A stretch of 59,252 bases of DNA from Chloroflexota bacterium (GTDB taxonomy: Bacteria > Chloroflexota > Limnocylindria > Limnocylindrales > CSP1-4): contig VBFG01000045.1 in assembly GCA_005882635.1 (NCBI GenBank), forward strand, positions 1 to 59,252, in the 5' to 3' direction. Both the position numbers and the translations under genes were made by a program. Positions 1 to 59,252 of the stretch are shown in pieces; the stretch's first letter is position 1, and each line of letters begins with the position of its first letter. Under the pieces are notes generated by a model that was not told the DNA's origin, ran no database searches, and saw only the letters and a list, made by a program, of their open reading frames with translations.

Positions 1-1
1 G

Positions 2-130
2 GCCCTCGCGGTCGGGATCTGCCTCGTGATCACCGCCGCCGTCGCAGCCGCCCTGCGTTTCGTCGGGAATCGACCGTCGAACGCCGCCGCGGTGGCCCGG
101 GTTGCCGCGATGACCGATGGCCGGCGCTAG
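2..130 (+). CDS. C-terminal end of a membrane protein (5' truncated by window)
   Basis: The frame beginning at base 2 stays open to TAG at 128-130 and encodes about 42 residues. It opens with a hydrophobic run ([18 protein letters not shown]) that looks like a last transmembrane helix, followed by a short basic tail ending GRR. Its stop overlaps the convergent stop codon of the acyl-CoA mutase by four bases. The family cannot be told from this fragment; a transporter or other polytopic inner-membrane protein is likely. Confidence 0.5.
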
Positions 131-1893
131 ACGAGCAGCGGCTCGCGGTACTCCCCGAATACGCCGCGCAGGACGGCGCACTGCTCGCCGAGCGTGGCGT
201 AGGCGGCGGCACACCGGATGAAGTGGGGCATCAGGTTCGCCTCGCTCGAGCCCGGTCGTGACGCGGCTTCACGCAACCCCGTGAGCGCGCTGTCGACGGC
301 GGCTGCGTCGCGCTCGCGGCGCGTCCGCTCCAGACGGGCGAGGTGTGCCTCGAGCGATCCCGCCGGCACGGCCAGGACCGGGATCGGGGTGTTCTCGGCG
401 TCGTCGACGTAGGCGTTGACGCCGACGATCCGGCGCTCCCTCGCGTCGAACTCGCGCTGGAACCGATACGCGGCGTCCGCGATCTCCTGCTGCGGATAGC
501 CCTCGGCGACCGCGGCAACCATGCCGCCCCGCCGGTCGATCTCGTCGAGATACCGCCAGACCTCCCGCTCGGTCTCGTACGTCAGCGCCTCGACGAACCA
601 GCTGCCGCCGAGCGGGTCGATCGTGTTCGCCACGCCGGTCTCGTCGGCCAGGATCTGCTGCTGGCGGAGGGCGAGCAGCGCCGCCTCTGCGGTCGGAACG
701 GCGAGCGCTTCGTCGTAGGCGTCGGTGTGGAGCGACTGTGTCCCGCCGAGGATCGCGGCGAGGGCCTGCGTCGCGACGCGGGTCAGGTTATTCAAGGGTT
801 GCTGCGGCGTCAGCGACACGCCGGCGGTCTGGGTGTGGAACCGCATCCAGGTCGACCGCTCGTTCTCCGCCCGGTAGCGCTCGGTCATGAGCTTGTACCA
901 GACCCGGCGCGAGGCGCGGAACTTGGCGATCTCCTCGAAGAAGTCGCTGTGGCTGTTGAAGAAGAAGCTGAGGCGCGGGGCGAAGTCGTCGACGCGGAGG
1001 CCGCGGGCGAGGCACGCCTCGACGTAGGCCATCCCGTCGGCGATCGTGAATGCCAGCTCCTGGATCGCGGTCGAGCCCGCCTCGCGGATGTGGTAGCCGC
1101 TGATCGAGACGGTGTTCCACTTCGGCAGCTCGCGCGTCCCGAACTCGATCGTATCGGTCACGAGCCGCATCGACGGCTCGATCGGGAACAGGAACTCCTT
1201 CTGGGCGACGAACTCCTTGAGGATGTCGTTCTGGGTGGTGCCTTCGAGCGCGGCCCGCGGGAAGCCGGCCTTCTCGGCCGCGACGATGTACATCGCCCAG
1301 ATCGGGGCGGCCGGCGAGTTGATCGTCATCGACGTGCTGACCCGGTCCAGCGGCAGCCCGTCGAGGAGGACCTCCATGTCGGCGAGGCTGCTGACGGCCA
1401 CGCCGCAGGTGCCGAATTCGCCCTCGGCCTCGGGGTCGTCGCTGTCGTAGCCGTAGAGCGTCGGCATGTCGTAGGCGATCGACAGGCCGGTCTGGCCGGC
1501 GGCGAGGAGCGATCGGAAGCGGGCGTTCGTGTCCTCGGCCGCGCCGAAGCCAGCAAACATCCGCATCGTCCACAGCCGGCTCCGGTAGCCGGTCGGATGG
1601 ATACCGCGGGTGAACGGCGGCTCGCCCGGCAGCCCGATGTCGCGGAGCGGATCGGCGGCGTCCCAGCGACCCTCCTCGGGGCGGAGATGCTCGCCGTGAT
1701 GATCGACGCGGGTCGGTCCGCCGCCGCCGGCCGGGCCGCCATCCGGGGCGGACTGCCACGACCACGGCCCATACAGGCGGTCGACGGTCGTGTCGCTGAT
1801 CGTCGAAAAGCGCGGCTTCCGCTCGGGAGCCCGGTCCAGGGCCCTGGCGAGCCGGTGCGCCTCCCAGGCGCGCTTCCGGGCGGACCAGGTCAT
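127..1893 (-). CDS. acyl-CoA mutase large subunit (methylmalonyl-CoA mutase family, no B12 domain)
   Basis: 588 residues matching the substrate-binding TIM barrel of adenosylcobalamin-dependent acyl-CoA mutases. Landmarks are [11 protein letters not shown] (about 93-103), RMFAGFG (111-117), [45 protein letters not shown] and [11 protein letters not shown]. There is no C-terminal DxHxxG B12-binding domain, so it must pair with a separate small subunit, and none is in this window. The tyrosine that contacts the substrate carboxylate in methylmalonyl-CoA mutase (RQYAGF) is Phe here, while the PSMR arginine is kept, so the true substrate is uncertain. The N-terminus has an unusual Gly/Pro-rich insert at about 48-80. 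The ATG was chosen because TAGCGT lies 7 bases upstream, fitting a leaderless transcript; the longer ORF upstream is not protein-like. Confidence 0.93.
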
Positions 1894-1900
1894 GCCGCGT

Positions 1901-1906
1901 ACGCTA
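1901..1906 (-). promoter_or_regulatory. -10 hexamer TAGCGT, leaderless start of acyl-CoA mutase
   Basis: TAGCGT (minus strand) sits 7 bases before the ATG, and there is no Shine-Dalgarno between them. This is the first of many genes here with TAnnnT-N6-8-start. Confidence 0.55.
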
Positions 1907-1937
1907 GCACGGGGCCGCGGCGAGACCGGGGCGGCAG

Positions 1938-2150
1938 TCAGGGCGGTGGCGGGCGACGGGCGAGGCCCCCAGCGGGCTCGGGCGGGGCCGACCGCGACGA
2001 TCGCGGGTCGTTGACCGCGACCGGGGCCGGCCGGCGGGAGCGGCGACGGACCGACCTGATCAGGAGGATCGCCTCGGCGACGGTCACGATCGGGATCAGG
2101 CGCCCCGGAAGGATCCGGAGGAGCAGGATCCGCGCGGCGGTCTTGAGCAT
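1938..2150 (-). CDS. small hypothetical membrane protein
   Basis: 70 codons. The first 40 residues ([37 protein letters not shown]) look like one amphipathic segment plus one transmembrane helix ending in a basic cluster; the rest is Pro/Arg/Ser-rich and low complexity. It lies in the 356-base gap between the mutase and the lipoprotein, on their strand. No clear -10 or Shine-Dalgarno precedes the ATG. I recognise no family; the hydrophobic pattern makes it more plausible than a chance ORF, but the C-terminal half could be noise. Confidence 0.4.
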
Positions 2151-2249
2151 GACCCGAGGATGCCCTCGACGGGCCGACGCCTGGGCGCGGCCCGGCCGGC
2201 ACAGCGTGACGATCCCGTTGCGATCGCCCGCGATGGGCTCGCAGCGAGG

Positions 2250-2906
2250 CTACGTTCCGGCGGCATCGACGGTGCGCCATGCATCGACGGCGTCCCGGAC
2301 GACGGCGTCGTGGGCCTCGCGGGTCTGGATCTCGCGGATCGCGTCCGCGATCACGGCAGCCTCGATCCGGCCGCCTCGTTCCCAGACCACGACGGTCTGG
2401 AAGGACTCGCCGTTGAGGACGTCGATCCGGCGGCCGGTGAGCTCGTCGACCCGGTAGTCCGAGGGCTCGACCGATGTGACGTTCTTGCCGGCCCGTGCGC
2501 CGATCTCGTAGAACTCCGCCAGCCAATCCCGCGTGAGGGCCGGTCCGCCGCCGCTCTCGAACAGGGCAAGCGACAGCCCGCTCTCGGAGCCGGTCGTCCA
2601 GCGGGCCCCGGCGAATCGCAGCTCGGTGACGCCGTGGCCGGCCAGCGTGCCCAGCCCGACCGCCGTGCAGGCGCGGCCGGAATCGACCGAAGCCGGCGCA
2701 TTCCCGCGGAAGACCCGCGGCACCTGCGCCTCGAGGTCGGGATACGCGCCGGCGACGCTGCCGTCGGTGGTGCACGGACCCGTGGGGTCGAAGCGGGCGG
2801 CGCAGCCGCTCGCGATCAGCGCGACGCACGCCACACCGACGGAGATGAGCGCAACCCGGCGGCGCATCGCGGCCGCGCGATGACCGGGTCGCGATCCGGG
2901 GGACAT
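2250..2906 (-). CDS. secreted lipoprotein of unknown function
   Basis: 218 residues from this start. After a 13-residue N-terminal extension, [22 protein letters not shown] forms a signal peptide with the lipobox Ala-Ser-Gly-Cys, so the mature protein should be lipidated and held on the outer face of the membrane. The remaining ~180 residues ([25 protein letters not shown]...) show no family I know. TATCAT lies 6 bases before the ATG at 2904-2906, which favours this start; the internal ATG at 2865-2867 gives a more usual signal peptide and is the alternative. It is divergent from the FAD oxidoreductase, with only 19 bases between the start codons. Confidence 0.8.
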
Positions 2907-2912
2907 GGGGCG

Positions 2913-2918
2913 ATGATA
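2913..2918 (-). promoter_or_regulatory. -10 hexamer TATCAT of the lipoprotein gene
   Basis: TATCAT, six bases, then ATG at 2904-2906. The same bases read on the plus strand as ATGATA, 8 bases from the ATG of the divergent oxidase gene, so the two divergent promoters must overlap. Confidence 0.5.
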
Positions 2919-2925
2919 CGGCGCG

Positions 2926-4209
2926 ATGCCCGCCGAGCCCGTCACGCCCTTCCGGCTCCGGACGACCGACCTGCTCCCATCGACCGCCGACCTCGTCGTG
3001 GTCGGGGCCGGGGTCGTCGGCTGCGCCACCGCCTTCCGCGCAGCCCGGGCAGGATTCCGAACGGTCGTCCTCGACGCGCGACCTCGGCCGGCGACGCTGA
3101 CCACGCCCGCGGCGACGGGCGCGTACCGCCTGCAGTTCGACAACGCCCAGGAGGTCGCGCTCGTGCGCGAGGGGATCGAGCTGTACGAAGACTTCGCTGC
3201 TCTGGCGGGGCTCCCCGGTCACGACCTCGGCCTCCGACCGCAGGGCTACCTGTTCTGCGCCCGCGACGAGGAGATGGCTGCCCGGCAGCGTGAACTGGTC
3301 GAGCGCCAGCACGGCTTCGGACTCGAGGACGTCGAGCTGATCGATGGCGATGAGGCGAGACGGCGATTCCCGTTCGTCTCGGACGATGTCATCAGCGCGC
3401 GCTTCCGGGCCCGGGACGGGTTCATCGACCAGGTCCGGCTCGCCTGGGGCTACGCGTTCGCGGCGTCCGCGGGGCCGGGCGTCGAGCGACCGGCGGAATC
3501 GTCCGAGGCGACGTTCGCGCTCGGCCAGCGGGTGACCGGCCTGCGGACCGTCGGCGGGCGGATCGTCGCCGTCGAGACACACGACGGAGCGGTCGCGGCG
3601 CCGCTCGTGGTGCTGGCAACGGGGCCGTTCCTCGGACGGACGGCCGCGCTGGCTGGGGTCGACGTCCCCATCGCCCCGACGCGCCGCCAGAAGGTCGTGG
3701 TTGCCGACGCACCCGAGGTGCCGGCCGACGCACCGATGACGATCGACGAGGCGACGGGCGCCCATTGGCGGCCGGCCCTCCGCGGCGCCTTCGTCCTGCT
3801 GACCGAGCCCGGGACGCCGGCGACCGACCCGACTTGGAGCGTCCCGACCTCGGCGGACTTCGCGTTCCGGCTCCTGGACCCGGCGTCACCCGACAGCGTC
3901 GCGGCCGTGGCGCCCTTCTGGGCCGACGCCTGGGAGCGCGGCATCAACTGGCTGATCGTGGCCGGCCAGTACGAATACACGCCGGACCATCGCCCGTTCG
4001 TCGGACCGACGCCGGTCGACGGCCTGTGGCTGAACGGCGGGTGGAGCGGTCACGGCGTGATGGGTTCCGGTGGCGGGAGCCGGCTGCTCCTCGATGCGAT
4101 CACCGGCCGCGCGACCGGCCCGTCGTGGGGCATCGCCGCGGACGGTCCGGGCGGGAATCCATTCCGGCTCGATCGCGCGATGGAGGCCGGTCGGCACGAT
4201 GTGCTGTGA
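2926..4209 (+). CDS. FAD-dependent oxidoreductase, DAO family (sarcosine oxidase beta/glycine oxidase-like)
   Basis: 427 residues. The N-terminal Rossmann motif [23 protein letters not shown] binds the ADP of FAD, and VVLDARPR carries the ribose-binding acid. The mid-protein reads PQGYLFCA and RARDGFIDQ, and the C-terminus [33 protein letters not shown] is the second FAD-contacting motif of the DAO superfamily. Family members oxidise amino acids or N-methylated amines (sarcosine, glycine, dimethylglycine, D-amino acids) to imines. The substrate cannot be read from the sequence. It stands alone, divergent from the lipoprotein, with no partner subunit genes, which argues for a monomeric oxidase or dehydrogenase. 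Confidence 0.88.
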
Positions 4210-4306
4210 GCCGGGGCGGTGCCTCCTGGCACCTGGTACGGCCGTCCCGGATTGGTGCGCCTGCGCGCCCGACCATCGCCGCTCCCCCTTCGGGACGAGT
4301 CGGTCA

Positions 4307-4336
4307 TTGAGGTGCGGGAGCAGCGCAGCGTAGATT
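4307..4336 (+). promoter_or_regulatory. sigma70-type promoter of the structured RNA
   Basis: TTGAGG (4307-4312), an 18-base spacer and TAGATT (4331-4336). Predicted initiation around 4343-4345 coincides with the first base of the closing helix of the RNA feature that follows, and no start codon or Shine-Dalgarno follows. Confidence 0.6.
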
Positions 4337-4343
4337 TACGTCG

Positions 4344-4509
4344 TGCCGTAACGCGACACACCCGGGGACAAACCTGGGGCGTCGGTCACGGGCCAGGGCA
4401 CGGCCTTCGGTTCACTCCATGACGGTTGGAGCGCCGAGGATCCCGGACCCAGGCCACGAGCCGAGTAACCACGGATCATCGGCCAGCAGGCCTGGGACGC
4501 GGTACGGCA
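4344..4509 (+). ncRNA. candidate free-standing structured RNA with a multi-helix junction
   Basis: About 166 nucleotides closed by a long terminal helix: TGCCGTAACGCG (4344-4355) pairs with CGCGGTACGGCA (4498-4509), 11 pairs with one A/G mismatch. Inside, P2 is CCCGGG/CCTGGG (4361-4366/4373-4378) with loop GACAAA. P3 is weaker: GCG/CGC 4379-4381/4432-4434 plus GTCA/TGAC 4385-4388/4420-4423. P4 is a perfect 8-bp helix CCCAGGCC/GGCCTGGG (4448-4455/4489-4496), continued by GCCGA/TCGGC and a 14-base loop. A promoter abuts the 5' end, a hairpin terminator follows, and no plus-strand gene is immediately downstream. It lacks the marks of tmRNA, SRP RNA and RNase P, and is not the single rod of 6S RNA. 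Class unknown. Confidence 0.6.
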
Positions 4510-4532
4510 GAACTCATCGCTCGAATGTTCGT

Positions 4533-4560
4533 CGCCCTCCGGCCACCCGGAGGGCGATTT
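4533..4560 (+). terminator. strong hairpin terminator of the ncRNA
   Basis: Perfect 10-bp stem CGCCCTCCGG/CCGGAGGGCG (4533-4542/4547-4556) with loop CCAC, followed by ATTT. The short T tract is on the plus strand. The minus-strand J-domain gene stops at 4560-4562, so the hairpin may also end that transcript. Confidence 0.75.
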
Positions 4561-5306
4561 CATGTCCGGCGGGGCTCGGCCGGCGGCCGGGCCCGACGGA
4601 CGACGCCACGCCGATTGAGGTCGGCCCGGACGACCCGGGCTGCGGCCTTGAGGTCCCGGTCGCGGGTGATCGTCGTCGCCAGCCAGTCGATGTACGAAGG
4701 CTCGAAGCTCGCGACCTGGCCGAGGGTGTGCCCGTGGAACTTGCCGAAGGGCAGCTCGAGGTCCAGTGCCTTCGCGAGTGGCGGCTCGGCGGGCGGCCGG
4801 AAATTCCGGACCCGCGACCGGGCCGACGGACCGGTCGGCGTGCTCGCACGCGGTGGCTCCCGCTCATCGTCGAAGACGCGGTAGGGCGGCTGCCCTCTGA
4901 GGATGTGGCCGTTTTCGCGGCTGTCGGCCGGGCGAAGGGGCTGGTTCCGCGGACGGAAGGTCCCGGTCGTGTCGACCCGGCCCGTGACGGGTCGGGTGGG
5001 TCGCGGGCGAGGCGGGCCGCCGCGGCGCGACCGGCCGCCGCCGGCGTCTGTCCCGCCCGGCCAACGCGCTCCAGCGCGGTCGTCCGTGCCCGGCCGCCGC
5101 CGTGATGCACCGCCGTCCCGGGTGAGGGCGGCATACGCGTCGTTGATCTCGGCCATGAGGCGCGTCGCGACGCGCGACGCTGCCGGATCGTCGCCCGTCA
5201 GATCGGGATGGTGCCGTCGGGCGAGCCGCCGCCAGGCCGCTTTGATCTGGGTCGGTGTCGCGCCCGGCTCGATGCCGAGGACGTCGTGCGGATCGCGTTT
5301 CACCAC
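4560..5306 (-). CDS. J-domain protein with C-terminal ExoX-C/DUF3820-like domain
   Basis: 248 residues. Residues about 3-65 are a J domain (DPHDVLGIEPGATPTQIKAAWRRLARRHHPDLTG) with the HPD tripeptide that stimulates DnaK ATPase. A disordered Arg/Pro/Gly-rich linker of about 110 residues follows. The C-terminal ~60 residues (LELPFGKFHGHTLGQVASFEPSYIDWLATTITRDRDLKAAA) match the small LPFGKxxGxxL...YLxWL module found at the C-terminus of ExoX-type nucleases. The domain pairing suggests Hsp70 recruitment to a nucleic-acid-related client, which is inference. The GTG at 5304-5306 was chosen because TATGAT lies 6 bases upstream; the next GTG (5301-5303) is the alternative, and the upstream ORF extension is not protein-like. 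Confidence 0.82.
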   Translation of the reverse strand: MVKRDPHDVLGIEPGATPTQIKAAWRRLARRHHPDLTGDDPAASRVATRLMAEINDAYAALTRDGGASRRRPGTDDRAGARWPGGTDAGGGRSRRGGPPRPRPTRPVTGRVDTTGTFRPRNQPLRPADSRENGHILRGQPPYRVFDDEREPPRASTPTGPSARSRVRNFRPPAEPPLAKALDLELPFGKFHGHTLGQVASFEPSYIDWLATTITRDRDLKAAARVVRADLNRRGVVRRARPPAEPRRT

Positions 5307-5312
5307 GGCCGG

Positions 5313-5318
5313 ATCATA
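5313..5318 (-). promoter_or_regulatory. -10 hexamer TATGAT of the J-domain gene
   Basis: TATGAT matches the consensus at five of six bases and lies 6 bases before GTG 5304-5306. No Shine-Dalgarno is present, so a leaderless GTG start is predicted. Confidence 0.55.
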
Positions 5319-5376
5319 TCGGTGGTCCGGACGGGCCCCGCTTGACAGCCCCTCCGCTGGGCCGTCCCATATCGCC

Positions 5377-6525
5377 GTGCCCTCTCTCCGAAGGACCGGC
5401 CTCGTCGCCGCGCTCGTCACCGTCCCCTTCGCCCTCGCCTACCGGTTCGCATTGCTCTACCGGATCCGAGCGGGTTTTCCGATCCCCCGCCCGCCGCAGC
5501 TCAGCCCGGCCGACATGGGCCTGCCGTTCGAGCCGGTCGACGTCCATTCGGGCGACCTGACCCTTCCCGGCTGGTTCATCCCCGCTCGTGACGGCTCGCC
5601 CGGTCCGGGCGTCGCCCTGGTCCACGGCTGGGAATCCGCCCGGGACCGCCTTCTGCCGATGGCGGTCTTCCTCCACGCAGCCGGCTTCCATTGCCTGGCC
5701 ATCGACGTCCGCGGCCACGGCGCCAACGCGGCGGAAACGCTGCCGATCTCCGCGGGGGAGTTCGGCTCCGACGCGCTGGCGGCGTTTCGCGCGCTGGACG
5801 CGCGGCCCGAGGTGACCGTCGGGGCGGTGCTGGGGCACTCGATGGGGGCGATCGGCGCGATCCTCGCCGCGGCCGAGGAGCCGCGGATCGCGGCCGTCGT
5901 CTCGACGTCGGCGCCCGCCGACCCATGGCGGCTCACCCGGCAGACCTTCCGGCTCGCTCGACTCCCCTTCCCCGATGCGATCGCCTGGCCGCTCGCCTGG
6001 CTGACGACCCGTGTCTATCTCCGTCCGCGCGGCCACCGGATGACCCGGATCTCGGCGAGCGAGGCGCTGCGGACGCTCGACCGGCCGATCCTCCTCGTCC
6101 ACGGATCGGCCGACCCGGTCGTGCCGATCGCCCATCTCGAGCGCCTGGCGGCGGTTGCCCGACGCGCCGGGCGGAGCGTCGAGATGCTGACGATCGAGGG
6201 CGGCCAGCATTCCTGGCTCTACGAGTTCCCGGCCTACCGGCGGGCCGTCGCGGAATTCCTGGCGCGAGTCCTCGGTGGGCCGTTCGAGCCGGCGGAGGCG
6301 GGCGCCCTGGCCGCCGCCGCCGAGACCCACCGCCTGCCCGACACGCCCCGGCCGCAGACCGCCGTGCAGCGCGAGCCCGGCGGCCTCCGCTCGCTGGTTG
6401 CCCTGGCGGTGCCGTTCCGGAGGGCCGGTCAGGGCATCGGCGACATCGAGGACCCGGACGGCGACCGCCAGCCGCCGCCCGCTCCGGTTCGGACCGATTC
6501 GGACGCTGCGGGGATCCCGTCGTGA
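5377..6525 (+). CDS. alpha/beta hydrolase, membrane-anchored
   Basis: 382 residues from GTG 5377. An N-terminal hydrophobic stretch (TGLVAALVTVPFALAYRFALLY) could be a signal anchor. The alpha/beta fold shows the oxyanion segment LVHGWESA, the nucleophile elbow GAVLGHSMGAIGA (Ser within GHSMG), the acid in HGSADPVVP and the catalytic His in GGQHSWLYEFP. The 90-residue C-terminal tail after the fold is Pro/Ala/Arg-rich and unusual. Substrate unknown; esterase, thioesterase or peptidase activity are all possible. Its TGA overlaps the GTG of the nitroreductase, so the two are translationally coupled. A TTGACA at 5342-5347 lies upstream, but its -10 partner is weak. Confidence 0.85.
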   Translation: MPSLRRTGLVAALVTVPFALAYRFALLYRIRAGFPIPRPPQLSPADMGLPFEPVDVHSGDLTLPGWFIPARDGSPGPGVALVHGWESARDRLLPMAVFLHAAGFHCLAIDVRGHGANAAETLPISAGEFGSDALAAFRALDARPEVTVGAVLGHSMGAIGAILAAAEEPRIAAVVSTSAPADPWRLTRQTFRLARLPFPDAIAWPLAWLTTRVYLRPRGHRMTRISASEALRTLDRPILLVHGSADPVVPIAHLERLAAVARRAGRSVEMLTIEGGQHSWLYEFPAYRRAVAEFLARVLGGPFEPAEAGALAAAAETHRLPDTPRPQTAVQREPGGLRSLVALAVPFRRAGQGIGDIEDPDGDRQPPPAPVRTDSDAAGIPS

Positions 6526-7061
6526 CCGACGATCGACCGATGTCGGTCTGGGATGCCGTCGCCCATAAGCGCGTCGTCCGGCGGTTCGCCGACCGCCCGC
6601 TCGAGCCGGACCATCTCGTCCGGATCCTCAACGCGGGGAGGCGCGCCGCGAGCTCGAAGAATCTCCAGCGCTGGCAGTTCATTGTGTGCCGCGACCGTGA
6701 CCACCTCGCCGAGCTCACCCGGGTCGGTCCGTGGGCCGATCACCTCGCCGGCGCCGCGGTGGCGATCGCCCTCGTCACGCCGGATCCGGCGGCCGCCGAC
6801 AGTCCCGCGTCGGTGATGTTCGACCTCGGAATGGCGGCCGGGAACATGATGCTCGTCGCCTGGGAGCTCGGGATCGGCAGCGTCCCGGCGACCGTGTACG
6901 AGCAGGATCTCGCGAGACAGCTCCTCGGCTACCCCGAGGACCACCACTGCGAGTACCTCTTGTCGTTCGGCTACCCCGCCGATCCCGACATCCTGACCCG
7001 GCCGAACAAGGCCGGCGGGCGCGTCGCCCTCGCCGACATCCTCCACGACGAGCGCTGGTAG
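6522..7061 (+). CDS. nitroreductase family protein
   Basis: 179 residues. The N-terminus MSVWDAVAHKRVVRRFADRPLEPDHLVRILNAGRRAASSKNLQRWQFIVC is the typical FMN-binding start of nitroreductases (R-R-F, then A-P-S-xxN-x-QPW, here AASSKNLQRW). The middle ASVMFDLGMAAGNMMLVAWELGIGSVPATV is the central helix, and LSFGYPADP the C-terminal NADH-side motif. It should be a flavin oxidoreductase acting on quinones, nitroaromatics or a dehydrogenation substrate. The GTG start overlaps the hydrolase stop by 4 bases (GTGA). An ATG six codons in is the alternative start. Confidence 0.88.
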   Translation: MTDDRPMSVWDAVAHKRVVRRFADRPLEPDHLVRILNAGRRAASSKNLQRWQFIVCRDRDHLAELTRVGPWADHLAGAAVAIALVTPDPAAADSPASVMFDLGMAAGNMMLVAWELGIGSVPATVYEQDLARQLLGYPEDHHCEYLLSFGYPADPDILTRPNKAGGRVALADILHDERW

Positions 7062-7194
7062 CGCGCATCCGGCGGGCCAGGACGGCGTTGCCGCCTGCGC
7101 GCGTCGCTCACGCACGTCTGAGTGCGCTCGCTTCCGTGCTCGGCGGCGCCTTGCCCTGACCCGTCGCCTGCGCGCTACCCGAATGTGCTGAAGG

Positions 7195-8277
7195 TCACTG
7201 CCACTTGAAGAAGCGGGCGGCGATCCCGAAGCAGGCGACGAGCCACACGGCCAGGACGGCGAAGCAGACCCACAGGGGTGAGAAGGGCGTGCCGTCGACC
7301 ATCACCTGGCGGAGGCCGTCGCCGAGGTAGGTCAGCGGCAGCGCCCGGGCGACGGTCTTCAGGGCGTCCGGCATCGCGTCGATCGGGAAGAACGTGCCCG
7401 ACAGGAACATCAGCGGGAACTGGACGACGCTCGTCATGCCGTTGGCTGCGTCCTCGGTCTTCGCGAATGACGCGATCACGTAGCCGAGGGCGATGAACGC
7501 GAGCGAGCCGAGGAGGATCAGGCCGCCGATCAGCAGCCACGACCCGGCGACCTGGACGTGGTAGAGAGCCGACCCGACGCCGACGATGATCGCCGTCTGG
7601 ACGATCGCGATCAGCAGCCGCATGAGGACGTTGCTGCCGACCAACTGCCAGCGTCGGAGCGGCGTCGCCTGGAGCCGCTTCAGGATGAGCTTCTGGCGAT
7701 CGGCGACGAGCGGGACCGAGGCGAAGATCCCGACCTGCATCAGCGACATCCCGAGAATCGACGGAACGAGGTACGAGATGAACGTGAGGTCGTTCGTCTG
7801 GATCGGCTTGAACGATGGCTCCACGGCCGGCGGGACGCCGGCCACCGCCTGGTTGACCGCCGACAGGACGAAGCCGACAAGCTGGCGCGTCGTCGCATCC
7901 GCGCCGCTCTGGCTCGGGTCCGTGTAGACGGTCAGGTTGGCCGGGCCGGCCTTCGCCGCCACCGTCTGGCTGTAGCCCTCCGGGACGATGATGACGGCGA
8001 CGACATCGCCCTTCTTCATCGAGGCCAGCAGCTCGTCCTCGGTCCCGTCGACGATCTTCAGGTTCCACAGCGCGGCGAAGGCACCCTTCAGCTGGCCCGA
8101 CGCCGGCGTCCCGTCGAGGTCGGCGAATCCGATCGATCGCTCGCTGCTGCCGCCCGTGAAGATCGATCCGAACAGCAACACGAAGATCAGCGGGAAGGCC
8201 AGCGTCCAGAAGAGGGCCGCCCGATCGCGGGTGAAGCTCTTGATGTTGGCGACGGTGAGGAGGAGCAGCGGGCGCAT
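7195..8277 (-). CDS. ABC-2 type transporter permease
   Basis: 360 residues: one N-terminal transmembrane helix (ALFWTLAFPLIFVLLFGSIF), an external loop of about 150 residues (SIGFADLDGTPASGQLKGAF...), then five helices ending VCFAVLAVWLVACFGIAARFF. This is the layout of ABC-2 permeases of the DrrB/YhgE-like group, with the characteristic LKRLQATPLRRWQLVGSNVL coupling loop and PLMFLSGTFFPIDAMPDALK. It lies 10 bases downstream of its ATPase gene in the same operon. It exports drugs, lipids or polysaccharide; the substrate is not predictable. Confidence 0.9.
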   Translation of the reverse strand: MRPLLLLTVANIKSFTRDRAALFWTLAFPLIFVLLFGSIFTGGSSERSIGFADLDGTPASGQLKGAFAALWNLKIVDGTEDELLASMKKGDVVAVIIVPEGYSQTVAAKAGPANLTVYTDPSQSGADATTRQLVGFVLSAVNQAVAGVPPAVEPSFKPIQTNDLTFISYLVPSILGMSLMQVGIFASVPLVADRQKLILKRLQATPLRRWQLVGSNVLMRLLIAIVQTAIIVGVGSALYHVQVAGSWLLIGGLILLGSLAFIALGYVIASFAKTEDAANGMTSVVQFPLMFLSGTFFPIDAMPDALKTVARALPLTYLGDGLRQVMVDGTPFSPLWVCFAVLAVWLVACFGIAARFFKWQ

Positions 8278-8287
8278 CGGTCGGTCG

Positions 8288-9232
8288 TCAGTCCCGCAGC
8301 GCCCGGCCGGTGAGGTCGAGGAAGACGTCCTCGAGGGTGGCCCGCCGCACGCCGAGATTCGCGGGCTCGACGCCGAGGCCCTCGGCCGCGTCGAGGACCG
8401 CCCCGATCGTCCCGGCCACGTCCCGGGTATAGAGCAGCGTGTCGCCGTCCTCGTGCTTGACGGAGGCGACGCCCGGCATCCGGGCGAGCCGCTCCTCGGG
8501 CAGGCCGTCGATCGTGTCGAACCGGACCGCCCGTTCCTTGAACCGACGGCTCACCAGCTCCTCGACCGTGCCCTCCTCGAGGATGTGGCCGTGATCCATG
8601 ATCGCGACGCGGTCGCACAGCACCTCGGCCTCCTCGAGGTAGTGTGTCGTCAGGAGGACCGTCCGGCCGGCCGAGCGGAGGCCGAGGACGACGTCCCAGA
8701 GCGCCCGCCGAGCGGCGGGATCCATGCCCGTGGTCGGCTCGTCCAGGAAGACCAGCTCCGGGTCGTTGACGAGGGCGAGCGCCACGGACAGGCGCTGGCG
8801 CTGCCCGCCGGACAGGTTCTGGGTCCGGGTCGTCCGCTTCTCGCCGAGGTCCATCAGGCTGATGAGCTCGTCGGTCGAGCGGCCGCCGAGGTGGTAGAAG
8901 CCCCGGAACAGGTCCAGGACCTCGACCACGGTCAGCTTCGGGTAGAGCGCCGCGGTCTGGAGCGAGACGCCGATGCGTGGCTTCAGCCGGTCGGGATCCC
9001 GGACCGCATCGACCCCGAGGACGCGGACCTCGCCGCGGTCGGGCTCTCGAAGGCCCTCGAGGACCTCGACGGTCGTGGTCTTGCCGGCGCCGTTGGGCCC
9101 GAGCAGGCCGAAGATCGTCCCGGCCTGGACCTCGAAGCTGACCCCGTCGACGGCACGCGTCTCGCCGTATGCCTTGTGCAGCCCGGCCACGCGGATGACG
9201 GGTTCCGCGGCCGCCGCGGTCGGGATGCTCAC
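8288..9232 (-). CDS. ABC transporter ATP-binding protein (DrrA/CcmA-like)
   Basis: 314 residues from GTG. Walker A is GPNGAGKTTT (about 45-54), the Q-loop lies near SLQTAALYPKLTV, the signature is LSGGQRQRLSVA, Walker B is LVFLDEPTTGMD and the H-loop is TTHYLEEAEVLCD. The ~90-residue C-terminal extension, ending RRATLEDVFLDLTGRALRD, is the usual DrrA-type domain. It energises the adjacent permease. It begins 31 bases after the end of the GNAT gene and may share its transcript. Confidence 0.93.
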   Translation of the reverse strand: MSIPTAAAAEPVIRVAGLHKAYGETRAVDGVSFEVQAGTIFGLLGPNGAGKTTTVEVLEGLREPDRGEVRVLGVDAVRDPDRLKPRIGVSLQTAALYPKLTVVEVLDLFRGFYHLGGRSTDELISLMDLGEKRTTRTQNLSGGQRQRLSVALALVNDPELVFLDEPTTGMDPAARRALWDVVLGLRSAGRTVLLTTHYLEEAEVLCDRVAIMDHGHILEEGTVEELVSRRFKERAVRFDTIDGLPEERLARMPGVASVKHEDGDTLLYTRDVAGTIGAVLDAAEGLGVEPANLGVRRATLEDVFLDLTGRALRD

Positions 9233-9263
9233 TTGGCCGATGGTGCCATGTCGGCTGCTTCGA

Positions 9264-9704
9264 TCAGAGCCGCTTGCGGAGGTAGGCCGCCACGGTGGCG
9301 TCGTAGCCGAGCTCCTCGTACAGGCGCTTGGCGTCCGGACGGTGATGGCCGGCGGTGACCTCGGAGAACGCCGCGCCGACCTCGCGGCCCAGGCGCTCCG
9401 CCTCCTCCATCAGCAGCCGGCCGACGCCGCGCTCGCGGACGCCGGCGTCGACCACGAGCGCCATGACGCGGATGACCCGGTCCGAATGCTCGAAGCGCGG
9501 GAGGGCATGGACAGCGACGAACCCGAGCACCTCGCCGTCGTGGTCCGCGACCAGGACGCGCGAGTACTCGGAGTCGAAGCGCCCGAGGCGCTCGACGATG
9601 TCGCTCGGCCCCGAGGGGTAGCCCTCATCGGTGAACAGCGCCGCGATCGCCTCGGCGTCGGCGGGCGACGCCGGGCGGACGACGATCGGCGGATGGTCGG
9701 TCAT
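9264..9704 (-). CDS. GNAT family N-acetyltransferase
   Basis: 146 residues. N-terminal VVRPASPADAEAIAALF, the central strand VLVADHDGEVLGFVAVH, and the acetyl-CoA pyrophosphate loop VRERGVGRLLMEEAERLGRE (R/Q-x-x-G-x-G/A form), then RLYEELGYDATVAAYLRKRL, define the GNAT fold with strand 7. The small-molecule or protein acceptor is unknown. Its ATG overlaps the stop of the upstream gene (ATGA), so translation is probably coupled; TACCAT 7 bases upstream could also give a separate leaderless start. Confidence 0.9.
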   Translation of the reverse strand: MTDHPPIVVRPASPADAEAIAALFTDEGYPSGPSDIVERLGRFDSEYSRVLVADHDGEVLGFVAVHALPRFEHSDRVIRVMALVVDAGVRERGVGRLLMEEAERLGREVGAAFSEVTAGHHRPDAKRLYEELGYDATVAAYLRKRL

Positions 9705-10138
9705 CGGCCGGATGGTAGCGAACGGCGTTCGACGACGATCAGGTGCGGCCCGCTGACGGGTCCGTCGAGGACGAGGACCGACGGGCCGAACGGGCCGATC
9801 GCGACGCCGCTGATGCCCACCCCGGCCGCCGCCGCCCGTCGCCGGAAGGCCTCGAGACCGTCTTCCTCGGGGACGCCGACGTACCGACCGGCCGGACCCT
9901 CCCCGTGACGAGCCAGCGAAGCCGCCAGCCGCCCTTCCGTCGTCGGCTCGGCGACGGCGATCGTGGCGCCGTCCGGATCCCTGACGACCGCCACGCGAGC
10001 CCCGAGGAGCGGGTCGTTCGCTGCGGCGCGGGGGTCAGCGTGCTGGCCACGGTCGGTCAGCGATCGCTCCAGGTCGACCGTCGCGAGGATCTCGGCGAGC
10101 GGGACGAGGCCATCCTCGATCGACGGCGCCTCGGTCAC
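9701..10138 (-). CDS. hypothetical protein, VOC/glyoxalase-like
   Basis: 145 residues from a GTG that overlaps the upstream stop (GTGA). LGARVAVVRDPDGATIAVAEPTTEGRLAASLARHGEGPAGRYVGV and EAFRRRAAAAGVGISGVAIGPFGPSVLVLDGPVSGPHLIVVERRS look like the two beta-alpha-beta-beta-beta halves of a vicinal-oxygen-chelate fold, but I see no clean set of metal ligands. It is embedded between two GNAT genes with start/stop overlaps on both sides, so it probably works with them. Function unknown. Confidence 0.6.
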   Translation of the reverse strand: MTEAPSIEDGLVPLAEILATVDLERSLTDRGQHADPRAAANDPLLGARVAVVRDPDGATIAVAEPTTEGRLAASLARHGEGPAGRYVGVPEEDGLEAFRRRAAAAGVGISGVAIGPFGPSVLVLDGPVSGPHLIVVERRSLPSGR

Positions 10139-11016
10139 GGGCGCAGCAGCAGATCCGGCGCGACCCCACCGATCGCGTCGAACCCGAGAGACGCATAGAG
10201 GCGCTGGGCGACGTCGTTCTCCTGGAAGACGCCGAGGTAGATCCAGCGGCTGCCGGCCCGGAGCGCATCGCCGACCACGATCGAGGTGACGAGCCGGCCG
10301 AGTCCCTGGCCGCGGAACGCCGGATCGGTTCCGATCGACGACAGGTAGCTCGCCCCGGAGAACGTGGTCCGCCGGGCGACCGCCGCCGGTTTGCCGTCGA
10401 TCCGGACCAGAACGGCGTGGTAGGCCTCGGTTGTCAGGCCCTGGAGCGCCTCGAGCTCGATGGCGACCCGCCGCTCGGGCTCGACCCCGAACGCCGTGAC
10501 GAGGACCTCGGCGATGCCCTGCACGGCCGCTTCCGCAGTGGGCCCAGCGATCCGATGGAGCCGCTCGATGGTGACGAGCCCGCCGTCGCCGAGACCCGGG
10601 GCGGCCGCGTCGAGCGCGGCTCGGTCCGGGTCGAAGACCATGAACATGCCGCCGCCGTGATCGTCGAAGCCCTGGGCGAGGAGCCGTTCGGCGAGGTCCG
10701 GTGGTTCGTCGAAACCGGGCATCGGCCAGACGTGCGGGATCCGATCGAGCCCGGCGAACAGGGCCAACACCTCCGTGAGTCGCCGGTCGAACGCCGCCGG
10801 CTCGCTCGGCCAGGCGACCCCCACGAGCCGGTTCCAGAAGGGCTCGCGATCGGTCGGGTCGTACAGGAGGTAGGCGTCGCCGAGATCGCGAACCTCGCGA
10901 CCGATCAGCCCGTGGGAGCGAGCCTCGTGCCACGAGAGCCAGCGGACGTCGGCCGGGGTCAGGTCGGCCGGCCGGGTCGAGCGGCCCGCGGGCAACGGCA
11001 CGTGATCGGCGACCAT
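10135..11016 (-). CDS. GNAT family N-acetyltransferase (two-lobed)
   Basis: 293 residues. The C-terminal half has the GNAT core: AVLVRIDGKPAAVARRTTFSGASYLSSIGTDPAFRGQGLGRLVTSIVVGDALRAGSRWIYLGVFQENDVAQRLYASLGF, with the acetyl-CoA loop FRGQGLGR. The N-terminal half (RWLSWHEARSHGLIGREVRDLGDAYLLYDPTDREPFWNRLVGV) looks like a degenerate second GNAT lobe. ATG 11014-11016 is preceded at 6 bases by TATCGT, giving a leaderless start for the three-gene unit; the long upstream ORF is composition noise. Acceptor unknown. Confidence 0.85.
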   Translation of the reverse strand: MVADHVPLPAGRSTRPADLTPADVRWLSWHEARSHGLIGREVRDLGDAYLLYDPTDREPFWNRLVGVAWPSEPAAFDRRLTEVLALFAGLDRIPHVWPMPGFDEPPDLAERLLAQGFDDHGGGMFMVFDPDRAALDAAAPGLGDGGLVTIERLHRIAGPTAEAAVQGIAEVLVTAFGVEPERRVAIELEALQGLTTEAYHAVLVRIDGKPAAVARRTTFSGASYLSSIGTDPAFRGQGLGRLVTSIVVGDALRAGSRWIYLGVFQENDVAQRLYASLGFDAIGGVAPDLLLRP

Positions 11017-11022
11017 CGCCGA

Positions 11023-11028
11023 ACGATA
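11023..11028 (-). promoter_or_regulatory. -10 hexamer TATCGT before the GNAT/VOC/GNAT unit
   Basis: TATCGT with a 6-base spacer to ATG 11014-11016 and no Shine-Dalgarno. This fits leaderless transcription of the three overlapping genes. Confidence 0.5.
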
Positions 11029-11133
11029 CCCGTGGCCGGAGAACCGGACGACCGCGAGCGCGCGTACGATGAAGCATCTGCCCGCCCGACCGGCTATCCC
11101 AGCTTCGCCGGTCCCCTCCGATGGAGGACCCGC

Positions 11134-11601
11134 ATGCGCCGCCTCACCCTGTTGCCCACGCTCGTGGCCGTCCTGACGCTCGCCGCGTGTTCCGGGACCG
11201 CGTCGACGCCGGCGTCGAGCTCGCCCGCGCCCGTACCGGCGGCCGGATCTCCCGCGGCAGGGTCGCCCGCGGCGGGATCGCCCGCGGCCGCGTCGGGAGG
11301 CGCCGCTGGTGGCGCCGCCTGTGCAACCGCGCCAACCGGCTCGACAGCCACCGTGAACGTCACGATCAAGGACTTCAAGTTCGCGCCGCAACCGGTCCAG
11401 GCCAAGGTCGGCGACGTCATCCAGTGGGCCAATCAGGACTCCGCCCCGCACAGCGCGACGCTCGACAATGGCGCCTGCGACACGAAGCCGATCTCCCCCG
11501 GCTCGAACGCGACCCTCGTCTTCACGGCGCCCGGGACGTACACCTACCACTGCTCCGTCCACCCGACGCAGATGAAGGACTACACGATCGCGGTCACGTA
11601 G
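11134..11601 (+). CDS. lipoprotein cupredoxin (plastocyanin/amicyanin-like)
   Basis: 155 residues. Signal peptide MRRLTLLPTLVAVLTLAAC ends in a lipobox Cys. A flexible linker with repeats of PAAGS follows (about residues 30-60). The cupredoxin domain starts TATVNVTIKDFKFAPQPVQAKVGDVIQWANQDSAPHSATLD and ends TAPGTYTYHCSVHPTQMKDYTIAV. The type-1 copper ligands are His (APHS), then Cys, His and Met in YHCSVHPTQM. It should be an outer-leaflet electron carrier. Start chosen because GGAGG lies at 11124-11128, 5 bases before the ATG, one of the few clear Shine-Dalgarno sites here. Confidence 0.92.
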   Translation: MRRLTLLPTLVAVLTLAACSGTASTPASSSPAPVPAAGSPAAGSPAAGSPAAASGGAAGGAACATAPTGSTATVNVTIKDFKFAPQPVQAKVGDVIQWANQDSAPHSATLDNGACDTKPISPGSNATLVFTAPGTYTYHCSVHPTQMKDYTIAVT

Positions 11602-11607
11602 CTCCGC

Positions 11608-12621
11608 TCAGGTCGGACGGGCGACGACGAGGAGCGTCGCACCCGACAGGAGGTCGATGACCGTCGGGACCGGCACGCCCGCCGAGGCGAACAGTTCGAC
11701 GTACCCGGCGTGGGTCAGCATCCGGGTGCCCTGGTAGAGCTCGTCGATCTGGATGCCCCAGAGCAGCTGGGCCTGGAGCGACTGGCTGTCGGCCGGCTTG
11801 TCGGGCAGGCACCACTCGAGGACGACGAGTCGCCCGCCGCGCGCCACCGCGGCCCACGAGGCCTTGAGCGACGCGACCGGGTCCGGCAGCTCGTGGAGCG
11901 CGTCCTGGATGTAGACCAGGTCGAACTGCTCTCGGAACGGCATATCCGGGATCGCCCGCGGCTCGATCCGGATCCGCTGGCCGAGGCCGGCATCACTCAC
12001 GTGCTTCATCGCGCGGGCGACCGAATCCGGCTCGTACTCGACGCCGACGAGCTCCGTCGCCGGGAAACGTCGGGCGATCGCGATCAGCCACTTGCCCCCG
12101 CCGCACGCCACGTCGAGGACCCGTGCCCCCCGGCTGAGCGCCGCCGTCAGCTCGGGCAGCTGGGCCAGCCCCTCCTGGAAGAAGACCGCGATGTCCTGAA
12201 CGGTGACCGACTCGATCGCCCGGTGGAAGCGTGGCGGCCGCTCGTCGATCGTCCGGCCGGTCCGGAAGAACTCGGCCAGGCCGGCGTAGTCGAGGCTCGA
12301 CACGACGGCGGCGACGAACTGGCCGCCGAGGTACTCGGGATGAGTGTCGTCGAGGAGGACAGAGACGACGTCCTCCTCGAGATGGGCTCGCCCGTCCTCG
12401 AACGCGACGAGATCGGCCGAGTGCGCGGCCCGCAGCCAGGCCCCGACCGGCTCCGGCCGGCAGCCTGCCGTCGCAGCGACATCATTCGGGGCGATCCCGC
12501 CGGACCCGGCGTCGCGGATCGTGGCGAAGAGGCCGAGCTCAAGGCCGAGGTAGATGACCCAGCTCTGGTAGAACCCGGCGACGGAGGCAGCCAGCTCCTC
12601 GAACCGATCCTCCCGTCCCAT
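11608..12621 (-). CDS. SAM-dependent methyltransferase (O-methyltransferase-like)
   Basis: 337 residues. The N-terminal winged-helix-like dimerisation region (FYQSWVIYLGLELGLFATIRDAGSGGIAPNDVAATAGCRPEPVGAWLRAAHSADLV) precedes a class I methyltransferase domain with motif I VLDVACGGGKWLIAIARRFP, the acid in VGVEYEPDSV, and FDLVYIQDALHELPDPVASL. This is the architecture of small-molecule O-methyltransferases. Its stop is six bases from the cupredoxin stop (convergent). GACAAT lies 6 bases before the ATG, so the transcript is probably leaderless. Substrate unknown. Confidence 0.88.
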   Translation of the reverse strand: MGREDRFEELAASVAGFYQSWVIYLGLELGLFATIRDAGSGGIAPNDVAATAGCRPEPVGAWLRAAHSADLVAFEDGRAHLEEDVVSVLLDDTHPEYLGGQFVAAVVSSLDYAGLAEFFRTGRTIDERPPRFHRAIESVTVQDIAVFFQEGLAQLPELTAALSRGARVLDVACGGGKWLIAIARRFPATELVGVEYEPDSVARAMKHVSDAGLGQRIRIEPRAIPDMPFREQFDLVYIQDALHELPDPVASLKASWAAVARGGRLVVLEWCLPDKPADSQSLQAQLLWGIQIDELYQGTRMLTHAGYVELFASAGVPVPTVIDLLSGATLLVVARPT

Positions 12622-12719
12622 GGACCGATTGTCGCATGGCGCCTCGCGCCGTCAGCGGCCTCGGCGGCGCGCGCCGCGTCGGGCGCAACCGATCGACCGG
12701 CCCCGGTGTTCAATCTCAC

Positions 12720-13304
12720 ATGATGGTCGAACTCGATCCCGCCACCGACGACGCCCGGCTCGCCGCCCGCCTGGCAAGCGACCTCGACAGCTCGTTCGAG
12801 TCGCTCGTCGTCGCCCACCAGGACCGCCTCTTCACGATCGCGTTCCGGACCGGCGGCGACCGCCACGACGCCGAGGAGCTCGTCCAGGACTGCTTCGTCC
12901 GCGCCTACCGAGCGCTCGCGACGTATCCCCCGACGCGGATCCGCGAGCTGCGGCTGCGGGGCTGGCTGACCACCATCCTGCTGAACGCCGGCCGCAACCG
13001 GGCGCGGGTCAAGCGTGTTCCGACGACCGAGCTGACCTTCGAGCCCGGCGCCGAGCCGGCCGTCGACCCGCTCACCCGGCGAGACGAGCGTGAGACGTGG
13101 GCCCGTCTGCTGGCCGGCCTGACGTCGGCCCAGCGGACCGCCGTCGTCCTGCGCCACGTGGACGGGATGTCGTACGCCGAGATCGCCGAGGCGACCGGCC
13201 GGCCCGAAGGCACCGTCAAGGCCCACGTCCATCGCGGCCTTGCCGCCCTACGCACAGCGCTCCTTGCCGCCGAGCGGCGCGAGCGCGAGGAGATCCCCGC
13301 ATGA
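12720..13304 (+). CDS. ECF-type RNA polymerase sigma factor
   Basis: 194 residues. Region 2 is FESLVVAHQDRLFTIAFRTGGDRHDAEELVQDCFVRAYRALATY (about 20-63), with the core-binding DAEELVQDxF motif. Region 4 is LTSAQRTAVVLRHVDGMSYAEIAEATGRPEGTVKAHVHRGLAALR, the -35-binding helix-turn-helix. TTCAAT lies 5 bases upstream of ATG 12720 (8 from the second ATG), with no Shine-Dalgarno. Its TGA overlaps the ATG of the Ogt-Ada gene (ATGA), exactly where an anti-sigma gene normally sits; no membrane anti-sigma factor is present. Confidence 0.93.
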   Translation: MMVELDPATDDARLAARLASDLDSSFESLVVAHQDRLFTIAFRTGGDRHDAEELVQDCFVRAYRALATYPPTRIRELRLRGWLTTILLNAGRNRARVKRVPTTELTFEPGAEPAVDPLTRRDERETWARLLAGLTSAQRTAVVLRHVDGMSYAEIAEATGRPEGTVKAHVHRGLAALRTALLAAERREREEIPA

Positions 13305-14098
13305 ACGACCAGATCGATCCCACGACCGAGTCGGCCCTCGCCGGTCTTCGCGAGCCCGCTCCCGTCGGGCTCGCCCACGCCACGCTCGTCGCCGTTGGCC
13401 TCGCCGACGACTACGCGGTCCTGCATTCGCCCGTCGGGCCGCTCCGCGTCGCCTGGAACGGCCGTGGCGTGTCGGCGGTCGAGGAGGCCCCGGATGACGG
13501 CGTGTTCGAGGCGCGCTTCTACGCCCGGACCGGACGCGTGGCCCGTCGCCGCGACGCGCTGCCGGCCGACCTCGCCCGCAAGATCGAGCGACGGCTCGCC
13601 GGCCGCCACAACCGCATCGATCTCGACCTTCGCGGATCGACCGCCTTCGAGCGGGCGGTGTGGATGAAGGCGCTCGAGATCCCCCGCGGCGAGGTCCGGC
13701 CCTATGGCTGGATCGCCCGGGAGATCGGCCGGCCGAAGGCCGTCCGGGCCGTGGGGACGGCGCTCGGTCAGAACCCGGTGCCGCTAATCGTGCCCTGCCA
13801 CCGAGTCGTGCGGAGCGATGGGATGATCGGCCAGTACTCGCTCGGCGGGCCGCGCAACAAGCGGACGATCCTGGCCGGCGAGGGCGCGGACCCGGACGAG
13901 CTCGAGACGCTAGCCCGGGCCGGGATCCGCTACTTCGGGTCGGACACGACCCACATCTACTGCCTGCCGACCTGCCACGACGCGAGGCGTGTGACGGAGC
14001 GGCACCTCGTCCGGTTCTCGTCTGCCGGGGCGGCGTCCGCCGCCGGGTACCGCCCCTGCAAGCACTGCCGCCCCACCGTGGCGACTGCCGTCGCCTAG
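13301..14098 (+). CDS. Ogt-type DNA-alkyl cysteine transferase fused to C-terminal Ada zinc domain
   Basis: 265 residues. Residues about 35-195 are an O6-alkylguanine transferase with the acceptor site VPLIVPCHRVV (Cys166), FERAVWMKALEIPRGEVRPYGWIAREIGRPKAVRAVG (DNA-binding helix-turn-helix) and the C-terminal LGG-x-x-x-K. Residues about 205-258 are the Ada N-terminal zinc domain: GSDTTHIYCLPTCHDAR...GYRPCKHCRP, with all four cysteines (221, 225, 253, 256) including the methylphosphotriester acceptor position. The order is reversed relative to enterobacterial Ada, and the AraC-type helix-turn-helix is absent. It overlaps the ECF sigma gene by 4 bases, so sensor and sigma factor are co-translated. 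Repair activity is secure from the motifs; a signalling role is inference. Confidence 0.92.
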   Translation: MNDQIDPTTESALAGLREPAPVGLAHATLVAVGLADDYAVLHSPVGPLRVAWNGRGVSAVEEAPDDGVFEARFYARTGRVARRRDALPADLARKIERRLAGRHNRIDLDLRGSTAFERAVWMKALEIPRGEVRPYGWIAREIGRPKAVRAVGTALGQNPVPLIVPCHRVVRSDGMIGQYSLGGPRNKRTILAGEGADPDELETLARAGIRYFGSDTTHIYCLPTCHDARRVTERHLVRFSSAGAASAAGYRPCKHCRPTVATAVA

Positions 14099-14160
14099 GG
14101 CTGTTGCGAACGCAGTCGCTGGCGCTGTCGTACACTTCGGTGACCTTGGACCAGTCGACT

Positions 14161-15147
14161 ATGCCAACTCGCCGCCGGGTCCGTCCGGCTTCCGCCGTGC
14201 TCGTGTGGACGGCGATCCTGATCCTGTACGTGGTCTGGGGCTCGACCTACCTCGGGATCCGGATCGCCGTTTCGACGATCCCGCCGTTCGTCCTCGCCGC
14301 GACCCGTTTCGCGATCGCGGGGATCGTGATGCTCGTCGCCGTGGCCGTCGTGCGGCGAGGCGCCATCCCTCGGCCGACTCTCCGGCAGTGGCGCGACAGC
14401 GCGATCATCGGCGCGCTGCTCATGGGTGGCGGGATGGGCGCCGTGGCATGGGGCGAGCAGACCGTTCCGTCGGGGATCGCCGGCCTGCTGATCGCGATGA
14501 TGCCGGTCTGGGTCGCCGTCCTCGGCAGAGTCTTCTTCGGCGATCGGCTGCCGCGGGTCGCCGTTGCCGGGATCGCCATCGGCATGCTCGGGGTGGCCAT
14601 CCTCGTCGGCCAGGGCGTCGCGATCGACCGGTCGCTCGATCCCGCCGGCGTCGGCGCCCTCATCATCTCGCCGATCGCCTGGTCGGCCGGCTCGCTCTAC
14701 TCGACGCACGGGGCCGATCTCCCGGACGACCCGTTCGTCACGACCGGCATGGAGTTCGTGTCGGGGGCGGCCGTCCTCGCGGCAATGTCGGCGGTCAGCG
14801 GTGAGCTGGCGTCCTTCGAGCCGGCGGCCGTGTCGGCGAACTCCGCGATCGCGTTCGCCTACCTGACGGTGGTCGGGAGCCTGATCGCCTTCACCGCCTT
14901 CGCCTGGGTTCTCCGCCAGGCACCGCTGCCGCTGATCGCGACGTATGCCTTCGTCAATCCGGTGATCGCCGTCTTCCTGGGCTGGCTCATCCTCAGCGAG
15001 CCCGTGGCACCCGTCCAGCTCCTCGCGGGCGCGGTCACCGTCGTCGGCGTCGCGCTGATCATCCTCGCCCGGAGCCGGATGCCCGCGGCGCGCCGGCCCG
15101 AGCCGAGAGCGGTCGACGCGCGCGGCAGCGAGGAGCTCGCTGCCTAG
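14161..15147 (+). CDS. EamA/DMT-family transporter
   Basis: 328 residues with ten predicted transmembrane helices in two EamA repeats: WTAILILYVVWGSTYLGIRIAV...PPFVLAATRFAIAGIVMLVAV and FAYLTVVGSLIAFTAFAWVLRQAPLPLIATYAFVNPVIAVFLGWLILSEPV. The WGSTY and P-x-x-A-x-x-R-F signatures are typical of RhtA/YdcZ-like drug/metabolite exporters of the inner membrane. It follows the Ogt-Ada gene by 62 bases, with TACACT at 14131-14136 as a likely own -10. Substrate unknown; amino acids or small metabolites are usual. Confidence 0.92.
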   Translation: MPTRRRVRPASAVLVWTAILILYVVWGSTYLGIRIAVSTIPPFVLAATRFAIAGIVMLVAVAVVRRGAIPRPTLRQWRDSAIIGALLMGGGMGAVAWGEQTVPSGIAGLLIAMMPVWVAVLGRVFFGDRLPRVAVAGIAIGMLGVAILVGQGVAIDRSLDPAGVGALIISPIAWSAGSLYSTHGADLPDDPFVTTGMEFVSGAAVLAAMSAVSGELASFEPAAVSANSAIAFAYLTVVGSLIAFTAFAWVLRQAPLPLIATYAFVNPVIAVFLGWLILSEPVAPVQLLAGAVTVVGVALIILARSRMPAARRPEPRAVDARGSEELAA

Positions 15148-15151
15148 GCAC

Positions 15152-15168
15152 GACCTCCGCGCGAGGTC
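15152..15168. terminator. small hairpin between convergent genes
   Basis: GACCTC/GAGGTC (15152-15157/15163-15168) with a 5-base loop fills the 21-base gap between the EamA stop and the GMC oxidoreductase stop. No T tract on either strand; a weak bidirectional terminator at most. Confidence 0.35.
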
Positions 15169-17184
15169 CTATCCCGCTGGCACTCCCTCGGCGACGATCG
15201 TCCGCGCGACGCGCCGGCCCAGGGCGAGGATCGTGATCATCGGGTTCACCCCGATGCCGGTCGGGAACAGCGACCCGTCGGCGACATAGAGGCCGGGCAC
15301 CGGTCGGCCGTCACGGGTCCGGAGGCGTCCCCGCGGGTCCACGGGATGGGATCCCGGGTCGGCACCCATCCTGACGGTCCCCATCTGGTGCGCCGAGAAG
15401 ACGCTCCCGCGATTGGGGCTGAAGTCGAACGACCGAAGCGCCTCCTCGAACACGCCGAACGCGCGCGCCTCGTCGGCGGGTTCCGACCCGTTGGTGTCGT
15501 GCCACCGTGGTGGCATTCCGACGGCGACGATCCGGCGGGCACCGCCGGCCCGGCTCAGCTGCGCCATCGACACGAGGGCATGGCGGAGCGTCGCGACGCC
15601 GGCGGCGTCGAGGCGGTAGTCGATCCGGACGTTCCCGGCGCGGGTCGGGCGGACCGTCCCCTCGCCGCCGTCCCGCGTGATCGCGATCAGCGGCGCGACG
15701 TGGCGGATCCGACCCAGTAGCGCGTCGTGGGCCTCCGTCCCCTCCCAGGGCAGGGCGAGCGCGATCAGCCCCGGGTGGCCCGGCGCCGATTCGATGGCGT
15801 ACGAGCGACGGCCGGGCGCCGGAGGGGAAAACTGGAGCGAGCGCGCCGCCTGCATCGTCCCGCGCCACATGTCGATCGGCTCGTCGAAGACGCCCGCGAT
15901 GACCGGCACGGGATGGAGCCGCAGGTGACGGCCGATGGCCGGGTGGTCGAAGTCGGACATGGCCAGGATCGCCGGGCTCCGGAGGGCGCCCGCGGCGACG
16001 ACGACCTGCGGCGCCCGCACCGTCAGGCGCATCGTCCCGGCCGAAGGGTCGCCCGACACCCCGACATCGGCTTCGACGCCGACGGCCCGTCCACCCTCGA
16101 CGAGCACGCGCCGGACCGTCGCCCGCGGGATCACCCGCGCACCGCGTTCCACAGCGGAGGCGAGGTGCACCCGGATCCCCGACTGCTTCGTCCCGCGTGG
16201 ACAGCCGAACGGACAGCTCCCGCAGTCGCCGCAGTCGCGGGCGTTTCGAACGATCGGAGCGGCCTCCCAGCCGAGCGCCGTCGCACCGCGAAGGATCACC
16301 TCGTCCTTCGGTGGGATGACCATCGACGGCGACGCACCAACGTCGGCCATGACGGATTCGAGGTCGGCGTCGAGCTCGGCGCCGTCACCGCCGTCGACAC
16401 CGTCGAGCCCGTGCTCGGCCGCCCACTCCGCGCGGACGTCGTCGGGGACCGCGATCGAGGTCATCCAGTTCACCAGCGTGCCGCCCCCGACCGCGGCACC
16501 GGCCAGCATGGTGATCGAGCCGTCCCAGGTCGTCAGGACGCCGCGGTTCAGGTACAGCCGGTTGTATGCATCGAGCTCGTTCGACGGCAGCGAGGCCTCG
16601 TCGACGAACGGCCCGGCCTCGAGCACGACGACCGATCGCGCCGCCCGCGCGAGGTCGGCAGCGACAACACCGCCGCCGGCACCGGAGCCGACGATGACGA
16701 CGTCGGCGTCGAGGGTCAGGGGGGATGCGTCATGCGCGAGCCGGACCGGCCGGACCGGTGTCGGGTCGGATGTGACCGGCGGGCGATCGGGCTCGTAGCC
16801 GATCGTCTTGAGCCGCGGGTTCGGCGCCTCGGGCGGGCCCGGGTCGGCATAGGCGAGGAATGTCAGGAGCTTCCGGAACGCCTGGAATGCGGACCGACGC
16901 TGCGGAATTCGAGACGTGGCCCAGTCGAGCAGCAACCGCTCGCGCCCGGCAGGCCCGAGGTCGCGGAAGGCCGTCGGCCGGCCCGTCAGCATCAGGTTGG
17001 CGAGACGGGACTCGATCAGGCGCAGCACGAGGCGGAGCTGCCGAACCTGGGCGGGGTCGGCGGCGAGCGCGAGGGCTTCTGCCGCGAGGTTGGCCCGACG
17101 AACCGCCCCGCCCCGAACGAAGGTTTCGGCCAGCTCGGCGAGAGTCGCGAGATCGCGTTCGGACCACGGCGTGGGTGACGGCAT
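15169..17184 (-). CDS. GMC-family oxidoreductase (long-chain alcohol/cholesterol oxidase-like)
   Basis: 671 residues. An N-terminal ~140-residue helical region (ERDLATLAELAETFVRGG...RKLLTFLAYADP) of the kind seen in fatty-alcohol oxidases precedes the FAD Rossmann motif DADVVIVGSGAGGGVVAADLARA (about 165). A cysteine-rich segment CGDCGSCPFGCPRGTKQSG follows mid-protein. The C-terminus FSAHQMGTVRMGADP...GLYVADGSLFPTGIGVNPMITILALGRRVA carries the GMC signature. The enzyme should oxidise a primary alcohol or sterol using FAD. The ATG lies 9 bases after the stop of the acyl-CoA dehydrogenase, so the two form an operon: alcohol oxidation beside acyl-CoA oxidation suggests lipid or long-chain alcohol use. 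Confidence 0.88.
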   Translation of the reverse strand: MPSPTPWSERDLATLAELAETFVRGGAVRRANLAAEALALAADPAQVRQLRLVLRLIESRLANLMLTGRPTAFRDLGPAGRERLLLDWATSRIPQRRSAFQAFRKLLTFLAYADPGPPEAPNPRLKTIGYEPDRPPVTSDPTPVRPVRLAHDASPLTLDADVVIVGSGAGGGVVAADLARAARSVVVLEAGPFVDEASLPSNELDAYNRLYLNRGVLTTWDGSITMLAGAAVGGGTLVNWMTSIAVPDDVRAEWAAEHGLDGVDGGDGAELDADLESVMADVGASPSMVIPPKDEVILRGATALGWEAAPIVRNARDCGDCGSCPFGCPRGTKQSGIRVHLASAVERGARVIPRATVRRVLVEGGRAVGVEADVGVSGDPSAGTMRLTVRAPQVVVAAGALRSPAILAMSDFDHPAIGRHLRLHPVPVIAGVFDEPIDMWRGTMQAARSLQFSPPAPGRRSYAIESAPGHPGLIALALPWEGTEAHDALLGRIRHVAPLIAITRDGGEGTVRPTRAGNVRIDYRLDAAGVATLRHALVSMAQLSRAGGARRIVAVGMPPRWHDTNGSEPADEARAFGVFEEALRSFDFSPNRGSVFSAHQMGTVRMGADPGSHPVDPRGRLRTRDGRPVPGLYVADGSLFPTGIGVNPMITILALGRRVARTIVAEGVPAG

Positions 17185-17192
17185 CGCCCGGA

Positions 17193-18407
17193 TCAGAGTC
17201 CCGCCATGTGGCGCTCCCAGCCCTGGGCCGGCAACGGCTCGCACCGCAACGGCCGGTCCTCGCGGTAGCCGAGGGCGTACTCGGCCTGGATGATCGTGTG
17301 CAGCTGGCTCGTTCCCTCGTAGATGACCGCGGCCTTCGAGTTCCGCAGGTAGCGCTCGACGGGGAACTCGTTCGAGTACCCGTTCGCGCCGTGGATCTGG
17401 ATGGCATCGAGAGCGGACTGGACGGCGTGCTCGGTGGCATGCCATTTCGCGAGCGACGTCTCGCGCGTGTTGCGCAATCCCTGGTTCTTCAGCCACCCGG
17501 CCCGCCAGACGAGGAGGCGGCCCATCTCCGTCCCGGCCGCCATCTTTGCCAGCATCTGCTGGACGAGCTGGTGCCGGCCGATCTCCTGGCCGAACGTCCG
17601 CCGCTCACGGGCGTACGCGAGCGACGCGTCCAGGCAGGCCTGGGCGAGCCCGACGGCCCCGGCGGCGACGGTGTAGCGGCCCTGGTCGATCGCGCTCATC
17701 GCGATCAGGAACCCCTCGCCCTCGTCGCCGATCCGGTGCTCTTCGGGCACGACGACGTCGTCGAGGTTGATGAGGCCCGTGTTGCCGGCCCGGATCCCGA
17801 GCTTGCCGTGGAGGGACCCCGTCGACAGGCCGGTCATGCCTCGCTCGAGGAGGAAGGCCGTGACGCCGCGCCAGCCCTTCGAGCGGTCGGTCGAAGCGAA
17901 GACCAGGAAGTGGTCGGCGATGTCGGCGAGGCTGATCCACAGCTTCTGGCCGTTGAGTCGATAGGCGTCGCCGTCGCGGCGTGCCGTTGCGCCGAGGTTC
18001 GCCGCGTCGGTGCCGACGCCCGGCTCCGTCAGGCCGAACGTCGCGAGCTTCTCGCCGCGCGCCTGGGGCACGAGCCAGCGTTCCTTCTGCTCGTCGGTCG
18101 CCCACTGAAGGAGCGCCAGGGAGTTCAACCCGACGTGGACGCTCTGGACGACCCGGAAGGCCGTGTCGGCCCGCTCGAGCTCCTCGCAAAGGATCGCGAA
18201 GCTCAGGTAGTCCATCCCCGACCCGCCCCAGCGCTCCGGGATCGGCGCTCCGAGGAAGCCCTGCTCGGCCATCCTCCCGAACAGCTCGCGCGGGAAGCCG
18301 CCGTCCTCGTCCCAGCGTCGGATGTGCGGCAGGATCTCGGCTGCGGCGAAGTCGCGGGCGGCCTGCTGGACGAGGCGGTTCTCGTCGGTCAGCGAGAAGT
18401 CGACCAT
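17193..18407 (-). CDS. acyl-CoA dehydrogenase
   Basis: 404 residues, full-length. The N-terminal helical domain starts FSLTDENRLVQQAARDFAAAEILPHIRRWDEDGGFP. The middle beta domain has FGLTEPGVGTDAANLGATARRDGDAYRLNGQKLWIS. The C-terminal helical bundle holds RRTFGQEIGRHQLVQQMLAKMAAGTEMGRLLVWRAG and the active-site loop VIYEGTSQLHTIIQAEYALGY, where the YEGT glutamate is the expected catalytic base. This loop and length resemble glutaryl-/isovaleryl-type dehydrogenases. It precedes and probably drives the GMC oxidase gene. TAGCAT stands 7 bases before the ATG (leaderless). Confidence 0.93.
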   Translation of the reverse strand: MVDFSLTDENRLVQQAARDFAAAEILPHIRRWDEDGGFPRELFGRMAEQGFLGAPIPERWGGSGMDYLSFAILCEELERADTAFRVVQSVHVGLNSLALLQWATDEQKERWLVPQARGEKLATFGLTEPGVGTDAANLGATARRDGDAYRLNGQKLWISLADIADHFLVFASTDRSKGWRGVTAFLLERGMTGLSTGSLHGKLGIRAGNTGLINLDDVVVPEEHRIGDEGEGFLIAMSAIDQGRYTVAAGAVGLAQACLDASLAYARERRTFGQEIGRHQLVQQMLAKMAAGTEMGRLLVWRAGWLKNQGLRNTRETSLAKWHATEHAVQSALDAIQIHGANGYSNEFPVERYLRNSKAAVIYEGTSQLHTIIQAEYALGYREDRPLRCEPLPAQGWERHMAGL

Positions 18408-18414
18408 TCGCCGA

Positions 18415-18420
18415 ATGCTA
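18415..18420 (-). promoter_or_regulatory. -10 hexamer TAGCAT of the acyl-CoA dehydrogenase gene
   Basis: TAGCAT, 7 bases, ATG 18405-18407; no Shine-Dalgarno. Confidence 0.5.
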
Positions 18421-18467
18421 GCGCGCGAGGTGGCCGCGAACGGGGCCCGACCGGCTCGGGCGCTTCC

Positions 18468-18473
18468 TATACT
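18468..18473 (+). promoter_or_regulatory. -10 hexamer TATACT of the aminotransferase gene
   Basis: TATACT matches the sigma70 -10 consensus at five of six positions and lies 7 bases before ATG 18481; no Shine-Dalgarno. Leaderless start predicted. Confidence 0.6.
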
Positions 18474-18480
18474 CCGCCGG

Positions 18481-19776
18481 ATGGATCAGTCGACCGCAAC
18501 CCGCGATCTCGCCGCAGCCGCGACCCACCTCACCCCCGTGCTCGGCCGTTACTTCGAGCGGAGCTGGAGCCACGGCGAGGGCCATCGGCTGTACGACACC
18601 GACGGGCGCGCCTACCTGGATTTCGCGAACTCGATCGCCGTCACGGCGCTCGGCCACCACCATCCCCGCGTCACGGCGGCCATCCATGCCCAGGTCGATC
18701 GCCTGATCGGGCCGACCGGGGGGATCGGCTACGCGGAGCCGGTCGTCCGCCTCGCGTCGATGCTGGCGGCGACCCTGCCCGATCCCATCGACAGCGTCAT
18801 GTTCCTGAACTCGGGCTCGGAGGCGATCGACGGAGCGCTCAAGCTCGCTCGGCGGATCAGCGGTCGGCCGGGGATCATCGCGTTCCGCGGCGGGTTCCAT
18901 GGACGCACGTTCGGAGCCACCAGCGTCACGACGTCGAACCTCAACTACCGGACCGGCTACGAGCCGCTGCTCCCCGGCGTCTTCATCGCCCCGTATCCGG
19001 CGGCCTACCCGGACTTCGACGGCGACCCGGAGCGCGCGTCGGCCGCTGCCCTGGATGCCCTTCGATCCCTCTTCCGGACCGTGATCGCCCCGTCGAAGGT
19101 CGCCTCGATCCTGATCGAGCCGGTGATCGGCGAGGGCGGCTACCAGCCGGCCCCGCCGTCGTTCCTCGTCGCCCTTCGCGAGCTGTGCGACGAGCACGGG
19201 ATCATGCTCATCGCCGACGAGGTCCAGACCGGCTTCGCCCGGACCGGGCGGATGTGGGGCTTCGAGGTGTCCGGCATCGTCCCGGACGTCGTCGTCCTGG
19301 CGAAGGCGATCGCGAACGGCCTGCCGCTGTCGGCGATCGCCACCTCCCGGGCCCGGATGGAGCAGTGGGGCAAGAGCGCCCATGGCTCGACGTTCGGCGG
19401 CAACCCGGTCGCGTGTGCCGCCGGGATCGCCGTCCTCGAGACGATCGCCGATGACCGGCTCGTGGAGAACGCGACCGCTCGTGGTGCGGAGCTCAGGACC
19501 GGGCTCGACCGGATCGCGGCGGAGGAGCCCCGGATCGGTGATGTTCGAGGCCCTGGGCTGATGATCGGCGTCGAGTTCGTGACCGACCGCGAGACGCGTG
19601 AGCCGGATGGTGTGACCGCCAAGGCGGTAATCGCCCGCGCGGCCGACCTCGGGCTCCTGCTCCTGACGTGCGGGATGAGCGGCCAGGTCATCCGCTGGAT
19701 CCCGCCGATCGACGTGAGCCCGGCGGAGGTCAGCGAGGCCGTCGAGATCTTCGGTGAGGCGCTCCGCTCGATGTGA
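18481..19776 (+). CDS. class III pyridoxal-phosphate aminotransferase (4-aminobutyrate transaminase-like)
   Basis: 431 residues. DTDGRAYLDFANSIAVTALGHHHPRVTAAI, the substrate/PLP-phosphate segment VMFLNSGSEAIDGALKLAR, FRGGFHGRTFGATSVTTS, the PLP-ring aspartate in GIMLIADEVQTGFARTGRMWGFE and the lysine in VVVLAKAIANGLPLSAI are all present, as is STFGGNPVACAAG. The set fits GABA/ornithine-type omega-aminotransferases. A role in GABA, beta-alanine or ornithine catabolism is likely, but the neighbours do not settle the substrate. It is divergent from the acyl-CoA dehydrogenase. Confidence 0.92.
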   Translation: MDQSTATRDLAAAATHLTPVLGRYFERSWSHGEGHRLYDTDGRAYLDFANSIAVTALGHHHPRVTAAIHAQVDRLIGPTGGIGYAEPVVRLASMLAATLPDPIDSVMFLNSGSEAIDGALKLARRISGRPGIIAFRGGFHGRTFGATSVTTSNLNYRTGYEPLLPGVFIAPYPAAYPDFDGDPERASAAALDALRSLFRTVIAPSKVASILIEPVIGEGGYQPAPPSFLVALRELCDEHGIMLIADEVQTGFARTGRMWGFEVSGIVPDVVVLAKAIANGLPLSAIATSRARMEQWGKSAHGSTFGGNPVACAAGIAVLETIADDRLVENATARGAELRTGLDRIAAEEPRIGDVRGPGLMIGVEFVTDRETREPDGVTAKAVIARAADLGLLLLTCGMSGQVIRWIPPIDVSPAEVSEAVEIFGEALRSM

Positions 19777-19795
19777 CCGGCGCTCGCATGGCGAA

Positions 19796-19818
19796 GCGCC
19801 CGCTTCGACGGCGGGCGC
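19796..19818. terminator. hairpin between convergent genes
   Basis: GCGCCCGC/GCGGGCGC (19796-19803/19811-19818) with a 7-base loop TTCGACG, 20 bases after the aminotransferase stop and 54 bases beyond the stop of the convergent HTH gene. No T tract. A rho-independent-like or bidirectional terminator. Confidence 0.45.
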
Positions 19819-19871
19819 CTCGTGACGATATCGATGTCGAGAGCGGCCGAGCCGCCCCCGTCAGTCCGCGA

Positions 19872-20057
19872 TCAGCGGTTCTGCGCGAGGAACTTCATCA
19901 CGTCGTCGAGGCGGAAGCGTCGATCGCCCCGCTTGCAGACGCGATAGAAGGGCAGCTCGCCCCGATCCCCGAGCCGCTTCACCGTGTTGACGTGCAGGTG
20001 GAGCATCTCGGCGACTTCCGTCGCGGTGAGCATCGGCCCGAGCTCGTTGACGGCCAT
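19872..20057 (-). CDS. small excisionase/MerR-like helix-turn-helix protein
   Basis: 61 residues. MLTATEVAEMLHLHVNTVKRLGDRGELPFYRVCKRGDRRFRLDDVMKFLAQN is the standard 'excisionase family' winged helix, with the helix-turn-helix at TATEVAEMLHLHVNTVKRL and wing residues FYRV...RRFR. Such proteins are DNA-binding regulators; no phage or integrase gene is nearby. ATG 20055-20057 gives the compact form; the ATG at 20064-20066 adds three residues. It is divergent from the two-component system across 352 bases. Confidence 0.82.
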   Translation of the reverse strand: MAVNELGPMLTATEVAEMLHLHVNTVKRLGDRGELPFYRVCKRGDRRFRLDDVMKFLAQNR

Positions 20058-20409
20058 GGACCCCATATGGTCGTTTGCCTTTCTGTGCGCGTGGAGGGTG
20101 TCCGCACCCGAGGGGTGGCCAGTGGTGGAGTGCGGCTCGCTGATGGGCGGAGCGTATGGGTGGCCCGTCAGGGTCGCCAAGCCGTACTTTGGGCTAGCCG
20201 CTCGTACCACAGAGGACCGCTGTGAGCGTGGCGGACGGTCTCAGGAGCCTCTCATCGCTCGGGGCGAGGATCGATCGCGATCCCCGCCGTGGGCCATCTC
20301 CCCTCCTCCTCCCGGCTCACGGCAGGGACACCTCTCCGAACCTTCTGGCACGATCGACGACTCACCGCCGCCGGCGCCGGCGCCGGCCAGCACAAGGACC
20401 ACCGTCCGA
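20058..20409. other. 352-base intergenic region between HTH gene and response regulator
   Basis: No convincing protein. It holds the regulator operator copy at 20240-20255, a small inverted repeat CACAG-N7-CTGTG around 20210-20227, and presumably divergent promoters. AGGA at about 20395-20398 is the only candidate Shine-Dalgarno for the response-regulator ATG. Confidence 0.6.
20240..20255 (+). promoter_or_regulatory. putative response-regulator operator (autoregulation)
   Basis: CTCAGG at 20240 and CTCAT at 20251 are direct repeats 11 bases apart, the spacing used by OmpR/PhoB-type regulators that bind as head-to-tail dimers. The same element occurs before the DUF5666 and protease genes. Confidence 0.5.
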
Positions 20410-21087
20410 ATGAAGATCCTCCTCGTCGAGGACGACGCGCGACTGAGTCGCTCGCTCGCGCGTCTGCTCGAACAGGACCGCCACAACGTCGAGGTCGCCG
20501 CCGACGGCGAGACCGGGCTGGACATCGCGCTCGGGGAGAACGGCATCGACGTCGTGATCCTCGACATCGGCCTTCCCGACCTGTCCGGGATCGAGGTCGC
20601 GAAGCGGATCCGTCGCGAGCGACGCGAGCTGGCGATCCTCATGCTGACGGCCCGTGACACCGTGGGCGACCGGGTGACCGGACTGGACTCGGGCGCAGAC
20701 GACTACGTGGTCAAGCCGTTCAGCTACGACGAGCTCGCCGCGCGGCTCCGGGCGCTCGCTCGACGCGTCGAGAGCGCGGCCCGTCGCCCGGAGCCACGGC
20801 TCACGGCCGGTCCGATCAGCCTCGACGAGGCATCGCGGACCGTGACGGTTCATGATCGGCCCGTGGATCTCAGCCCACGCGAGTTCTCGCTCCTCGAATC
20901 GCTCCTGCGCCATCCGGGCCAGGCCCTGAGCCGCGACCAGCTGCTCGACCAGGCCTGGCCGTTCGGAGTCGCCGTCACGCCCAATGCCGTCGACGCCTAC
21001 GTCCACTACCTCCGGACCAAGCTCGGGTCCGAGGGCGAGCGGATCGAGACCGTCCGCGGCATCGGGTATCGCCTGAACGGTGCCTGA
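20410..21087 (+). CDS. OmpR/PhoB-family response regulator
   Basis: 225 residues. The receiver domain (1-118) has the acidic pair in LLVEDDARL, the phospho-acceptor Asp52 in VVILDIGLPDLSG, and Lys in DDYVVKPFSYDEL. The C-terminal winged helix (about 130-223) reads PVDLSPREFSLLESLLRHPGQALSRDQLLDQAWPFGVAVTPNAVDAYVHYLRTKLG, including the recognition helix. It overlaps its histidine-kinase gene by 8 bases. Repeats resembling its binding site lie upstream of itself and of two downstream genes, suggesting a local envelope-stress regulon like mycobacterial MprAB-PepD (analogy, not shown). Confidence 0.95.
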   Translation: MKILLVEDDARLSRSLARLLEQDRHNVEVAADGETGLDIALGENGIDVVILDIGLPDLSGIEVAKRIRRERRELAILMLTARDTVGDRVTGLDSGADDYVVKPFSYDELAARLRALARRVESAARRPEPRLTAGPISLDEASRTVTVHDRPVDLSPREFSLLESLLRHPGQALSRDQLLDQAWPFGVAVTPNAVDAYVHYLRTKLGSEGERIETVRGIGYRLNGA

Positions 21088-22465
21088 CGGGGTGGCGACG
21101 TCGGGCCCGGACCCGACGATCGCCGAATCCCTCGCATCGGACGCCGGGCTGATCCGAACGGTCCGCTGGCGGCTGGTCCTGTGGAGCGGCCTCTCCACGC
21201 TGGTCGTGCTGGCCGTCCTCGGCGTGGCCCTCTACCTCGTCGTCGCCAGGAACCTCGAGACGACCGGAATCAACCAGCTGACCTTCAGGTCACAGCAGTT
21301 CGCCCATTTCCAGGACCCACGCAGCGGCCCGGGCCAGGGGTTCAGCTTCGGCGGCGGCGCGTCCGGGACGTTCGCGCTGATCGCGAACGACCAGGGCCAG
21401 GCCGTGGGGCCGGGCAGCTTCTTCATGCCGAGCGAGTTCCCGATCGAGGCCGGCATCGACGCCGCCCGCACGTCGGGCGTCGACATCCGCACGACGGTCG
21501 TCGACGGGACACCCGTCCGGGTGAGGACCGAGAAGGCCGATTCGAACGTCGGGACCGTCTACATCCAGGTCATCCAGGACCGGACGGCCGAGCAGCAGAC
21601 GCTCGACGCGATCGTCCGCGTCCTGTTCCTCGGTGGAGCGGTGGTGGTCGTCGTGGCCGTGGCGTTCGGTGCCGTCTATGCTCGCCGGGCGCTCGTGCCG
21701 ATCCGGGAATCACTGGCGTCCCAGCGCGCGGCGCTCCGTCGCCAGCGCGAGTTCGCCGCCGACGCGAGCCACGAGCTGCGGACGCCGCTGACGGTGATCC
21801 GGAGCTCCGTCGAGCACCTCCGCCGGAGCCGCGGCGCCGATGGATCTGCGACGACGACGGAAGCGCTCGACGACATCGATGCCGAGGTCGGCCACCTGAC
21901 CGCGCTCGTCGAGGATCTCCTGCTCCTGGCCCGTTCCGACTCCGGGGCGATCATGTTGAACCGGCTCCCGGTCGACCTCGGCGACGTCGCCGCAGACGGT
22001 GCGGGCGCGCTCGCGAAGCTCGCCGACGAGCGAGGCGTGCGACTCGGCCTCGACCCGGAGCCGGCGATGGTCAAGGGCGATCACGCCCGGCTCCGCCAGC
22101 TGATCGTGATCCTCGTCGACAATGCAGTCCGGCACACGCCGCGCGGCGGATCGGTCCGCGTCCAGGTCCGGAGCGACCGTCAGCAGGCAGTCCTCGAGGT
22201 TGACGACGAGGGGCCGGGCATCCAGGCGGAGGACATGCCGCGCGTGTTCGAGCGGTTCTGGCGCGCGCCGGGCGCGGCGGCGGGTGGCACCGGCCTGGGC
22301 CTCGCGATCGCCAAGTCGATCGTCGACCTGCACGACGGGCGAATCACGGTCGCCAACCGCGCCGAAGGCGGCGCCCGCTTCACGGTTCGGCTGCCGGCCA
22401 TCGACGGCCCGCCGGCTCCGGCTGCCCAAGCAGGGTCGGTCCTGGCGACGGACGAGTCCCGCTAG
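21080..22465 (+). CDS. sensor histidine kinase
   Basis: 461 residues from GTG. Two transmembrane helices (about 33-55 and 178-200) bracket an extracytoplasmic sensor of about 120 residues that is Gly/Phe-rich near GQGFSFGGGASG. A short linker follows, then the H box FAADASHELRTPLTVI with His231, the N box LIVILVDNAVRHTP, and the G boxes VDDEGPGI and GGTGLGLAIAKSIVDLHDG. It is an EnvZ/OmpR-class kinase. It partners with the overlapping response regulator. Confidence 0.95.
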   Translation: MPDGVATSGPDPTIAESLASDAGLIRTVRWRLVLWSGLSTLVVLAVLGVALYLVVARNLETTGINQLTFRSQQFAHFQDPRSGPGQGFSFGGGASGTFALIANDQGQAVGPGSFFMPSEFPIEAGIDAARTSGVDIRTTVVDGTPVRVRTEKADSNVGTVYIQVIQDRTAEQQTLDAIVRVLFLGGAVVVVVAVAFGAVYARRALVPIRESLASQRAALRRQREFAADASHELRTPLTVIRSSVEHLRRSRGADGSATTTEALDDIDAEVGHLTALVEDLLLLARSDSGAIMLNRLPVDLGDVAADGAGALAKLADERGVRLGLDPEPAMVKGDHARLRQLIVILVDNAVRHTPRGGSVRVQVRSDRQQAVLEVDDEGPGIQAEDMPRVFERFWRAPGAAAGGTGLGLAIAKSIVDLHDGRITVANRAEGGARFTVRLPAIDGPPAPAAQAGSVLATDESR

Positions 22466-22523
22466 GCCCCTGGACCGAAGGGCGGACCGGATCGGCGCCA
22501 CCGCGCACCGCGACTCGACGGCT

Positions 22524-22540
22524 CTCAGGACAACCTCAGG
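22524..22540 (+). promoter_or_regulatory. putative response-regulator operator before DUF5666 gene
   Basis: CTCAGG at 22524-22529 and CTCAGG at 22535-22540: a perfect 6-base direct repeat with 11-base spacing, about 63 bases before the ATG. Confidence 0.6.
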
Positions 22541-22602
22541 AACGGTGGTGGAAGATGCGCGCGCGTGCGTCCGCCCTTCGCCGCACGCCATCCGGAGCGA
22601 CG

Positions 22603-23640
22603 ATGCAAGCTGACACTCCTCCCCCGGCCGATCCCATCGTCCCGTTCAGCGGTCGAACGCCCAGCCGGTCGTCCGCGCTCCGTGCCGGCATCGTCGTCGG
22701 GGGCGCGCTCATCGTCGCCGTCGGCGCGGCGGTCGTGATGGCCGCCTCGCCAGGCCCCTCGACGTCGGGAGCCGGGGCACAACCATCGGCCGCGACCAGC
22801 ACTCCCGGCAATGGCAGCTCGAACGGGAATGGCTTCGGTCACGGCGGGTTCGGCGGGTTCGGCCCCGGCAAGGGAGGTCGACCGGGTTTCGCGTTCCGTC
22901 GGATCACAGTGACGGCGATCTCCGGCTCGAACGTGTCGCTCACGACCGAGGACGGCTGGACGCGGACGATCGCGGTCACGTCGGATACCACGGTCACGAA
23001 GGGCGGCCAGCCCGCGACGCTCGGCGACGTCAAGGTCGGTGACCTCGTCCGCCTCGCCGAGAAGCGGAACAGCGACGGAACGTGGACGATCACGGCGCTC
23101 GCGGTCGTGCTGCCCCAGGCGGCCGGAACCGTGACCGCGGTCGGCGCCGATTCGATCACGATCAGCGGCCCCGACGGAACGACGCAGACGATCAGGACCA
23201 CGGGGTCGACGACCTACCACCGCGGCCGGTCCGACGGGACGCGGGCCGACGTCAAGGTCGGGTCGAGGATCGTGGCGGTCGGAGAGCGAGCCTCGGACGG
23301 CAGTCTGACCGCGACATCGGTCACGGTCGCCCTGCCTCGCGTGGCCGGCATGGTGACCGGCGTCACGTCGAACTCGATCAGCATCACCCGCCGTGACGGC
23401 ACGACCATGACGATCCACGTCGGATCCGACACCTCGATCGGCGTCGCCGGTGTCGACCAGGCAACGATCTCCGACATCAAGACCGGGATGTTCATCGCGG
23501 CCGAGGGCCTCCAGCGAGCGGACGGCTCGCTCGACGCGACCGCGATCCGTGCCGGACCGATCGGCAAGGGCCGCAACCGGGACAAGACGCCGAACGCCGT
23601 GCCGGGCGCATCCGCCGCGCCGAGCCTCTCGCAGGGCTGA
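22603..23640 (+). CDS. exported DUF5666-repeat protein
   Basis: 345 residues. A single hydrophobic helix (about 28-47, AGIVVGGALIVAVGAAVVMAA) anchors it with the bulk outside. A Gly/Asn/Phe-rich stretch follows (NGNGFGHGGFGGFGPGKGG), then three related beta-rich repeats (VTAVGADSITISGPDGTTQTIRTTGSTTY...VKVGSRIVAVGE) of the DUF5666 type. Function of the domain is unknown; it is common beside two-component systems. GGAG at 22593-22596 supports the ATG. It follows the histidine kinase and carries the cleanest copy of the 11-bp repeat in its promoter region. Confidence 0.85.
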   Translation: MQADTPPPADPIVPFSGRTPSRSSALRAGIVVGGALIVAVGAAVVMAASPGPSTSGAGAQPSAATSTPGNGSSNGNGFGHGGFGGFGPGKGGRPGFAFRRITVTAISGSNVSLTTEDGWTRTIAVTSDTTVTKGGQPATLGDVKVGDLVRLAEKRNSDGTWTITALAVVLPQAAGTVTAVGADSITISGPDGTTQTIRTTGSTTYHRGRSDGTRADVKVGSRIVAVGERASDGSLTATSVTVALPRVAGMVTGVTSNSISITRRDGTTMTIHVGSDTSIGVAGVDQATISDIKTGMFIAAEGLQRADGSLDATAIRAGPIGKGRNRDKTPNAVPGASAAPSLSQG

Positions 23641-23649
23641 TCTCCGTCG

Positions 23650-23694
23650 CTTCAACGCCTCTCAGCGCGGGGCCACGTCTCAGGCTGTTCTCAC
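23650..23694 (+). promoter_or_regulatory. putative response-regulator operators before the protease gene
   Basis: Two pairs with 11-base spacing: CTTCA (23650)/CTCAG (23661) and CTCAGG (23679)/CTCAC (23690). They lie 54-98 bases before the protease ATG. Confidence 0.5.
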
Positions 23695-23747
23695 TGCGCG
23701 GGAGTCTCCTGTGACCAGTGCAGACCCGTTCCGGAGACCGCTCCCCC

Positions 23748-24755
23748 ATGAACCCCGACGATCGCCCCGATCAGCCCGTCCAGCGACTCTGGGAAGCGAG
23801 CCCCACTGCCGGACCCTGGCCACCCGCGTCGACCTCACCCACGTGGGGGGCTGCCACATCGGCGGAAACGATCGGCGGCCCGACCGCGAGCGGCCCTGAC
23901 GGAGCCCCCGGCCCCAAGGCCCGCCGGCCACGCCGGCGAGGAGCGGCCGGGACGATCCTCGGTGCGGCCGTCCTGTCGGCGCTCCTCGCATCCGGTTCCA
24001 CGCTCGCGGTCGTCGAGCTCGCCCTGCCGCACAATCCCGCCGCCACGGCGCCGGCCACATCACCGAACGCGAACGCGGCGACCCAGGGCACGACCGGGTC
24101 CACGACCGTCCAGCAGGAGGACATCACCGGCGTCGTCGCCAAGGCCAAGGACTCGGTCGTCACGCTGACCTCGCAGATCGCCACGAACCGCGGCCCGTTC
24201 GGGGACGGGACCGCGACCGGCGTGGGCTCCGGCATCATCCTCACCGCCGACGGGTACGTCCTCACCAACCGCCACGTCGTCGAGGGCTCGCAGTCGCTGA
24301 CGGCGACGCTCGCCGACGGATCGGAGCACTCGGCCCGGGTGGTGACCGTCTCCGACACGCAGGATCTGGCTCTCGTCAAGGTCGACGCGACGGGCTTGAA
24401 GCCCGCGACCATCGGCAACTCGTCGTCGATCCACGTCGGCCAGACCGCGATCGCGATCGGCAGCCCGCTCGGCACCTACACGGAGACCGTGACGAAGGGC
24501 ATCATCTCGGCCCTGGACCGGACCATCACGGTCCGCGACGACCAGACCGGCCGGCCCACCACGCTCAGCGGCCTGATCCAGACCGATGCCGCGATCAACC
24601 AGGGCAACAGCGGCGGGCCGCTCCTGAACTCGGCCGGCGAGGTCGTCGGTGTCAATACGGCGACTGCCTCGAGCGCTGAGGGAATCGGGTTCGCGATCCC
24701 GATCCACGAGGCGCAGAGCCTGATCGAGCAGGCGCGAGCGGCGTCGGTCGCGTAA
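23748..24755 (+). CDS. HtrA/DegP-type serine protease lacking a PDZ domain
   Basis: 335 residues. A Pro/Thr-rich cytoplasmic N-terminus, one transmembrane helix (about 66-94) and a trypsin-like domain outside the membrane. The catalytic triad is His176 (VLTNRHVVEG), Asp206 (TQDLALVKVD) and Ser288 (AAINQGNSGGPLLN). The chain ends about 45 residues after the Ser, at IPIHEAQSLIEQARAASVA, so the PDZ domain usual in HtrA, DegS and PepD is absent. It should be a membrane-tethered quality-control protease, probably controlled by the adjacent two-component system. GGAG at 23732-23735 is a distant Shine-Dalgarno. Confidence 0.93.
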   Translation: MNPDDRPDQPVQRLWEASPTAGPWPPASTSPTWGAATSAETIGGPTASGPDGAPGPKARRPRRRGAAGTILGAAVLSALLASGSTLAVVELALPHNPAATAPATSPNANAATQGTTGSTTVQQEDITGVVAKAKDSVVTLTSQIATNRGPFGDGTATGVGSGIILTADGYVLTNRHVVEGSQSLTATLADGSEHSARVVTVSDTQDLALVKVDATGLKPATIGNSSSIHVGQTAIAIGSPLGTYTETVTKGIISALDRTITVRDDQTGRPTTLSGLIQTDAAINQGNSGGPLLNSAGEVVGVNTATASSAEGIGFAIPIHEAQSLIEQARAASVA

Positions 24756-24838
24756 TTCGGGTCCAGGGGTCGCGCCGCGACGTGGCCATCCGGATCGAGT
24801 GACGCGCTGAGCGAGCGGCGCGTACGCTGGGCGCTCCG

Positions 24839-25132
24839 ATGTCCACTTGCCCTCATCTCTGGGAATCCCGCGATGCCATCCCGGCGACGGACGGCTGCGC
24901 CGCGTGCGAGGCAACGGGCGATGCCTGGGTCCACCTTCGGGTGTGCCTCACCTGCGGCAACGTCGGCTGCTGCGACCAGAGCAAGAACCGCCATGCCTCG
25001 GCGCACTTCCACGCGACCGGCCACCCGGTCGCCCGCTCGATCCAGCCCGGTGAAACCTGGCGCTGGTGCTACGCCGACGAGGCCCTCGACGATCCAGATG
25101 AGGTGGAGCTCGAGGGCGCCGACCTGAGCTGA
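24839..25132 (+). CDS. UBP-type zinc-finger protein
   Basis: 97 residues. CPHLW...CAACEATGDAWVHLRVCLTCGNVGCCDQSKNRHASAHFHATGHPVARSIQPGETWRWCY is a complete zf-UBP domain: C-x-H...C-x2-C...C-x2-C...C...H...H-x3-H. In eukaryotes this domain binds the ubiquitin C-terminus; the bacterial stand-alone versions are common in high-GC genomes and have no assigned role. TACGCT lies 10 bases before the ATG, leaving at most a few bases of leader. Its stop is 4 bases from the 3' end of the convergent tRNA-Arg gene. Confidence 0.88.
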   Translation: MSTCPHLWESRDAIPATDGCAACEATGDAWVHLRVCLTCGNVGCCDQSKNRHASAHFHATGHPVARSIQPGETWRWCYADEALDDPDEVELEGADLS

Positions 25133-25136
25133 CGCT

Positions 25137-25212
25137 TGGCGTCCCCGGCAGGATTCGAACCTGCGACCTGCGGTTTAGAAAACCGTTGCTCTGTCCACTG
25201 AGCTACGGGGAC
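25137..25212 (-). tRNA. tRNA-Arg(TCT)
   Basis: 76 nucleotides including encoded CCA. Acceptor GTCCCCG/CGGGGAC pairs fully, the D arm is GCTC/GAGC, and the anticodon loop TTTCTAA carries TCT (bases 25177-25179), reading AGA. The T arm is GCAGG-TTCGAAT-CCTGC, then discriminator G and CCA. The first anticodon-stem pair is A/C, otherwise canonical. Confidence 0.95.
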
Positions 25213-25352
25213 GTGCGCCGAGTCTAGCGGCGATCGCTGGCCTGGCCAGCACCTCGTACGGGCGCGCGTGGCGCGCGTTCTGCACGCGCGTATGTCGAAC
25301 GGACCAGTGGGGCCGGGACCTCCGTCCCGCAGCCGTGGCCCGCGTGCACCGC

Positions 25353-25358
25353 TAGCGT
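25353..25358 (+). promoter_or_regulatory. -10 hexamer TAGCGT of the GGDEF gene
   Basis: TAGCGT, 7 bases, ATG 25366. It is the same hexamer and spacing as the acyl-CoA mutase promoter, and it decides between GTG 25357 and ATG 25366 in favour of the ATG. Confidence 0.5.
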
Positions 25359-25365
25359 GAGCCCG

Positions 25366-27459
25366 ATGACGTCGATCCGCATCTCGACGCCGGCGCGCCG
25401 AATCCCCCGCCGGGCGCGCTGGGCCGAGCGAACCCTGCGTCGGCTGGCACGGGACCCGCACGCCCTCCTCGCGATCGGGCTCGTGCTGACCGCCATGACC
25501 ATTGCCGTCGTCGGCGATCACGACCAGATGGACCGAGTCGTCGCGATCAGCCTCGAATTCCTCGCAGCGCAGGTGATCGTGGCCGTCGCCGCGCCTCACC
25601 TCCGACCGACGGCAGTCCAGCGGCTGCTGATCGACAGCGCCCGCTTCATTTTGGCGATCCTGTACGTGTCGGTCGTCACGGGGCTGCTCCGGTCGGGCGA
25701 CTTCCGGCCGGCCGCGGCGCTGTTCATCCCCGTCGTCGCCCTGGCCGCGGCCCAGGGCAGCCGGCCGGCGTTCCTCGTCGGTTTCGCGGCCGTCTCGCTC
25801 TACTTCCTGCCCGTCCTGTCGGCCACGTCGGACACGCTCGGTCTGGATCTGCAGCGAGCCGTGGCGCTCGGCGGAACGGCCGTCCTGCTGTCCGTGGGCA
25901 CGCGGCGCTCGATCTCCGTCCTGACGGTGACCGTCCGACGGCTGGGCACGTCGCTGGCCCGCGACCGGCGGCGCTCCCGGCAGGTTGCGGCCGTCGAGAG
26001 CGTCGGCCGGCTCCTCGCCGCGAATGGCCCGGACTCGGCGGTCCTGGAGCGGATCGTCGATCTCCTACGCCGAGACCTGGGCTATGACTTCGTGTCGGTC
26101 TACCTCGGCAGCGATGCGCGGATGCGGCTGGCGGCGCAACGGGGCTACGACACCGTGATCGACGAGTTCGACGGGTCCAGTGGCGTGCTTGGCCGGGTCA
26201 TGCGGACGAAGGTGCTCGCCTTCGTCCCGGACGTCACGGCCGATTCCGACTACCGCAGCGCTGCCAGCACGGTCCACTCCGAGATCAGCGCGCCGATGCT
26301 CGTCGACGGCGAGCTCGTCGGAGTCGTCAACGTCGAGGCTCGCGCGACCGCGAACCTGAACCAGGGCGACGTGGAGACGATGGCACTCGTCGCCGACCGG
26401 CTCGCGTCCGCGCTTGCGCTGGCGCGAGAGCGCGAGCGGCTCGCAGCCCGAGCCGAGCTCTTCCGCCGGCTGACCTCGTTCGCGGGGGCGGTGAACGCGA
26501 CGCTGGACGGCAGCCGGCTCAATCAGGCGATCGTCGAAGAGGTGAAATCGATCATCGGCGCGGATTTCGTGGTCCTGACCATCCTGGACCGCGCGACCTC
26601 GACATATCACATCCGGGCACTCACGCCCGGCGACCCGGGATACATTGGCGCGCCGATCGCCCCGGGTGAGGGTCTCGCGGGACGGGCGATCCGCGATCGG
26701 ACCCTCGTTGTCGACGATCGATTCGACACGAGCAGGAGCTCGGTCATGACGCCCGGGACTGCAGCCCCAGATCGGCTGGCCGGTGCCGCCGTCCCGCTCA
26801 TCCGGGACGATGTCGTCGTCGGCGCGCTGACACTCCTGAGAGGAGACCTGGAGCGTCCCTTCGCACCGGACGAGATGGAGGCCTTGCCGATCGTCGCCGG
26901 ACTCGTCGCCCTCGCGATCACGAACACGTTCCTCCACGCGGAGGTCACCGAGCTTTCGGTCCGCGACGCGCTGACGGGCTTGTTCAACCGACGTTACCTG
27001 GACGCCGCGCTGGCGCGGATGGAGGCCGGCCGGACGCGACGGCCGGTCGCCGATCGAGATCGCTCGGCCGCGATCCTGTTCGACCTCGACCACTTCGGCA
27101 ACATCAACAAGAAGCACGGCCACCAGACCGGCGACGCCGTCCTCCGCGCCTTCGCCGACATCCTCCGGGCGCGGTTCCGCGGCAGCGACCTCGTCGCCCG
27201 GTTCGGCGGCGAGGAGTTCCTCGCGGTCCTGGACGGCGCGACGGCCGATCAGGCAGTGGCCGTCGCCGACGAGATCCGCCAGTCCTTTGCCGCCGTTCGG
27301 GTGCCCGGCCTCGACGGCGCGCTCGTGTCGACGACGGTCTCGGCCGGGTGCTCGGCGATGAGCGCCGACGACGATCGATTTGCCGACATCGTCGCGCGCG
27401 CAGATGTCGGCCTGGTGATGGCCAAGCGAGCCGGCCGCAACCGCGTGATCGCGGCGTGA
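25366..27459 (+). CDS. membrane GAF-GAF-GGDEF diguanylate cyclase
   Basis: 697 residues. The N-terminal third has about six transmembrane helices (ALLAIGLVLTAMTIAVV; AQVIVAVAAP; FILAILYVSVVTGLL; AALFIPVVALAA; AFLVGFAAVSLYFLPVL). Two GAF domains follow: DLGYDFVSVYLGSDARMRLAAQRG...ISAPMLVDGELVGVVNVEA and EVKSIIGADFVVLTILDRATS...AAVPLIRDDVVVGALTLLR. The C-terminal GGDEF domain reads RDALTGLFNRRYLDAAL and VARFGGEEF, with the RGSD inhibitory-site motif upstream. It should make cyclic di-GMP with product feedback. No phosphodiesterase domain is present. Confidence 0.93.
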   Translation: MTSIRISTPARRIPRRARWAERTLRRLARDPHALLAIGLVLTAMTIAVVGDHDQMDRVVAISLEFLAAQVIVAVAAPHLRPTAVQRLLIDSARFILAILYVSVVTGLLRSGDFRPAAALFIPVVALAAAQGSRPAFLVGFAAVSLYFLPVLSATSDTLGLDLQRAVALGGTAVLLSVGTRRSISVLTVTVRRLGTSLARDRRRSRQVAAVESVGRLLAANGPDSAVLERIVDLLRRDLGYDFVSVYLGSDARMRLAAQRGYDTVIDEFDGSSGVLGRVMRTKVLAFVPDVTADSDYRSAASTVHSEISAPMLVDGELVGVVNVEARATANLNQGDVETMALVADRLASALALARERERLAARAELFRRLTSFAGAVNATLDGSRLNQAIVEEVKSIIGADFVVLTILDRATSTYHIRALTPGDPGYIGAPIAPGEGLAGRAIRDRTLVVDDRFDTSRSSVMTPGTAAPDRLAGAAVPLIRDDVVVGALTLLRGDLERPFAPDEMEALPIVAGLVALAITNTFLHAEVTELSVRDALTGLFNRRYLDAALARMEAGRTRRPVADRDRSAAILFDLDHFGNINKKHGHQTGDAVLRAFADILRARFRGSDLVARFGGEEFLAVLDGATADQAVAVADEIRQSFAAVRVPGLDGALVSTTVSAGCSAMSADDDRFADIVARADVGLVMAKRAGRNRVIAA

Positions 27460-27557
27460 CGCGAGGAGTCGTCGGGGGCGTTGGGACGGCTCCCAGGGCG
27501 CGGAATCTCGCGTGGTATGCTCCGCGACCCGTCACCGTCAGGAGCCATCGACCGAGG

Positions 27558-28970
27558 ATGACGACCGACCGCCGGGCCGCGACCGCGGCCCAGCTCCCGC
27601 TGCCCCTCGAGCGAGAGGGAGGCGCGGCTCCGGTCCTCCCGGAGATCGGCATCGCCCCCGAATGGAAGGATCAGCCACGCCTGTGGGGGCACGCCCTGCA
27701 CCCGATGTGCTCGTATCTCGCGAGCTTCCCGGCAGCCCTCGCCCACGGCTTCATCGGCCGCTACAGCCGGCGCGGTGACGTCATCCTCGACCCGTTCAGC
27801 GGCCGCGGGACGACGCCCCTGCAGGCGTGCGCGGAAGGCCGGATCGGTGTCGGCAACGACCTGAACCCGTTCGCCCATCTCCTGACCGCGGCCAAGGTCG
27901 AGCCGGCGTCACGGGCCGAGACCTCGACGCGCGTCGCCGCCCTCCGCCTCGGCTGGGCGGCGAGCGCACCCGACTGGATCGCCCTGGCGGAGGCCGCGAC
28001 CGCGCCAGACGGCGGCGGGACCCTCGTGCCGGCCGCCGGGAGCGGCGCCGGGGGCCGCCCGACCGAGACCCTCCCCGCCGAGGTCGCCGTCGCCTTCCAC
28101 CCGCGGACCCTCGGCGAGCTCCTGTACGTCCGGGCATCGCTCCGCCTGAACGACCGGACCGATCGGTTCGTTGCCGCCGCCCTGACGGGGATCCTCCATG
28201 GCAAGAGCGCGTCGTACCTGTCTCCACTCATGCCGAACACGTTCAGCATGGCCCCGCGCTACGTCCGCGAGTTCGCCGCCCGGACCGAGTTCTCGGCCCC
28301 CGAGCGCGACGTGTTCGTGGGCCTCGAGCGCAAGCTCGCCCGGCTGCAGCGGGAGCCGCTGCCGACGACGGCCGGGATCGCGCTCCTCGGCGACGCGCGC
28401 GATGTCGCCGATCGGGCCCGGACGGCCCTGCGCGAGCGCGGCCTGCCGGACCGGGCCCGCTTGGTGGTGACCTCGCCGCCCTATCTCCGGGTCGTCAAGT
28501 ACGGCTACTACAACTGGCTGCGGACGTGGCTCCTCGGCTACGACTCGCGGGCGATCGATGCGACGCTCGACGATGCCCACCACCGTGAGCCCTACCTCGC
28601 CTTCCTCGCCGACGTCCTCGCCGACCTGCGCTCAATCCTCGCCGACGACGCCGTGGTCGTCCTCGTGATCGGCGACGTGGAGACCGATCGGGGGCGGCCG
28701 ATCCGCGGCGCGGGCGGCCTCGGGCTCGCCGAGCGTGTCTGGGAGGCGGCCGCCGAGCCGACGGGCTACCGTCTCGCAGGCGTGGCGCGGGACGAGGTCG
28801 CGGCGAACCGCAAGATGACGAAGCTGTGGGGCGCCGAGGCGGGTCGGGCGACGAAGACGGACCGGATCCTCGTCCTGGGCGCGACCGAGAGCGGCCGTCG
28901 CCGGGCGCTGTCCGCCGCCGCCACCCCGATCGATTGGGATTGGCCGCCACGGGGCCTCCGAGCCATCTGA
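27558..28970 (+). CDS. orphan DNA methyltransferase (N4-cytosine/N6-adenine type)
   Basis: 470 residues. The SAM-binding motif DVILDPFSGRGTTPLQACAEGRIGVGNDLNPFAH (about 75-108) comes first and the catalytic motif RLVVTSPPYLRVVKYGYYNWLRTWLLGYD follows at about 305-335, with WGHALHPMCSYLASFPAALAHGFI and LTGILHGKSASYLSPLMPNTFSM in between. TSPPY is typical of N4-cytosine or N6-adenine enzymes. No restriction endonuclease or specificity gene is adjacent, so it is an orphan; epigenetic marking or defence-island debris are both possible. TATGCT at about 27517-27522 may be its -10. Confidence 0.88.
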   Translation: MTTDRRAATAAQLPLPLEREGGAAPVLPEIGIAPEWKDQPRLWGHALHPMCSYLASFPAALAHGFIGRYSRRGDVILDPFSGRGTTPLQACAEGRIGVGNDLNPFAHLLTAAKVEPASRAETSTRVAALRLGWAASAPDWIALAEAATAPDGGGTLVPAAGSGAGGRPTETLPAEVAVAFHPRTLGELLYVRASLRLNDRTDRFVAAALTGILHGKSASYLSPLMPNTFSMAPRYVREFAARTEFSAPERDVFVGLERKLARLQREPLPTTAGIALLGDARDVADRARTALRERGLPDRARLVVTSPPYLRVVKYGYYNWLRTWLLGYDSRAIDATLDDAHHREPYLAFLADVLADLRSILADDAVVVLVIGDVETDRGRPIRGAGGLGLAERVWEAAAEPTGYRLAGVARDEVAANRKMTKLWGAEAGRATKTDRILVLGATESGRRRALSAAATPIDWDWPPRGLRAI

Positions 28971-29000
28971 GTCTCGCGGCATGCGCGGCGCGGTTGTCCC

Positions 29001-29006
29001 TACGAT
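29001..29006 (+). promoter_or_regulatory. -10 hexamer TACGAT of the small membrane protein gene
   Basis: TACGAT, 7 bases, ATG 29014; it argues for the shorter protein rather than the ATG at 28981. Confidence 0.45.
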
Positions 29007-29013
29007 CCACGTG

Positions 29014-29364
29014 ATGCTCGCGGCGACGGTCGCGACGATCGCCGTCATCGGGCTGTTCGGGACCGGGGCACGGACGGACGATCCCGGGGTGCGCGTCGTC
29101 GGCGGGTTCGGCTGGGCGTTCTTCATCGTCTTGCCCCTGTCGGGGATCGTTGCGCTCGGGACGTTCGACTGGCAGGTCGGGCGCGGACCGACCGTCCTCC
29201 GCGTGGCGGACGTCGCCGTGTTCGTCCTGGCCATGCTGGAGCTGTCGCTCGGGACGACCGGCCTCGCCCGCTGGCTCGCCGGGGCGATGGCCCTGCTCGC
29301 GGCGGGCGGGCTGGCCGCCAGCCTGCTGGTCCTGCCGCCGCGTCGGGCGGGGTTCCGCCACTGA
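29014..29364 (+). CDS. hypothetical four-helix membrane protein
   Basis: 116 residues with four hydrophobic segments: MLAATVATIAVIGLFG, GFGWAFFIVLPLSGIVALG, VADVAVFVLAMLELSLG and LARWLAGAMALLAAGGLAASLLVL, ending in a short basic tail. No family recognised. ATG 28981 would add 11 non-hydrophobic residues. It follows the DNA methyltransferase by 43 bases. Confidence 0.72.
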   Translation: MLAATVATIAVIGLFGTGARTDDPGVRVVGGFGWAFFIVLPLSGIVALGTFDWQVGRGPTVLRVADVAVFVLAMLELSLGTTGLARWLAGAMALLAAGGLAASLLVLPPRRAGFRH

Positions 29365-29405
29365 AGCTCCCTCGCTCCCTCGCCGGTCGGCCCGCCGGCC
29401 GTCGC

Positions 29406-29411
29406 TAGAAT
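29406..29411 (+). promoter_or_regulatory. -10 hexamer TAGAAT of the small protein gene
   Basis: TAGAAT matches the consensus at five of six positions and lies 6 bases before ATG 29418; no Shine-Dalgarno. Confidence 0.55.
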
Positions 29412-29417
29412 GCCGCC

Positions 29418-29645
29418 ATGAGGCTGATGTACCACCCGTCGGACCTGGCGGCGATGGACCCGCTCGTCCTGATGAAGAACCTCGACCACGTCCGGATGAC
29501 GAGCCGGCGGCTGTCGTACATCCTCCAGCAGCAGGTCCACCTCTACACCCCGGAGGCGAACCAGATCCGCGAGCAGATCGACACCTACGTCGACGCCGAA
29601 CGCCAGATCGAAGGCGAGATGGCCCGCAGGCGCATTCGCGCTTGA
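29418..29645 (+). CDS. small conserved-looking hypothetical protein
   Basis: 75 residues, soluble, helical, rich in Met, Arg and Gln: MRLMYHPSDLAAMDPLVLMKNLDHVRMTSRRLSYILQQQVHLYTPEANQIREQIDTYVDAERQIEGEMARRRIRA. The C-terminal half is a probable coiled coil. Own leaderless promoter (TAGAAT) and a very strong terminator after it indicate a single-gene transcript, which supports it being real. Function unknown. Confidence 0.75.
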   Translation: MRLMYHPSDLAAMDPLVLMKNLDHVRMTSRRLSYILQQQVHLYTPEANQIREQIDTYVDAERQIEGEMARRRIRA

Positions 29646-29666
29646 CTGCGTTCATCGCTCGGAATC

Positions 29667-29698
29667 GAAGGGCCCCGTCCTGACCGACGGGGCCCTTC
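29667..29698. terminator. 13-bp hairpin terminator
   Basis: GAAGGGCCCCGTC/GACGGGGCCCTTC (29667-29679/29686-29698), perfect, loop CTGACC. It lies between the 75-residue gene and the convergent 160-residue gene, so it can serve both; there is no long T tract. Confidence 0.75.
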
Positions 29699-29733
29699 AG
29701 CGTCGATAGCGACGCGAAAATCTCGTGCCTCGT

Positions 29734-30216
29734 TCAGGCTCCGGCAGCCACCGCGATCCTGATCGATCCAAGCTCCGGGGCCCGCTCGGCCGGCTCCGGA
29801 CTCGTCCTCGCCTCGGGCGTCGTGATTCGCGCCGGCGGCGTCGCTGCGTTCGCCGAAACCACCTCCGTGTCAGTCGCCGTGGACTCGCCCGGTCGGCGCG
29901 CTCGCGACGTCAGGACCACGGACGGCTTGACGGCCTCGGCCGCCCTCCGCCGCTCCTGATCCTCGGCGACGACCCGTCCGACGAGATTCGCGAGGGCCGG
30001 CATCTGGAACAGGCCGAACCCGATACCGATCGCTGCGAGCTCCTCCGGTCCGTACCCGAGGTACAGGCCGCGGCCCGCGACCGCGCACATCTCGTCATAC
30101 AGCTCGGGCCAACCGACGCGCTTCCGACGGTGGCAGAACCGGACGAACTCCAGCGCCTCGCCCTGGGGATACGGCGCCGCGACGACGTCTCCTACGTCAC
30201 GGTCCATGTGGTCCAT
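29734..30216 (-). CDS. hypothetical protein, possibly DNA-damage regulated
   Basis: 160 residues. The N-terminal ~90 residues look folded (GEALEFVRFCHRRKRVGWPELYDEMCAVAGRGLYLGYGPEELAAIGIGFGLFQMPALANLVGRVV), and the rest is a Thr/Pro/Ala-rich disordered tail. I recognise no family. GGAGG lies 11 bases before ATG 30214-30216; ATG 30205-30207 is the alternative. The 250 bases upstream carry a LexA-like palindrome and three DnaA-box-like repeats, and this is the first gene transcribed away from them on the minus strand. The longer ORF to 30741 overlaps the dgcA gene and is rejected. Confidence 0.7.
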   Translation of the reverse strand: MDHMDRDVGDVVAAPYPQGEALEFVRFCHRRKRVGWPELYDEMCAVAGRGLYLGYGPEELAAIGIGFGLFQMPALANLVGRVVAEDQERRRAAEAVKPSVVLTSRARRPGESTATDTEVVSANAATPPARITTPEARTSPEPAERAPELGSIRIAVAAGA

Positions 30217-30406
30217 CGATGGCCGACCCTCCAGTCGATCCCGTCTCGCGGCAACACCAAACCATCCACCCTGCGGTCGGGGGATCGGCCGACCGCGGGA
30301 GGCCCCGTGGAGATCACACCGGCCGTGGGTTCTGTCCCTCCCGGAGAACTCTCGCCGGCCCGGTGGACGGCATGGTAGGACCGTCGGGCCGGGCGATGAA
30401 GGGGGT

Positions 30407-30439
30407 TTGTCCACGAACTCGTCCACGAACTTGTCCACA
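30407..30439 (+). repeat. three DnaA-box-like 9-mers at 12-base period
   Basis: TTGTCCACG (30407), TCGTCCACG (30419) and TTGTCCACA (30431). The last equals the high-GC DnaA box TTGTCCACA; the others differ at one and two positions. No dnaA or dnaN is near, so this is not evidence of oriC. Confidence 0.45.
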
Positions 30440-30453
30440 CGAACGGACGTTCG
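30440..30453. promoter_or_regulatory. LexA (SOS) box-like palindrome
   Basis: CGAAC-GGAC-GTTCG fits the Gram-positive/actinobacterial LexA operator CGAAC-N4-GTTCG exactly. It is 224 bases upstream of the 160-residue gene and 14 bases beyond the dgcA stop. Confidence 0.45.
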
Positions 30454-30466
30454 CGCCGGATTTACG

Positions 30467-31534
30467 TCAAACGAGGGTTGCGCTCCGGACCGCTCGTCTG
30501 GCCACGCCGAGGCCGGGGCGGTCCGACAATCGCCATCGGCAATCCCGGCCGAGCTCGAGCCCCTCGAACGGGTCGTCCGCCAACAGCAGGTTGCCATCGA
30601 GGTCGACCCACTCCGCGAGCGACGCGACGGCCGCCGAGGCGGCGATCCCCACCGACGTCTCCTCCATGCATCCGACGAACGTCCGGAAGCCGAGCTCCCG
30701 CGCCTCCTCGAGCATCGCTCGGGCCGGCCCGATGCCACCACACTTCGCGAGCTTCACGTTGATCCCGGCGACGACACCGACCAGGCCGCGCAGGTCGCGG
30801 ATCGTGACGGCGCTCTCGTCGGCGACGACCGGGAGGGACGACCGCTCCTGGAGCCAGGCGAGCTGGTCGAGACGGTGGGCCGGGAACGGCTGCTCGATCA
30901 GCTCGACGCCGAGCCGCTCCAGGGCAGGCAGGAGCCGGACCGCATCGTCCGGCTGCCAGCCGGTGTTGGCATCGACACGGATCGGACCGTCGTAGACCGC
31001 CCGAACCGCCTCGAGCGTCGGGATGTCCGCCGGGCCGCCGACCTTGATCTTCAGGGCCGGGAAGCTCGCGGCTCGACGGGCACGCTCGGCGACGATGGCC
31101 GGCTCGTCGAGGCCGAGGGTGAAGTCGGTCGGGGGGATCGAGCCGGTCAGCCCGAGCAGGGTGGTGATCGGCTGGTCGAGCACCTTCCCGACGAGATCGT
31201 GGAGGGCGATGTCGAGGGCGCATTTCGCCGCGCCGTTGTGGGCGATCGCCTGATCCATCGCGGCGCCGGCGCTGGCGAGGCCATCCGGCGTCGGCGCGGG
31301 CTCACCGATCGCCGCCAGCAACGCCGGCAGGACCGCCGCCATCGTGTCGACGCTCTCGCCGTAGAACCGGTCCGGGAACCCCTCCCCGACCCCGACGACG
31401 CCCGGGAACCGGTCGTCGCGGAGCTCGACGATCAGCGTGGTCGCGACGTGGCCCGCGCCGTGGTCCGACCGGGCGATCCGGAACGGGTCGCGGAGCGGGA
31501 GCGGCATGACCTCGTGGTCCAGGTGGAGCGCCAA
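30467..31534 (-). CDS. dgcA: enolase-superfamily N-acetyl-D-glutamate racemase / dipeptide epimerase
   Basis: 355 residues. Lys in FPALKIKVGG, metal ligands in IRVDANTGW, ELIEQPFPAH and VVADESAVTI, and the second-half Lys in INVKLAKCGGIGPA form the active site of muconate-lactonising/dipeptide-epimerase enzymes. Directly downstream of a DUF1611 gene (one base between TAA and the TTG start), it matches the dgcN-dgcA pair in which DgcA racemises N-acetyl-D-glutamate to the L form. An L-Ala-D/L-Glu epimerase role is the alternative. TTG 31532-31534 is used because it preserves the first beta strand; ATG 31505-31507 would cut it. Confidence 0.85.
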   Translation of the reverse strand: MALHLDHEVMPLPLRDPFRIARSDHGAGHVATTLIVELRDDRFPGVVGVGEGFPDRFYGESVDTMAAVLPALLAAIGEPAPTPDGLASAGAAMDQAIAHNGAAKCALDIALHDLVGKVLDQPITTLLGLTGSIPPTDFTLGLDEPAIVAERARRAASFPALKIKVGGPADIPTLEAVRAVYDGPIRVDANTGWQPDDAVRLLPALERLGVELIEQPFPAHRLDQLAWLQERSSLPVVADESAVTIRDLRGLVGVVAGINVKLAKCGGIGPARAMLEEARELGFRTFVGCMEETSVGIAASAAVASLAEWVDLDGNLLLADDPFEGLELGRDCRWRLSDRPGLGVARRAVRSATLV

Positions 31535-31535
31535 A

Positions 31536-32678
31536 TTACGGCCCGCTCGATGTGGCGGGGGTGGCCGACGGCGCAGCCGCAGCGACCCATGGCAAGCCCT
31601 CGACCGCCCGCTGGATATCCGTCCATAGCGGCGCCGGCCCGAACCGGACGGGATCGTCGGTCGGGAGCCCGGTCTCGGCCGCGATCCGCACGATCTCGGC
31701 GCGGGCCGCCGCGTCGTCGTCGATCGCCGACGTGTTCAGGGCCACGGCCACGACCTTCGACGGGGCGACCAGGCCGGCGACCCGCTCGTGGAGGTCGATG
31801 AAGGGCCGCAGCGCGGCGATCGGGAACGACGCCTCGGGCAGGTGGTCGAAGTCGTGCTCGACCTGACCGGCGCGATGGACGAGCACCATCGCATGGGGCG
31901 TGGCGCCATGGATCAGGGCCAACGTGACCGACGAGTAGGCGGGGTGGTCCAACGAGCCCTGACCCTCGACGATCACCCAGTCGCCGCGCGCCTCGCCCTC
32001 CTCGACCATCCACTCGACCGTGCCCTGGGCGAAGTCGCTGATGACACGATCGACCGCGACCCCCCAGCCGTCGATCATCATCCCGGTCTGACCCGTCGGG
32101 ACGAACGACGCCGACAGTCCCGCCGCCGAGGCGGCGGCCCGAAGCTCCAGCGCCACCGACATCTTGCCGATCGCGCAGTCGGTCCCGACCGTCAGGATCA
32201 CCCGCTTGCCTGGCCCGTGGCGCCGGCCGACCGCGGTCTCCATCCGATCCGGAGATCGGCGGTAGTCGACGATCTGGGTGCCGGCGGCCGCCGCCGCGGA
32301 GGCGAGCTCCGGATCGTCCCCGAGGAACGTGTGGAGGCCGGAATGGACGTCGAGACCGGCCCGGATGGCCTCGAGGATCACGGCCCGCCAGCTCGCCGGG
32401 AGCCGGCCGCCGGTCGGCGCGATCCCGATCAGCAGGGTGTCCGGCCGCGGCGTCATGGCGAGCGCCTCGCCGAGCGTCTCGACGATCGGGATGTCGTGGC
32501 CCGGGAGGATCGACGAGACGTTGCCGCCGGCCCGGGTCGAGTCGATGACGGCGACGACCGTGTCCGGGCCGTAGCGGATCACGCCGACCGCCGTCTTGCC
32601 GTGGTGGAAGCCGAAGTTACCCTCGGCGAGGATCACCAGGCGCCGCCGACCGGCCGGACGCTGAGGCAGAGGAGTCAC
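31536..32678 (-). CDS. dgcN: DUF1611 family, D-glutamate N-acetyltransferase
   Basis: 380 residues from a GTG. N-terminal Rossmann-like half (RRLVILAEGNFGFHHGKTAVGVIRYGPDTVVAVIDSTRAG) and C-terminal P-loop half (KRVILTVGTDCAIGKMSVALELRAAA; Walker A-like GTDCAIGKMS; WVIVEGQGSLDHPAY). This is the two-domain DUF1611 architecture now assigned to DgcN, which acetylates D-glutamate using acetyl-CoA. With dgcA it would turn D-glutamate into N-acetyl-L-glutamate. TAGACT lies 7 bases before the GTG, so a leaderless GTG start is predicted. Confidence 0.87.
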   Translation of the reverse strand: MTPLPQRPAGRRRLVILAEGNFGFHHGKTAVGVIRYGPDTVVAVIDSTRAGGNVSSILPGHDIPIVETLGEALAMTPRPDTLLIGIAPTGGRLPASWRAVILEAIRAGLDVHSGLHTFLGDDPELASAAAAAGTQIVDYRRSPDRMETAVGRRHGPGKRVILTVGTDCAIGKMSVALELRAAASAAGLSASFVPTGQTGMMIDGWGVAVDRVISDFAQGTVEWMVEEGEARGDWVIVEGQGSLDHPAYSSVTLALIHGATPHAMVLVHRAGQVEHDFDHLPEASFPIAALRPFIDLHERVAGLVAPSKVVAVALNTSAIDDDAAARAEIVRIAAETGLPTDDPVRFGPAPLWTDIQRAVEGLPWVAAAAPSATPATSSGP

Positions 32679-32685
32679 TCGGCGG

Positions 32686-32691
32686 AGTCTA
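32686..32691 (-). promoter_or_regulatory. -10 hexamer TAGACT of dgcNA
   Basis: TAGACT, 7 bases, GTG 32676-32678; no Shine-Dalgarno. The dgcN-dgcA pair is thus predicted to start leaderless on GTG. Confidence 0.5.
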
Positions 32692-32732
32692 CGGAAACGG
32701 CGCCGCGGGGTCGTCCGCCCGGGTCGGAGCGC

Positions 32733-32996
32733 CTACCCGGGAGCGAGGCGCTCTCGGCTGTCGGCCTGCGCGACCCGGTCCGGGTCGAGCCCCGCCTGCC
32801 GTGCCGTCGCGACGACGACCTCGGCTGGCGTCGCCTCGAACAGGATCAGGCGCGTCTCGTCATCGGGGATGAAGATCGAGCGCAGGTAGCGAATCGGCTT
32901 GCCGGAGGCGGCCATCTCGGCGACCGCGGCGATCGTTCGAGCGACGGTCCGATCAGGCTCACCTTCGGCGTCTCGGGACAGGGAGCGCCCTCCCAA
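32733..32996 (-). CDS. DUF4242-like small protein, probably missing its N-terminus
   Basis: 87 codons from TTG 32996, the start being uncertain. DRTVARTIAAVAEMAASGKPIRYLRSIFIPDDETRLILFEATPAEVVVATARQAGLDPDRVAQA resembles the ferredoxin-like DUF4242 (nickel-binding protein) family, where RYLRSIFIPDDET...LFEA is the central part. The usual first strand (FLVE-Y) is not found in any upstream frame; instead the sequence runs into the low-GC SRPBCC patch, so the 5' end may have been lost when that DNA arrived. No -10 or Shine-Dalgarno is convincing. May be a pseudogene. Confidence 0.45.
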   Translation of the reverse strand: MGGRSLSRDAEGEPDRTVARTIAAVAEMAASGKPIRYLRSIFIPDDETRLILFEATPAEVVVATARQAGLDPDRVAQADSRERLAPG

Positions 32997-33022
32997 CCCT
33001 CCTGGGCGCTCCAGCCGCGGCG

Positions 33023-33028
33023 TAGTCT
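33023..33028 (+). promoter_or_regulatory. -10 hexamer TAGTCT before the SRPBCC pseudogene
   Basis: TAGTCT, 5 bases, ATG 33034; remnant leaderless promoter. Confidence 0.35.
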
Positions 33029-33033
33029 CCTCG

Positions 33034-33357
33034 ATGCGCCTTGTTGAGGACAGCGTCGTGATCAACCGGGCGGCCGAAGAGATCTGGCCGTTTCATGACC
33101 GATTTTTTCAACACGCCATGCGTGCCCGGCAGCAACACGCTTGGAGTGCGTCAAACCTCGCTCGGCCCACTCGGGATCTTGGCTCAACGATGCATGGCCG
33201 TATGGCAATCCTTGGTTTCGAGACCCGGCTCAGCTACGTCATCTCCGGGTGGGACCCGCCGCACTCGTTTGCGTACCCTCTGTCAATCATCCGGCGTCAA
33301 CCGCAGGCGACGCTCAACAACCTGAATCCGTGGATCGAGCGTAGGTGGCCTCGGTAG
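33034..33357 (+). pseudogene. frameshifted, truncated SRPBCC (polyketide-cyclase-like) gene
   Basis: Three pieces align with the intact paralogue at 33422. Frame A gives VVINRAAEEIWPF, frame B (from about 33095) gives MTDFFNTPCVPGSNTLGVRQTSLGPLG, and frame A again gives LGSTMHGRMAILGFETRLSYVISGWDPPHSFAY. One extra base near TTTC/ATGACC and one missing base near CTCGGGAT explain the two shifts. The last third of the paralogue (TGGPVRSGYYRETFE onward) is absent. No functional product is expected. Confidence 0.75.
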
Positions 33358-33421
33358 GATCGAGTCCGGCAACAGCACGCCATCCGGCTCGAGCCCGCGG
33401 CTCAGCCATGGAGGGTGAGCG

Positions 33422-33862
33422 ATGCATCACGAGATGACCGCGGAGATCAATCGCCCAATCGATGAAGTCTGGGCGTTCATGAGCGACCCCTTCAACATGC
33501 CGCGCCTTCGCGGCAGCACACTGGGATTGCGTCAGAGCTCACCCGGCCCGGTGGGCCTCGGCTCGACCTTCCAGGGTCGAGTGGCGATTCTTGGATTCGA
33601 GACGCGGATCAACGGTGCGATCACCGAGTGGGATCCACCGCACATATCCGCAGGGACGTTGACGGGCGGACCAGTGCGATCGGGCTACTACCGCGAGACC
33701 TTCGAGAGCATCCCCAGAGGGACCAAACTTGTGAGATCGATGACTCTCGAGCTGGGACCAGCCCTGAACCTTGTATGGCTCTTGTTCGGATGGTTGCTCC
33801 GGCGCCGGTGGGACGCCGCCACGCAGAACATCAAGTCCACGCTCGAAGCCGGACGCGGGTAA
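33422..33862 (+). CDS. SRPBCC family protein
   Basis: 146 residues. MTAEINRPIDEVWAFMSDPFNMPRL...GSTFQGRVAILGFETRINGAITEWDPPHISAGTLTGGPVRSGYYRETFESIPRGTKLVRSMTLEL is the START/polyketide-cyclase helix-grip fold, with a hydrophobic C-terminal helix (NLVWLLFGWLLRRRW) that could dip into the membrane. A clear Shine-Dalgarno (GGAGG, 33409-33413) precedes the ATG, unlike most genes here, and base composition is lower in GC. It is the intact partner of the pseudogene upstream and lies 28 bases from the 3' end of tRNA-Glu, so acquisition at the tRNA is plausible. Confidence 0.85.
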   Translation: MHHEMTAEINRPIDEVWAFMSDPFNMPRLRGSTLGLRQSSPGPVGLGSTFQGRVAILGFETRINGAITEWDPPHISAGTLTGGPVRSGYYRETFESIPRGTKLVRSMTLELGPALNLVWLLFGWLLRRRWDAATQNIKSTLEAGRG

Positions 33863-33889
33863 ATCGGAATCTGACCAACCGATGAGGAC

Positions 33890-33966
33890 TGGTACCGCAT
33901 ACCGGATTCGAACCGGTGATCTCCGCCTTGAGAGGGCGGTGTCCTGGGCCTCTAGACGAATGCGGC
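33890..33966 (-). tRNA. tRNA-Glu(CTC)
   Basis: 77 nucleotides with encoded CCA. Acceptor GCCGCAT/ATGCGGT (one G-U pair), anticodon stem CCGCC/GGCGG with loop CTCTCAA giving anticodon CTC (codon GAG), T arm ACCGG-TTCGAAT-CCGGT, discriminator A. Its 3' end faces the low-GC SRPBCC patch. Confidence 0.95.
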
Positions 33967-34042
33967 GCCGAGGGGTCGCGCCGAGGGGCGACCGGACCGG
34001 GATGATACCAACCGAACCCCGCTCGCCGCCAGCGACGACCGG

Positions 34043-34921
34043 TCAGAGGCGGTTGGCCTCGAGGAACCCGCGGATCGCCTCCGCAACCTGCTGGTGGCTC
34101 TGCTCGCCGACCACCAGGCCGAAATGAGAGTGCGCCCCGAAAGGCTCGTAGTCCGCGCCGAGCCACTCCGCGACCCGCTCGGCGTCGACCTCCGGGATCA
34201 TCCGGTCCAGCCCGCCGCCGATCACGAGGCGCGGGACCCCGGCCAGCGGGCGCGGGTCGACGGGCACCCCCGACAGCACCGCCCGAAGCGCACGACCGCT
34301 CTCGTGCGGCTTCTGGCCGAGTAGGTGCTGGATCCGGAGGACGTCGGCGATCGTGAGGTCGCGATGGTCGCGCTGGAGCTTCTCCGGGAGGGTCGTCCAG
34401 CCGATCCGGCCGCGGCCGTAGACGTCCGGCACCTCGCGCAGCTCGTGAGGCTGGACAGGGTCCCGGAGGGCCGCCGGGAGCTCGGGCGAGAGGAGGACGA
34501 GCCCGCCGATCGGAGCCTGTTCGGCGGCCTTGAGGATCAGCAAGGCGCCCATCCCGTGGCCGATCGCCACGGTCGTCGGTCCGAGGCGGTGGAGGGCCGC
34601 CACGACGTCGTCGACGTACGTCTCGAAGGTCAGCTCCGTCGGATCGGCGGTCCGCGACCAGTGGTGGTTCTGGAGGTTGAGCGCGTGTCCCTCCCAGCCG
34701 CGTGAGGCGAAGTAGCCGAGGAAGCGCTCCCAGACCCACGATCCCGCCAGCTCGCCGTGGACGAAGAGGAGCGGCTTGCGCCGCGACCGCCGTTCGGGCA
34801 GCCACGATTCGATGTACAGCCCGCGGTCGTGGAGCTCGATCTCGTCCTTGCGGACCGGCCGACCGTTGGCGGCCGGGACCTGGGCCCGAGCGAGGATCTG
34901 GTCGGGTGTCGACTCGGTCAC
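34043..34921 (-). CDS. alpha/beta-hydrolase fold protein with Gly in place of nucleophile Ser
   Basis: 292 residues from GTG. KPLLFVHGELAGSWVWERFLGYFASRGWEGHALNLQNHH, the elbow VAIGHGMGALLILKAAEQAPIGGLVLLSPE, the acid in VIGGGLDRMIPEVDAERVAEWLG and the His in EPFGAHSHFGLVVG are all recognisable. The nucleophile position reads G-H-G-M-G instead of G-H-S-M-G (codon GGG), so ordinary ester hydrolysis should be impossible. A lyase, binding or cofactor-free role is possible. It is 7 bases downstream of the DUF1015 gene in one operon. Confidence 0.85.
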   Translation of the reverse strand: MTESTPDQILARAQVPAANGRPVRKDEIELHDRGLYIESWLPERRSRRKPLLFVHGELAGSWVWERFLGYFASRGWEGHALNLQNHHWSRTADPTELTFETYVDDVVAALHRLGPTTVAIGHGMGALLILKAAEQAPIGGLVLLSPELPAALRDPVQPHELREVPDVYGRGRIGWTTLPEKLQRDHRDLTIADVLRIQHLLGQKPHESGRALRAVLSGVPVDPRPLAGVPRLVIGGGLDRMIPEVDAERVAEWLGADYEPFGAHSHFGLVVGEQSHQQVAEAIRGFLEANRL

Positions 34922-34928
34922 GGCGACC

Positions 34929-36251
34929 TCACCATTCGTGGGGGTTGATCACGAGACCCGTCAGGGCCTTCGGGTAGAAATAGGTCGACTTCTGCGGCAT
35001 CACGTCGCCTTCCCGGGCGACCGCGACGATCGACGCGACCGGCGTTGGCTCGAGCAGGAACGCGGCGTCGGCGTCGCCCGTCGCCGAGTCCACGGCAGCG
35101 AGCGCGGCATCGACCGATTTCGTGAACGAGACGCGGCCGCCGGCCGCGAGCGCCTCCGCGTCGATCCCCACGAGATGGTCGAGGGCGACGCCGAGGAGGA
35201 CGACGTCGAGGTGCCGCGCGGCCTCACCCTCCAGCGGCAGCAGCGGCTCGAAGCTCGCTCGGCGTGCGGTGAGAATCGCTCCCCCGTCACGCGTCCACAG
35301 GCCCATCCGACCGGCGCCACCGGCTGCGCCCGCCGACGCGCTGAAGGCGCTTCGGAGCTCCTCGCGACTCGCCTGTCGGACCGCGAAGAGCTCAGCGAGC
35401 CGCTCGCGGAGGCTCGCGACCCCGGCGTCGCCGAGACCTCGCACGACGCGGTGAGTAGATAGAACGGTCAGCGGCTCCGCCGTCGTCTCGAGGAAGAGCA
35501 TCAGGAGGTAGTCGAAGGCGGGATCTTCCTCGCACGAGCGGCTCATCCGCCGCTCGTCGCGGTAACGCAGCGCGGTCTCATAGCGGTGATGGCCGTCGGC
35601 GATCGTGACCGGCTGGGCCGACGCGATCTCGATCAGCTCGGCGACCGACGCCGCCGCCGGACCGTGGGCGTCGACGACCCACAGGCGGTGCCGGACACCA
35701 TCCGCGTCGCGGACGTCGACGGCAGCCGGCCCTGCGGCGAGCTTCGCGAGGATGGCCGTGGCCCGGCCGGTGGGATCCTCGTAGATGCCGATGACCGGGC
35801 TCGTGTTGACGCCGGTCGCCCGAAGCAGGCGGTAGCGATCCTCGCGCGCCGCCTCGAGCGTCCGCTCGTGAGGCAGGACGCCGGATCCGCGCTCGAGCGG
35901 CTCGAGCCGGAGCCGGGCGAAGAACCCGTGCTGGGTGCGCTCGACCGAGGTGCCCGGAACGCGGTAGGTCTGCTCCTGGACGTAGATCGACGGCCGCGGC
36001 TCCTTGTGGAACGTGCCGTCCGACCGCCAGGCCGCGAGCGTCCGGGCCGCCCGCCGGTAGCGCTCGTCCTCGCCGTCACCCGCCTCGTCGTCGGGCGCAT
36101 CGAGACGCACGACGTTGCGCTCATGACGAGCTCGCAGCTGAGCCCGGTCCGTCTTCGACAGGACGTCGTACGGCGGCGCGACGACCGCGCCGAGGTCACC
36201 CACGGTCTCGGGCGCGTACCGGAGGGCACGGAACGGACGGATCAGAGGCAC
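34929..36251 (-). CDS. DUF1015 family protein
   Basis: 440 residues from GTG. IRPFRALRYAPETVGDLGAVVAPPYDVLSKTDRAQLRARHERNVVRL is the hallmark N-terminus of DUF1015. HGFFARLRLE, VLPHERTLEAAREDRYRLLRAT, the highly conserved QPVTIADGHHRYETALRYRDE and DYLLMLFLET follow, and the C-terminus ends GDVMPQKSTYFYPKALTGLVINPHEW. The conserved HERT and DGHHR motifs look catalytic, but the family has no firm assigned activity. The GTG follows GAGGAG by 3 bases. The much longer upstream ORF is discarded as out-of-family. Confidence 0.9.
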   Translation of the reverse strand: MPLIRPFRALRYAPETVGDLGAVVAPPYDVLSKTDRAQLRARHERNVVRLDAPDDEAGDGEDERYRRAARTLAAWRSDGTFHKEPRPSIYVQEQTYRVPGTSVERTQHGFFARLRLEPLERGSGVLPHERTLEAAREDRYRLLRATGVNTSPVIGIYEDPTGRATAILAKLAAGPAAVDVRDADGVRHRLWVVDAHGPAAASVAELIEIASAQPVTIADGHHRYETALRYRDERRMSRSCEEDPAFDYLLMLFLETTAEPLTVLSTHRVVRGLGDAGVASLRERLAELFAVRQASREELRSAFSASAGAAGGAGRMGLWTRDGGAILTARRASFEPLLPLEGEAARHLDVVLLGVALDHLVGIDAEALAAGGRVSFTKSVDAALAAVDSATGDADAAFLLEPTPVASIVAVAREGDVMPQKSTYFYPKALTGLVINPHEW

Positions 36252-36398
36252 GGGCTCCTCGGGGGCGGGCTGGGCCGGCCACGTCGCGCCTGAAGTACGG
36301 GGCGGTCGGCTCGGACCGGCATCGTACGATAGCCCGGCTCGATTCGCCGTCGAGCCGTTCCCAGGAACGACGCAACTTTTCGATGGGGCGGGACGTCG

Positions 36399-38921
36399 AT
36401 GCTGGGACCGCAACCGCCCGTGGCACCCGGAGTATTCGTGTCTCCTCGCGCGCCTCGCCGGATCCGTCGCCCGATCGCCGCCGTCGCCGGCGCGTGGCTC
36501 GCCGTCGCCGGGCTGATCGGTACCTCCGCCGGGCCGGCTGCAGCGGCCGATCCTCCGTCCATGACCGCTCGGGTGCTGCTCCAGGGCCATGCCCGGCTGG
36601 GATCGTGGATCGCGATCCAGGTCCACCTCCACAACGACGGGCCGTCGGTGAGCGGCGAGCTCCGTCTCCAGGGCGGAACCCAGGGCGGAACGCGCTACGC
36701 GACGCTCGTCCAGCTCGACAGCCCGTCCGACAAGGACTGGATCCTCTACGCCCAGCCGCCCTCGTTCGGCCAGCAGCTCGAGGTGCTGCTCGCGAGCGGC
36801 GGCAATGTCATCGCGAGACAGAAGGTCGCCGTCACGATCCACGACCCAGGCCAGCTGATCGTCGGCGTCGTCGCCGAGACGACCGCGCCGATCGTCGGGA
36901 CGCTGAGCCTGCCCGCGATCCAGAACCAGCAGCCCGCCGTCGTGGTTCCGCTCGCGGTGGCCGATCTCCCCACGCGGATCGAGGCGTGGTCGGCGCTCGA
37001 CCGCCTGGTCTGGCAGGACACCGACGCGTCGAGCCTGAGCACCGAGCAGCTGGCGGCCCTTCGTGGCTGGCTCGCTCTCGGCGGGCGGCTGATCGTCGTC
37101 GGCGGGACCGCCGGGATCGGCAGCCTCGGCGGGTTCCCCGACGACATCCTTCCTTACCGACCGACGTCGACCGTCGATGTCGCCCCGGACTCCCTCCGGT
37201 CGCTGCTTGGTACGCTGCCGAAGGAGGCAACGGACGTCCCGGCGATGGCCGGCGACCTCGCCCGCGGCCGCGCCCTCGCGACGTCGGGTGACCGGGTCGT
37301 CGCCGCGCAAGTCGCCTACGGCAGTGGCTCGGTCACGATCCTCGGCATCGACCCGACGGTCGGCTGGATCGCGGAGTCGAGCGCGAGCAAGTCGCTCTGG
37401 CCAGCATTGATCCCGCCCCGCTCCGAGGGGACGGTCTCGATGGCCGACGACACCCAGATCGTCAGCGCCGTCAGCAACCTCCCATCCCTGTCGCTGCCGC
37501 CGCTCGGGGGGCTGTTGCTGCTGCTGTTCGGCTACGTGGCCCTGATCGGGCCGCTGAACTACCTGGTCCTGCGGCGGATCGACCGGCGGGAGTGGGCCTG
37601 GGTGACGATGCCGATCCTGATCGCCGCGTTCGCCGTCGGCTCGTACGCCTTCGGGTCGGCCCTGCGCGGCAGCAGCATCATCGTCAACGAGGTCGGGATC
37701 GTCCGCGGCGCGCCGGACGCGACGGAAGGGACCGCGCAGGTCTACCTCGGCGTCTTCTCGCCGGCACGCGGGACCTACCAGGTCGCGGTCCCCGGGGGCG
37801 CCCTCCTGTCCTCGCCGATATCGGGCGACATCTTCGGCGGCCAGGGCTCGAGCCTCGACGTGGTCCAGGGCGACCCGTCCCGTGTCCGTGACCTCGCCGT
37901 CGGGTTCGGCTCCCTTCGGACCATCCGGGCCGAGTCACAGGTCGTCGTGCCGAAGGTCCACGCCGAGCTGGCCCTCGTCGACGGGACGCTCACGGGCACC
38001 ATCCGGAACGACGCCACGACGACCCTCGAGAAGCCGGCCATCGTCCTCGGGACGAACGTCAAGGTCTTCAAGGACCTGGCGCCCGGTGAGCAGGTCCCCG
38101 TCTCGCTCGTGGTCGGGACGAACGGCTTCGGACAGTCCTTGTCCGACCGGATCTTCGGCCAGATCTTCTTCGACGGGTCCGTCTCGTCGAGCGAGGCCAC
38201 TCGCCGCGACCAGACCCGGCACATGATCATCGACCAGCTGACGAACGACCCGCAGTTCGGGAACCTCGGTCGGCTGCAGGCGGATGGCCCCGTCCTCCTG
38301 GGCTGGGGCCGTCAGGCGATCCTCGATGTGGCCGTCGAAGGCCAGGCGGCCAAGCGCGTCAGCAACGTCCTCTACTACGTCCCGCTGTCGATGGGCATCC
38401 GAGGCAAGGTCACCTTCCAGGGCGATCTCCTCAACAGCACGATGGTCGAGACCGACGCGGGCTTCTTCAGCAAGGAGCCGTCGGTCTTCAACTTCGGCCG
38501 CGGCTCGGCGACCGTGTCGTATCGGCCGATCCCGTTCGAGGGCCGGCTGACCGTGAGTCACGTCCGGTTCGGATTCGGCTTCGAAGGGGAGGCACTGCCC
38601 ATCGCGGGCGGCGTGGCGGTCGAGCCCATTCCCGACGCGTGCATGAATCTCAAGCAGGGCGACAAGATCCCGGCCGATTGTCCACAGCCAGTGCCGCAGA
38701 ACCAGTTCGACGGGATGCCCGAAATCGAACTGTTCGATCGGACCGGGGCGGGCACGTGGCATCGCCTGGCGCATCCGACCCAGGGGCAGACCTACGATCT
38801 CGCCGATGCGGCACGCTATGTCGATCCGGCGACCGGAACGCTCCTCGTCCGGTACGTCAACGAGGCTCAGGACCAGGTCGGGTTCGCGGTCGCCGTATCG
38901 ATCGAGGGCGTCGTGAAATGA
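36399..38921 (+). CDS. large secreted/membrane protein with GATase-like domain, first gene of MoxR/VWA operon
   Basis: 840 residues. A signal peptide (RRPIAAVAGAWLAVAGLIGTSAGPAAAADPP, AxA cleavage) is followed by a beta-sandwich-like region (ARVLLQGHARLGSWIAIQVHLHNDGPSVSGELRL) and a Rossmann/class-I-GATase-like region (LSTEQLAALRGWLALGGRLIVVGG). Two or three transmembrane helices follow at about 365-425 (LPPLGGLLLLLFGYVALIGPLNYLVLRR...WAWVTMPILIAAFAVGSYAFG), then about 400 extracytoplasmic residues. No cysteine nucleophile is seen in the GATase-like part. Its stop overlaps the next ABC ATPase gene (ATGA). It may be the substrate-side or scaffold component of the exporter. TACGAT near 36324 is a candidate -10, about 70 bases upstream. 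Confidence 0.85.
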   Translation: MLGPQPPVAPGVFVSPRAPRRIRRPIAAVAGAWLAVAGLIGTSAGPAAAADPPSMTARVLLQGHARLGSWIAIQVHLHNDGPSVSGELRLQGGTQGGTRYATLVQLDSPSDKDWILYAQPPSFGQQLEVLLASGGNVIARQKVAVTIHDPGQLIVGVVAETTAPIVGTLSLPAIQNQQPAVVVPLAVADLPTRIEAWSALDRLVWQDTDASSLSTEQLAALRGWLALGGRLIVVGGTAGIGSLGGFPDDILPYRPTSTVDVAPDSLRSLLGTLPKEATDVPAMAGDLARGRALATSGDRVVAAQVAYGSGSVTILGIDPTVGWIAESSASKSLWPALIPPRSEGTVSMADDTQIVSAVSNLPSLSLPPLGGLLLLLFGYVALIGPLNYLVLRRIDRREWAWVTMPILIAAFAVGSYAFGSALRGSSIIVNEVGIVRGAPDATEGTAQVYLGVFSPARGTYQVAVPGGALLSSPISGDIFGGQGSSLDVVQGDPSRVRDLAVGFGSLRTIRAESQVVVPKVHAELALVDGTLTGTIRNDATTTLEKPAIVLGTNVKVFKDLAPGEQVPVSLVVGTNGFGQSLSDRIFGQIFFDGSVSSSEATRRDQTRHMIIDQLTNDPQFGNLGRLQADGPVLLGWGRQAILDVAVEGQAAKRVSNVLYYVPLSMGIRGKVTFQGDLLNSTMVETDAGFFSKEPSVFNFGRGSATVSYRPIPFEGRLTVSHVRFGFGFEGEALPIAGGVAVEPIPDACMNLKQGDKIPADCPQPVPQNQFDGMPEIELFDRTGAGTWHRLAHPTQGQTYDLADAARYVDPATGTLLVRYVNEAQDQVGFAVAVSIEGVVK

Positions 38922-39883
38922 CCGACATCGTCGTCACCCGCGGTCTGGTCAAGCGCTATCCGGGAACGGTCGCCGTCGCCGGGCTGGACCTCGCGGTCGG
39001 CGACGGCGAGATCTTCGGCCTGGTCGGCCCGAACGGCGCCGGGAAGACGACCACGCTCCGAATCCTGGCCACGCTCCTGGGGGCGACGTCCGGCCACGCC
39101 GAAGTGGCCGGCATCGACGTCCGCCGGAACCCCGATGCAGCACGTCGGGTCCTCGGCTTCATGCCGGACGTGTTCGGGGTCTACGACGACATGAAGGTCT
39201 GGGAGTACCTCGACTTCTTCGCCCGCTGCTACGGGATCCCGGGCGCCAGGCGACGCCGAATGATCAGCGACCTGCTCGACCTGGTCGATCTCGGCGACAA
39301 GCGCGATTCCTACGTCCAGAGCCTGTCACGCGGCATGCAGCAGCGTCTCTGCCTCGCTCACACCCTCGTCCACGATCCGCAGGTCCTCCTCCTCGACGAA
39401 CCGGCCTCCGGGCTCGACCCCCGGGCGCGAGTCGAGCTCCGTGAGCTGCTGCGCGAGCTGCGATCGCTCGGCAAGACCATCGTGATCAGCAGCCACATCC
39501 TTCCCGAGCTCGAGGAGCTGTGCACGGCGGTCGCGATCGTCGATCACGGCCAGGTCCTCGCCTACGGCAAGGTCAGCGAGATCGAGCGACGGCTGCGGTA
39601 CGGCGCGGTGATCCGCGTCGGCGTCATCGGTGGAGACGAGGCGATCGCGGCGGCCCGCGATCACTTCGCCGCCGATCCCCGCGTCGCGTCGGCGACGGTC
39701 ACGGCCGGCGGGCAGATCGAGCTCGGGTTCCGCGGCGACGACGAGAACGCGGCCCAGCTGCTGTCGACGGCAATCGCCGCGGGCATCCGCGTCTCGTCCT
39801 TCTCCCGCGCCGCGAGCGACCTCGAGGAGCTGTTCCTCCAGGTGACCGCATCCGGCGGACTGGCCCAGGAGCGGGTGGCCTGA
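38918..39883 (+). CDS. ABC transporter ATP-binding protein (GldA/CcmA-like)
   Basis: 321 residues. Walker A GPNGAGKTTTLRILATLLG, signature QSLSRGMQQRLCLAHTL (SRGMQQ variant), Walker B VLLLDEPASGLDPRARVEL, switch His ISSHILPELEELC, and a ~90-residue C-terminal regulatory domain. The start overlaps the preceding stop (ATGA), and the stop shares a base with the permease ATG (TGATG). It powers the adjacent ABC-2-like permease. Confidence 0.94.
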   Translation: MTDIVVTRGLVKRYPGTVAVAGLDLAVGDGEIFGLVGPNGAGKTTTLRILATLLGATSGHAEVAGIDVRRNPDAARRVLGFMPDVFGVYDDMKVWEYLDFFARCYGIPGARRRRMISDLLDLVDLGDKRDSYVQSLSRGMQQRLCLAHTLVHDPQVLLLDEPASGLDPRARVELRELLRELRSLGKTIVISSHILPELEELCTAVAIVDHGQVLAYGKVSEIERRLRYGAVIRVGVIGGDEAIAAARDHFAADPRVASATVTAGGQIELGFRGDDENAAQLLSTAIAAGIRVSSFSRAASDLEELFLQVTASGGLAQERVA

Positions 39884-41148
39884 TGGCGGACGACACCCTC
39901 CTCGACGCAGCCGCTCCCGTCGCCGTCGAGCCGCCCTCGATCGAGGAGCTCCCCGATGCCAGCCCGGCGCGGACCGACGCCGTCATCCAGCGAGAGCCTG
40001 GCCCCGGCATCCGACTCGCCCGGCCTCACCCTCTCCGCGCCCTTCGGTCGGGGATCGGCGGCATCGCGGCCGTTGGCGTCAAGGAGCTCCGCGGCCGGGT
40101 CCGTGGCCGACGGGCCTTCGTCGTCCTGACCTTCTACCTGCTGTTCCTCGGCCTGTTCGCCTGGGCCTGGGAGCTCGTCGCAGAGCGAGCCTACGTCCAG
40201 AACGCGTCCCTCCAGGGTGGCTCGGCGGCGTTCGCGTCGGCGCTCGTCGGTCAGGAGGTGTTCGGCGCACTGGTCCTCGTCGAGACCCTCCTCGTCGTGT
40301 TCCTGGCCCCCGCGTTCACCTCCGGTGCGATCAGCCTGGAGCGCGAGAAGCAGACCCTCGACATGCTTGCTGCGACGCCGATCTCGTCACTCGCGATCGT
40401 CGTCGGCAAGCTGTTCAGCGCGCTCGCCTACGTGTTCCTCCTGATCGCGGCGTCGATCCCGCTCACGGCGATCGTCTTCGTCTTCGGTGGCGTCGGGCCG
40501 GACGACGTCCTTCGCGCGTACGCGGTCCTCATCGTGACGGCGCTCGGCCTCGGATCGCTGGGCGTGTTCATCTCGGCGGCCATGCAGCGGACGCAGGGTG
40601 CGACCGTGGTGACGTTCTTCACCGTCCTGTTCCTGACCCTCGGCACCATGTTCGGCGTCCTGTTCTGGAACACGATGGCCGGGGTGAACAGCTCCACGGG
40701 CTTCCTGACCGGCTCGACGGGAGTCGGGCCGATCAAGGGCCGTGCGCCCGAGGCCTTCCTCTGGCTCAACCCGTTCGCTGCGCAATACGACGTGATCTGC
40801 GGCGCGTCCGACGGGTACGGCGGGTGGTGCAGTCGCCTGAACACGATCACGAACGGGGCGATCTCGGTCACCGGGACCGGCCTCGGCAGTGGCATCTTCC
40901 CGACGACACCCCAGCCGATCGGCTTCGGGACCGACAACTCCGGCGCCGGGGCGGCGGTCTTCGGCAACGACCAGAAGATCGCCGCGATCGAGCCGCAGCC
41001 ATTCGGCATCCGTCGGGACACGTTCTGGCCGCGCAGCCTGCGGGCCTGGGCGATCCTGTCGGCGGTCTTCGTCCTGGCCTCGATCCAGCTAGTCTCGCCG
41101 ACCCGTCGGTGGCGCTGGCTGCATCGACCCATGAGAAGGTCGACGTGA
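39883..41148 (+). CDS. ABC-2 type permease
   Basis: 421 residues. A ~60-residue Pro/Ala-rich cytoplasmic N-terminus precedes six to seven helices: AFVVLTFYLLFLGLFAWAWELV; VFGALVLVETLLVVFLAPAFTSGAISLEREKQTLDMLAATPIS; IVVGKLFSALAYVFLLIAASIPLTAIVFVFGGV; VLIVTALGLGSLGVFISAAM; TVVTFFTVLFLTLGTMFGVLFW; and a last helix AWAILSAVFVLASIQLV. The SGAISLEREKQTLDMLAATPIS segment is the coupling helix typical of the NosY/GldF-type permeases. The extracytoplasmic insert between the last helices is long. Partner of the ATPase just upstream. Confidence 0.9.
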   Translation: MADDTLLDAAAPVAVEPPSIEELPDASPARTDAVIQREPGPGIRLARPHPLRALRSGIGGIAAVGVKELRGRVRGRRAFVVLTFYLLFLGLFAWAWELVAERAYVQNASLQGGSAAFASALVGQEVFGALVLVETLLVVFLAPAFTSGAISLEREKQTLDMLAATPISSLAIVVGKLFSALAYVFLLIAASIPLTAIVFVFGGVGPDDVLRAYAVLIVTALGLGSLGVFISAAMQRTQGATVVTFFTVLFLTLGTMFGVLFWNTMAGVNSSTGFLTGSTGVGPIKGRAPEAFLWLNPFAAQYDVICGASDGYGGWCSRLNTITNGAISVTGTGLGSGIFPTTPQPIGFGTDNSGAGAAVFGNDQKIAAIEPQPFGIRRDTFWPRSLRAWAILSAVFVLASIQLVSPTRRWRWLHRPMRRST

Positions 41149-43097
41149 CCCGGATCGGTGCTCGGTTCGACCGGATCGGCTTCTCGCGCCGCGGGCGCGG
41201 CACCGGCGATCCGGTGATCCCGCCCGATCCCCGACTGACGGTGGGCGGGCCACTCGATCCGGGCCTGCAGGCGATCCGATCCGGGCTGCTCGGGCATCGC
41301 CGGAGGCTGTGGCTGCGCCGCATCGTCCGCCGCGCCTGGCTCGGGGGAGCCGGAACGATCGTCGTGGAAGCCGCGCTCCTGGTCGTCGCCCGGCTCGTGC
41401 CGATCGAGGCGCTGCCATCGCTGGTCATTGCCGTCGCGGTCGCCGGATGTGCGGCCTTCCTGTTTGTCGCCGCCCGCTGCCGACCGAGCATCGGCGAGAC
41501 CGCTCTGGCGGTCGACGGGGAAGGTCGCCTCGGCGATCGAGTCTCGAGCGCCCTGTCGCTTGCGGTCGCCTTTCCGACCGTGGCCGGGCCCGCCACCATC
41601 GAGCTGGAGGCCGCCGACGCCGACGCCGGCGACGCGGAGGGATTCATCCGGCGCCAGCGCGCCGATGCGGCGCGATGGCTGTCGCTCGCCCCAGCCGCCC
41701 TGTTCCGCCCTCGCCTTGCCGGCCGGCCGGCCGCCGTCGCCCTCGCCGCATCACTGCTGATCGTCCCGCTCACCATCCTCCCGAATGCGCAGGACCAGGC
41801 GATCGCGGAGACACGGGCAAACCGCGAGGAGGCCCAGAAGCAGGCCACGAAGATCGACGAGATCGCCAGGGAGCTCGAGTCGAAAGGCGCCAAGCAGGAC
41901 GACCCGCGGACCCGGCTCGCGGCCGATCTCCGCGACCTGGCCGCACAGCTGCGGGCCCATCCCGAGGACCTCAAGGTGAACCTCGCCCGGCTCGGCTCGG
42001 TCGAGGCGTCACTCCATTCGCAGCTCGATCCGGGCAACGAACAGCGGGCGTCCGCGCTCACCTCGCTGAACCGATCGCTGTCGCGGACCGCCTCAGGGAA
42101 CGCGAATGCGAACAAGGATGGCGATCCGAAGGTCACCGCCGACGACCTGCAGAAGCTCGGCGAGAAGCTCGACTCGATGACGGAGGAGCAGCGCCGCGAC
42201 ATGGCTGCAGCCCTCTCCGGGCTCCAGTCGGCCGCGTCGCAGGCCGGAGGAGCCGCGAGCCAGGCCCTCCGCGACGCCGCCCAGTCGATCGCCCAGGGCC
42301 AGACGGCGGCGGCCCAGGACGCGCTGCAAAGGCTCGGCGACGCGCTCCAGGATGCCGACAACCAGGTCCAGACGAACCGCGACCTCGCCCAGGCTGCCTC
42401 GCAGCTCCAGGAGACGCGGCGAGCGCTCGCCCAGGCCGGCCAGCAGGGCCAGGCGCAGCAAGGCCAGGGGCAGGGGCAGGGTCAGCAGGGCAACCCGGCG
42501 CCCGGCTCGAGCGGACAGCCCGGACAGGGGCAGGGGCAAGGCAGTCCGGCACCAGGCCAGAGTGGCCAAGCCGGCCAGGGCCAGGGTCAAGGTCAAGGCC
42601 AGGGTCAAGGCCAGGGCCAGGGTCAGGGCCAGGGTCAGGGCCAGGGTCAGGGTCAGGGTCAGGGCCAGGGGCAGGGCCAGGGGCAGGGGCAGGGCCAAGG
42701 CCAGGCGCAAGGCCAGGGCCAAACCGGTCAGATCGGCGGCGGAGGCTCGAGCGCCCGCTCGCTCGGCCAGGCGATGGGCGGCAACCGCATCCCGGGCGCG
42801 CCGACCGGCGCGAACCGGGCCGCGACGCTCGGGCCGGACCTGTCGAGCATCGCCGACTTCAGCCGGCTCGGGAAGCCCGGCGATGCGTCCTACGTGGCGG
42901 GGACCGGGGGAGACGGCCAGATGCAACAGGGCAACCAGAGCGGCCAGGGCCAGAACAACGGCGCGCTGACCCAGTACCAGCAGGTCTTCAGCGACTTCTA
43001 CAGCTACGCCCTGACGAGCCTCGATCGCAACTACGTGCCGCTGTCGGTCAAGGACTACGTTCGCGACTACTTCAGCTCCCTCGACCCGACCCAGTGA
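41145..43097 (+). CDS. DUF4175-like membrane protein with long Gln/Gly repeat tract
   Basis: 650 residues from GTG (GTGA overlap with the permease; AAGG upstream). Three hydrophobic segments (about 58-80, PIEALPSLVIAVAVAGCAAFLFVAA and LAGRPAAVALAASLLIVPLTIL), then a helical, coiled-coil-prone region (NREEAQKQATKIDEIARELESKG...DDLQKLGEKLDSMTEEQRRDMAAALSGLQSAASQAGG). About 90 residues of QGQGQG repeats and a folded C-terminus ending FSDFYSYALTSLDRNYVPLSVKDYVRDYFSSLDPTQ follow. Layout and operon position resemble the proteobacterial DUF4175/TIGR02302 proteins found beside MoxR-VWA genes; the assignment is by architecture only. Confidence 0.8.
   Translation: MTRIGARFDRIGFSRRGRGTGDPVIPPDPRLTVGGPLDPGLQAIRSGLLGHRRRLWLRRIVRRAWLGGAGTIVVEAALLVVARLVPIEALPSLVIAVAVAGCAAFLFVAARCRPSIGETALAVDGEGRLGDRVSSALSLAVAFPTVAGPATIELEAADADAGDAEGFIRRQRADAARWLSLAPAALFRPRLAGRPAAVALAASLLIVPLTILPNAQDQAIAETRANREEAQKQATKIDEIARELESKGAKQDDPRTRLAADLRDLAAQLRAHPEDLKVNLARLGSVEASLHSQLDPGNEQRASALTSLNRSLSRTASGNANANKDGDPKVTADDLQKLGEKLDSMTEEQRRDMAAALSGLQSAASQAGGAASQALRDAAQSIAQGQTAAAQDALQRLGDALQDADNQVQTNRDLAQAASQLQETRRALAQAGQQGQAQQGQGQGQGQQGNPAPGSSGQPGQGQGQGSPAPGQSGQAGQGQGQGQGQGQGQGQGQGQGQGQGQGQGQGQGQGQGQGQGQGQAQGQGQTGQIGGGGSSARSLGQAMGGNRIPGAPTGANRAATLGPDLSSIADFSRLGKPGDASYVAGTGGDGQMQQGNQSGQGQNNGALTQYQQVFSDFYSYALTSLDRNYVPLSVKDYVRDYFSSLDPTQ
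42574..42722 (+). repeat. coding hexanucleotide tandem repeat (GGNCAG/CAGGGN, Gln-Gly)
   Basis: About 25 in-frame copies of a CAGGGC/CAGGGT-type hexamer encode (QG)n inside the DUF4175-like protein. Third-position variation (GGC, GGT, GGG; CAG, CAA) shows that the peptide repeat is under more constraint than the DNA repeat, although the array remains prone to length change in steps of two codons. Confidence 0.9.
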
Positions 43098-43140
43098 CCG
43101 TCGCCTCGGCCGTCCGCTGGCCGAAGACCCGGAGGACCCG

Positions 43141-44166
<1,026 letters not shown>

Positions 44167-44189
44167 GCGCCCGTCCGGGCGCCGCGTCC

Positions 44190-45152
44190 ATGGCGATGAT
44201 CGAGGACGGTCCGAACCGCCCGGCGGAGTCGGGCGGTCGGCCGATTCGTCCGGCGTTCCTGCCGTCGGACCTCGATCCGACCGTCTTCGACGAGGGTTTC
44301 CTCCGTCAGCTCGAGCGGCTGCTCCTGCTGATGCGATCTCCCGTCCGCGGCGGCCTCAAGGGCGGTCGCCGGAGCGTCAAGCGCGGCCAATCGGTGGAGT
44401 TCGCCGACTTCCGCGACTACGCCCTTGGCGACGACCTGCGCCAGCTCGACTGGAACGTCCTCGCCCGGCTGGAGAAGCTCTTCGTCAAGCTCTTCGTCGA
44501 GGAGGAGGACGTGACGATCACGATCCTCCTCGACGGCTCGGCCTCGATGGCGACCGGCCGGCCAGACAAGCTCCAGTTCGCGAAGCGTGCCGCGGCCGCC
44601 CTCGGCTACATCGGGCTGGCCTCCGAGGACCGCGTCGCCGTCAGCGTATTGGGCGGCCGGACGGCCCGGCGACGGATCGCCCTGCGGGGCTCGGGCCGAA
44701 TCTTCCGGCTCCTGACCGAGCTGTCCTCCATCCAGCCGGCGGACGGGCCGACGGACCTCGTCGCGGCGGCCCGGCACGCGGCCGCGCAGCTGTCCGGACG
44801 CGGCGTCGTGATCCTCCTGTCGGACCTCCTGGACCCCGCCGCGGACCGCGTCATCCGGGAGCTGGCGTCCACCCGCTCGGAGCTGATCGTCCTCCACGTC
44901 CTGTCACCCGATGAGCTCGACCCACCGCTGGAGGGGGATCTGCGCCTGGTCGATTCGGAGACCGCTGAGGGCATCGATGTGACCGCCGACCTGGCGACCA
45001 TCGACGCCTACAAGGGCCGCCTGGCGGCCTGGAAGGAGGGCTTCGCCCAGCTCGCCGCGCGGCGCCAGGCGACGTACGTGGACCTCTCGACCGAGGTGCC
45101 GCTCAACGAGCTGATCTTCGCCGAGCTCCGCCGGCGCCGGGTCGTGGCCTGA
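44190..45152 (+). CDS. DUF58 (VWA-like) protein
   Basis: 320 residues. RRSVKRGQSVEFADFRDYALGDDLRQLDWNVLARLEKLFVKLFVEEEDVTITILLDGSASM is the DUF58 signature: G-x-x-x-E-F-x-D-x-R-x-Y-x-x-G-D-D-x-R-x-I/L-D-W followed by the MIDAS-like D-G-S-A-S. The C-terminal half is a VWA-type alpha/beta fold (RGVVILLSDLLDP). Cytoplasmic, no transmembrane helix. Such proteins are the standard neighbour of MoxR and probably its client or adaptor. It is 23 bases after moxR and 15 before the BatA-like gene. Confidence 0.93.
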   Translation: MAMIEDGPNRPAESGGRPIRPAFLPSDLDPTVFDEGFLRQLERLLLLMRSPVRGGLKGGRRSVKRGQSVEFADFRDYALGDDLRQLDWNVLARLEKLFVKLFVEEEDVTITILLDGSASMATGRPDKLQFAKRAAAALGYIGLASEDRVAVSVLGGRTARRRIALRGSGRIFRLLTELSSIQPADGPTDLVAAARHAAAQLSGRGVVILLSDLLDPAADRVIRELASTRSELIVLHVLSPDELDPPLEGDLRLVDSETAEGIDVTADLATIDAYKGRLAAWKEGFAQLAARRQATYVDLSTEVPLNELIFAELRRRRVVA

Positions 45153-45167
45153 CCGGGGCCCCCGACG

Positions 45168-47291
45168 ATGCCGTTCAACGCGCCGCTCGCGCTGCTCGGC
45201 CTCCTGTTCGTACCGGCCGTCGTCGCGATGTACCTCCTCCGCCTGCGACGGACGCCGACGGTCGTTCCGTCGACCCTCCTCTGGCAGCGGCTGGCGGCGG
45301 ACGTCGAGGCGAACGCGCCGTGGCAGAAGCTGCGACGGAGCCTGCTCTTCCTCCTCCAGCTCCTGCTCGTCGTGATCCTCGCCCTCCTCGCCGCCCGCCC
45401 GTTCGTGGAGCGGCCGGCCGGGCTGGCCCGTGACCTCGTCGTCATCATCGACACGTCGGCGAGCATGGGCGCGACCGACGTCCCGCCCGATCGGCTGTCG
45501 GCCGCGCGCGAGGCCGCCAAGGAGGCGCTCAAGGACCTGCCCGCGGGCGGCAAGGTCAGCGTCATCGAGGCCGGCCGGACGGCGAGGATCGTCGCGACCG
45601 GGACGAGCGACATCGGGCGCGTCCGGCAGGCGATCGATTCGATCCGGCCCACGGTCGGCCGCGGCGATCTCGGCGACGCGCTGGCCCTCGCCCAGCAGCT
45701 GGCCGTCCAGTCGGGCGACGCCGAGATCCTCGTCGCCACGGACGCCGCGCTGGCCGTGCCGCCCACCACGAAGGTCGACGCACCGATCCGGGTCCTGCGG
45801 GTCGGGGATCCCAAGGGCAGTCGGAACCAGGCGATCGTGGCGCTGGCGGTCCGGACCGCTCCGTCGGCGGTCACCCGGTCGGTCTTCATCAGCGTCGCGA
45901 ACTTCGACCTGGAGTATGCGACCCGCCGCCTCGAGGTCTGGGGCGACGATCACCTGATCGAGACGCGGACGATCCCGATCGACGCCCAGCAGCGCGCCGA
46001 CGTCATCGTCGACGACGTCCCGGCCGAGGCCGCCACGATCGAGGTCCGCCTCGTCGCCGCCGACGACGCCGACCCCGACGCACGACCGGACCTGCTCGCC
46101 GCAGACGATCGGGCGTGGGCGGTCGTCCCACCACAGCGGACACGCAACGTCCTGGTCGTCGGCAAGGGCGACCCGTACCTCGAGACCGCTCTGTCGTACC
46201 TGCCGAACAGCCGACTCTTCGGGCTCACGCCGGCGGAATACCCGGCCGGTGCGGTCCGCAAGGACGGGACGAGCTGGGACCTGATCATCTTCGAGGGGTA
46301 TGTCCCGGCGACGCTGCCCGCGACGCCGATCCTCGCGATCGCGCCGCCGATCAGCAGCGGGCTGGGCGAGGTCGGCGGGGTCGACGCGAACCCGGCCATC
46401 GGCAGCCTGGGCACGGAGGAGCCGATCCTCCGCTTCGTCGACCTGTCGACGACGCACATCGCCGAGGCCCGACACCTGACGCTCCCGGCCTGGGCTCGAG
46501 CCGTCATCCCGGGGACGAAGAGCGCGCCCCTCCTGTACGCGGGCGTCCGGGCCGGTCTCCCGGCGGCGGTCCTGGCCTTCGAGCCGCGCCAGTCGGACCT
46601 GCCGCTCCAGGTCGCCTTCCCGATCCTCGTCGCCAACCTGACCGGTGAGCTGCTCGGCGGCTCGGCGGCCCCGACCGCCGCGGTCCGGCCGGGCGATCCG
46701 GTCACGCTGACCGTCCCGCCCGGTGCGATCGGCCTCCGGGTCGTCCGGCCCGACGGGACGGCGACCGACCTGATCCCGGGCGCGGCCGGCGGCACGTCGG
46801 TCACCTTCACTCAGTCGGACCTGCTCGGCGTCTACACCGCGACGCCGATCGCGGCCCCAGCCGCGTCGCCAGCCGCCTCTGGCCGGCCATCCGAGGCGCC
46901 GTCTGGATCGCCGACCGCGTCCGGCACGAGCTCGGCCCCCTCGCCGGCACCGTCCGGCGCCCAGGGCGTCGACCCGAACCAGCCCATCCGGTTCGCCGTC
47001 GACCTGTTCGACGTCGACGAGTCGGCCATCGCACCCGGCGCGCCCCGAGTCCTCGAGGACCTCGGCAAGCCGCAGCCCTCGCCGGGAGCCTCGGGCGCGC
47101 CCGGAGGCGGCAACAGCGCCGTCGACACGCGACCGAACGCCCGTGACGAGGTCTGGATCCCGATCGTGTTCATCGTGCTGGTCGCGCTCTGCGTCGAGTG
47201 GGCCCTGTACCACCGCGACGCGGTCCTCCGCGGCTGGCGGGGCGTCACGGGCCGGCTCGGACGGCTCCGACGCCCGGCCGGGAACGGCTGA
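45168..47291 (+). CDS. BatA-type N-terminal domain / VWA membrane protein
   Basis: 707 residues. The start MPFNAPLALLGLLFVPAVVAMYLLRLRRTPTVVPSTLLWQRLAAD...WQKLRRSLLFLLQLLLVVILALLAARPF is the aerotolerance-regulator (BatA) N-terminal two-helix unit. A VWA domain follows with MIDAS DLVVIIDTSASMGATD (about 85-100), then about 350 external residues of beta-rich sequence, a Ser/Pro/Ala-rich linker (SPAASGRPSEAPSGSPTASGTSS) and a last helix WIPIVFIVLVALCVEWALY. Its stop overlaps the next gene (TGATG). Probably a MoxR-matured envelope component. Confidence 0.9.
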   Translation: MPFNAPLALLGLLFVPAVVAMYLLRLRRTPTVVPSTLLWQRLAADVEANAPWQKLRRSLLFLLQLLLVVILALLAARPFVERPAGLARDLVVIIDTSASMGATDVPPDRLSAAREAAKEALKDLPAGGKVSVIEAGRTARIVATGTSDIGRVRQAIDSIRPTVGRGDLGDALALAQQLAVQSGDAEILVATDAALAVPPTTKVDAPIRVLRVGDPKGSRNQAIVALAVRTAPSAVTRSVFISVANFDLEYATRRLEVWGDDHLIETRTIPIDAQQRADVIVDDVPAEAATIEVRLVAADDADPDARPDLLAADDRAWAVVPPQRTRNVLVVGKGDPYLETALSYLPNSRLFGLTPAEYPAGAVRKDGTSWDLIIFEGYVPATLPATPILAIAPPISSGLGEVGGVDANPAIGSLGTEEPILRFVDLSTTHIAEARHLTLPAWARAVIPGTKSAPLLYAGVRAGLPAAVLAFEPRQSDLPLQVAFPILVANLTGELLGGSAAPTAAVRPGDPVTLTVPPGAIGLRVVRPDGTATDLIPGAAGGTSVTFTQSDLLGVYTATPIAAPAASPAASGRPSEAPSGSPTASGTSSAPSPAPSGAQGVDPNQPIRFAVDLFDVDESAIAPGAPRVLEDLGKPQPSPGASGAPGGGNSAVDTRPNARDEVWIPIVFIVLVALCVEWALYHRDAVLRGWRGVTGRLGRLRRPAGNG

Positions 47292-50263
47292 TGGGCATCG
47301 GCTTCGACGCGCCGCTGGCGTTGCTCCTGCTGATCCCGGCACTGGCGCTGACGCTCGGGTTGCACGTCGCCTCCCGGCGCCGCGTTGGCATCGGGCGGCG
47401 GCGCCTGGCGGTCATCATCCGGACGCTCCTCCTCGCTGCGCTCGTCCTGGCCCTGGCCGGCTTCCGCCTGGTCCTGCCGGTCGACCGCCTCGCGACCGTC
47501 TACGTCGTCGACCTGTCGGATTCGGTCGGCCAGGCCGGCCGTGAGGATGCGCTCGCCTGGCTCCGCGAGAGCCTCAAGGCAATGCCGGACGGCGACGTGG
47601 CGGGGATCGTGGGCTTCGGGCGCGGCGCGCTCGTCGAGCGGCTGCCCCAGGAGGTCCGCGAGATCGACCGGATCGCTTCGACCCCCGTTCGGTCGGCCAC
47701 CGACATCGGCGCGGCGCTCCGGCTGGCGTCCGCGCTCTTCCCGGACGACGCCCAGAAGCGGATCGTCCTCCTGTCGGACGGGAACGACACGACGGGCGCG
47801 GGCCAGTCGGAGGCCGCCCTCGCGGCGGCGCGCGGCGTCCAGATCGAGACGCGGGCGATCGGCCTCGGGGCGGCGAACGAGGTCCTCGTCGAACGGCTGA
47901 CGACCCCGTCCACCGCCCGGATCGGCGAGGAGCTCGAGGCCGTGGCCGACGTCTCATCGACCGTCGCCCAGCCGGCCACGATCCGCCTCTACGCCGATGG
48001 CGTCCAGGTCGCCGAGAAGACGGTCGATCTCGCGGTCGGCTCGACCCGGGTGACGTTCCTCGTCAAGCCGACGGAAGCCGGCTTCCACACGTTCCGGGCG
48101 ACGGTCGAGGCCGGCCGCGACACCTTCAACCAGAACAACCGCGCGGACTCCGACACGATCGTCAAGGGTAAGCCGCGGGTCCTCGTCCTGGCCGGGGACG
48201 AGAAGGTGGCGAAGGAGCTCGTGTCGGCCCTCGAGGCCGAGCGCCAGAAGGTCGACACGCTGATCCCCGAACAGCTCCCGAGCGGGATCGAGGGACTCCT
48301 GAGCTACGACAGCATCGTTCTCGTCGACGTCTCCCGGCTGCGCTTATCGAACGAGCAGCTGACGGCGCTCCAGCAGTACGTCCGCGACTTCGGCAAGGGT
48401 CTGGTGATGATCGGCGGCCCGAAGAGCTACGGCGCCGGCGGCTATACCGACACGCCGATCGAGGAGACGCTCCCGGTCGACATGGGTGTCAAGGACCAGC
48501 AGAAGCAGCCCGATGTCGCGCTGGTCGTCGTCATCGACAAGTCCGGCTCGATGGACGCCTGCCACTGCAACTCGTTCGACCGGGGCGCCGGCTCGCCACT
48601 CCAGGGCGTCCGCAAGGTCGACATCGGGAAGGAGGCGATCCTGCGCGCCGCGGCGGCGATGACCGCCCGCGACCAGCTCGGCGTGGTCGCCTTCGACGAG
48701 AGCGCTCACTGGGTGGTCCGGACGCAGCCACTGGGCGGGATCAGCGACCTGCGCGGCGCGATCGCCGGGATCCAGCCGCTGGGCCAGACCAACATCTTCG
48801 CCGGGCTCGACCAGGCGGTGAAGGCGCTCGAGGGGACGACGGCGACCCGCCGTCACATCATCCTCCTGACCGACGGCTGGTCGACGTCCGGCCAGTACGA
48901 CGCGATCCTGGCCCAGATGAAGGCTGACGGGATCACCCTGTCAACGGTGGGTGCCGGCGGCGGGGCGAACCCATTCCTCGCGTCGCTGGCCCAGAAGGGC
49001 GGCGGCCGGTTCTATCCGGCGGTGAACCCGGCGACGATCCCCGACATCTTCCTGAAGGAGACGCAGCAGGTCGCCGGCCAGCAGATCGTCGAGGAGTCGT
49101 TCCACCCGATCCTGACCTCCCAGTCGCCGATCCTCCGCGGGATCGACGCATTGCCGCAGCTGCTCGGCTACAACGGGACGACGGCCAAGGCGGCGGCCCA
49201 GACGGTCCTCGTCACCGCCCGCGACGACCCCCTCCTCGCCCAGTGGCAGTACGGGCTCGGTCGGTCCGTGGCCTGGACCTCGGACTCGACGGGTCGCTGG
49301 GCAAAGAGCTGGATCGGCTGGAACGGGTTCTCGAAGTTCTTCAGCCAGCTCGTGTCGTGGACGTTCCCGGGCGAGGAGACGGGCGGCATCGAGGCCAGCT
49401 TCGTGTCCGACGGCAACCGGACGAAGCTCCGCGTGGAGAGCGTGGCCGAGGACGGCTCGCCGCGGGACTTCTACGCGACGGCGGTGGCGATGACGACACC
49501 GGACCTCACGTCGAAGGCGGTCGGCCTGTCGCAGGTCGCGCCCGGAGTCTACGAGGCGCCCCTCGGCGAGATCGACCCGGGTGCCTATGTCATCCGGGTC
49601 TCGCAGACGCGGCCGGGGTCGGCTGCGCTCGGGCGGACGCTGGGCCTCGTGGCGCCGACGCCGGCGGAGTACCGCGTCCTCGGCACGAACGAAGCATTCC
49701 TCGCGACCCTCCGGTCGGCGACCGCCGGACGGGCGATCGAGACGCCCGAGCAGCCGTGGATCCACGACCTCAAGACGAACGCGGCATCGACGGATCTGTG
49801 GCCGACGCTGCTGATCCTGGCCCTGATCCTGTGGCCGCTCGACATCGCCCTGCGCCGGGTGTCGGTGGGCCGGCGGGAGCTGGCGGACGCGCGGCGCTGG
49901 CTGGCCGGTGGCTGGCGCCGGTCGATGGCGCCGCGGACCTCGGAGGTCGCCGGGATGCTCGCCGCGCGGGATCGCGCCGCCGGATCCGAGGCCCGCGCGG
50001 CACTCCTGCGGAGCGACGACGCGACGACGACTGCTGCGGCGTCGACCACACCGGTGCCGGTGAAAGCCACCGCCGGTGCCTCGGCCTCTCAGCCGTCCGC
50101 CCCGTCGGCCTCGGCCCCGCCGGCGACGCGACCCGAGCCGGCAACGCGACCCGAGCCGGCAACGCGACCCGAGCCGGCAACGCGACCCGAGCCTTCGACG
50201 GCCGACGATGGCGACACGCTGTCGCGCCTGCGCGACGCGAAGCGCCGCGCCCGGGACCGCTGA
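47291..50263 (+). CDS. double-VWA membrane protein with GATase-like domain
   Basis: 990 residues. An N-terminal BatA/BatB-like helix pair (FDAPLALLLLIPALALTLGLHVA; LAVIIRTLLLAALVLALAGFRLVL) leads into a first VWA domain (VYVVDLSDSVGQ, LLSDGNDTTGAG). A class-I-GATase-like segment follows (KPRVLVLAGDEKVAKELVSAL...LQQYVRDFGKGLVMIGGPKSYGAGGY), then a second VWA domain with an intact MIDAS (VALVVVIDKSGSMDACHC...QTNIFAGLDQAVKAL...LLTDGWST). A beta-rich region, a C-terminal helix (LWPTLLILALILWPLDIALRR) and a cytoplasmic ATRPEP-repeat tail complete it. The first VWA has D-x-S-D-S rather than D-x-S-x-S followed by Met. Last gene of the tightly overlapped operon. Confidence 0.9.
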   Translation: MGIGFDAPLALLLLIPALALTLGLHVASRRRVGIGRRRLAVIIRTLLLAALVLALAGFRLVLPVDRLATVYVVDLSDSVGQAGREDALAWLRESLKAMPDGDVAGIVGFGRGALVERLPQEVREIDRIASTPVRSATDIGAALRLASALFPDDAQKRIVLLSDGNDTTGAGQSEAALAAARGVQIETRAIGLGAANEVLVERLTTPSTARIGEELEAVADVSSTVAQPATIRLYADGVQVAEKTVDLAVGSTRVTFLVKPTEAGFHTFRATVEAGRDTFNQNNRADSDTIVKGKPRVLVLAGDEKVAKELVSALEAERQKVDTLIPEQLPSGIEGLLSYDSIVLVDVSRLRLSNEQLTALQQYVRDFGKGLVMIGGPKSYGAGGYTDTPIEETLPVDMGVKDQQKQPDVALVVVIDKSGSMDACHCNSFDRGAGSPLQGVRKVDIGKEAILRAAAAMTARDQLGVVAFDESAHWVVRTQPLGGISDLRGAIAGIQPLGQTNIFAGLDQAVKALEGTTATRRHIILLTDGWSTSGQYDAILAQMKADGITLSTVGAGGGANPFLASLAQKGGGRFYPAVNPATIPDIFLKETQQVAGQQIVEESFHPILTSQSPILRGIDALPQLLGYNGTTAKAAAQTVLVTARDDPLLAQWQYGLGRSVAWTSDSTGRWAKSWIGWNGFSKFFSQLVSWTFPGEETGGIEASFVSDGNRTKLRVESVAEDGSPRDFYATAVAMTTPDLTSKAVGLSQVAPGVYEAPLGEIDPGAYVIRVSQTRPGSAALGRTLGLVAPTPAEYRVLGTNEAFLATLRSATAGRAIETPEQPWIHDLKTNAASTDLWPTLLILALILWPLDIALRRVSVGRRELADARRWLAGGWRRSMAPRTSEVAGMLAARDRAAGSEARAALLRSDDATTTAAASTTPVPVKATAGASASQPSAPSASAPPATRPEPATRPEPATRPEPATRPEPSTADDGDTLSRLRDAKRRARDR
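50126..50197 (+). repeat. four 18-base tandem repeats (ATRPEP)
   Basis: ACGCGACCCGAGCCGGCA occurs three times exactly, plus a fourth diverged copy, encoding TRPEPA units in the disordered C-terminal tail of the double-VWA protein. Confidence 0.9.
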
Positions 50264-50318
50264 CGCTCCTGCGGCCTGCGGCGTCGGTCTCGGACTCGCC
50301 GGTGTACGCTCGCCCTCG

Positions 50319-50801
50319 ATGTCCTCGGTCGCCGGTCCCTTGGTTCGCCATGTCGTTCGCGCCACCGGCTGCCTCGGCGCCGGGCTGCTCCTCGCGGGCT
50401 GCGGGCTGATCTCGACGACGCCGCCAACCCCGACGGCGGCGCCGTTCCCCGGCATCGCGAGCGCCATCACCGAGCGCGGGATCCAGGTCACCCGGATCGT
50501 CTCGGGCGATCCGGGCTGTCCGAACCAGGACCTCGCCAAGACGGCGGTCGCCTTCGATGCGGCGGGGCTCGATCAACCCGCCCCGGTCCACGTCTACATC
50601 TACATCTTCCGGAACCGGGCGACGTACGAGCGCCTCCGCTCGACGGTCGACGACTGCGCCCGAGCCTACGTGACCGACCCCGAGACCTACGAGTCGGTCG
50701 AGACCTCGCCCTACGTCGTCTCCGGCCAGGGACCCTGGGGCGAACAGTTCAAGGCGAATCTCCGGGCCGCCATCGACGAGGCCGCGGGAAGCGGCGACTG
50801 A
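50319..50801 (+). CDS. lipoprotein of unknown function
   Basis: 160 residues. Signal peptide with lipobox LLLAGC (RATGCLGAGLLLAGCGLISTT), then PFPGIASAITERGIQVTRIVSGDPGCPNQDLAKTAVAFDAAGLDQPAPVHVYIYIFRNRATYERLRSTVDDCARAYVTDPETYESVETSPYVVSGQGPWGEQFKANLRAAI. No family recognised. TACGCT 8 bases before the ATG indicates a transcript of its own, 55 bases after the MoxR/VWA operon ends. It may still serve that envelope system. Confidence 0.82.
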   Translation: MSSVAGPLVRHVVRATGCLGAGLLLAGCGLISTTPPTPTAAPFPGIASAITERGIQVTRIVSGDPGCPNQDLAKTAVAFDAAGLDQPAPVHVYIYIFRNRATYERLRSTVDDCARAYVTDPETYESVETSPYVVSGQGPWGEQFKANLRAAIDEAAGSGD

Positions 50802-50924
50802 CCTCCTCCCCACCGGACCGGCCCACTCCCGACTGGACCGTTGTGACAGAAGGCACCATCGTCCGGGGCCCGGCCGGACCACCGAGCCAGAGGGCTCGGG
50901 CGCCTCGCTGTCGATCCTCGGGGC

Positions 50925-51698
50925 ATGGTTTCCCGACGCTCCCGGCCTCGCCGGCTGCTGCTTCCGACCGTCCTCGCGGCGGTCCTCGCGGCGGAGATCA
51001 CGGGGCTCGCGATCGCCCGCTCCTTCACCATCCAGGCTCCGTCGGCGACGCTGGCCGACCAGACCGCGACGCTCGCACCGGCCAACGACCGCCGCCTCGA
51101 CGGCCCGCTCGCCTGGGGTGACGACGCCACAGCGACGTCTTCGGCCGCCGGAGCAACCGTCGCCGTCCGGCAATCGACACCGACGGCAGCGAATCTCCAG
51201 CCACCTGCTCCACCGATCCGGGCGACGCTGCGGTCGGCCACGACGAAGACCACCAGCCACACGTCCGCCCAGACCACGCACCACGCGACCGCCCCGTCCT
51301 ATCGCGGTCGGAACCACGTCTGGATCCCGTCGCTCGGGATCAACAAGGCGGTCCAGTCGTTCCCGTGCTCGCGCAGCCGGCCACCGGACGCCGGTGTGTA
51401 CCGCTGGGGCTGCGCCGGCCGCAACAACGTCTACCTCATGTCGCACGCCTGGAGCACCTTCCGGCCGCTCCACGATGCCTACGTCTCGGGCCGACTCCAC
51501 CGCGGGCTGATGGTCTGGTACGCGGACGGCGGCGCGAGGGTCCACGAGTACAGCGTGGTTTGGTGGCGCGTCGTCGCCCCGACGACCGCTGCCTCCTGGG
51601 CTTGGGCCGCCCAGAGCCGACCGAGCATGACCCTCCAGACCTGCGTCGGCGCCAACAGCCAGTACCGCCTGATGGTGAGGCTCGTCCGAGTCGGATAG
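50925..51698 (+). CDS. sortase-like cysteine transpeptidase
   Basis: 257 residues. N-terminal anchor RRLLLPTVLAAVLAAEITGLAIA, a Thr/Ser/Ala-rich linker of about 90 residues, then a sortase beta-barrel: HVWIPSLGINKAVQSFPC, the catalytic His segment NNVYLMSHAWSTFRPLHDAY, VWYADGGARVHEYSVVWWRVV, the catalytic Cys in MTLQTCVGANSQYR and the Arg in QYRLMVRLVRVG. Sortases attach secreted proteins to envelope or pilin polymers. No LPxTG-like substrate is visible nearby, and two extra cysteines (SFPC, WGCAGR) could form a disulfide outside the cell. Confidence 0.8.
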   Translation: MVSRRSRPRRLLLPTVLAAVLAAEITGLAIARSFTIQAPSATLADQTATLAPANDRRLDGPLAWGDDATATSSAAGATVAVRQSTPTAANLQPPAPPIRATLRSATTKTTSHTSAQTTHHATAPSYRGRNHVWIPSLGINKAVQSFPCSRSRPPDAGVYRWGCAGRNNVYLMSHAWSTFRPLHDAYVSGRLHRGLMVWYADGGARVHEYSVVWWRVVAPTTAASWAWAAQSRPSMTLQTCVGANSQYRLMVRLVRVG

Positions 51699-51786
51699 GA
51701 ATCGCGGCAAATGTGAGTCACCGAGGGAGTGACGGCGCCCGTACCGTGTGAGCGTCCGGATCTGGACGCCCTGCGGCGGAAGAGAC

Positions 51787-52335
51787 GTGGATGCCGATCT
51801 GATCGGACGGGCGCAACACGGTGACGAGGAGGCCTTCGCGAGCCTCGCCGTCGGCGCGGGCGACCGACTCCACGCGGTGGCGCACAGGATCCTGCGCGAC
51901 ACCGACCTCGCCGAGGACGCGACGCAGCAGGCGCTGCTCGCGATCTGGCGGGACCTTCCGCAGCTCCGCGACCCGGCGCGCTTCGACGCCTGGTCGTACC
52001 GGCTCCTCGTGCGCGCCTGCTACGCCGAGGTCAGCCGGACCCGTCGCTGGACGCCGAATATCCGTTTGCTACCGGTCGATGAACGGGAAGTTGCGGATGG
52101 CTTGACCTCGGTCGTCGATCGCGACCAGCTCGAGCGCGGCTTCCAGCGCCTTTCCATCGACCATCGCGCGGTGGTGGTGCTCCACCACTACCTCGACCTG
52201 CCGCTCGCCGAGGTCGCCGACGTGCTCGGCGTCCCCGCCGGGACGGTTCGATCCCGACTGCATCACGCGATGCGCGGCCTGCGCGCGGCCCTCGAGGCCG
52301 ACGCCAGACCGGCGGCGCAGGAGGTTGCCCAATGA
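51787..52335 (+). CDS. ECF-type sigma factor
   Basis: 182 residues from GTG 51787 (GTG 51748 would add 13). Region 2: DLIGRAQHGDEEAFASLAVGAGDRLHAVAHRILRDTDLAEDATQQALLAIWRDLPQLRDPARFDAWSYRLLVRACYAE. Region 4: GFQRLSIDHRAVVVLHHYLDLPLAEVADVLGVPAGTVRSRLHHAMRGLRAAL. Its stop overlaps the next gene (ATGA), which encodes a membrane protein with a cytoplasmic N-terminus, the classical sigma/anti-sigma arrangement. Confidence 0.92.
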   Translation: MDADLIGRAQHGDEEAFASLAVGAGDRLHAVAHRILRDTDLAEDATQQALLAIWRDLPQLRDPARFDAWSYRLLVRACYAEVSRTRRWTPNIRLLPVDEREVADGLTSVVDRDQLERGFQRLSIDHRAVVVLHHYLDLPLAEVADVLGVPAGTVRSRLHHAMRGLRAALEADARPAAQEVAQ

Positions 52336-53261
52336 GCACCGATCGCGACGTCACCCGCATCGTTCGGTCGTGGCTGGAGGAGGGCCGGACGGCGCTCCCG
52401 GACCGCGTCCTGGACACCGTGCTCGACCAGCTCCCCGCGACCCGACAGCGCCGTGCCTGGTGGCCGGCGCGGAGGTTCGGAGAGATGAACACTGCAGCTC
52501 GTTTCCTCAGCGCCGTGGCGGCCGTGGCCGCCGTGGCAATCATCGGAGCGCTCGCCCTGCCGCGCGCCGGCGGGGGCCCGGGCGCGAGCCCGACGCCGGT
52601 CCCGACACCCAGCCCCTCGCCCGTGGCGGTACCACTCGGCAATCTGGCGGCCGGGACGACGTATTTCTGGGACGACCCGTGCTGCGTCGGCGGGAAGCGG
52701 ATCAGCTTCACGATGTCCGCCACGGGCTGGTTTACCTTCGACCCGATCTTCCTCGGAAAGGGCACCCGCAATCCCGATCGATTTGACCTCTACATCAGCC
52801 CACATCTCGTCGCCAACGTCTACACGGGTGGCTGCCGTTGGCTTGGGACAGCGCTCGATCCACCCGTCGGACCGACGGTCGATGACCTCGCGACCGCGCT
52901 GCTCGCGCAAGCCGGACCCGGTTCCTCTCCGCCGATTGCCGTGACGGTGGGCGGTCACCCCGGCAAGAAGGTCGAATTGTCGATACCGCAAGATGTCGAC
53001 GTCACCAAGTGCGATTCCGATGGCAGTTTCGCCATCTTCGGTCGGTGGTTGGGGGCCGGCCAATCGTACGGCGCCGCACCGTGGACATACGGCAACGGGC
53101 AGCACAACACGGTCTACATCATCGACGTCGACGGCACGCGCCAGGTGATCGACTCGATGTACCTGCCCGGCACCTCGACTGCAGATCGAGCCGAACTCGA
53201 CCAGATCGTCGCGTCCATTCGCTTCGAATCGCGGCCAGCCAGCCCGTCCCCATCCCCTTGA
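52332..53261 (+). CDS. putative membrane anti-sigma factor with exported domain
   Basis: 309 residues. A ~55-residue cytoplasmic part (TRIVRSWLEEGRTALPDRVLDTVLDQLPATRQRRAWWPARR), one transmembrane helix (about 57-77, FLSAVAAVAAVAIIGALALP), a Pro/Ser/Thr linker and about 200 external residues with several cysteines (DDPCCVGGK, GGCRWLG, VTKCDSDGS). The N-terminal D-x-x-x-R-x-W-L-E-x-G pattern is common in sigma-linked membrane proteins of this kind. No zinc-binding HxxxCxxC is seen, so direct sigma inhibition is inferred only from gene order. Confidence 0.75.
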   Translation: MSTDRDVTRIVRSWLEEGRTALPDRVLDTVLDQLPATRQRRAWWPARRFGEMNTAARFLSAVAAVAAVAIIGALALPRAGGGPGASPTPVPTPSPSPVAVPLGNLAAGTTYFWDDPCCVGGKRISFTMSATGWFTFDPIFLGKGTRNPDRFDLYISPHLVANVYTGGCRWLGTALDPPVGPTVDDLATALLAQAGPGSSPPIAVTVGGHPGKKVELSIPQDVDVTKCDSDGSFAIFGRWLGAGQSYGAAPWTYGNGQHNTVYIIDVDGTRQVIDSMYLPGTSTADRAELDQIVASIRFESRPASPSPSP

Positions 53262-53271
53262 ACGAACGCTC

Positions 53272-53304
53272 GGCGGGAAGGCAACGCTGAAGTCGTTGCC
53301 CGCC
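53272..53304. terminator. bulged hairpin between convergent genes
   Basis: GGCAAC/GTTGCC (53280-53285/53295-53300) extended after a 4-base bulge by GGCG/CGCC (53272-53275/53301-53304). It lies between the anti-sigma gene stop and the convergent acyl-CoA dehydrogenase stop. Confidence 0.5.
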
Positions 53305-54470
53305 TACTGAACGCGCAGGTCCAGCAGCTTGCGAGCGATCACGAGCCGCTGGACCTGGCTCGTCCCCTCCCCGATCTCGGTCAGCTTCGCGTCACGCAGA
53401 TACCGCTCGACCTTGTACTCCTCGACGTAGCCATAGCCGCCGTGGACCTGGATCGCGGCGTTCGTCACCCGGCTCGAGACCTCCGACGCGAACAGCTTCG
53501 CCTGGGCGCCGGCGACAGTGTAGTCGCGGCCCCGGTCCTTGAGCCACGCCGCGCGGTAGACGAGCGCCCGCGCCGCCTCGAGCTCGGTCGCCATGTCAGC
53601 GACCATGAAGGCGACGCCCTGGAAGGTCCCGATCGGCCGGCCGAACTGTTTCCGCTCCTTGCTGTACGCAGCGGCCGCGTCGTAGGCGCCCTGGGCGATC
53701 CCCAGGGCCATCGCGGCGATCGAGATCCGGCCGCCGTCGAGGACCTTCAGGAACATCCGGAAGCCCTGGCCCTGCTCGCCGAGGAGGTTCGCCGCCGGGA
53801 TCCGCGCCCCGTCGAAGATCAGCTCTCCCGTCGCCGAGGCGTGGAGGCCCAGCTTGTCCTCCAGTCGACCGATCGAGAATCCCGGGGTGTCGGCGGGGAC
53901 GATGAATGCGCTGATCTCGGCGTCGCCCTTGTCGGTCGTCCCGGTCCGGGCGGTGACGATGTAGGTCCCCGCCTTGCCGGCGTTCGTGATGAACCGCTTG
54001 CCGCCGTCGAGGACCCAGCTGTCGCCGTCGGGGGTCTCCTCGCGTCGGGCGGTCGTCCGCGTCCCGCCGGCGTCCGAGCCGGCGCCCGGCTCGGTCAGGC
54101 CGTAGGCGCCGATGACCTCCCCCGACGCGAGCGGACGCAGGAAGCGCTCCTTCTGCTCGGGGGAGCCGGCGATCATCAGCGGGCCGCAGCCGAGCGACGT
54201 GTGGGCCGCGACGATGATCCCGAGCGAGCCCCAGACGCGGCTGATCTCCTCGACCGCGATCGCGTAGGCCAGCGTGTCCATTCCGGCACCGCCGTCGGCC
54301 TCCGCGACCGGGATGCCGAGCCAGCCCATCTCGCCGAGGCGGGCCACGACCTCATCCGGGAATCGATGGGCGTGCTCGTGCTCGTCGACGACCGGCGCGA
54401 CCTCGGTCTCCATGAAGTCGCGGACCGTCGAGCGGAGGAGGGCGTGCTCCGGCGACAGGTCGAAATCCAT
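53304..54470 (-). CDS. acyl-CoA dehydrogenase (short/branched-chain type)
   Basis: 388 residues. MDFDLSPEHALLRSTVRDFMETEVAPVVDEHEHAHRFP; IGAYGLTEPGAGSDAGGTRTTARREETPDGDSWVLDGGKRFITNAG (FAD/substrate region); KERKQFGRPIGTFQGVAFMVADMATELEAARALVYRAAWLKD; IQVHGGYGYVEEYKVERYLRDAKLTEIGEGTSQVQRLVIARKLL. The base glutamate expected in short-chain enzymes falls in EIGEGTSQVQ. TACCCT is 8 bases before ATG 54468-54470. The 10-residue extension in the ORF track is not needed. Confidence 0.93.
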   Translation of the reverse strand: MDFDLSPEHALLRSTVRDFMETEVAPVVDEHEHAHRFPDEVVARLGEMGWLGIPVAEADGGAGMDTLAYAIAVEEISRVWGSLGIIVAAHTSLGCGPLMIAGSPEQKERFLRPLASGEVIGAYGLTEPGAGSDAGGTRTTARREETPDGDSWVLDGGKRFITNAGKAGTYIVTARTGTTDKGDAEISAFIVPADTPGFSIGRLEDKLGLHASATGELIFDGARIPAANLLGEQGQGFRMFLKVLDGGRISIAAMALGIAQGAYDAAAAYSKERKQFGRPIGTFQGVAFMVADMATELEAARALVYRAAWLKDRGRDYTVAGAQAKLFASEVSSRVTNAAIQVHGGYGYVEEYKVERYLRDAKLTEIGEGTSQVQRLVIARKLLDLRVQ

Positions 54471-54519
54471 CGCGGCCGAGGGTAGCACCGGGCCGACCAC
54501 GGCCGTCCGCGACCGGTGC

Positions 54520-54525
54520 TAGCCT
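54520..54525 (+). promoter_or_regulatory. -10 hexamer TAGCCT of the SufR-like regulator
   Basis: TAGCCT, 6 bases, ATG 54532; no Shine-Dalgarno. Confidence 0.5.
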
Positions 54526-54531
54526 TCGCCG

Positions 54532-55233
54532 ATGGATCAGGCCGGTGCCGACGCCAGCCGCGTCGCTCCTGCTCCGAGCGCCCCGCCGGTCTCCTCGTCA
54601 CCCGGCGCACTTCGCCGCGAGATCCTGATCCGCCTTCGCCGCGACGGCGCCTCGACACCCGATCAGCTCGCGGTCGCGATCGGAGCCAGCCGGACCGGGG
54701 TCCTGCAGCAGCTGCGGGCGCTCGAGGCGACGAACTTCGTGAGCCGCCAGACGATCCGCCACGGGGTCGGCCGCCCGCGGCATCTCTACGACCTGACCGG
54801 CGATGCGCAGGAGCTCTTCCCATCGAACTACGACGGGTTGGCGGCAGGCCTCCTGTCGGCGATCGGCGCGGTCGGTGGGCAGGAGCTCATCGAGCAGGTC
54901 TTCCAGGCGCGCCGGCGCCAGATCGGCGACCGGGTCCGGCGCGAGCTCGAGGAGCGAATCGGCGCCGACGCACCGCTGACGGAGCGGGTTCGGGCCCTGG
55001 CCGTCATCCAGGATGAGCAGGGCTACCTTGCCGACGCGGTCCTCGAGCCGGATGGGACGATCCGTCTCCGCGAGCACAACTGCGCGATCCTCGATGTGGC
55101 GAGCGGGCAACGGAGCGCATGCGACGCCGAGCTCGACCTGTTCCGGGACGTGCTCGGCGTCGACGTGGTGCGCGAGACGCACATCGCCAGCGGCGACCGC
55201 TGCTGCTCCTACCGCATCAGCGAGTCGAACTGA
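54532..55233 (+). CDS. SufR-like winged-helix regulator with C-terminal cysteines
   Basis: 233 residues. The N-terminal winged helix reads LRREILIRLRRDGASTPDQLAVAIGASRTGVLQQLRALEATNFVSRQTIRHGVGRPRHLYDLTGDAQELFPSNYD, the DeoR/ArsR-like module of SufR. The C-terminal region ends HNCAILDVASGQRSACDAELDLFRDVLGVDVVRETHIASGDRCCSYRI, with C-x12-C and a C-C pair where SufR has its Fe-S cluster ligands; one of the four usual positions appears replaced. It would repress target genes in response to Fe-S or redox status. No suf genes adjoin; the divergent acyl-CoA dehydrogenase and the downstream genes are the visible candidates. Confidence 0.82.
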   Translation: MDQAGADASRVAPAPSAPPVSSSPGALRREILIRLRRDGASTPDQLAVAIGASRTGVLQQLRALEATNFVSRQTIRHGVGRPRHLYDLTGDAQELFPSNYDGLAAGLLSAIGAVGGQELIEQVFQARRRQIGDRVRRELEERIGADAPLTERVRALAVIQDEQGYLADAVLEPDGTIRLREHNCAILDVASGQRSACDAELDLFRDVLGVDVVRETHIASGDRCCSYRISESN

Positions 55234-55237
55234 CGCC

Positions 55238-56293
55238 TCAGGCTTCCTCCCGCTCGACCACGACCCGCGATGCGGGCTCGATGCGCGGCGGCGGCACGTC
55301 CGAGACGTTCGGCACGAACGAGGCCGCCAGCGACGTCGCGGCCACGACCTCCTGATCCTCGACACTGAGGATCGCGAGGCGCCCGAGGGATGCCATCTCG
55401 TCGCGGATGTAGGTCTTGAGCATCTCCGGGCCGTCGGTGTTGATCGTGAACCGGATCTCGTTCCGACGGAACGTGTCGAAGATCCAGCGGAACTCGTCCC
55501 AGCCGGACACCACCCGAGTGTTCAGGTTCGAGCTCGGGCAGATCTCGAGGACGATCCCGCGCTCGCGGATCATCGCCATCGCCCGCGGGTCATAGGCGGC
55601 CTTGACCCCGTGCCCGATCCGGTCCGGCTCCAGGAGCTCGACCACCCGGGCGACCTCGTCGACCGGGCCGGCCTCGCCGGTGTGGACGGTCAGCCCGAGG
55701 CCGAACTGGCGGGCGCGACGGTAGAGCCGGCGATAGTCGGCCACCCGGAAGGTCGCGCTCTCGGGTCCGGCGATGTCGATGCCGACGACGCCCCGATCGC
55801 GCCAGGCGATCGCCTTCTCGACGATGATCTCGTTCAGCTCGTAGGGGAACGCCCGGTCGAGGCAGAAGATCAGGCCGGGCTTGACGGGATATTCGAGGCT
55901 CGCTCGGTCCATGCCGCGGGTCGCGGCGGCGATGATGTGGTCGAGGTCCTGCTCGCCGCCCCGGTTCCGCTTCATCGGGTTGAAGCGGAGCTCGGTCGTC
56001 GTGACGTTGTTCTTGCGGTAGGCGCCGCCGACGACCTCGTACACGGCCCGCTCGACGGCGATCGGCGAGCTCTGGATCAGCTCGGTCCAGTGGAACAGCT
56101 GGAGGTAGCCGTCGAAGCTCCGCGCCCGTTTCTCGGAGACCGTGATGGTGTCGCGGAACTCCCAGTAGTCGCGGGTCGGGAGCTTGATCCCCTGGGAGTG
56201 GGCGATGCTCCACATGATCGCCGGGGTGACGGCCCCGCCGAGATGGCAATGCAACTCCGCGAGGGGGATCTTCCGCGACAAGAGCCGGGCCAT
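55238..56293 (-). CDS. adenosine deaminase-family amidohydrolase
   Basis: 351 residues. Metal-binding AELHCHLGGAVTPAIMW at the N-terminus (His-x-His), LTVHTGEAGPVDEVARVVELLEPDRIGHGVKA (HxGE and the conserved GHG), GIVLEICPSSNLNTRVVSGWDEF (CPxSN) and RFTINTDGPEM (the last metal-ligand Asp) give the adenosine/AMP-deaminase TIM barrel. It should deaminate adenosine or a related aminopurine nucleoside such as aminofutalosine. Here HLGGA and TDGP replace the usual HLDGA and DDP, so the substrate is uncertain. TATCCT lies 7 bases before ATG 56291-56293. Confidence 0.85.
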   Translation of the reverse strand: MARLLSRKIPLAELHCHLGGAVTPAIMWSIAHSQGIKLPTRDYWEFRDTITVSEKRARSFDGYLQLFHWTELIQSSPIAVERAVYEVVGGAYRKNNVTTTELRFNPMKRNRGGEQDLDHIIAAATRGMDRASLEYPVKPGLIFCLDRAFPYELNEIIVEKAIAWRDRGVVGIDIAGPESATFRVADYRRLYRRARQFGLGLTVHTGEAGPVDEVARVVELLEPDRIGHGVKAAYDPRAMAMIRERGIVLEICPSSNLNTRVVSGWDEFRWIFDTFRRNEIRFTINTDGPEMLKTYIRDEMASLGRLAILSVEDQEVVAATSLAASFVPNVSDVPPPRIEPASRVVVEREEA

Positions 56294-56300
56294 CGAGAGC

Positions 56301-56306
56301 AGGATA
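56301..56306 (-). promoter_or_regulatory. -10 hexamer TATCCT of the deaminase-like gene
   Basis: TATCCT, 7 bases, ATG 56291-56293; no Shine-Dalgarno. Leaderless start predicted. Confidence 0.5.
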
Positions 56307-56336
56307 CCGGGGCAACCCGCCGCCAGGGAGCATCCG

Positions 56337-56990
56337 ATGGATCGACGTCTCGCCCTCGCGATCTTCCGCGCGATCACCGCGGCGATCGTGATCGTCGCCA
56401 TCCTCGTCCAGGTCAGGCTGAACCTCGACAGCGGGCTGTTCCGCCCGCTCCGCTTCTTCGCCCTGTTCACGGTCCTCAGCTATGTGTTCGCGGCAGTCGT
56501 CTGGCTGTGGCTCGCGCTTCGCTGGCGGGCGGCACGGACCTGGGGCGACGACCTGCTGCGTGGCGCCTCGGTCCTGTACCTCGTCCTGTCGCTGGTCATC
56601 GTCGTGGTCCTGGTGGTCGGCCCCGAATTCCAGGTGGGCGATCCACGGGTCGACCTGATCGTCCGCAAGGTCTTCCCGGTCCTGGCCGCGGTCGATTGGC
56701 TGATCGATCCGCCGGCGACGGATCTCCGGATGCGCGACGTCGGCCTGTGGCTGATCTTCCCGGTCGTCTGGCTCGCCTTCAGCCTGATCCGCGGCGCTGT
56801 CGATGACTGGTATCCCTACCGGTTCCTCGACCCGGGCCCTGCCGGCTACCGGTCCGTCGCCTACCACGCGGTGGCCCTCCTCGCCGCGCTCCTGGTCATC
56901 GCCGGCGGGATCGTCGCCCTCGGCGACTTCGGCCGCGATCGACGGCTGCGTCGCGGCTCGATGGAACGCGCCCTGACGAGCCACCCCTGA
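56337..56990 (+). CDS. Pr6Pr-family six-helix membrane protein
   Basis: 217 residues with six hydrophobic segments: LALAIFRAITAAIVIVAILVQV; FFALFTVLSYVFAAVVWLWLAL; LLRGASVLYLVLSLVIVVVLVVG; KVFPVLAAVDWLIDPP; VGLWLIFPVVWLAFSLIRG; AVALLAALLVIAGGIVALG. The NxxSGL-FRPLRFF-xxFTxLS motif and the DWYPYRFLDP loop match the Pr6Pr/FAR-17a-like family of unknown role. GGGAG at 56326-56330 supports the ATG. Divergent from the deaminase-like gene; convergent with the radical SAM gene, 3 bases apart. Confidence 0.88.
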   Translation: MDRRLALAIFRAITAAIVIVAILVQVRLNLDSGLFRPLRFFALFTVLSYVFAAVVWLWLALRWRAARTWGDDLLRGASVLYLVLSLVIVVVLVVGPEFQVGDPRVDLIVRKVFPVLAAVDWLIDPPATDLRMRDVGLWLIFPVVWLAFSLIRGAVDDWYPYRFLDPGPAGYRSVAYHAVALLAALLVIAGGIVALGDFGRDRRLRRGSMERALTSHP

Positions 56991-56993
56991 CCC

Positions 56994-57944
56994 TCAGCCG
57001 GCCCGCGCCGCCCTGGTTGGCTCGGCCGGCTGCCGATCCGGCAGCGTGAGCTCGAGCTGTTCGGGATCAGCCGGCGGTGGCAGCGGCAGGATCCGGACGC
57101 GGCGCCGGTCGGCGATCTCGAGCCGCTGGCGAAGGTCGGCGACTTCGCGGCGGACGGGCTCAATCGTCGACTTCGGCAGGTAGGCGCGACCGTCGTACAG
57201 CCGCTCGTAGCGCGGCATGAGCTCCGGCCAGTCGCGGGCCAGGTTCGCCAGGAAGTGCTCCCGCGTGCCCGGCCGGAGGTACAGGACGTTCGTCCAGACG
57301 GCGGTGGCGCCCGCGTCGCGGGCGGCCTTGACGACATCGGCGAGGAGCTCCGGTCGGTCGGACAGGCCGGGCAGGATCGGCGCCATCCCGACGGTCGCCT
57401 CGATGCCGGCGTCGACGAGCGCCGTCAGGGCCCGGAGGCGCTGGCGCGGCGGAGCCGTCCCGGGCTCGGTCCGGCGGACGATCTCGGGATCGAGGGTCGG
57501 GATGGAGAACGTCACCGCCACCGGCGCCCGGCGGGCGGCCTCGACGAGCACGTCCACGTCGCGGACGATCAATGGTCCTCGCGTGATGATCGAGAGCGGA
57601 TTGCGTGCCTCCGTGAGCGCCTCGATCGAACGGCGCGTCAGCCGGTAGCGGCCCTCGGCCGGCTGGTAGGGATCGGTGGCCGTGCCGATCACGACCTGTT
57701 CGTGGGCCCAGCGCGGCCGGGACAGCTCCCGGCGCAGCACCTCGACGAGGTTGGTCTTGACCCGGATGGACGCCCCGTAGCGGTCATCGAAGGGCCGATC
57801 GGCGCGTTTCTCGAACGCCCGCACGAAGCAGAACGTGCAGCGATGGGCGCAGCCGGTGTACGGGTTGAGCGACCACTTGAAGGACATGCCGCTGACCTTG
57901 TTCAGGGCGGAGCGGCAGGGCTCCTCGCGATATTCCGCTCGCAT
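56994..57944 (-). CDS. Rv2578c-family radical SAM protein
   Basis: 316 residues. SFKWSLNPYTGCAHRCTFCFVRAFEKR holds the radical-SAM cysteines as C-x3-C-x2-C. DRYGASIRVKTNLVEVLRRELSR, VVIGTATDPYQPAEGRYRLTRRSIEAL, IITRGPLIVRDVDVL and VTFSIPTLDPEIVRRTEPGTAPPRQRLRAL follow, the pattern of the Rv2578c/SplB-related group. TIM-barrel, 4Fe-4S cluster, SAM cleavage expected; the natural substrate is unknown, a nucleic-acid repair role being a frequent guess. TATTCT is 9 bases before the ATG. Confidence 0.9.
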   Translation of the reverse strand: MRAEYREEPCRSALNKVSGMSFKWSLNPYTGCAHRCTFCFVRAFEKRADRPFDDRYGASIRVKTNLVEVLRRELSRPRWAHEQVVIGTATDPYQPAEGRYRLTRRSIEALTEARNPLSIITRGPLIVRDVDVLVEAARRAPVAVTFSIPTLDPEIVRRTEPGTAPPRQRLRALTALVDAGIEATVGMAPILPGLSDRPELLADVVKAARDAGATAVWTNVLYLRPGTREHFLANLARDWPELMPRYERLYDGRAYLPKSTIEPVRREVADLRQRLEIADRRRVRILPLPPPADPEQLELTLPDRQPAEPTRAARAG

Positions 57945-57987
57945 CGTGAGGTCAGAATAGAACGCCTGTTCGATCCTGTCGAGCCCT

Positions 57988-59025
57988 TCAGCTCGCCGCT
58001 GGCACGACCCGCCCGTCGGCGTCGAGCGTCGCCCGGCGACGCCGGAGCACCCGCAGCTCGGCGCCCGGGACCTGGTCGCGGGCGTGGTACGACGACCGGA
58101 CGAGGGGCGCCGACTCGACGTGCTTGAAGCCGAGCGCGAGGGCCTCGACCTTCATCTCGGCGAACTCGTCGGGGTGGTAATAGCGCTCGAGCGGGAGATG
58201 CTTCTCGGAGGGCCGGAGGTACTGGCCGATCGTCAGGATGTCGACATCGACGGCTCGGAGGGCCTCGAACGCCTCGGTCAGCTCCTCGCGGGTCTCCCCG
58301 AGCCCGACCATCAGCGAGCTCTTGGTGTGCGCCGCGTAGCCGATCTCGACCGACATCTCTTTCGCCCGGCGCAGGACGTACAGCGACCGATCCCAGCGCG
58401 CCCGCTTCCGGACGGGCTTCTGGAGCCGGCGCACGGTCTCGAGGTTGTGGTTCAGGATGTCGGGTCGCGCGTCCATCACGATCCGGAGCCGGCCGTCGGA
58501 GCCGTCGAAGTCCGGGATCAGGACCTCGATCCCCATCCCCGGGCTCGTCGCTCGCATCCGGGTGATCGTCTCGGCGAAGATCCGCGCTCCGCCGTCGGGC
58601 AGGTCGTCACGAGCGACGCTCGTCACGACGACGTGCTCCAGGCCGAGCGCCGAGACCGCCTCCGCGACACGGCGCGGCTCGTCGTCGTCGAACCAGGTGG
58701 GCCGGCCGGTCTTCACCGCGCAGAAGCCGCAGGCCCGGGTGCAGGTGTCGCCGAGGATCATGATCGTCGCGGTCCGCTGATCCCAGCACTCGCCAATGTT
58801 CGGGCAGTGCGCTTCCTCGCAGACCGTGTTGAGGTTCAGGCCGCGGAGCAGGCCCTTCAGGTCGTGATAGTTCTCGCCGGAGGGCAGCCGAGCCTTGATC
58901 CAGTCCGGATGGCGCCGGAGTGGGGTGACAGAGCCGCCCATCGCGATCGTCTCCGGCGCTGCGGAGCCGTGATGCGGCGCGTGCGCCGCGCCAGGCGGTT
59001 CGAACATCGGGAGCTCGCGGGCCAT
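57988..59025 (-). CDS. lipA: lipoyl synthase
   Basis: 345 residues. The auxiliary cluster cysteines [12 protein letters not shown] and the radical-SAM cysteines CTRACGFC are both present, followed by [83 protein letters not shown] and the C-terminal VRSSYHA serine that ligates the auxiliary cluster. It inserts two sulfurs into octanoyl groups of 2-oxo-acid dehydrogenases and GcvH. The N-terminal ~30 residues are unusual (His/Pro/Ala-rich). TACACT 7 bases before the ATG gives a leaderless start. Confidence 0.97.
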
Positions 59026-59032
59026 CGGGTCG

Positions 59033-59038
59033 AGTGTA
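59033..59038 (-). promoter_or_regulatory. -10 hexamer TACACT of lipA
   Basis: TACACT, 7 bases, ATG 59023-59025; no Shine-Dalgarno. Confidence 0.55.
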
Positions 59039-59039
59039 G

Positions 59040-59252
59040 TCAGGCCGGTCCGAGCGTGTCGCGGATCGCGTTCTCCGCGTCGCGCGCCCGGAACTCGAGC
59101 TCGTCGGTTGCCCGCTGCGAGCTCGCCCAGTAGGTCACCCCCGCAGAGGCAGCCACGATCTCGTGCGCGTTGGCCTGGCCGATGAGGCCGCCGAGCGGAG
59201 TCATCGCCCGAAGGAGGGCATTCGGCACACGGAGCCAGGGCGGCTTGCGGCC
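59040..59252 (-). CDS. C-terminal part of an NAD-dependent epimerase/dehydratase (5' outside window)
   Basis: 71 codons, open at the window edge. [70 protein letters not shown] matches the C-terminal substrate domain of extended short-chain dehydrogenases, where P-x-W-L is followed by a helix and YWASSxKAxxEL-GFxPR near the end. The ATG at 59229-59231 in the ORF track is internal. Substrate, typically a nucleotide sugar or a hydroxysteroid, unknown. Confidence 0.75.

Follow-up and report, generated by a model that had tools for sequence, protein, structure and literature searches.

The locus described here raises the question of whether a DNA repair enzyme can serve as the anti-sigma factor of the ECF sigma factor beside which it is encoded. 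The window, a 59,252-nt stretch of a Chloroflexota bacterium genome (contig VBFG01000045.1), has a sigma gene followed by the gene for a protein that joins an O6-alkylguanine transferase (Ogt) to an Ada-type zinc domain (Ada_Zn). The first-pass annotation of this DNA placed the second protein in the anti-sigma slot and suggested an alkylation response wired through sigma. Coordinates of the features discussed are collected in the table.

Features of the sigma/Ogt-Ada_Zn operon, in coordinates of the window
Feature	Coordinates	Strand	Description
ECF promoter of operon	12685..12710	+	-35 GCAAC 12685-12689, -10 GTGTT 12706-12710; predicted by conserved motif
ECF sigma factor gene	12720..13304	+	sigma2 and sigma4, no sigma3 (Pfam); 194 aa
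Ogt-Ada_Zn gene	13301..14098	+	N-terminal helices, Ogt, Ada-type zinc domain; 265 aa; proposed anti-sigma/sensor
N-terminal segment	13301..13411	+	residues 1-37, helices 7-14 and 24-31; candidate sigma-binding element
EamA (DMT) transporter	14161..15147	+	PF00892 (1.3e-33); probable third operon gene and regulon member

Pfam finds Sigma70_r2 (1.2e-13) and Sigma70_r4_2 (1e-17) and no other sigma region in the first protein, the composition that defines an ECF sigma factor, and its PDB matches are SigE, SigW, SigH and RpoE. Region 2.2 contains DAEELVQD, an intact RNA polymerase-binding motif, so that judging from sequence this sigma should be active unless restrained. The gene starts at ATG 12720 (alternatively 12723), and its stop codon (13302-13304) overlaps the partner start at 13301 in an ATGA, as had been read at first pass. 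A -4 overlap was found in 56 of 79 examined loci of the sigma plus Ogt-Ada_Zn type, a count in which a few loci were seen twice via different collections. Natural sigma-Ogt fusions were not seen among the loci examined, the apparent cases being the 4-nt overlap only. It had also been claimed that no ordinary anti-sigma gene accompanies the pair, and this was borne out: the neighbours read, an O-methyltransferase gene before and an EamA transporter gene after the pair, are not anti-sigma genes, and the zf-HC2 anti-sigma-type domains of the window genome are on other contigs only. A divergent dimerisation-type methyltransferase gene (11608-12621, minus strand, in the window) is a conserved neighbour of the operon in some members of the family. 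Just upstream of the operon, a second, divergent ECF sigma gene occurs in five loci (L012, L015, L017, L018, L020) and in other soil Chloroflexota loci.

The partner protein matches PF01035 at residues 115-195 (6.6e-30) and PF02805 (Ada_Zn) at residues 211-258 (3.7e-12). It thus has the domain order that the first-pass annotation had described as reversed relative to E. coli Ada, with the zinc domain C-terminal and no match to HTH_AraC in Pfam. The PCHR cysteine is Cys166, within the Ogt fold. The zinc domain had been called a complete four-cysteine domain; the tetracysteine methyl-acceptor core is indeed complete, Cys221/225/253/256 aligning with Ada Cys38/42/69/72, but the PF02805 match covers profile positions 18-64 of 65 and the extreme N-terminus of the domain is missing. 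Cys166 and the four zinc cysteines are invariant in an alignment of 35 diverse homologues. The AlphaFold2 model (pLDDT 93, pTM 0.86) shows two short N-terminal helices followed by the Ogt domain and the zinc domain. Its Foldseek matches are M. tuberculosis OGT (4wx9), Ada-C (1sfe) and methylated N-Ada (1u8b), on the last of which the zinc domain superposes with rmsd 1.8. This is the only Ada_Zn domain of the 3.18 Mb genome, which therefore has no ordinary Ada.

The proposal had been accompanied by a suggested genome search for sigma genes beside Ogt-Ada_Zn proteins, and we found the two co-conserved across phyla. Our scan of GTDB genomes yielded 49 relatives with the Ogt-Ada_Zn architecture and an ECF sigma gene directly upstream in 49/49, counting some that end at contig ends or frame breaks and one (L043) whose sigma was seen only by profile search. 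Sigma was directly upstream in 52 of 57 assessable Ogt-Ada_Zn loci from a 400-genome sample of Chloroflexota and in all 28 zinc-bearing loci from a 397-genome sample of Actinomycetota. Cultured carriers include Actinokineospora fastidiosa JCM 3276 and Sphaerisporangium corydalis (L045, L047). The zinc-less relatives without sigma were plain Ogts or fragments (13/13). Homologues lying mostly away from sigma genes had been named beforehand as refuting; of the 57 Chloroflexota loci, 5 lie away from sigma. By record titles the phyla include Chloroflexota, Thermomicrobiota, Dormiibacterota, Actinomycetota, Acidobacteriota, Gemmatimonadota, Latescibacterota and Eremiobacterota; the pairing of sigma and repair enzyme recurs in at least seven bacterial phyla and is no local accident. 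In two distant Ogt/Ada_Zn-like genes (L167 2546-3768 and L168 2522-3759) an in-frame stop separates the parts, and the ECF sigma-like gene lies downstream of them, not upstream.

We examined the DNA upstream of sigma, and found the motif G[C/A]AAC-N15-NG[T/G]GTT in 129 of 205 loci across phyla (106 of 169 unique sequences), some of the 205 having been seen twice via different collections. A spacer of 15 accounts for 129 loci, and no other spacer length exceeds 6; upstream of sigma the motif is 229 times as frequent as in the remainder of these sequences, and 3 matches lie on the reverse strand. The ATG of the window gene follows the -10 element at a distance of 10 nt, so the transcript should be nearly leaderless. 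The window's own version, GCAAC-N16-GTGTT, has only 3 matches in its genome, one of them the operon promoter; a second perfect match lies inside the sigma gene on the same strand (12994-13019), possibly by chance. The regulon in this genome is very small, and the genome's second ogt has no clear motif; both points count against the reading favoured below.

Among relatives, the motif precedes stand-alone ogt genes in 6 genomes (G013, G026, G104, G544, G559, G858) and EamA genes in 9 (G000, G025, G026, G059, G060, G079, G081, G083, G424); Pfam matches confirm all six Ogt and three EamA assignments, the other six EamA calls resting on N-terminal sequences. We read about 60 sites outside the operon, for which well under one Ogt or EamA is expected by chance by our gene-frequency estimate. 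Many other matches fall at ribosomal or arbitrary coding positions and seem fortuitous; the reversed-pattern control gave 10 in 107 genomes and about 28 in 64. A cognate promoter before stand-alone ogt genes is what the alkylation-type response foreseen at first pass predicts, and the sites before ogt and EamA suggest a small, putative regulon of that type. EamA is directly downstream of Ogt-Ada in most loci of the family; we speculate that the exporter may remove an alkylating compound. In three loci from one genus (L244, L245, L246), TGCAAC-N16-GTGTT precedes a different ECF sigma-like gene, and in these genomes the Ogt-Ada protein has no full-length match at E < 1e-75.

The stand-alone ogt and EamA genes can be read as ordinary targets of this promoter, and the same might be said of Ogt-Ada: sigma would autoregulate the operon and answer to another regulator, with Ogt-Ada merely co-transcribed for DNA repair, and first position after sigma is by itself no proof of regulation. 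Against this stands the domain content of relatives. In Eremiobacterota the full-length partner, found in 93 of 148 sampled genomes, joins a zinc anti-sigma domain to Ogt (ZAS-Ogt), with an 80-residue N-terminal domain, then Ogt and no Ada zinc domain; the form also occurs in a record labelled Rhodospirillales. Sigma was upstream in 40 of 40 ZAS-Ogt loci read. The N-terminal domain has the H-x3-C-x2-C motif (H27/C31/C34 invariant) and ASDI similarity of class I anti-sigma factors, matching an NCBIfam anti-sigma model in 18/18 members (best 1.5e-6), RsrA in 12/18 and Pfam zf-HC2 in 6 (3e-4), with RsiW as top PDB match (1e-3) over most of its length, all anti-sigma matches of the relatives lying below the families' curated cut-offs. 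By domain content, therefore, the repair enzyme occupies the anti-sigma slot, as the first-pass annotation had it from the window pair. The AlphaFold2 model of ZAS-Ogt was poor (pLDDT 62), and so a fold match was not used for the ZAS domain. ZAS-Ogt proteins also have an extra invariant CxxC after the ZAS motif, in EGVAYCLSCLP (residues 43-52 of L222, and others), which may have a redox role or bind a second metal.

A bridging form in Gemmatimonadota and Latescibacterota combines an anti-sigma-like N-terminus, Ogt and the zinc domain; its anti-sigma match is weak (best 0.003), and direct hhalign comparison of the ZAS and bridging N-termini was not significant. In the alignment (A1), the window protein's N-terminal segment lines up with the end of the bridging anti-sigma match, where ASDI helix 4 is located; by this helix class I anti-sigma factors bind sigma2 over its RNAP-binding face (PMC7406223). 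From this we infer that the window protein, which has only two short helices before Ogt where an ASDI has four, may have kept only a helix-4-like element of the anti-sigma domain. This is the weakest step of the argument, since the short segment alone gives no significant profile match to anti-sigma factors and the link runs through the bridging alignment. Coevolution analysis of sigma against Ogt-Ada by mfDCA gave no enrichment for the N-terminal segment at Neff 107.

Natural losses bear on the same segment. Five Chloroflexota proteins have the zinc domain but no sigma gene beside them (L147, L148, L151, L152, L157), and all five also lack the N-terminal segment of about 35 residues. In our tree, which omits L147, three of them (L148, L151, L152) cluster (100/99) inside the sigma-linked clade, which points to at least one joint loss of segment and sigma; L157 is likely a second. 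The L147, L148, L151 and L152 genes sit behind apparent SDR-type and hydroxyacid-type dehydrogenase genes, a recurrent context. Four further loci scattered over the tree (L160, L162, L163, L164) have kept both segment and sigma and have no zinc domain, nor was a lost one visible behind the stop in the three forward frames. Taken together, these exceptions show that partnership with sigma is defined by Ogt together with the N-terminal segment and does not depend on the zinc domain. That sigma adjacency tracks a segment of the protein, both being lost together, speaks with the Eremiobacterota fusion, the conserved ATGA overlap and the lack of another anti-sigma gene beside the pair against Ogt-Ada being only a target, a reading that we consider unlikely.

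The zinc-less loci bear also on the choice of sensor, for which both the zinc domain and Cys166 had been put forward. Were the zinc domain the sensor, as in E. coli Ada, a methyl phosphotriester would methylate Cys221 and thereby free or activate sigma, leaving Ogt to repair only; the invariant zinc cysteines and the superposition on methylated N-Ada agree with this. It is nonetheless quite improbable, because the sigma-linked partners without the domain are spread over the tree, the whole ZAS-Ogt lineage is without it, and the position of Ada Arg71, which reads the A-box (PMC4437013), is variable in the Ogt-Ada_Zn homologues. Since the ZAS-Ogt form and the four zinc-less sigma-linked loci keep only the Ogt cysteine, the zinc domain is, on sequence grounds, probably accessory and not the essential sensor; its contribution is probably phosphotriester repair or another input. 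Of the two proposed sensors Cys166 is thus the likelier switch, as the segment and Ogt are what track the sigma gene. It is very unlikely that Ogt-Ada is a positive co-factor which recruits the sigma holoenzyme or activates it when methylated, since relatives have an inhibitor-type (anti-sigma) domain, although methylated Ada contacts RNA polymerase (PMC4437013) and the zinc domain could still touch DNA.

The reading that we favour, and hold to be somewhat probable, is a cytoplasmic ECF sigma/anti-sigma pair whose anti-sigma factor is a suicidal repair enzyme: Ogt-Ada would restrain sigma, and alkylation of Cys166 would relieve the restraint. Computation gives the architecture, the co-conservation with sigma, the domain content, the fusion of an anti-sigma domain to Ogt in relatives, the promoter and a putative regulon; from these we infer binding, release, the inducing signal and the roles of Cys166 and the zinc domain as follows. 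Ogt-Ada_Zn would hold sigma, probably via the N-terminal helical segment as a remnant of the anti-sigma domain that is intact in relatives. Alkyl transfer to the cysteine of an alkyltransferase is irreversible, and in known alkyltransferases it is destabilising. Transfer from O6-alkylguanine onto Cys166 could thus change the conformation of Ogt or destabilise it, letting sigma go. Free sigma would then transcribe GCAAC-N16-GTGTT promoters, giving more sigma, more Ogt-Ada and the EamA exporter from its own operon and, in relatives, the products of additional ogt and EamA genes. Autoregulation would produce a burst of Ogt-Ada, and fresh, unalkylated protein would rebind sigma and end the response. 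We see about an even chance that the suicide enzyme doubles as the ECF anti-sigma factor in such a way that each lesion repaired uses up one anti-sigma molecule; if so, repair itself would be the means by which the cell tallies damage, and the repair of alkylated DNA would be what turns on the repair genes. Because the system comprises just two genes, one defined promoter and cysteines that can be mutated singly, it can be tested directly.

Our literature search found no description of an Ogt anti-sigma factor or a sigma-based alkylation response, nor of the fusion, promoter and regulon, and the pair appears to be experimentally unstudied. The known element is the ECF122 neighbourhood: according to a 2022 review (PMC8999054), ECF122 is a group without cognate anti-sigma factor and with 6-O-methylguanine DNA methyltransferases in its conserved neighbourhood. 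Citing the ECF reclassification, the review records this neighbourhood as potentially regulatory and the mechanism as uncharacterised. The window pair likewise has an ECF sigma without ordinary anti-sigma factor and a methyltransferase neighbour, the latter conserved in loci of its type, and its sigma is likely an ECF122 member. The review's treatment of ECF122 says nothing of a Zn domain, a fusion to an anti-sigma domain, a promoter or a regulon (PMC8999054). What would be new is an ECF sigma/anti-sigma pair with a DNA repair enzyme as sensor, which if true would explain the regulation of an uncharacterised ECF class.

As with the class I anti-sigma factors RsiW, RsrA and ChrR, the partner gene directly follows sigma and the ZAS-Ogt relatives contain an ASDI domain; the window sensor differs in being a suicide DNA repair enzyme that keeps at most a helix-4-like segment. 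With E. coli Ada the window protein shares both modules (Ada_Zn and Ogt with PCHR), autoregulation and a regulon with alkylation repair, but its order is reversed, it has no AraC HTH, and a separate sigma does the transcription. Caulobacter Cada2 offers a precedent for switching transcription by methylation of the PCHR cysteine (PMC10957082); there too this cysteine is proposed to act as the methylation-dependent switch, with the tetracysteine domain dispensable, but Cada2 has its own DNA-binding domain, whereas the output here is an ECF sigma. The adaptive responses known from Ada (PMC4437013) and Cada2 (PMC10957082) fuse a DNA-binding activator to a methyl-accepting domain; the sigma-based arrangement, if true, would add a third way of wiring this response, in little-studied phyla.
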